Made by a program: the position numbers and the translations under genes. A stretch of 22,883 nucleotides of DNA, taken from positions 1 through 22,883 of the IMG/VR virus record IMGVR_UViG_3300044301_005691, one strand, 5' to 3'. A model generated the notes under the pieces. The model searched no databases and was not told where the DNA came from. It saw nothing but the letters and a program-made list of their open reading frames with translations. Below are positions 1-22,883 of this stretch, piece after piece (position 1 is the first letter of the stretch; every line of letters begins with the position of its first letter). The DNA comes from a virus.

Positions 1-1
1 G

Positions 2-946
2 AGGCTCGCTCAGTTCTTTGGACAAGCACTCGGAAACGCTACCGCAGGCGGGTACACAGACACGCAAACCGCGTCCACGTCTACCATCCTGAAAGCAACG
101 GACATGTCCAGCTTCACCAAGGGGCAAGGGGTTGTCTGGAATACGACGTCAGCTGGCCCACAAATGGGCTGGCTTTCTGACATTGACACTGGCGCATCCC
201 CAGACGAGGGGACCCTGTCTCAAGAACTAGCGCAAACACCGAGCACAACGAAGATTTTCGGCACTGCTACGGCATACATGACCAGCGGTTATGACTTCGC
301 AATTGGCGGGAAAAACTCCTATACATTGCGATACTCTAGCCACGACACAGATGACCAAATCACAATGACCGGTTGCCGCGTGAGTGGCCTCCGAATCATG
401 TATGAAACCCGGTCCCTCGTCACGTGTGAAATTGACTTCCTTGTGTCCAGTTGGACTGAGGGCTCTGGGTCTGGCGCACAGCCATATTCCTGGGACTACG
501 CTTCGCCCGAGGCCCTTGTCTCTGCTCGCTGTGCCTATGGTGCGGACGTTGGTGTAACAATGAGACTCAGCTCGCTGACTTTTGATGTGGGACTTGAGGT
601 CGTTGAAAACCTGGACCCGAATCAGCCTGGTGGAGTTGGCGGTCAGATGGTCGTTCAGCGCAAACCGACGGTCAGCTTCTCAACTTTCCGACAGGTCAAC
701 CAATGGCCTGCGCGGTTTGAAAATCCAGACGCGAATGCAAAGTGGTCTTTCGTTTTCGGATCCGGCGCCGGTCGTATGATGGGTCTTTACATCCCAGCAG
801 CGAGAGTAGCCGAGTTCCCTCAACCGACGGACCAAGATGGCAGAATCGGTGCTGACGTGACATTGTATGCTTGCGAGTATTACGGGGACACCGGGGGAAC
901 TCCTGCTGGTCTTCAGAATACTGATTGCAGAATTTCAATTACATAG
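2..946 (+). CDS. Major tail tube protein (5' partial)
   Basis: The frame is open to the first bases of the window, so the gene begins upstream; 314 residues are visible, and the ATG at 104 is internal. The protein is rich in Ser, Thr, Gly and beta-prone stretches, with no membrane segment or enzyme motif. Its place directly before a frameshifting tail chaperone pair and the tape measure gene is the usual position of the siphovirus tail tube subunit, which polymerises around the tape measure to form the tail shaft. The assignment rests mainly on gene order and composition, not on a recognised signature. The stop codon at 944-946 abuts the AGGAGG ribosome site of the next gene. A related tail sheath-less tail protein or a minor tail subunit is possible. 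Confidence 0.6.
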   Translation, partial: RLAQFFGQALGNATAGGYTDTQTASTSTILKATDMSSFTKGQGVVWNTTSAGPQMGWLSDIDTGASPDEGTLSQELAQTPSTTKIFGTATAYMTSGYDFAIGGKNSYTLRYSSHDTDDQITMTGCRVSGLRIMYETRSLVTCEIDFLVSSWTEGSGSGAQPYSWDYASPEALVSARCAYGADVGVTMRLSSLTFDVGLEVVENLDPNQPGGVGGQMVVQRKPTVSFSTFRQVNQWPARFENPDANAKWSFVFGSGAGRMMGLYIPAARVAEFPQPTDQDGRIGADVTLYACEYYGDTGGTPAGLQNTDCRISIT

Positions 947-958
947 GAGGAAAGACGC

Positions 959-1495
959 TTGGCCCTTCCAACTTTGACAAGAGTGACGGACACAGTCCGT
1001 GTGATTTCAATCCAGGATCCCTCCATTGACCAGGAGGCAACGCCAGAGGATGTTCTTACAGAATACGCCACTGCCGAAAACCTGGACACAAGCAGACTCA
1101 AGCTGAGAGACGATGATGTCACCTGGTTTGAATTGCGCCCGTTGAATGAACATGAAGTCACAATGGTTGGAGAATTGGGAAGTGGTTCAAGCGTCGATCT
1201 GACTTATCTGACAGCCAGACTTGGACTCGTTACCGTCGAAAATTATGAGGGGTTCGAAGAGCAGCGTGAAACCGTTTCAGGGATCCAAGCACTGACAAAA
1301 CAGTGCTTGGAGTGGGTTCCCAAGGAGACGATCCAGTGGCTTGCCCTCTGCATTTGGAAAATCAGCAAGCTAGAAGAACGCCAAAAAAAAGTCTCTATCT
1401 CCAGGCCACCCAAAGAGGTGAAACGGGCTGGAACGAAAAAGGGCAATTCGACTGCCGAGCATGCGAAAGCGATCCAGGTCTCCGCAAGGAACTAG
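959..1495 (+). CDS. Tail assembly chaperone (gpG-type)
   Basis: The gene encodes 178 residues and starts with TTG at 959, preceded by a full AGGAGG at 945-950 with 8-nt spacing, which fixes the unusual start. It sits between the tail tube and tape measure genes, the position of the lambda G/T chaperones that coat and protect the tape measure protein during tail assembly and are absent from the virion. Near its end, codons CAA AAA AAA form an A AAA AAA slippery heptamer (1384-1390). A minus-one shift there would join residues 1-144 to a second open frame that runs to 1788. The unshifted C-terminus is Lys/Arg rich. Sequence identity with known chaperones is not obvious by eye; the call rests on position, size and the frameshift signal. 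Confidence 0.7.
   Translation: MALPTLTRVTDTVRVISIQDPSIDQEATPEDVLTEYATAENLDTSRLKLRDDDVTWFELRPLNEHEVTMVGELGSGSSVDLTYLTARLGLVTVENYEGFEEQRETVSGIQALTKQCLEWVPKETIQWLALCIWKISKLEERQKKVSISRPPKEVKRAGTKKGNSTAEHAKAIQVSARN
1384..1390 (+). promoter_or_regulatory. Slippery heptamer for -1 ribosomal frameshift
   Basis: The sequence is A AAA AAA, with zero-frame codons AAA AAA in the P and A sites, so both tRNAs can re-pair after slipping back one base. It lies inside the chaperone gene and the minus-one frame then stays open for 132 codons. About 10 nt downstream an imperfect CCAG/CTGG stem enclosing a CACC/GGTG stem could act as a weak stimulator. Confidence 0.65.
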
Positions 1496-1788
1496 GATGT
1501 GATGAACCAAGAGCCATCGGTCCATGGAAGATCGGGGAGTTTGAATTCGAGCGTTGCCCGATGTGGCACGTCATTCACGAGTCCAATCCTAATTTCAGAA
1601 AGACTGTCGTTGAACTGTACCGAGACAGGGAGAAGGGTTGCGCCTACGGATGGCCAGACCTTCACGCTGCATCCGTCGTTGAAGGTGTCCGGTTTCTTGA
1701 TTACACAATCCAAGACCACGAAGCGAGGAACATAAAGCATGGCAATGAAAGGCGGCGAAGCGAAAATCGTCATCACGATAGACGCTGA
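1390..1788 (+). CDS. Frameshifted C-terminal extension of tail chaperone (gpT-type)
   Basis: This is the minus-one frame entered at the A AAA AAA site; it should be read as join(959..1390,1390..1788), giving a fusion of about 276 residues. The 132-residue extension contains cysteines in a CxxC (CRAC), a further GCD and a late CP, suggesting a metal- or disulfide-stabilised fold, and ends in a His/Arg-rich tail. It has no ribosome binding site of its own and ends 50 nt inside the tape measure gene, as lambda T overlaps its downstream gene. In lambda the shifted form (gpGT) recruits the tube subunit to the chaperone-coated tape measure. The same role is inferred here. A simple shadow frame is unlikely given its length, location and protein-like composition. 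Confidence 0.6.
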   Translation, partial: SLYLQATQRGETGWNEKGQFDCRACESDPGLRKELGCDEPRAIGPWKIGEFEFERCPMWHVIHESNPNFRKTVVELYRDREKGCAYGWPDLHAASVVEGVRFLDYTIQDHEARNIKHGNERRRSENRHHDRR

Positions 1789-4642
1789 TAAGGCCCAGCA
1801 AATTCTCGGAAAAGTGGATGACCAAGTGAAGGTCATTGACCAAAGCACATCCAAGGGAACTAAGTCACAACAGTCCATGAATGATGCACTGAAGTCAGGC
1901 AAGGCTCAGTGGGCACTTTATTCAGCAGGAATCTCAGGCGCTATCTCAATCGCAACGCAACTTGCTGCGGTGGTCGGTCAAATTGGTTCATTCATGAAAG
2001 AAGGGGCCAAGGCTGCAGCAATTGAAAAGGGCTTTAGAAAGGCTGTGCCTGCTGCTGATGAATTGTTGGCCAAAATGGAACGCGCAACAGCATTCCAAAT
2101 GGATGAGACGAGCCTAATGCGGTTCGGCGCGAAAATGAAACGCGCCGGAATGGACATGGATCAGATCGCCGATGTGATGGAACTGGCTGCAAAGGCGGCA
2201 AATGCCACAGGTCAGGACCTGCACCAGACGGTAGAGGGCATCGCTACGTCATTCATCAGGATCAATGACAGGGGCTTCAAGGCTGTGGACTTGAACTTGA
2301 ACCTCCAAAAGCTATTCACCGAACAAGGGCTAGAGCTTGGCAAGTCCACAACCCTTCTGGAAAACAATGAAAAACGGACCAAGATGCTCACTGAGGCTAC
2401 TAAGGCCCTCGGCGACGCTTATGGTGACATCAACTTGGATGACGATCTGCTGGTCAAGCAGAACCAGTTCATCAAGAAGTGGGATGATTTCGTAAGCAAC
2501 ACTCAGGAAGAAAGCGCAACAATGGCCGGCGAGCTGGTGGCCTACGCAGAAGGAGACAGGGCCGAGAGAAATTTCATTGCCCTGACCAATCCCCTCGTTG
2601 AGCTCATCTCACTGTTCGGCGCCCTCAACCACGAGCAAGACCAAAGCACGGAGGCTGAAAATACCCGAGCCCATGAATTCAAAAAAACGAGTGATGTTGT
2701 CATCAAGAAGCTAGAAGCAGAAGCGGACATACGCCGCAAACTTGATGAGATCTGGGAGGAAAGCTGGGAGCTGCTAGATGAGACTGAGTACAAGAAAAGG
2801 CTAGCCATCGAGGGCACTGCCGCAGCCCTGGACAAGAAGAGAATCAAGACCGTTGAAGACTTACTGGCGGTCAAAGACCAAACTGAACAGACCGGAAGGT
2901 CACAAGCGACATTCAAAACCACCATGAAGCTCTACAAAGAGTTCACTAGCGGCGATGAATATGACCTGGTGAAGCACTTTGAAATGGAGGGCTCCGCATG
3001 GGAACAGGCACGCAAATTCCTGAAAGAAGCACGAGGCGAGAACCTCAAGTTCATGAAAGACCGCGTTGCCTTCTTAACGCAGCAGGCCAAGATCACGGGG
3101 CTGTATCCTGAAGAGATTTCAGAGCTGAAAAAACTGGAATCGTCACTTGCCGCCGCCGGCATAGCCATGCACTCGCTGAACGAAGGAACCGAAGATCAAA
3201 ACGTACTCGCAAGCGTAGCAGTGATGAGCGCCGAGCGAATGGCGCAAAAGACTTTCGATAACAAGGTGGCGCTGACGAACGCCGCAATAGCAGCGGGTAA
3301 TTATAGGATAGCCATCGACCACGCCTCCAGTGCAGTCAAGGTCGGCGAACGGGCTGGCGAGGGATACAGGGTCAAAACCAACGAGCAAAGAAATGCTCTG
3401 ATTGAACTAACAAGGGCCGAGATTAAACACGCCAGCGCAATACTTGAAAAGGTTCAGGCTCAGGCAATTGCTGAGGGCTCAGAAACTGGAATGACCGCAG
3501 CATATCTCATCAGCGCAGAGTACAAGGCAACGGTCAAAAAAATTGAAGATTTGGAAAAACTCCAACGAACTCTTCAAGGGAAAGCGGATACAAAGCTGAA
3601 GGCCCCGCCATCCCTCAAGCCCAAGGCAATCGGTGCCAGAGATGAAAAGGCCATAAAAGACGCAGAGCAGCGGGAAAAAGACTTTCAATTCTTTAGAGTC
3701 TCAAGAGCACTTGAGGCCGAGGCAAAAATGTTTGACGCGACCAGGGACAGGCTTTCACAAGAAAAGCACATGGCCGCCCAGTTCTTCTCATCTCACAACA
3801 TGAACGCGCAGCGAGCAATCTCACTCGAGGAGGAGCGAGTCTTTTTGATTAGCCAGAAGGCCGCAGCGGAAAGACTCTGGGCCAAGGAGCTGGCAGAGGC
3901 AGAGGCTCGTGACCCTGTTGACAAAGCAATCGAGGGTCTGACCAGGCACCAGGAGGTCGTGGATGAGCTGGGGAACGCAATCAAGCAAAAGCAAAGAGAG
4001 ATCCAGGATGTGCTCAAGCAGATGAATCAATCAATGTTTGACGCACAGATGGAAAGCATTCGCGGCGCCATGTCAATGGCTAGCGACATTGGGTCGCAGT
4101 TCGGTGCTTCCATGTTGGAGGCAACCTACGCATTTGAAGCCGCATGGGAGCGGTCAAGACATACCTACCAGGCAATGATTAAAGCAGGCCAAGGTCACAG
4201 CAATGCAATGAAAGCGGCGGTGCCTGGGATGATCAGTGGCGCAGGAAAGGTTGCCTCCGCATTTGCTAAATCAGAAGGTGCCAAGGCGAAGATTATGGCT
4301 GGGGTTGAAGGCGCGGCGGCATTGGCGGCGTTCGCAATGGCTGCTGCTGGTGGTCCAGCAATGAGTCACATGTGGCAGGCTGGTGTGATGCATACGCTTG
4401 CAGCCGCAGCCTACGCAGCGGTCGCATCTGAGGCCGGTAAGTCTGCCAAGAAACCACCAGCAGCACCGGCACGTTCTCCCGGAGTTGGTCGATCTGACTC
4501 AGGTCCATCACAGGCCATTCATTTGCATTTTGCTGGGAGCACAATAATTGGAAACGATAAGACCGCCGGTGAGCAGTTGGCTGGCATTATTGGTGAGCAT
4601 ACACAGTGGACTGACGGTGAATCCAAGTTCGAGGTCGCATAG
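1739..4642 (+). CDS. Tape measure protein
   Basis: At 967 residues this is one of the two longest tail proteins, following the chaperone genes. It is highly helical and Ala/Lys/Glu rich. A hydrophobic segment is visible around residues 58-82 (after the run SMNDALKSGKAQWALYSAG) and a second Ala/Gly/Met-rich hydrophobic region around 855-905. The C-terminus is Pro/Ala rich followed by a compact end. These are usual features of tape measure proteins, which set tail length and are ejected ahead of the DNA to help it cross the host envelope. A GAGGA at 1725-1729 precedes the ATG by 9 nt. Using the common rule of about 0.15 nm per residue, the tail would be near 145 nm, an inference. No peptidase or lysozyme domain was recognised. 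Confidence 0.88.
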   Translation: MAMKGGEAKIVITIDADKAQQILGKVDDQVKVIDQSTSKGTKSQQSMNDALKSGKAQWALYSAGISGAISIATQLAAVVGQIGSFMKEGAKAAAIEKGFRKAVPAADELLAKMERATAFQMDETSLMRFGAKMKRAGMDMDQIADVMELAAKAANATGQDLHQTVEGIATSFIRINDRGFKAVDLNLNLQKLFTEQGLELGKSTTLLENNEKRTKMLTEATKALGDAYGDINLDDDLLVKQNQFIKKWDDFVSNTQEESATMAGELVAYAEGDRAERNFIALTNPLVELISLFGALNHEQDQSTEAENTRAHEFKKTSDVVIKKLEAEADIRRKLDEIWEESWELLDETEYKKRLAIEGTAAALDKKRIKTVEDLLAVKDQTEQTGRSQATFKTTMKLYKEFTSGDEYDLVKHFEMEGSAWEQARKFLKEARGENLKFMKDRVAFLTQQAKITGLYPEEISELKKLESSLAAAGIAMHSLNEGTEDQNVLASVAVMSAERMAQKTFDNKVALTNAAIAAGNYRIAIDHASSAVKVGERAGEGYRVKTNEQRNALIELTRAEIKHASAILEKVQAQAIAEGSETGMTAAYLISAEYKATVKKIEDLEKLQRTLQGKADTKLKAPPSLKPKAIGARDEKAIKDAEQREKDFQFFRVSRALEAEAKMFDATRDRLSQEKHMAAQFFSSHNMNAQRAISLEEERVFLISQKAAAERLWAKELAEAEARDPVDKAIEGLTRHQEVVDELGNAIKQKQREIQDVLKQMNQSMFDAQMESIRGAMSMASDIGSQFGASMLEATYAFEAAWERSRHTYQAMIKAGQGHSNAMKAAVPGMISGAGKVASAFAKSEGAKAKIMAGVEGAAALAAFAMAAAGGPAMSHMWQAGVMHTLAAAAYAAVASEAGKSAKKPPAAPARSPGVGRSDSGPSQAIHLHFAGSTIIGNDKTAGEQLAGIIGEHTQWTDGESKFEVA

Positions 4643-5359
4643 ATGTCTACGAGCTCATATCTACAGGGAAGGTTCGTTGTGCCGGTGAATTACACAATCC
4701 GGCTCATTGAGTCCACTGGAAGCAGCTTCCCGACCGTTGACATTGACCTGACTGCTGGCGAGGTTGTCTCAAGCGTTGACGCCTTGCTTGCAAGGTTCAA
4801 TGCAGCCCTCACGGACTCACAGTTTGCGGTTGACAAGAGCACTGGGAAAATCGTTTGGACACCTGGCCCATCCATGTCAGCACTTGTGCACAATTTCGAT
4901 CAGCACAGCACCGGGAACACGGTTGTTCGGGATTTCTTGGGCCAGACGGCAAATTTCGGGGGCGTCTCCGGCTCTTCCATGACCTTCCCAAACCCTCACG
5001 ACGCAGGCTGGTATCCTGAACGAGACATAGAGGCTTTTCAAGTAAACGAGAGGTCCGTTCCAAGGTCGTCCAGACTGCTGGCTGATGGAACAGGCGAAAC
5101 TCAATGGGGGCCTGAGAGCGATGTCGGCAGAGCGAAGTTCACCGCAACCCTGTTTTCCAGTTCTTTGTCTGAAAACGAATCGCTGGAAGACTTCTTTGAC
5201 GCGGTAATGACGGGACACGGGGAGCCATTCTCGGTCACGATTGGCGAGTCTTCATATTCTGTCATCATGGATTCTGAACCATTTTCAATCCAATACCGCA
5301 GGGTGAGCGATAAGCTGGACACTCTTTGGAGGATTGGACTCCAGGGCTGGAGCGTGTAA
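4643..5359 (+). CDS. Distal tail protein, copy A
   Basis: The 238-residue product starts immediately after the tape measure stop codon. It is beta-rich, with no membrane segment or enzyme motif. Genes right after the tape measure normally encode the distal tail ring that connects tube and tip (Dit or lambda gpM/gpL types). The protein shares an arrangement with the next gene: an RDFLG motif near residue 95 followed by a Gly/Ser loop (NFGG), a middle region with a Phe/Ala/Thr strand, a short helix and a G-x-P motif (GEPFSV here, GSPLTI there). I infer the two are diverged tandem copies. The stop codon overlaps the next start as TAATG. Confidence 0.6.
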   Translation: MSTSSYLQGRFVVPVNYTIRLIESTGSSFPTVDIDLTAGEVVSSVDALLARFNAALTDSQFAVDKSTGKIVWTPGPSMSALVHNFDQHSTGNTVVRDFLGQTANFGGVSGSSMTFPNPHDAGWYPERDIEAFQVNERSVPRSSRLLADGTGETQWGPESDVGRAKFTATLFSSSLSENESLEDFFDAVMTGHGEPFSVTIGESSYSVIMDSEPFSIQYRRVSDKLDTLWRIGLQGWSV

Positions 5360-6057
5360 TGGCCTCAAGACTTGACCTATCGTGCAGATTCACGCCAGAC
5401 AGAGACAGGCTGACCGTGAATTACAATAGCGCCGGCGACACGGTTGTCACGCTGAACGTGGATACTGTCAACGGGATGGAAATCGAGTACGATTGGCTGG
5501 CGATTTGCGGCCGTCTTCAGGATGCCCTGCGCGCACACGTTCACGCTTCGTTCGAGGTCACCCCTGACTTCACCGCAGAAACCGGGCTCCTCATTGAGGC
5601 AACGGACGCTTTCACGGTAACCTGGACACGCCCTGCGCTGCGTGACTTCCTTGGCTTCACTGGGAACCTATCCGGTTCAAACCGATATGGCGCGACCACA
5701 CCGAGCTCAAAGGCGTTGTCCGTCACAGCAATGGACCGCACTCCGGAAATCATATACGCCACGAAAAAGAATGACAGGAAGTCTTCGTTGTATTTCGCGA
5801 AGCAAATGCGCTGGCGGTTTTCACTGAGGGTGACCGCGTCTGAACTACCTGGGTTGCGAGCGGTTTTGAATAACGCTCTGCGGGGAAGCCCGTTGACGAT
5901 ATACTGGAACACGGGCGTTCTATCCGCATGGACATGGAGCAATTTTACCGGGAAGACAAAATGTATATTGAGGGACGCCGTGTACGCTGAAACATGGCTA
6001 ACATCCCCACACCAAACAATAGCCGACATTCAGCTGGAGGTTGATGTCATTGAGTGA
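5359..6057 (+). CDS. Distal tail protein, copy B
   Basis: I chose the ATG at 5359, which overlaps the previous stop codon (TAATG) and has GGAG a few bases upstream; an in-frame TTG at 5326 would add 11 residues. The product has 232 residues, is beta-rich, and lacks catalytic motifs. Around residue 92 it has RDFLGFTGNLSG, matching the RDFLGQTANFGG of the preceding gene, and its later strand/helix/G-x-P region also lines up. It is probably a second ring or hub-adapter protein at the tail end. The position between tape measure and large tail hub supports this. The specific partner cannot be told from sequence. Confidence 0.58.
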   Translation: MASRLDLSCRFTPDRDRLTVNYNSAGDTVVTLNVDTVNGMEIEYDWLAICGRLQDALRAHVHASFEVTPDFTAETGLLIEATDAFTVTWTRPALRDFLGFTGNLSGSNRYGATTPSSKALSVTAMDRTPEIIYATKKNDRKSSLYFAKQMRWRFSLRVTASELPGLRAVLNNALRGSPLTIYWNTGVLSAWTWSNFTGKTKCILRDAVYAETWLTSPHQTIADIQLEVDVIE

Positions 6058-8962
6058 TTTCAAAAATGCAATAACCAAAGAGCAGGTCGGCATTCGATTC
6101 GCTGTCCAGATCTCTGGGATACCATACGTCTTCCTCAGCGACTCAATTCCAAATGGACCGGACGGGTCTGCCTGGGCCGCTCCAACGTCAAAGGGTTCCG
6201 CGTATACCTACCTCCCCAGCACAATTGACATGACACAAGCCCTCGGTGAGGTTGGCGCGGCTGTCGATAGGCGCAGCGGAAAGACCGCACCAGCGTCTCT
6301 TGGACTCACGCTCGTAGGGGAAAGCCTTTTATCTCTTTTCGCGCGGGAGAACAGCTCTTTACACGCGACAAACCTCACGGCTTCTGTGCCATACGACTCC
6401 GATGGAAACGGGGACATTCTCACGGTTGAAAGCACGGCAAATTTCGCGGGGAGTGGTTTTCTGTACATGGGTCGCGAGACAATAAAGTACACCACGAAGC
6501 CCGACGCCACGCACTTCGGTGACGCTGGAAACAAGTGCACGCGGGACATGTTTGGGATTCGCGGGGACCCGAGCGATGAATCTCATACCGACATCTATTT
6601 TGATTACAACGCCAACATCCCCAGCAAGGCTCCCAGGGTCATTGCGGATTATCCAAGAATCTGGAATGGGCGAATGATTTCTGTTCGGGCCTATTGCGTT
6701 GGTCTGGACGGTACGGCCTTTGATAGTGAGTTCGGTGGTTCATATTCCAGGGAAATCTTCAGAGGTATTATTCAGGATGAGCCAAAGCCCGACAAGACTT
6801 GGCAACGGTGGACAATCGATGCAAGGTCTATAGACTCTTCACTTCACACGAAAGTCGGTGGACAGCTTCCGTCGGCTAAATTGTTCTATCAGCCAAGTGA
6901 CCATGAGCAGATATTTAAATTTCCTCCGCATTGGGATCACGACGACAATGGACCAGATTGGACGGGACAGCTTAACGGGAGCAATTTCCTTTATTGGATA
7001 AACGAGGACGTGAGGGACATTGTTTTTGACCTCTGGACGTTCTGGGACGCCGCCGATCCATTGGCCTCCTATAACAGTGAAACAGGATACACCACACATC
7101 GTTTTGAGGCCGGAACCGTTCAGCTGGACATGGGTCTCAAGAGTGGTGCTCAAATCATTGCAGACTTCAACGCGAAAACGAAAGCAGCCCTAGCGACAGT
7201 CAGTGCCGATGACAACCTGCGAATCAATTTGGTGCTGGCGAATCACCACGGGGAAACGAAAGACAATTATGTCGTCGTCGCGGCACAGCCTGGGTCATAC
7301 TGCAAAGTCACAATGCGCTATGACAGTCCAAACAATTTTGGGAAGCTGTTCGGGTTAAAAGGAAACCGACAGCATTGGTGCAGGGCCAGTCCAGGCAAGG
7401 TCAAAAAGAAGGCGAAGGGAGAGGTAGCAGACACAGAGGGCCAGATGGTTGGCTATATCAGCGCACACCAAGACACGATCCCATTCTGGTTCCCAGATAC
7501 GGCGGGGATTCAATCGGAAGTAATTCCCGCCAGCGGATACGCACGTCTAGGCGAAGACGAGATTATCAAGTACGCCGCAATTCAAGCAACGGGCTCACCG
7601 TATGCTGGCAACGACGCAAGCCTTGGAATGTATATCATGACGGGCGTAACGCGAGGTGCGTGCGGTACCACGGCAAGATCACATGAGCTTCGAGTGGACC
7701 TTGCTCAGTGGTCTGCCCTGGGTGAGCGAGCAAAGATACAGTTCGGACATGGAATGGAGGGCGTTTCAATCTTTGATGCAATACTTCAACTCTGTGTATC
7801 AACCGGCTCAGGTCATCACGGCTCTTATGATGTTCTTCCAAAGGGCTGGGCGCCCCCAATAAGCCCCCTGGACATTGATATTGCTGAGATCGAATCAATA
7901 AGGGACTCGACATTCAGCCCTCACACGGTGGACCTTTTCGTGTCTAAACCGTTGGACCTAATGAAGAGGATCACTGAATGGCTGGCACCGCTCGGCCTGT
8001 ACCTCACGGCGAAGACGAATGATGAGGGAAAATACCTGGTCACGATGGTTCGGATATTGCCGGCGCTGGAGGGTGACGTCGGAGAAAATGTCTTGTCACA
8101 TGATGACTTTGACATGTACCGCCCAGCAAAGGCTGAGTCTGGAATCAAGCGAGTGGTGAACCAGATAAATGCACAGGTTGGATGGGACATTGTTAAGGAA
8201 GCTCACGACGAAAAAATGAAGGTGATTGCAACGGACGACGATTCATTAATTGACTTCGGACGTCGGCGCGAAATCACTTGGAAATTCCCAGGCTTTAGAT
8301 GGTCCATAGGAACGGCCATTCAATACGTGACCAACATGGCATCAAAGGCTTTCCGTCGATTTGGTAGGCCGTATGATGTTTTGAAGCTGAATGTCTCACG
8401 AGCAAAGGGATGGAACATTCAGAGCGGCGACACGGTACAAATCAGCCTCCCCAACTATCCGACCAGAGAGGGAACAAGGGGATTCAGTTATCGGAACGCG
8501 GTGGTTCTAAGGGCCAATCATTCCTACTGGAAACCCGGTGACTCAGTTGGCTCTGAAATTACGGTGGCAGTTGAAGACCAATACAGGGCAACGACATACT
8601 GTCCATCCGCAGCCATTTCAAATGTTGCAGGCACGACAATAACACTCTCTGACGCCGATGCGTACACCAAGGACAGCGACAAAGAAATTCACCACTTCAG
8701 CGACGGCATGATAGTCTACATCTACAACGAGGGAGACTATGGAAGTGGAGTGGACAAGCGAACACTGTCAAACAAGAATGAAGGTGCTGGCACGTTCACC
8801 ATTTCATCTGGCCTGTCCATAACACCTGGAGCGAGGACGATCATGATCTTTGCTGGACATGATGATGGAGCCACTACAGAGCAGAAGTCACATGCCTATA
8901 TCGGCAGCAGCGCAACTCCGTCTGAATTATCAGGCTCAACCGAATCATTTAAATACGCATGA
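6050..8962 (+). CDS. Large tail hub / tip attachment protein
   Basis: About 970 residues, the largest structural gene after the tape measure and in the place of lambda J or the Tal/baseplate hub gene. The GGAGG at 6036-6040 lies 9 nt before the TTG at 6050 but only 3 nt before the ATG at 6044, so TTG 6050 is preferred; ATG 6044 or TTG 6041 would add two or three residues. The product is beta-rich and soluble. A mid-protein region (about 630-720) with charged and aromatic residues is followed by a compact region with SGDTVQISLP near residue 805, resembling hub barrels that cap the tail tube and hold receptor-binding parts. No peptidase or lysozyme motif was recognised. The 3' end overlaps the next ATG by four bases (ATGA). 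Confidence 0.62.
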   Translation: MSDFKNAITKEQVGIRFAVQISGIPYVFLSDSIPNGPDGSAWAAPTSKGSAYTYLPSTIDMTQALGEVGAAVDRRSGKTAPASLGLTLVGESLLSLFARENSSLHATNLTASVPYDSDGNGDILTVESTANFAGSGFLYMGRETIKYTTKPDATHFGDAGNKCTRDMFGIRGDPSDESHTDIYFDYNANIPSKAPRVIADYPRIWNGRMISVRAYCVGLDGTAFDSEFGGSYSREIFRGIIQDEPKPDKTWQRWTIDARSIDSSLHTKVGGQLPSAKLFYQPSDHEQIFKFPPHWDHDDNGPDWTGQLNGSNFLYWINEDVRDIVFDLWTFWDAADPLASYNSETGYTTHRFEAGTVQLDMGLKSGAQIIADFNAKTKAALATVSADDNLRINLVLANHHGETKDNYVVVAAQPGSYCKVTMRYDSPNNFGKLFGLKGNRQHWCRASPGKVKKKAKGEVADTEGQMVGYISAHQDTIPFWFPDTAGIQSEVIPASGYARLGEDEIIKYAAIQATGSPYAGNDASLGMYIMTGVTRGACGTTARSHELRVDLAQWSALGERAKIQFGHGMEGVSIFDAILQLCVSTGSGHHGSYDVLPKGWAPPISPLDIDIAEIESIRDSTFSPHTVDLFVSKPLDLMKRITEWLAPLGLYLTAKTNDEGKYLVTMVRILPALEGDVGENVLSHDDFDMYRPAKAESGIKRVVNQINAQVGWDIVKEAHDEKMKVIATDDDSLIDFGRRREITWKFPGFRWSIGTAIQYVTNMASKAFRRFGRPYDVLKLNVSRAKGWNIQSGDTVQISLPNYPTREGTRGFSYRNAVVLRANHSYWKPGDSVGSEITVAVEDQYRATTYCPSAAISNVAGTTITLSDADAYTKDSDKEIHHFSDGMIVYIYNEGDYGSGVDKRTLSNKNEGAGTFTISSGLSITPGARTIMIFAGHDDGATTEQKSHAYIGSSATPSELSGSTESFKYA

Positions 8963-10053
8963 GCATTCCGAACCCGACAGCATTCTCACCCATTCCCACG
9001 ATTGGAATGACGAGCGGACATTCAATAAACACGACCACAGAACTCCAGCTCGCTGAGAACATCAACTTCGCCCAGAGATACGTGAACCCTCCAATCGTTT
9101 GCAATCTCTTTAATTCCGACGCGCCTGGAACAAACCCGTTCGACCACGGTTCATTGATTGTGAATAAATACCACGCCTCGGACAATCAGGTTTTCGCCTC
9201 ATGGCGTACACATGTGAACAAGGACGTGAACCAGTTCAAGATTGAATTCTATGCTGGCCACAATGTGGCAACGGTAGGCGGTGAGGTTTATGTTGAGTTC
9301 AAGCTATCAGGGGGAGCCTCGCTGGGAAGCGTGACCATTGATACATCTGGATCGCCAGCAATGACCCTCCACACCATCACCAGCGGAGTCGTTTCACCGG
9401 CTCACGACCGCGACACCATAGAGCTTCACGCAAGGTGTACCACCAACATGAACGCTGGTGATGCTGTCCTGTGTGTTTCAACCGTAACGATCACAGCGGT
9501 TCCCCAAACAATCACGTCCACTCCAACGGACTACAATTTCCTCACCCATGACACAACCGAACTGCTGGCAAACAAGGCCCTGTCAGTAAGCCATCGCCGC
9601 AGGCAAATCGCGAACCTTGAACTCATACGGAAAAAGAGAACGGAGTCCCTGGTCACATTCAGTGACGACTACGGGCTGAGGGCGAACTATGAGGCATACT
9701 TCAACGATTCAAATGAATTTGTAACAGTGGCGCAGATTCCGTTCACATCGGGACACGGGCAGACAAGACTGTCATGGTCTGTTCTCGGCTACAGAAAAGG
9801 AAGTAGCGGAACAATTCGCCTGTCTACCAAGTACATGGAGGCGGGGCTAGGAACAGCCGCATATCAAGACGCAACCCTCGCTTCGGGATGGACCCTTGGC
9901 GCAAGCCTTCCAGCAAGCTGGATAGACAACGGTGGTTCTGCTGCGCTGGAATGTTACGAGCGCAGCGAGGACAGAATACTCGTACAGATAAAAGGTGACG
10001 GAAGTTCTCGTGCGCTACTCATGGGTCTTTGCATTTGGTTCGTGGAGGCGTAA
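8959..10053 (+). CDS. Tail tip or fibre structural protein
   Basis: The product has 364 residues, starting at an ATG that overlaps the hub stop codon (ATGA). It is Thr/Ser/Asn rich, probably all-beta, with few cysteines, no signal peptide and no membrane helix. Two beta-rich parts (about 1-175 and 240-364) are separated by a charged helical stretch near residues 208-230 (HRRRQIANLELIRKKR). Location after the tail hub and before the lysis genes fits a tail-tip, side-fibre or receptor-binding protein. I do not recognise a family. The stop overlaps the next start as TAATG, so it is translated as part of the tail operon. Confidence 0.5.
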   Translation: MSIPNPTAFSPIPTIGMTSGHSINTTTELQLAENINFAQRYVNPPIVCNLFNSDAPGTNPFDHGSLIVNKYHASDNQVFASWRTHVNKDVNQFKIEFYAGHNVATVGGEVYVEFKLSGGASLGSVTIDTSGSPAMTLHTITSGVVSPAHDRDTIELHARCTTNMNAGDAVLCVSTVTITAVPQTITSTPTDYNFLTHDTTELLANKALSVSHRRRQIANLELIRKKRTESLVTFSDDYGLRANYEAYFNDSNEFVTVAQIPFTSGHGQTRLSWSVLGYRKGSSGTIRLSTKYMEAGLGTAAYQDATLASGWTLGASLPASWIDNGGSAALECYERSEDRILVQIKGDGSSRALLMGLCIWFVEA

Positions 10054-10586
10054 TGAAATATCCACCAAAGAACTTTGACCCACTCGCCCCCAACATAAAC
10101 AACGGCGATCCAGCTCACTCAGAGCACGCGCAATTCATCGACGCCTACACGACGTGGCTCGTTGCCGGCAGACGGCAAATGACTCCAGTCATGATGCATA
10201 AGAAGCTCTTCGACAGTGGCTCCGATGAATACCACTTGATGGTGCCTGTCCCATCCTACACAACGCACGTCGGGTTTGATTTTCTTATCACCGGCGCGGG
10301 GACTGTAACCGTGACATCAGCTGAGGACGCTCACAATGCACAAATGACAGTGGAGGGGTATTACGATGCGGCGCACTCGTACATTAATGCTCAAGTCTAC
10401 AGCTTCTGTGAACCGAAGACCGTTGGTGCAGATAATGTGAACAGAGCCCTCAAGGTAACAAAGTCATCAACCCCGAAAACGGTGCTGTTCAAAATACTTT
10501 TGGACAATGCATCAGGGGAGTCTATTAAATGTCATCAATTCTGGTTCTATCCGATACCGTATAATCATTTCGAAGGGGAACTCTAA
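10053..10586 (+). CDS. Putative tail-tip protein, unknown family
   Basis: I chose ATG 10053, overlapping the previous stop (TAATG) with GGAGG just upstream; an in-frame TTG at 10029 would add 8 residues. The 177-residue product begins with a Pro/Asn-rich arm, continues with a helix (HAQFIDAYTTWLVAGRRQM) and then alternates polar and hydrophobic residues as in a beta sandwich (GAGTVTVTSAEDAH region). An N-terminal attachment arm followed by a beta domain is common in tail-associated receptor-binding or adaptor proteins. No specific homologue is recognised. It sits among structural genes, so a virion role is inferred. Confidence 0.45.
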   Translation: MKYPPKNFDPLAPNINNGDPAHSEHAQFIDAYTTWLVAGRRQMTPVMMHKKLFDSGSDEYHLMVPVPSYTTHVGFDFLITGAGTVTVTSAEDAHNAQMTVEGYYDAAHSYINAQVYSFCEPKTVGADNVNRALKVTKSSTPKTVLFKILLDNASGESIKCHQFWFYPIPYNHFEGEL

Positions 10587-10954
10587 TGAACTATCCAACA
10601 AATCTCAACACGTCATTGCTATCTGGTGACGGCGAAGGCGGCGGCGCACCTCATTACAACGGGAACGTCGTGGTAACAAACTCATCGGCCTGGAACAAAC
10701 ACTATTTCCAAATCTACCTTGAAGGAACGGGGACAGTGGACATCCAGGTTTCAGTTGATGGAACCAATTATGGCTCACCTCCGAACATTCAAATGACTGG
10801 CTCAGGCGGTAACCAATTGACAGCAAGCGGAGGGTTCTACCTCGAGGGCGTTTGGCCTTATATCAAGCTGACGGTTACGGACTCCGCCGACGCTGTTTCA
10901 ATTCAAATGATACAGAGCGACCCGGCGCTAGAGGCACGCGGAGATGCCAGTTGA
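10586..10954 (+). CDS. Small beta-sandwich virion protein, putative
   Basis: The 122-residue product starts at ATG 10586, overlapping the previous stop by one base (TAATG), with GGGGA upstream. The middle reads as an Ig-like or jelly-roll fold: alternating strands, a TGTVDIQVSVDGTNYG hairpin, and YIKLTVTDSADAVSIQM near the end. This pattern is common in small phage decoration, tail-tip and carbohydrate-binding modules. It may work with the two preceding proteins as part of the host-recognition device. No family assignment is made. The stop codon overlaps the TTG start of the endolysin. Confidence 0.48.
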   Translation: MNYPTNLNTSLLSGDGEGGGAPHYNGNVVVTNSSAWNKHYFQIYLEGTGTVDIQVSVDGTNYGSPPNIQMTGSGGNQLTASGGFYLEGVWPYIKLTVTDSADAVSIQMIQSDPALEARGDAS

Positions 10955-11769
10955 GCACTAACAAACCAAGAACCAGATCTGGCCAGAAGGCGAAATACTA
11001 TTGCGAGCGAGCAAACATTTCTCTTCCTATGCTGGGAATATCAACATGGGATGACAGGTCTGGACTGAAGTCTGTGCAGGAGCAATTGCCTGCGTATGAC
11101 TCAGTGATTGACGGCCTGTTCTATTCCAAGAGCGTTGCTGCATTTGTGAAGAAGTATCAGCATCATTTAATTGTTGATGACCAGCTCATCGAGGCGCCCG
11201 GCGTACAGGTTGTCAACTTCCTTAACGGGAACTGTCATCGGTTCAAGTCCAAGCGGCGCATAGAACCCACCGAAATCGTCATCCACGAATCGGTCACCTA
11301 CGGATGGGAGAAAACGGTTGCCATTCTTAGGCGACGGCATCTTGGTGTTCATTTGATCGCGCACGAGGACGGGACCGTAACACAGCACGCTGATCTGTGC
11401 GACCGCATGATTCACGCGGGGGCTCATAACAGCCACAGTATTGGACTTGAGTGTCAGAACGTGTACTACCACCATCTTGCGCCGGAAAGACCGTGGATCG
11501 CCGCTAAATGGGCTCACAAGGGGAAATATGTTCTGCCGACTGGCAAGATACTAGAGACGGTTCCAAAGTTGGTTCGGTTGATATGCGATGCGCTTCCGTC
11601 AATTCCGATGAAATTTGCTGGCGAAAAAGATGATGGAACGATACACATGAGCCGCTATCCAAACAGGAAACCGTCTCCTGGCATCTGGGCTCATTCTGGA
11701 TTTGGACATGCTGACGGTTCATATATAGTCTCCAAGATGAAGGAAGTATTCGATGAAATGGATTGCTAA
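10951..11769 (+). CDS. Endolysin: N-acetylmuramoyl-L-alanine amidase
   Basis: The start is TTG 10951, with GGAG at 10940-10943 (7-nt spacing) and overlap with the previous stop (TTGA); an upstream in-frame TTG at 10852 lies inside the previous gene. The 272-residue protein has an N-terminal part (about 35-92) resembling a peptidoglycan-binding repeat (VIDGLFYSKSVAAFVKKYQ). A type 2 amidase domain follows: IVIHES with His112, GVHLIAHEDGTVTQ at 132-145, HAGAHNSHSIGLE at 155-167, and AHSGFGHADGSY at 247-258, which supply the zinc-ligand histidines and acidic residue. It would cut the bond between muramic acid and the stem peptide at lysis. No signal peptide is visible, so release through a holin is expected, consistent with the following genes. 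Confidence 0.85.
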   Translation: MSTNKPRTRSGQKAKYYCERANISLPMLGISTWDDRSGLKSVQEQLPAYDSVIDGLFYSKSVAAFVKKYQHHLIVDDQLIEAPGVQVVNFLNGNCHRFKSKRRIEPTEIVIHESVTYGWEKTVAILRRRHLGVHLIAHEDGTVTQHADLCDRMIHAGAHNSHSIGLECQNVYYHHLAPERPWIAAKWAHKGKYVLPTGKILETVPKLVRLICDALPSIPMKFAGEKDDGTIHMSRYPNRKPSPGIWAHSGFGHADGSYIVSKMKEVFDEMDC

Positions 11770-12067
11770 ATACTGGCCGGTACTCAGCGGCTGTGCGCTG
11801 GTCGTGGTTTTCGTTGCTCAAAGCATTTGGAACACCTCCGCAATGCGGACGGAGCTAATTCACACGGTTGAAGACGCTAAGAAAGACAGACAACGCCTTC
11901 ACGCCGAGGACCAAATTCTTCACAAGCGAGTGGACCTTGTTCGTGATAAGGTGTACCCACTTGAAAAAACAATGATAAGAATTGAGACACAGCAATCGGC
12001 CATCCAGTCCGGCGTTGATAAGCTGGACAAAAAAATGACCCGTCTACTACAAAGGAGCACCCCATGA
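11753..12067 (+). CDS. One-helix coiled-coil membrane protein, candidate inner-membrane spanin
   Basis: The 104-residue product has one hydrophobic segment at about residues 8-25, followed by a long charged helix (about 31-100) with heptad character, ending in Lys/Arg-rich residues. AAGGAAG precedes the ATG, which lies 17 nt inside the endolysin gene. An N-terminal membrane anchor plus periplasmic coiled coil is the architecture of Rz-type inner-membrane spanins, which join an outer-membrane lipoprotein to disrupt the outer membrane. The next ORF carries a lipobox, which strengthens this reading. Alternatives are a holin accessory protein or an unrelated phage membrane protein; sequence alone cannot decide. 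Confidence 0.5.
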   Translation: MKWIAKYWPVLSGCALVVVFVAQSIWNTSAMRTELIHTVEDAKKDRQRLHAEDQILHKRVDLVRDKVYPLEKTMIRIETQQSAIQSGVDKLDKKMTRLLQRSTP

Positions 12068-12468
12068 AAAACCCTCTAGCATCAAAATCCATTTGGTTCG
12101 GTGTAATGGTCACGGCACTTGGAGTCTTTGAGTACCTGGAGAAGGTGCCAGAAGTTCCCCGATGGGCCATGATATGCATCGGTGCAGTCATTGTTGCCCT
12201 GAGAATGATGACCACACAACCCGTCCTTGGAGGTAAGAAAGAAAGAAACCGAGACGAGAAGGGGCGGTTCGTATCAAGCGCAATTCTATTTTCGTTGCTT
12301 GTCTCAGGTTGCTCCACGCTCTCGGTGTCCGCAAAGAAGACCGCTGACTGCAAATTCAAGGTCACAGCACCCCATGAAATTCGGTGCACTGTGGACGGAA
12401 CCGAGACCTATACGCAGACAGGACCCATGTCGCTCGACGTGAAAAACTGTTGCAAGTGTGAGGAATAA
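12064..12468 (+). CDS. Holin-like membrane segment joined to lipobox lipoprotein
   Basis: The 134-residue ORF overlaps the previous gene as ATGA. Residues about 8-47 give two short hydrophobic segments separated by EKVPEVPRW, like small phage holins. A basic stretch (KKERNRDEKGR, 58-68) is followed by a hydrophobic core and VSGC, a good lipobox with Cys83 (codon 12310-12312). After this comes a short Cys-containing tail (Cys96, 108, 129, 130, 132). Read as one protein it would be a holin fused to an outer-membrane lipoprotein. An internal start at the ATG ATG of 12205-12210 could make the lipoprotein separately, although no strong ribosome site is seen there. With the coiled-coil gene before it, the lipoprotein part could be an outer-membrane spanin. 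Confidence 0.55.
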   Translation: MKNPLASKSIWFGVMVTALGVFEYLEKVPEVPRWAMICIGAVIVALRMMTTQPVLGGKKERNRDEKGRFVSSAILFSLLVSGCSTLSVSAKKTADCKFKVTAPHEIRCTVDGTETYTQTGPMSLDVKNCCKCEE

Positions 12469-12713
12469 TGAGTGAAGAAAAAAAAGCACTTGATGATGCC
12501 CTTGTTACACTGCTCGATGCTGGGACTGCAGTTGGCATGTCTGCTATTCCAATCACTGTACCAGCGGAAATCAAATCACTAGCGCAGGCGGCGTTATCGC
12601 GGGGACTTCTTTGGCTTGTTCGCCAGATTGAGCCCAGCCAGCTCAAGGTGATTGTTGAAAATGGGGCCAAGGCCAGCATTGAAATTAAGTGGGACGAGGA
12701 CGACGAACTCTAG
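12468..12713 (+). CDS. Small acidic-tailed protein, unknown function
   Basis: The 81-residue product starts at ATG 12468, overlapping the previous stop (TAATG) with GAGGA just upstream. It is mostly helical, with no clear membrane segment: a charged N-terminus, a mildly hydrophobic middle (about 14-30), and the acidic end WDEDDEL. It is the last gene of the rightward tail/lysis block. Its stop codon TAG shares the palindrome CTAG (12710-12713) with the stop codon of the opposing ssb gene. A lysis-regulating role is possible from position only. Confidence 0.5.
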   Translation: MSEEKKALDDALVTLLDAGTAVGMSAIPITVPAEIKSLAQAALSRGLLWLVRQIEPSQLKVIVENGAKASIEIKWDEDDEL

Positions 12714-12730
12714 AACGGAATGTCCTCGTC
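12693..12730. terminator. Inverted repeat between convergent genes, candidate bidirectional terminator
   Basis: GACGAGGAC at 12693-12701 pairs perfectly with GTCCTCGTC at 12722-12730, leaving a 20-nt loop that contains both stop codons in CTAG. Each arm encodes the acidic C-terminal tail of one of the two converging proteins. There is no U-tract, so terminator activity is uncertain; the symmetry may simply reflect the two acidic tails. Confidence 0.35.
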
Positions 12731-13075
12731 ATCAAAACGGGTTCCCTCCATGCCCTTCCCGACTGGGTTGAGGATGGTCATTGTTGAGACGTTCACGGTG
12801 ACGACGTTCTTCTTCTGGCCGTTCTTGTCCTCGTAGGAGTCACCCTCCCACTTCCCAGAGATTGCCAGCATGGTTCCCTCGCTGAGTGCGCCAATGCTGT
12901 CAGCTTTCTCATTCCACGCCTTGCACCGGATCCACTCCCATTTGTCGAACGGTCCGTTTTTTCCGACGCGCATTTCCGTTGTCTTTACTGTGAAGTTCGC
13001 CACTCTCCAGGTTTCCGACTTGTTTACCTTTGGAGGTCCGTCCAGAATTCCTACTAGCGTCACGATTGGACTCAT
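12710..13075 (-). CDS. ssb: Single-stranded DNA-binding protein
   Basis: The start is ATG at 13075-13073 on the minus strand, preceded by AAGGAG; upstream in-frame codons are shadow sequence. The 121-residue product begins with a beta-strand (SPIVTLVGILDGPPKV), continues with OB-fold strands such as WRVANFTVKTTEMRVGK and WEWIRCKAWNEKA, and ends in DDEDIPF. The acidic D-D-x-D-I-P-F tail is the hallmark of bacterial and phage SSB proteins, where it recruits replication and repair partners. It would coat single-stranded DNA during phage replication and recombination. It is the last gene of a three-gene leftward unit, after a RecA-like ATPase that would act on the same DNA. Confidence 0.88.
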   Translation of the reverse strand: MSPIVTLVGILDGPPKVNKSETWRVANFTVKTTEMRVGKNGPFDKWEWIRCKAWNEKADSIGALSEGTMLAISGKWEGDSYEDKNGQKKNVVTVNVSTMTILNPVGKGMEGTRFDDEDIPF

Positions 13076-13748
13076 AATGCTCCTTGATGATTTTGTAATT
13101 TTCATTCTTCCCGCGCAGTTCAATTCGACCTGGCAATCGCTCCGACCTATCGCCAGCAACGAAGCTGCCCAATTCATCCGCATACAGAACCCGTGTGCCG
13201 TTGTTTATGTCGGCGAATAGGATTGTGTGAGCGAAGTTCTGAACCGTGTCTCTGCACCTTGACAGGGCTCTTGGCATTTTTAGCTCGAGGCGGGACGGTT
13301 CATTGTCTTTTGATATGTCCTGAGCCCTTCCAAGCATCCATACACCGAGCCCGAGTGAGCCAAGCTGCTCAAGGCGTGCCCTGAAACCCTCCTCAACCTC
13401 ACCGGCACCTCTGTGCCAATTGTCTGAGATGGCCATTCCTGGGTTTCTGCCCATCCAGTGATCTCTACAGAGCGCAGCAAGGCCGTCGATGGTGTCAATT
13501 GCAACGGTTTCAAACCCCTGCTTGTCCTCCTTGAGCGACTTTATTATTTCAACAAATTCAACCCAGGTATTTATTCGGACATTGAATGTCTCGTAATAGT
13601 CAGCACCATCCTCGGTCAGGATGAGTAGGCATTTTGGAATCTGGCTGACGGTCTTGGTTTTCCCAAATCGGTTTGACCTGCTATAAAGAAGAACGCGAGT
13701 GTGAGCCAAATCGTGGACACGCTGGACGGGTTTCTTTGGTAATTTCAT
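12909..13748 (-). CDS. RecA-like ATPase, Sak4-type recombinase candidate
   Basis: I chose ATG 13748, overlapping the previous stop as ATGA and 9 nt after a GGA-type site; ATG 13754 would add two residues. The 279-residue protein has a phosphate-loop-like SRSNRFGKTKT at residues 23-33, retaining Gly-Lys-Thr but lacking the usual first glycine. A Walker B-like strand follows (TVAIDTIDGL, 81-90), then a later strand VWMLGRAQ. This layout is that of small RecA-fold ATPases of the Sak4 group, which promote phage single-strand annealing with SSB. The last 55 or so codons overlap ssb by 167 nt in another frame. They read as a Ser/Arg-rich tail, so the conserved fold probably ends near residue 224. 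Confidence 0.68.
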   Translation of the reverse strand: MKLPKKPVQRVHDLAHTRVLLYSRSNRFGKTKTVSQIPKCLLILTEDGADYYETFNVRINTWVEFVEIIKSLKEDKQGFETVAIDTIDGLAALCRDHWMGRNPGMAISDNWHRGAGEVEEGFRARLEQLGSLGLGVWMLGRAQDISKDNEPSRLELKMPRALSRCRDTVQNFAHTILFADINNGTRVLYADELGSFVAGDRSERLPGRIELRGKNENYKIIKEHYESNRDASRNSGRTSKGKQVGNLESGELHSKDNGNARRKKRTVRQMGVDPVQGVE

Positions 13749-13936
13749 GGACATAAATCCTCAAGCGTGCATTTTAAGACTGACGCAACGCGGCGGAGAT
13801 AAAGCGCCCGAATCGTCTCCGGACGCTTTATCCAATTTCGGGCCGTCGATTCCGAAATGCCGCAGACGATGACCAGTCTGGCCCTCGTCTCTCTGTCAGC
13901 CTTTCCTTCAAAAGGAGCGAATTTTTGAATAGGCAT
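13745..13936 (-). CDS. Small helix-turn-helix regulator (Cro-like)
   Basis: The likely start is ATG 13936, giving 63 residues; in-frame codons further upstream run through the candidate promoter. Residues about 20-57 form a helix-turn-helix with the recognition part GISESTARNWIKRPETI, followed by a helix and a LEDLC end, as in short Cro/CI-type DNA-binding proteins. No dimerisation or protease domain is present. It is the first gene of the leftward unit with the ATPase and ssb and overlaps the ATPase start. A 7-bp inverted repeat centred between divergent promoter-like elements lies just before it, so autoregulation and control of the rightward genes are inferred. No strong ribosome site is seen. 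Confidence 0.62.
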   Translation of the reverse strand: MPIQKFAPFEGKADRETRARLVIVCGISESTARNWIKRPETIRALYLRRVASVLKCTLEDLCP

Positions 13937-13953
13937 GTTCTTCTGTGTAGAAA
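13925..13953 (+). promoter_or_regulatory. Candidate rightward promoter
   Basis: TTGAAT (13925-13930), a 17-nt spacer and TAGAAA (13948-13953) match sigma-70 elements at 4 of 6 positions each. The start would fall near 13960, giving a leader of about 27 nt to the zinc-protein ATG at 13987. Confidence 0.35.
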
Positions 13954-13964
13954 ATTGCACAGAA
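13941..13964. promoter_or_regulatory. Candidate operator (7-bp inverted repeat)
   Basis: TTCTGTG (13941-13947) and CACAGAA (13958-13964) are perfect inverted copies around a 10-bp centre. The site covers the -10 elements of both candidate divergent promoters and lies directly upstream of a helix-turn-helix gene, so that protein is the likely ligand. Confidence 0.45.
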
Positions 13965-13972
13965 TTTGTCAA
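13944..13972 (-). promoter_or_regulatory. Candidate leftward promoter for regulator-ATPase-ssb
   Basis: On the minus strand a perfect TTGACA (13972-13967) is followed by a 17-nt spacer and TACACA (13949-13944), a weak -10. The start point would be at about 13937, next to the ATG at 13936, implying a leaderless or nearly leaderless message. Confidence 0.4.
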
Positions 13973-13986
13973 GCACTGGGGGTCAA

Positions 13987-14193
13987 ATGGGCTGCATAAC
14001 CTGTCACACATGTGGAACGTGCGGTAATTTTACAGTCTGCTACAATTGCGACACTCCAGTCCAATCTCGGATGCCCTGGGAGCGCAAGAGGTTGAATGAC
14101 CCGGTCCAAAGGGGTCGTCTGGTGTTTGATGAGGTTGTGACATCATTGGTGGAGGGATTGGTGAATGACAGCTCGGGGAAGGAAGCCGAATGA
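13987..14193 (+). CDS. Small cysteine-rich (zinc-binding) protein
   Basis: The 68-residue product begins MGCITCHTCGTCG and has cysteines at 3, 6, 9, 12, 18 and 21, arranged as successive CxxC pairs; a zinc-ribbon or treble-clef knuckle at the N-terminus is expected. The rest is charged and helical. ATG 13987 is preferred to an in-frame TTG at 13966, which lies near the predicted transcription start. The ribosome site is weak (GGGG). It is the first gene of the rightward block leading to the deazaguanine genes and is transcribed away from the regulator gene. The function is unknown; a DNA- or protein-binding adaptor is possible. Confidence 0.5.
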   Translation: MGCITCHTCGTCGNFTVCYNCDTPVQSRMPWERKRLNDPVQRGRLVFDEVVTSLVEGLVNDSSGKEAE

Positions 14194-14473
14194 ATGGAAG
14201 GATTGGCATACCCTCTGGGTCGTCATTGCATGGTTTCCCAGGCAAGAGACACCGAAAATTCTACATAACGGGGACAGCCCTGCGGTTCTCACACATTCAT
14301 CTAAGGAGTCAGCTCAACTCAGGGCGATGCGTCTGGCCGCTGAGTGGACTAAAGAGTTTGGAAGGGGCATTCCTGGTCCAAAGACCCGGCCAACGGCTCG
14401 GTTCAGGGTCGCTCCCTTGTACGTCGGGCTCTCCACTTGGGACGATGCCGCAGAGTCACAGGTCCTCGGTTGA
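14165..14473 (+). CDS. Hypothetical protein
   Basis: The 102-residue product starts at ATG 14165, overlapping the previous gene by 29 nt, with GGAGGG upstream at about 14153. It contains a Trp-rich start (EWKDWHTLWVVIAWFPRQ), a middle stretch with ILHNGDSPAV, and a helix (SAQLRAMRLAAEWTKEFG). No family was recognised. A competing frame over 14190-14498 has a less protein-like composition and was not called. It is placed upstream of queD in the same direction, but no functional link can be argued. Confidence 0.45.
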   Translation: MTARGRKPNEWKDWHTLWVVIAWFPRQETPKILHNGDSPAVLTHSSKESAQLRAMRLAAEWTKEFGRGIPGPKTRPTARFRVAPLYVGLSTWDDAAESQVLG

Positions 14474-14539
14474 CTGCTCAATCTGGTGGCTATTATGAAT
14501 TTTCATTCTGGGGGTAATTTGGAGAAAAAAAAGACGGGG

Positions 14540-14956
14540 ATGCGCTATTGCACGCGGCGTCTGGAGTTTGATTCGGCTCACAGGGTAATGCTACACGAGA
14601 GCAAGTGTAAGAACCTTCACGGCCACAGGTACGTTGTTGAAATAACAGCCGCAGCCCCTCAGCTGGATGATCTAGGAAGGGTCGTCGATTTCAGTGTCAT
14701 CAAAAAGATTGTCGGTGGTTACATTGACAGACACTGGGACCACGGGACAATTGCCCATCAAGACGACTTTGATCTGATAGATCTATGCGCTGAAAAGAAC
14801 TGGAAATTGTTCACAATGTTCGACAACCCGACAGCAGAAAACATGGCCCGAGCCCTCTATGCAATCTCTAACAAGCTGCTGGCGGATTGCGGAGTTGAAG
14901 TGGTTCACGTCAGGCTGTACGAAACGCCCAATTGCTGGGCCGATTACTCTGAGTAG
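14540..14956 (+). CDS. queD: 6-carboxy-5,6,7,8-tetrahydropterin synthase (QueD)
   Basis: QueD turns 7,8-dihydroneopterin triphosphate into 6-carboxytetrahydropterin, the second step to 7-deazaguanines. From ATG 14540 the protein has 138 residues. Zinc ligands are visible as His14 (SAHR), His27 and His29 (LHGH), the catalytic Cys23 lies in SKCKNLHGH, the Asp67-His68 pair is in HWDHG, PTAEN is at 97-101, and Glu128 is in ETPNC. All key residues of the family are present. Upstream in-frame starts (ATG 14495, TTG 14519) would add a Lys-rich leader; 14540 was chosen because it matches the usual family N-terminus, although its ribosome site is poorly spaced. It heads a tight queD-queE-queC-folE run; queE follows directly after the stop. 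Confidence 0.92.
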   Translation: MRYCTRRLEFDSAHRVMLHESKCKNLHGHRYVVEITAAAPQLDDLGRVVDFSVIKKIVGGYIDRHWDHGTIAHQDDFDLIDLCAEKNWKLFTMFDNPTAENMARALYAISNKLLADCGVEVVHVRLYETPNCWADYSE

Positions 14957-15625
14957 GTGTTGGAAGTGAAAAGATACAAGGTCAAAGAACTGTTTCTCAC
15001 GGTTCAAGGTGAGGGTCATTGGTCCGGCACACCGGCCATCCTTCTTCGTCTATCGGGCTGCAATCTCTGGTCTGGGCTAGATGAGCAGCGGGAGCGGGAT
15101 TCAAAAAGAAACAACGCCATCTGTCCCCTATTTTGCGATACAGATTTCGTCGGCGGTGCCAAGCTAACAGCCGAGGACATTGTTGAGCGCATTGAAAGTG
15201 CCTTGGAAGGTTCACCTTTCCCGCCTCTGTGCTTTGTTACCGGTGGTGAACCGTTGCTTCAGGTCGACCAGGACCTTCACGACACTCTGTGTGAGCTGTT
15301 CGAGGTCGTGGCGTTTGAAACAAATGGAACCAGGGACCTGCCATTCGTGCCAACCTCACAGACCTGGATCACTGTCTCACCGAAGACGCCAGTGGATTCA
15401 ATGGGGTCTTCTTTCTTCAATTGCAGCGAATTGAAGGTTGTCTTCCCAGAGTACAACCCATTGCCATACGAAAAGAGGCTAAACGAAAAGGGTGCTAATC
15501 CCGCTCTCTGGGTTCAGCCATGCGATGGCACCTATGGCTCAACCGGAGCCGCCCTTCACTTTATATACGAAAACCCAAAATGGCGTCTGAGCGTTCAGAC
15601 GCACAAGATGATCGGAGTACGATGA
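14957..15625 (+). CDS. queE: 7-carboxy-7-deazaguanine synthase (QueE), radical SAM
   Basis: QueE converts 6-carboxytetrahydropterin to 7-carboxy-7-deazaguanine by a radical SAM ring contraction. The 222-residue protein shows the family start ELFLTVQGEG (11-20) and SGCNLWSG (33-40). Cluster cysteines are at 35, 56 and 60, CDTDFVGG at 60-67, and TGGEPLLQ at 95-102 for SAM binding. The cysteine spacing C-x20-C-x3-C differs from the CX3CX2C or CX14CX2C that I know for QueE. The start is GTG 14957 immediately after the queD stop; TTG 14960 and GTG 14966 are alternatives. It overlaps queC by ATGA, so coupled translation is expected. Confidence 0.9.
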   Translation: MLEVKRYKVKELFLTVQGEGHWSGTPAILLRLSGCNLWSGLDEQRERDSKRNNAICPLFCDTDFVGGAKLTAEDIVERIESALEGSPFPPLCFVTGGEPLLQVDQDLHDTLCELFEVVAFETNGTRDLPFVPTSQTWITVSPKTPVDSMGSSFFNCSELKVVFPEYNPLPYEKRLNEKGANPALWVQPCDGTYGSTGAALHFIYENPKWRLSVQTHKMIGVR

Positions 15626-16317
15626 TGGATGATAACGCTGCGGTGGTTCTCCTGAGCGGAGGGCAAGATTCGACAACCTGTCTCTTCTGGGCGAAGAAAA
15701 AGTTCAAGAAGGTCCACGCACTTTCAATCGCCTACGGACAACGGCACGCCGTTGAGATAGATGCTGCGGGTAATGTGGCGGCGATGGCTCAAGTAACGTA
15801 TGAGCACATTGACCTCAACAAGGTTCTGACAGGCACATCCCCTTTGATTTCTGACAATCCGGTCGGGCAATACGAAAACGCCGAGAGCCTACCGGGAGGA
15901 ATTGAGCCGACGTTCGTTCCCGCCCGTAACATCCTATTCCTCACCATTGCCGCAAACAGAGCGGCGTCAATTGGTGCGCTGAATCTTGTCACGGGCGTCT
16001 GTGAGGAAGATTTCGGTGGATACCCCGACTGTCGTCGCGAGTTCATTGACGCAATGGAGGAGGCTTTAAGCCTTGGCATCACCGGCAACTCGGGACATTT
16101 CAAGGTTCATACGCCCCTGATGAACCTGTCCAAAGCAGAGAGCGTCAAAATGGCGTTGAATCTGGATGGTTGTATGGAGGCGATGGCCTATTCTCACACA
16201 TGCTATAACGGACAGGTTCCTCCGTGCGGTAAGTGTCACGCATGTCTTTTGAGGGCACGAGGGTTTGAAAAGGTCGGTATTGAAGACCCGTTGCTAGTGA
16301 GGCTTGAGCATGTGTAA
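15622..16317 (+). CDS. queC: 7-cyano-7-deazaguanine synthase (QueC)
   Basis: QueC uses ATP and ammonia to turn 7-carboxy-7-deazaguanine into preQ0. From ATG 15622, with GGAG at 15614-15617, the protein has 231 residues. The PP-loop SGGQDS is at 12-17, YGQRHAVE follows, and FVPARN lies mid-protein. A four-cysteine zinc site (Cys194, 202, 205, 208 in HTCYNGQVPPCGKCHAC) lies near the C-terminus. The length is that of stand-alone QueC; no fused glutamine amidotransferase domain is present, so this protein should stop at preQ0. An upstream in-frame ATG at 15520 would extend into queE and is not used. Confidence 0.93.
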   Translation: MMDDNAAVVLLSGGQDSTTCLFWAKKKFKKVHALSIAYGQRHAVEIDAAGNVAAMAQVTYEHIDLNKVLTGTSPLISDNPVGQYENAESLPGGIEPTFVPARNILFLTIAANRAASIGALNLVTGVCEEDFGGYPDCRREFIDAMEEALSLGITGNSGHFKVHTPLMNLSKAESVKMALNLDGCMEAMAYSHTCYNGQVPPCGKCHACLLRARGFEKVGIEDPLLVRLEHV

Positions 16318-16870
16318 CAAGCACGAACAGGTTGAAGAGGCTGTTGGAATGCTCCTCAAGGCAATGGGGCGGGATCCGAAAACCGACATCGGTATAGAGG
16401 AAACGCCGGCAAGGGTTGCGAGGATGTTTACCGAGTTTGAGTCCAAGAAAGATTTCAAATTCAGCACATTCCCAGCCAATGGAACAGACCAGATGGTCGT
16501 GGTTAGCGGGATCCAGTTCTATTCATTTTGTGAGCATCACCTCCTACCCTTCCACGGCGTTGCCGCAATTGGTTATATTCCGAATCCCGAGGGGCAGATT
16601 TGTGGGTTGAGCAAGCTGGCCCGAGTCGTTGATATGTTTGCGCTCCAGCCGCAGACTCAGGAGTATCTCACAAATCAAGTCGCCGAGTTCCTCGAGGATA
16701 AGCTGGGCGCAAAGGGCGTTGGAGTGCTAATGAGGGCCGAGCATCTGTGCATGTCCATGCGCGGCGTTCGCAAGCCTGGGAGCTTCACAACGACCAGTTC
16801 ACTCAGGGGCGTTCTTATGGAAAAGCCCGAGGCAAGAGATGAGTTTCTCACCATAGCAAGGGGAATGTGA
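16310..16870 (+). CDS. folE: GTP cyclohydrolase I (FolE)
   Basis: FolE opens GTP to 7,8-dihydroneopterin triphosphate, the first step of both folate and 7-deazaguanine synthesis. From ATG 16310, overlapping the queC stop by 8 nt, the product has 186 residues. The core motif CEHH is at 74-77 with zinc ligands Cys74, His77 and Cys147. GLSKLARVVDMFA at 99-111 and EHLCMSMRGVRKPGS at 144-158 are the other family signatures. GAGG precedes the start. A phage copy next to queD, queE and queC raises precursor supply for base synthesis rather than serving folate. The gene ends with a TGATG overlap into the ParB-domain gene. Confidence 0.93.
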   Translation: MCNKHEQVEEAVGMLLKAMGRDPKTDIGIEETPARVARMFTEFESKKDFKFSTFPANGTDQMVVVSGIQFYSFCEHHLLPFHGVAAIGYIPNPEGQICGLSKLARVVDMFALQPQTQEYLTNQVAEFLEDKLGAKGVGVLMRAEHLCMSMRGVRKPGSFTTTSSLRGVLMEKPEARDEFLTIARGM

Positions 16871-17547
16871 TGTTAGCAGTTGAGGGTGATGTGGACCGAA
16901 TTTGGTCCGGTGCTGATGAGCTGGAAACAATGCTCGTTCCTGTTTCTGAGATTTCAATAGACAATGAGAACTCCAGACGTCACGACAAGCGCAGTATCAA
17001 CTCTATCGCCTCGTCATTACGGGAATTCGGTCAACAGAAGCCCATCGTTTTGAGCGGTGGAACGGTGATTGCTGGAAATGGAACAGTGACCGCCATAACC
17101 GAATCACTTGGCTGGACTCATGTTGCCGCAGTGAAGTTCAAGGCCCCGAACGGTGACCAGAAAATCAAGGCCAAGGGATACAAAATTGCCGACAACAGAA
17201 CGGCCGAGCTCTCAGAGTGGGACCTGCAACGTCTAGGTGAGGAGCTGGGTGAGTTGGTCGGTAAACTAGACCTCACTGACCTTGGATGGCTGGACTACGA
17301 GGTTGAGCCATTGCTGAGTGCCGAGTGGGAGCCGCCAGAGGTTGAGCCCCTTGATGATTTTGGGCGGGATGGTGAAGGGGATCCTTCGGACGAAACCTCG
17401 GAGGCTCATTCGCTGGCTTTGTCCGGTGTCGAATATGAGGTGCTTAAAACGGCATTTGACCGGATACGGCAAAACGACAAGAGAATCGTCACAATGGGCG
17501 ATGCAATTCTATACCTCTGTGAGTTCTACGCCGCTCAGGGAGGGTGA
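16870..17547 (+). CDS. ParB-like (Spo0J/Srx fold) domain protein
   Basis: From ATG 16870, overlapping the folE stop by one base and preceded by AAGGGGA, the product has 225 residues. Residues about 22-115 have the ParB N-terminal-domain pattern: NSRRHDKRSINSIASSLREF, GQQKPIVL, VIAGNGTVTAI, and YKIADNRTAELSEWD. The nucleotide-pocket motif is GNGT where chromosomal ParB has GERR. The second half is acidic and has no ParB helix-turn-helix I can see. Proteins of this type often accompany phage DNA methyltransferases and other base-modifying enzymes. Its place between folE and dpdA suggests it assists DNA-base exchange, for example in targeting; this is inference. A partition role is unlikely since no ParA is present. 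Confidence 0.78.
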   Translation: MLAVEGDVDRIWSGADELETMLVPVSEISIDNENSRRHDKRSINSIASSLREFGQQKPIVLSGGTVIAGNGTVTAITESLGWTHVAAVKFKAPNGDQKIKAKGYKIADNRTAELSEWDLQRLGEELGELVGKLDLTDLGWLDYEVEPLLSAEWEPPEVEPLDDFGRDGEGDPSDETSEAHSLALSGVEYEVLKTAFDRIRQNDKRIVTMGDAILYLCEFYAAQGG

Positions 17548-17551
17548 TTTT

Positions 17552-18427
17552 ATGGCTAAGAAGCGCGTAGATGCGCCAAATTTCGACGGAAGCGGTGCAA
17601 TAGGTACCACGGGGACCCCGACGGTAAGACTCGCGCATGTTGGCCCTCCTAAGGCGATTCAAAAGGCATTGAGTGATCCCGACAAGATGCCGGCGCTTCT
17701 CTGCTCGTATTACTATCTCAAGGTCTTCCTGAAAAACCGTCACCTCTATCAATTCAGGGACTGGGTGATGGATAGCGGTGCATTTTCCGCTCATAACAGC
17801 GGCAAGGTCATTGACCTGCAACAGTACATTGACACATGTCTACAGCTCATGGAAACCGACGAAAAATTGACCGAAATTTTCGCCCTGGATGTGATTGGGG
17901 ATCACGAGGCCACTCTGAAAAATACAGAGGAAATGCATAGGCAAGGGGTTCCAGCGATTCCCTGTTATCACGCAGGAGAGCCCGAAGAGTATCTAATGCA
18001 CATCGCCAAGGAGTACGACAAAATAGCACTCGGAGGCGTTGCAAGGGTGCGGGATACGAAGAGAAGAATCAAATGGGCAGAGCAATGCTTTGCTCGGGTT
18101 TGGCCGAAGAAAATACACGGGTTCGGGTTCGGGCTGAAGTCCGATGCTCTCGCCCTGCCGTGGCACAGCGTTGATGCGTCGTCATGGGAGCTGGGGCCAA
18201 CGGCATTCGGAACCTGGAGTGGGTACAGCAGCCAAGGCAAGGGCCAGTATCTACCGGTGCGAGGTAGCGAGCACAATCTAAAGATTGAGATCGACAGATA
18301 CCTGAAAATCGAGAGGCAGGCGCGAATCAAGTGGAAGAGCAGGATGCAGGACCTCGGCCCTGACAGTGGAGGTGTATCTTGCCGACTTGCGTGCATTTCA
18401 AAAAGAGTGACAAAGGCCCTCTCATAA
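17552..18427 (+). CDS. dpdA: DpdA-like DNA deazaguanine transglycosylase
   Basis: This enzyme family is related to tRNA-guanine transglycosylase and swaps guanine in DNA for a 7-deazaguanine. I chose ATG 17552, with GGAGGG about 8 nt upstream; the open frame upstream to 17318 overlaps the ParB gene and looks like shadow. The protein has 291 residues. Seen are DSGAFS (74-79), ALDVIGD (111-117), HAGEP (140-144), LGGVAR (160-165), HGFGFG (189-194) and SVDASSW (206-212), with Asp74 and Asp208 as candidate catalytic acids. The order and shape are those of the TGT-like barrel. The zinc-binding Cys-x-Cys-x2-Cys of tRNA enzymes is absent, favouring DpdA. Four preQ0 genes directly upstream give the expected substrate. 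Confidence 0.8.
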   Translation: MAKKRVDAPNFDGSGAIGTTGTPTVRLAHVGPPKAIQKALSDPDKMPALLCSYYYLKVFLKNRHLYQFRDWVMDSGAFSAHNSGKVIDLQQYIDTCLQLMETDEKLTEIFALDVIGDHEATLKNTEEMHRQGVPAIPCYHAGEPEEYLMHIAKEYDKIALGGVARVRDTKRRIKWAEQCFARVWPKKIHGFGFGLKSDALALPWHSVDASSWELGPTAFGTWSGYSSQGKGQYLPVRGSEHNLKIEIDRYLKIERQARIKWKSRMQDLGPDSGGVSCRLACISKRVTKALS

Positions 18428-19044
18428 TGGCCGCATTAAGCAGAGACAAGTATGAGCTTCTCTGGAGCCTTTATGAGCAGCGACAAGACGCTCGCCACGT
18501 TGCGAAGGAATCCGGCGTGGGCCAAAAGACGGTCGAAAAGTACATCGAGGAAGGGGACCCGTCTCGCGGTCTACTACCACTCAAAAGCAGGCTAGAAAAA
18601 CCCCAGCCCAGAAGATCCGGGACTGTTGATGCTGAGATTGAAAGAATACGTGCTGAGACGCTCAAGGCGTGCAGAATCACGAAGATGGTGGCGACGCGGC
18701 AATTGGCCAAAATTGCACAGGACCCAGATGGCGACTTAAAGGACCCGGTAAAAGCCCTCATAGAGGTTTCAAAGATAGAGCACCAGATAGACGGTGATTC
18801 GGTGGAGTCCACGGTAAGAAAAAACGCTTTCAAGGCCCTCTGTGATTTGTATGATTGCGCTGATTCTTTGTTAAGTGACGGCCTTGAATGGCAGGCCACG
18901 CAAGACACGCCAGAGACATTCACCTTCAGCCACGGCACGTTGAAATGTGTCGGCGTCAAAGACAGCCACATTGAGGAAATGCGCCAAAAAATGGAAGCCG
19001 CTGGATCTTTGTTGCAGCAATTGAAGTCCATTGAAACCGTGTGA
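18427..19044 (+). CDS. Helix-turn-helix protein, unknown function
   Basis: From ATG 18427, overlapping the dpdA stop as TAATG, the product has 205 residues. Residues about 7-40 contain a helix-turn-helix (ARHVAKESGVGQKTVEKYIEEG). A basic linker (about 42-62), a charged long helix with IERIRAETLKA, and a helical C-terminal half ending LLQQLKSIETV follow. This resembles phage DNA-binding proteins such as small terminase subunits or resolvase-like regulators, but I cannot assign a family. Its coupling to dpdA suggests it is co-expressed with the modification genes. A longer start at 18379 would overlap dpdA and has no better signal. Confidence 0.5.
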   Translation: MAALSRDKYELLWSLYEQRQDARHVAKESGVGQKTVEKYIEEGDPSRGLLPLKSRLEKPQPRRSGTVDAEIERIRAETLKACRITKMVATRQLAKIAQDPDGDLKDPVKALIEVSKIEHQIDGDSVESTVRKNAFKALCDLYDCADSLLSDGLEWQATQDTPETFTFSHGTLKCVGVKDSHIEEMRQKMEAAGSLLQQLKSIETV

Positions 19045-19075
19045 GCCAGTATAAGGCCAAGCCACGCCCTAGTTC

Positions 19076-19105
19076 TTGCTAAATATGGCCACTGCGTTGT
19101 ATTTT
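19076..19105 (+). promoter_or_regulatory. Weak candidate promoter
   Basis: TTGCTA (19076-19081), 18 nt and TATTTT (19100-19105) match sigma-70 elements at 4 of 6 positions each. The start would fall at about 19111, exactly on the next ATG, which lacks a visible ribosome site. This is only suggestive. Confidence 0.22.
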
Positions 19106-19110
19106 GACTC

Positions 19111-19437
19111 ATGAGCGAGCAAATCATTTCAAGCCTGCTGGATTTTGGTGCGCTCGGGATATTCGCTGGGTTCCTCATTTGGCAGCACATGGGCATGCAG
19201 AAGCGAATGGACAAGCTCATAGACGGCTTTCATGACGAGCTGAAGCGCATTGACGAGAGCTTCGATGCCAGGGCCGAGCTAATCCGAGAACGATACGAGT
19301 CGGTGATTACGTCCATTCGGCGTGAGAAAAGTGCGGAGCGTGACAAGATGCAGGACAGAATATCAGAGCTTCAGCGCGACCTTCTAAGCCGAGAGCGGCA
19401 GTCCCTTATGAACATAAAGCTAGACCGGGACCGTTGA
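19111..19437 (+). CDS. Membrane-anchored coiled-coil protein
   Basis: The 108-residue product has one hydrophobic segment at about residues 8-26 (LLDFGALGIFAGFLIW) followed by a long Arg/Glu/Lys-rich helix with heptads to the end. No ribosome site precedes the ATG; a weak promoter-like element would place the transcript start at the ATG. The topology resembles the 11753-12067 protein, but sequence similarity is not evident. It could be a host-envelope-targeting early protein or an accessory to lysis. No enzyme motif is present. The preceding 66-nt gap holds only the weak promoter candidate. Confidence 0.5.
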   Translation: MSEQIISSLLDFGALGIFAGFLIWQHMGMQKRMDKLIDGFHDELKRIDESFDARAELIRERYESVITSIRREKSAERDKMQDRISELQRDLLSRERQSLMNIKLDRDR

Positions 19438-19505
19438 ACATGGGGTTTCACGATTCGCGCATTCTTTGATATGCTTCTCGTTAGCAAAACCACAGGAGAA
19501 ACCAA

Positions 19506-19631
19506 ATGCCAAGCCAATTGCAAAGCAATGAGGACCACATCAAAGCACTCCAGAAACGGGTTTATGACCTGGAAAAGGAGCTTGCAGCCCTCAAGCCCAA
19601 GAAGAAAAAGACCGTTAAATCGGGCTCATAG
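19506..19631 (+). CDS. Small 41-residue coiled-coil protein
   Basis: ATG 19506 is preceded by AGGAG at 19494-19498 with 7-nt spacing, one of the better ribosome sites in the block. The product is MPSQLQSNEDHIKALQKR followed by VYDLEKELAALKPKKKK and a short end. It has a leucine-spaced amphipathic helix of about 20 residues and a Lys-rich tail, so a DNA-, RNA- or membrane-binding oligomer is plausible. The next gene's TTG start follows its stop codon immediately, suggesting translational coupling. Function unknown. Confidence 0.5.
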   Translation: MPSQLQSNEDHIKALQKRVYDLEKELAALKPKKKKTVKSGS

Positions 19632-19991
19632 TTGGGCAAGCTATCACGAAACAAGGGTGCTGGATTTGAACGGTTCGTCGTCAATTACTTCCGCGATGAG
19701 ACGCCAGTGCCGAACGATAAGATCAAAAGAGGGTTCCAGGCACGGGGCGGTGTCGAGTGCCCTGATGTGGATGTGTCTGGTGTGCTCTGGATAGAATGCA
19801 AACGACACAAAATGCCGAACATCCGAAAGGCATTACAGCAGGCCGTCGAGGACAGTCCTGCGGGTCGGTTCCCCGTTGCAATCACCAGGGCAGATCGGGA
19901 CAAGCTCGGTGCGCTGGTCACCTTGCAATTGGACGATTTTGCTGAAATCTTCAATGGCTTTTGGGAGAGTATAAGCGGTGAAACCCTGTAA
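19632..19991 (+). CDS. PD-(D/E)XK nuclease, Holliday-junction-resolvase-like
   Basis: The 119-residue protein starts at TTG 19632 directly after the previous stop and has no strong ribosome site of its own, so it is probably coupled to the 41-residue gene. SRNKGAGFERFVVNYFRDE at 5-23 supplies the Glu, CPDVDVSGVLWIECKRHKMP holds the D...E-x-K catalytic core, and NIRKALQQAVED and PVAITRAD follow. This is the layout of small phage and archaeal Hjc-type resolvase-like nucleases, which cut branched DNA during recombination or packaging. The active-site residues look intact. A VRR-NUC or other PD-(D/E)XK function is the main alternative. The gene ends just before the block terminator. Confidence 0.68.
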   Translation: MGKLSRNKGAGFERFVVNYFRDETPVPNDKIKRGFQARGGVECPDVDVSGVLWIECKRHKMPNIRKALQQAVEDSPAGRFPVAITRADRDKLGALVTLQLDDFAEIFNGFWESISGETL

Positions 19992-19992
19992 A

Positions 19993-20027
19993 GAGCGAGG
20001 CCACAAGATAGCCCCGTGGCCTCGCTC
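19993..20027. terminator. Bidirectional terminator hairpin
   Basis: GAGCGAGGCCAC (19993-20004) and GTGGCCTCGCTC (20016-20027) form a perfect 12-bp GC-rich stem with an 11-nt loop. It lies between two converging genes, beginning 2 nt after one stop codon and ending 9 nt from the other. No strong U-run flanks it, so it may act with a factor or as a barrier in both directions. Confidence 0.68.
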
Positions 20028-20035
20028 ATCTGTCA

Positions 20036-20431
20036 TCAATTTCGCGTCAATTCTGCGCCGCATCTACACGCAAGGGCCGACCATCCTCTCAGGGACATGT
20101 TGAACCACGTGTGACCACACAGAGGGCAGCGCACAGTAGCAATGCGGTTGAGGGTTCGCACGTCTTCAATAGTACCCGTTGAAGAGATATTGCTTATCTT
20201 CGCCTTGACCACTGGTCTTGCATCGCCAGGGGGGTTGCATTCGGCCATTGTAACAGCCTCCTCGAGCGCGTGAACCATTGACCGGTCAATGCTGTCAATT
20301 GACGGCAATTCGCCAGGGGTAAGACGCCATTGAATTCCATCTTCAATCAACCGTTTAGCCGCATCCAGGGCGTCTTCAAGTCGTTTCACATACTGGGGAT
20401 AGCCGTCCATTGATAGTTTCCTCTTAATCAT
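20036..20431 (-). CDS. Zinc-ribbon protein, unknown function
   Basis: ATG 20431 on the minus strand is preceded by AGGAGGT, fixing the start; it overlaps the upstream gene stop by 8 nt. The 131-residue product has a helical N-terminal half (VKRLEDALDAAKRLIEDG) and a C-terminal zinc ribbon with RCPLCGHTW at 101-109 and ACRCGAEL at 121-128 (Cys102, 105, 122, 124). It is the last gene of the leftward operon. Such ribbons bind DNA, RNA polymerase or proteins; there is no more specific signature. The preceding gene is also a zinc-ribbon protein, so they may be related in function. Confidence 0.58.
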   Translation of the reverse strand: MIKRKLSMDGYPQYVKRLEDALDAAKRLIEDGIQWRLTPGELPSIDSIDRSMVHALEEAVTMAECNPPGDARPVVKAKISNISSTGTIEDVRTLNRIATVRCPLCGHTWFNMSLRGWSALACRCGAELTRN

Positions 20432-20951
20432 TTGGCACCTCCTGGAGGGAGAGCGCGATTCTCTTTTCGTTGTACTCACGGTGACGATCCGAGTCCGGTC
20501 CACACGCCGGACAGTCTTCTTCCTCGAACTCAATCCCAACGGGCTCAGGCGCCGGAATGTTCATGTTTTCGCGGACAACCTGGGAGAGCTGGGCCGTGTG
20601 ACGTATTGACCCAGATGTTCCACAGTCGACGCACCTCCAGAAAATGCCTCCTGAGCGCACAGTTTCATTATGAAGTTTCACCTCGCGGTCGCACGGGTCA
20701 CAGAGACCAGACGGGATCTTTATACCCTCGGGAACCCTGCCAAGCGGTTTCAAATTGCGCCAAACGTCGCCGCAGTCAGGGCAATTCCACTCCCTGTGTC
20801 TACCGATGGTCTTGTGACCACATAAGCACTGGTACATCATGTCATTTGAACCGAGGAGAATGACCTCCCCATTGTCTTCACCACACCGAACGCACTGGCC
20901 AAGCCTCGCGTTCAAACCCTTTTCACTGTCTAGATTGATGTTTGCAGGCAT
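20424..20951 (-). CDS. Multi-zinc-ribbon protein
   Basis: The likely start is ATG 20951, with AAGGA upstream, giving 175 residues. Twelve cysteines form six pairs: 20/23, 42/44, 57/60, 84/87, 107/110 and 147/150. That is enough for three zinc ribbons in a row, with little other sequence between them (GQCVRCG, YQCLCG, WNCPDCG, LCDPCD, WRCVDCG, DCPACG). The C-terminus is acidic then basic. It is in the leftward early-type operon between a lytic transglycosylase and a second zinc-ribbon gene. Binding to nucleic acid or to host transcription factors is plausible but inferred. No family name was recognised. Confidence 0.58.
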   Translation of the reverse strand: MPANINLDSEKGLNARLGQCVRCGEDNGEVILLGSNDMMYQCLCGHKTIGRHREWNCPDCGDVWRNLKPLGRVPEGIKIPSGLCDPCDREVKLHNETVRSGGIFWRCVDCGTSGSIRHTAQLSQVVRENMNIPAPEPVGIEFEEEDCPACGPDSDRHREYNEKRIALSLQEVPND

Positions 20952-20965
20952 CTCTATTTTCCTTT

Positions 20966-21463
20966 CTAGCACCCGTCAGGCGTGCATTGTTTTTCCATGA
21001 TTTCATTAAACCTTCTGAAGTAGCCCCTTGTGACCTTTGTGTGGTGATACCACTTCCCATTCTTGCGGCACCGGTGACCGCAATTGTACGCGACAGCCGC
21101 GTGCTCTCTACCGGCCTTGATAAGGAGGTGTCGCCACAGAAGACCGGCCATTACAGACGAGAAGTGAGGGTCGAACAGGTCCTTTTTTCTGCATCTCGGG
21201 TACAACCCTCGGCAGGTCCCGACATTCATTTGCCACATTCCAAAAGAATGACATTTCCCCTCCCTGCAGTCACCGGCAGCATCGTGCCGGCCCCTTGATT
21301 CCACCATGATGACGGCGTCTAGGAAATGCGGTGAGATATTCGCGATTTTTCCCGCCAACTCAGCCGCCGCTGATGGGGGACATTCCGCGTTGACGGGGGA
21401 TTCATATTCAGGAATTGGTGGATGGCTGACAAGTAGAGTCAGCGCCACAGATATTGACAGCAT
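20966..21463 (-). CDS. Secreted lytic transglycosylase (SLT-like)
   Basis: ATG 21463 follows GGAGGAG on the minus strand, 1 nt after the ArdA stop, and gives 165 residues. A short hydrophobic N-terminus (MLSISVALTLLVSH) could be a signal or signal-arrest sequence. The SLT goose-type fold is visible: VIMVESRGRHDAAG with the catalytic Glu, SFGMWQMNVGTCR, and AVAYNCG. It would cleave peptidoglycan between MurNAc and GlcNAc. Several extra cysteines suggest disulfides, consistent with the periplasm. It lies in the replication-side operon, away from the lysis cassette, so it may serve entry, exclusion or a second lysis step rather than being the main endolysin. Confidence 0.75.
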   Translation of the reverse strand: MLSISVALTLLVSHPPIPEYESPVNAECPPSAAAELAGKIANISPHFLDAVIMVESRGRHDAAGDCREGKCHSFGMWQMNVGTCRGLYPRCRKKDLFDPHFSSVMAGLLWRHLLIKAGREHAAVAYNCGHRCRKNGKWYHHTKVTRGYFRRFNEIMEKQCTPDGC

Positions 21464-21464
21464 G

Positions 21465-21995
21465 TTATCTCCTCCAGACGATGAATCCACCGTCTTTTGA
21501 TTCATGAAAAAAGAAGTCTTCCTCGAGTTCCCTTGCAACACCGGACCAGTCAATATGGTACGCAAGGTGCTCAGGAATCCCAATGAGACAGCCCTGCTCC
21601 TGATAGAAGTCATGTGCGAAGTCTGAGACCTTCTTGCAATAGCCATAGTAGCCATCGTTGATAGCATCCTGAATGGCAGGGAGGTCGATACCGCTCGGAC
21701 TCAAGTGGTGGCCAATCGCGATGTCTACCAGCTCAAACCCGAACTCCTCCACGGCCTCAGCGCGACACAAAATGCCCTCAATATCAGCATTCTCACCGAT
21801 ACCGAGGTCAGTGTCCTCGTAGTCATGAATAGCCACCTCGTCCGCGCCGGATGTTACCCGTTTGACCTCTTTTGCGAGCCCTTCCTGGTCTCCAACGAAG
21901 TCCATTACATCTACCCAGCCTCCAACGAGCTTTCCTTCGCTATACGCGCCCAAATTGGCGAAATACAGATTCCAGATGTTAGTACCGTTTATCAC
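21465..21995 (-). CDS. ardA: ArdA-type antirestriction protein
   Basis: The start is GTG 21995, with GGAGG upstream; the gene overlaps the preceding one by 17 nt. The 176-residue protein has the ArdA pattern: NLYFANLGAYSEGKLVGGWVD near the start, EVAIHDYEDTDLG in the middle, and AYHIDWSGVARELEEDFFF plus a short VWRR end. It is strongly acidic overall. ArdA proteins mimic bent DNA and block type I restriction enzymes at their specificity subunit. Here it probably protects incoming phage DNA before or alongside base modification. Position in the leftward operon suggests early expression. Confidence 0.82.
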   Translation of the reverse strand: MINGTNIWNLYFANLGAYSEGKLVGGWVDVMDFVGDQEGLAKEVKRVTSGADEVAIHDYEDTDLGIGENADIEGILCRAEAVEEFGFELVDIAIGHHLSPSGIDLPAIQDAINDGYYGYCKKVSDFAHDFYQEQGCLIGIPEHLAYHIDWSGVARELEEDFFFHESKDGGFIVWRR

Positions 21996-22206
21996 AGGAC
22001 GCCTCCATTTCTTGCATCAGGTTTTCAAAATCGCCCATTGTTTTGATGCTGTCGCAGCATTTGATGAACAAGCTGCCGATTTCACGGTAGTTCATTTCGT
22101 AGTTGAACCTGAGCTTCATCAGGATGTTGTCAATCTCAACAAGCATCTGACCGTTTGTTTCATACTGGGCGACCAACCCTGGCAGCCTCTTTTCAATGTC
22201 TTGCAT
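21979..22206 (-). CDS. Small helical protein, unknown function
   Basis: ATG 22206 is preceded by GGAG six bases away, and the gene starts 10 nt after the primase-helicase stop. The 75-residue product is almost entirely helical (MQDIEKRLPGLVAQYETNG, then MKLRFNYEMNYREIG), with two adjacent cysteines near residue 50 and an acidic-to-basic C-terminus. No family was recognised. Its place between primase-helicase and ardA suggests a small replication-linked or takeover protein, but this is only position. Confidence 0.45.
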   Translation of the reverse strand: MQDIEKRLPGLVAQYETNGQMLVEIDNILMKLRFNYEMNYREIGSLFIKCCDSIKTMGDFENLMQEMEASCDKRY

Positions 22207-22216
22207 TTCATTCTCC

Positions 22217-22882
22217 TTAATTGTGCCACGTTTTGTCGTCAGCACCCGACGGTGAAACCTCATAGGTGCTGCTCCATTTTGTATCCGCGTCAACGCGGTA
22301 GAATTTTCCACTCCCTTCTCTTTGTTTTTCAATGCCAAGCGACGTCATACGACGCCCAAATTTCGTCACGCTCACAGGTCTGTGATGGTACGACTGACAC
22401 CATGCCAAGTATCGCTCATAGAGCAGTGATGCCTTGATACCAATGGGGTCAAATTTCCATTTCCCTTTGTCGTCCTGAATAATGATGTCCGTCGAAAATG
22501 CTGAAACGCTGTCCGATTCGCCCAGCCACTCCGATTTGAGCTGCTCGCTGGCAGTCGGTATGGTGTAGCCTTTGTTCTTCAGCACATGGCGCAAGCCATC
22601 CAACGCCCACTTGAAGACCCCTGGCATTTCGGTCTCGATTATCTTTCGGGCTAGGTTTGGATCCCTCTTGGACTGGGCAATCGTCACGGTCCAGGGGATG
22701 GGAAGAAATCTCCTCCAGAACCCAGGGGTTGAATCCCTAGTGGAAAACAGCTCGTTGGCAGCGAAAATGTGTCCGCACCTGGGGCGCATTGTAAAGGGTT
22801 GGCGGTAGGGAAGACGGGCGACAATGGGGTCGCCTGATACGACTGCCTTGAACCTGTCTGTCCGGCTTATCTCGACCGATGT
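22217..22882 (-). CDS. P4-type primase-helicase, SF3 ATPase (5' partial)
   Basis: The frame is open to the right edge of the window, so the N-terminal primase and Walker motifs lie outside; the ATG at 22789 is internal. About 221 residues are seen. FKAVVSGDPIVARLPYRQPF followed by HIFAANELFSTRDSTPGFWRR is the conserved stretch of SF3 helicases of the D5/P4 primase family, containing the sensor Asn and arginine-finger region. The C-terminal winged-helix-like region (ERYLAWCQSYHHRPVSVTKF) follows. The enzyme would open and prime phage DNA replication. It is upstream in the leftward operon with ardA and the transglycosylase. Confidence 0.85.
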   Translation of the reverse strand, partial: TSVEISRTDRFKAVVSGDPIVARLPYRQPFTMRPRCGHIFAANELFSTRDSTPGFWRRFLPIPWTVTIAQSKRDPNLARKIIETEMPGVFKWALDGLRHVLKNKGYTIPTASEQLKSEWLGESDSVSAFSTDIIIQDDKGKWKFDPIGIKASLLYERYLAWCQSYHHRPVSVTKFGRRMTSLGIEKQREGSGKFYRVDADTKWSSTYEVSPSGADDKTWHN

Positions 22883-22883
22883 T

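Follow-up and report, generated by a model that had tools for sequence, protein, structure and literature searches.

The window analysed here is the whole 22,883-base stretch of IMG/VR virus record IMGVR_UViG_3300044301_005691, which derives from an uncultivated phage and is probably a fragment. Positions 14540–18427 hold six intact genes, all on the + strand, in the following order:

14540..14956, +, queD, 6-carboxytetrahydropterin synthase (PF01242, 4.8e-32; phrog_2389, 1.7e-36; TIGR03367, 2.8e-23)
14957..15625, +, queE, 7-carboxy-7-deazaguanine synthase, radical SAM type (TIGR04508, 9e-47, below its cut-off; phrog_2076, 2.5e-25; 4njg, 2.4e-31)
15622..16317, +, queC, preQ0 synthase, single domain (PF06508, 2.4e-66; TIGR00364, above its cut-off)
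16304..16870, +, folE, GTP cyclohydrolase I (PF01227, 8.7e-59; NF006826, above its cut-off)
16867..17547, +, ParB/sulfiredoxin-fold protein, candidate phage counterpart of DpdB (phrog_620, 4.7e-28; phrog_498, 6.2e-25)
17552..18427, +, dpdA, predicted DNA guanine/preQ0 transglycosylase (phrog_887, 8.8e-30; phrog_7068, 4.1e-19)

The original prediction had placed a full preQ0 pathway, a ParB-domain gene and a TGT-like gene in this stretch, and all six are indeed intact and matched by profiles; it had listed FolE first, whereas folE is the fourth gene. Coupling by overlaps, also claimed, holds for queE/queC (4 nt), queC/folE (14 or 8 nt, with folE starting at TTG 16304 or ATG 16310, respectively) and folE/parB (4 nt), but not for queD and queE, which abut, or for the ParB-like gene and dpdA, which are separated by a 4-nt gap. 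Directly after dpdA lies an HTH-like gene (18427–19044, +), whose likeness to the small-terminase-like gene (13935–14618) of a 70.7-kb relative contig, L011, was judged by eye only. Upstream of the operon (12710–13754, −), a Sak4-like recombinase frame (12909–13754) overlaps a single-strand-binding-like frame (12710–13183) by ~275 nt, possibly reflecting a frameshift or sequence error.

The six genes recur in the window's order in L011, with protein identities of 50–79%. Between the two contigs, codons differ at position 3 in 59–66% of cases and at position 2 in 7–30%, with no inner stops, a position-3 excess indicating that all six genes are under protein-level selection. A second contig (L002) carries the same gene block and encodes a DpdA identical to that of the window; the same gene set, in other orders, is found again in dozens of loci, arguing that its composition is not due to chance.

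FolE, QueD, QueE and QueC are together the full preQ0 pathway, each recognized by Pfam, PHROG or NCBIfam profiles. QueD of the window retains the FDSAH, C-x4-HGH, PTAEN and ETP motifs, and QueC has both the P-loop SGGQDS and a C-terminal Cys cluster, with no amidotransferase fusion. The closest solved chain to QueE is 4njg. The QueE cluster loop has an unusual CX20CX3C spacing in the window (14957–15625) and in L011 (5334–6038); elsewhere the loop reads CX5CX6C (L003, 2164–2781) or CX16CX3C (L044 and L045), and in 4njg CX14CX2C.

By profile, fold and residue conservation, the product of 17552–18427 is a DpdA, with a predicted activity. An HMM search places it inside the TGT/DpdA superfamily, as the original prediction had proposed, through the match to its best PHROG (phrog_887, labelled queuine tRNA-ribosyltransferase). 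An AF2 model built from 46 relatives (pLDDT 80.5) likewise adopts the TGT fold: a second look with VIA-align superimposed it on TGT 5jt6 with a Z of 16.4 and an rmsd of 3.0 (232 residues aligned), and TGTs make up all 50 entries that the structure search listed. Several other searches speak against the assignment. Foldseek alone returned no PDB match below E 0.001 (and only generic barrels above), Pfam and NCBIfam gave no match, a PDB sequence search with DpdA singly or as a profile gave nothing relevant, and an hhalign comparison of E. coli TGT with the DpdA alignment paired 20 columns around the DSG motif only, without significance. The PADLOC DpdA model did not match the window protein and matched that of phage CAjan weakly.

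Residues D74, D113, H140, H189 and D208 are invariant in 89/89 related phage DpdA proteins, those of CAjan and 9g included, and motif order suggests that D208 occupies the TGT nucleophile position. The tRNA-guanine transglycosylase Tgt carries a zinc site consisting of a CxCxxC motif and a subsequent His. The motif is present in E. coli TGT and absent from the window DpdA, as had been predicted, and from all 89 phage relatives, so that it marks the difference between DpdA and TGT rather than a peculiarity of the window phage. The PHROG label and the TGT fold would also be in keeping with an operon directed at tRNA, in which the DpdA-like enzyme and the genes for preQ0 feed queuosine-type modification of host tRNA during infection. 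We regard this as very improbable: the Tgt zinc site is uniformly missing, no Pfam or NCBIfam TGT family matches the window protein, a ParB-like DNA-binding neighbor makes little sense in such a role, and DNA is what the tested enzymes of the wider family modify, the modification being lost when dpdA is deleted (PMC6884629).

The best-placed phage records share at most 37% identity with the window DpdA, and none spans 80% of the query. Some operons contain two DpdA copies, often in tandem (L019, 8010–9605; L034, 2987–4319; L035, 7255–8666; L062, 7045–8744; L085, 1980–3700; L023, 8004–11549; L094, 7869–10052; L120, 670–2543), with the invariant Asp and His residues kept in both copies in the six loci checked; such pairs possibly represent two specificities or a heterodimer.

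7-Deazaguanine in phage DNA is a known means of escape from restriction enzymes. Very probably, the whole set serves to make preQ0 and to swap it for some of the guanines in phage DNA. By analogy with tested relatives, FolE, QueD, QueE and QueC would make preQ0, DpdA would exchange guanine in DNA for it, and the product would be dPreQ0 at part of the guanines (~1/3 of G), with restriction resistance as the outcome. The combination of these five proteins without an amidotransferase yields dPreQ0 in phages CAjan and Rosebush; in measured dPreQ0 phages the base accounts for ~28–32% of G, not all of it (~28% in Rosebush, which resists several restriction enzymes), and deletion of dpdA from CAjan leads to loss of both modification and resistance, such that restriction enzymes cut again (PMC6884629). 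The original prediction of guanine replacement is well supported in respect of 7-deazaguanine DNA (the protein family, the fold, the catalytic residues and the precedents all speak for it), but "replace" is too strong. Since the nearest tested layout, that of the Rosebush type, has dPreQ0 at ~28% of G, our best prediction is partial dPreQ0, and we would not predict full guanine replacement.

The choice of dPreQ0 over dG+ or dPreQ1 follows from the lack of a recognized amidotransferase or QueF: no amidotransferase, QueF or Gat-QueC was recognized in the 22.9-kb window, and profile searches with known families found neither QueF nor a GATase_6/glutamine amidotransferase domain in the 70.7 kb of L011. 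As the window is a fragment, an additional modifying enzyme could sit outside it and direct the pathway to another 7-deazaguanine, be it dADG, dPreQ1, dG+ or some other derivative; phages sharing this core may bring enzymes beyond it, and the pathway is known to have several ends (PMC6884629). Given the unfused QueC and the result for L011, we consider this outcome unlikely, and partial dPreQ0 is the reading carried forward here. The window also encodes an ArdA antirestriction protein (21465–21995, −; PF07275, 1e-21), which adds a second means of countering restriction, here based on a protein, and fits the same strategy.

The remaining gene of the operon encodes a protein whose AF2 model (pLDDT 88) matches ParB N-domains (Z 11–12) and sulfiredoxin. 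All 43 aligned ParB-like partner proteins match both phrog_620 (ParB-like) and phrog_498 (DNA methyltransferase, ParB-like part), and 20 of the 43 match Pfam ParB_N. In place of the canonical ParB motif GERR, the window protein reads GNGT and its relatives mostly G[NH]x[RT]. The N-terminal ParB domain of the phage DNA methyltransferases in phrog_498 belongs to the same family; in contrast to those proteins, the window domain stands alone beside a transglycosylase and lacks a methyltransferase domain. In one locus (L027, 10–1190), two consecutive ParB-like genes lie upstream of dpdA.

A pairing of TGT-like DpdA with a ParB-superfamily protein is also found in bacterial Dpd islands, which encode DpdA, DpdB and DpdC together with restriction genes (PMC12839542, PMC11888242). 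Bacterial DpdB is described as a ParB-like ATPase that drives insertion and is dispensable in some clusters (PMC12839542), and the ParB gene of phage CRB2 has already been suggested by its authors to be a DpdB homologue (PMC6392294). Unlike the Dpd islands, the window has no recognized DpdC or restriction genes, and none of the 43 phage ParB-like proteins matches DndB in Pfam, whereas DpdB is of the DndB/DGQHR-type sequence family. In our proposal, the ParB-like protein corresponds in phages to bacterial DpdB and loads DpdA on DNA; as is thought for DpdB, and by a weaker line of reasoning than that for the enzymes, it might bind DNA beside DpdA and load or position it there.

Among characterized phages, the closest layout is that of the Rosebush/CRB2-type mycobacteriophages (the second group of Hutinet et al, 2019, PMC6884629), ordered ParB–dpdA–queC–queD–queE–folE. 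Common to these and the window are a ParB-like gene directly before dpdA, the same four synthesis genes and, so far as recognized in the window, the lack of an amidotransferase; the Rosebushvirus phages Arbiter and TA17A show the same gene set, again with the ParB-like gene directly 5′ of dpdA. The two arrangements differ in that the que/fol genes precede ParB in the window but follow dpdA in the mycobacteriophages, in that the DpdA proteins are distant (identity only ~1/3), and in that the operon of L011 is not at the terminase end of the genome. The Queuovirinae (9g, CAjan and Iggy, with the preQ0/G+ operon) make preQ0 with the same four enzymes as the window, and the invariant residues of its DpdA recur in theirs; they have, however, no ParB-like gene, dpdA being followed instead by a DNA polymerase sliding clamp, and 9g additionally has Gat-QueC.

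This difference in partner extends across 121 DpdA loci drawn from IMG/VR, GTDB contigs and GenBank phages. A ParB-like gene within 1.5 kb of dpdA, with no clamp gene there, occurs in 84 loci, and a polymerase sliding-clamp gene beside dpdA, with no ParB, in 25 (a ratio that is no census, as loci were fetched by similarity to the window's DpdA family). The clamp-type loci include those of CAjan, 9g, Iggy, Me-ZS1, RHEph06, Ssp-JY38 and MS1, and the clamp gene lies downstream of dpdA in all but one. No locus has both partners; 12 have neither, six of them cut by contig ends. Matches to ParB concentrate next to dpdA (87 within 1.5 kb, two at 1.5–3 kb and none at 3–8 kb), as scored with a profile that was itself trained on dpdA neighbors; PHROG, Pfam and fold comparisons, made independently of it, point the same way. 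ParB–dpdA–que operons are also present on long contigs assigned to an Acidobacteria MAG (L089), Staphylococcus intermedius (L102) and Kutzneria viridogrisea (L094), where they are probably prophages.

On the DpdA tree, in which the window protein falls inside a well-supported ParB clade, the ParB and clamp states need only ~2 changes. This gives no support to an origin of their mutual exclusivity in many independent events; the pattern looks ancient and stably kept, not the product of repeated evolution, and we treat the split as a lead, not proof, and claim no statistical independence for it. So few switches also favor a reading of the ParB-like gene as a bystander, a partition or regulatory gene that merely shares the operon. 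The ParB-like protein is, moreover, the fastest changing of the six operon proteins (mean identity 0.27, versus 0.45 for DpdA), and its distances track those of DpdA no better than do those of other operon genes. Against this, the ParB–dpdA pair persists while que/fol genes are reshuffled between loci, the ParB-like gene lying mostly upstream and in some cases downstream of dpdA, in loci from many bacterial phyla, and bacterial DpdA is also accompanied by the ParB-like DpdB (PMC12839542). We consider the bystander explanation rather doubtful; gene neighborhood suggests instead that the ParB-like gene, usually ignored in such sets, is a standing partner of DpdA.

Extending this partnership to the clamp lineages, we put forward as a tentative model, somewhat short of an even chance, that phage DpdA is linked to either of two DNA partners that form a ring or clamp: a ParB/Srx-fold protein in most lineages found, including that of the window, or a polymerase sliding clamp in Queuovirinae and kin. 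The partner would tether DpdA to DNA and set the site and density of guanine exchange; the ParB-like protein would be the DpdB counterpart, and the same module as that fused to phage DNA methyltransferases, and the loading or positioning role may fall to the sliding clamp in the lineages that have one. The six-gene operon itself is of a known kind, and the ParB/clamp comparison may be the new part; in the literature searched, we found no paper on this alternative and no account of how phage DpdA reaches sites in double-stranded DNA.

These loci would extend 7-deazaguanine modification of DNA to numerous uncultivated phages, for whose DpdA there is no close relative in culture. This bears on predicting both their restriction resistance and how sensitive they are to defences that depend on modification, GrwAB being one example (PMC12137116).
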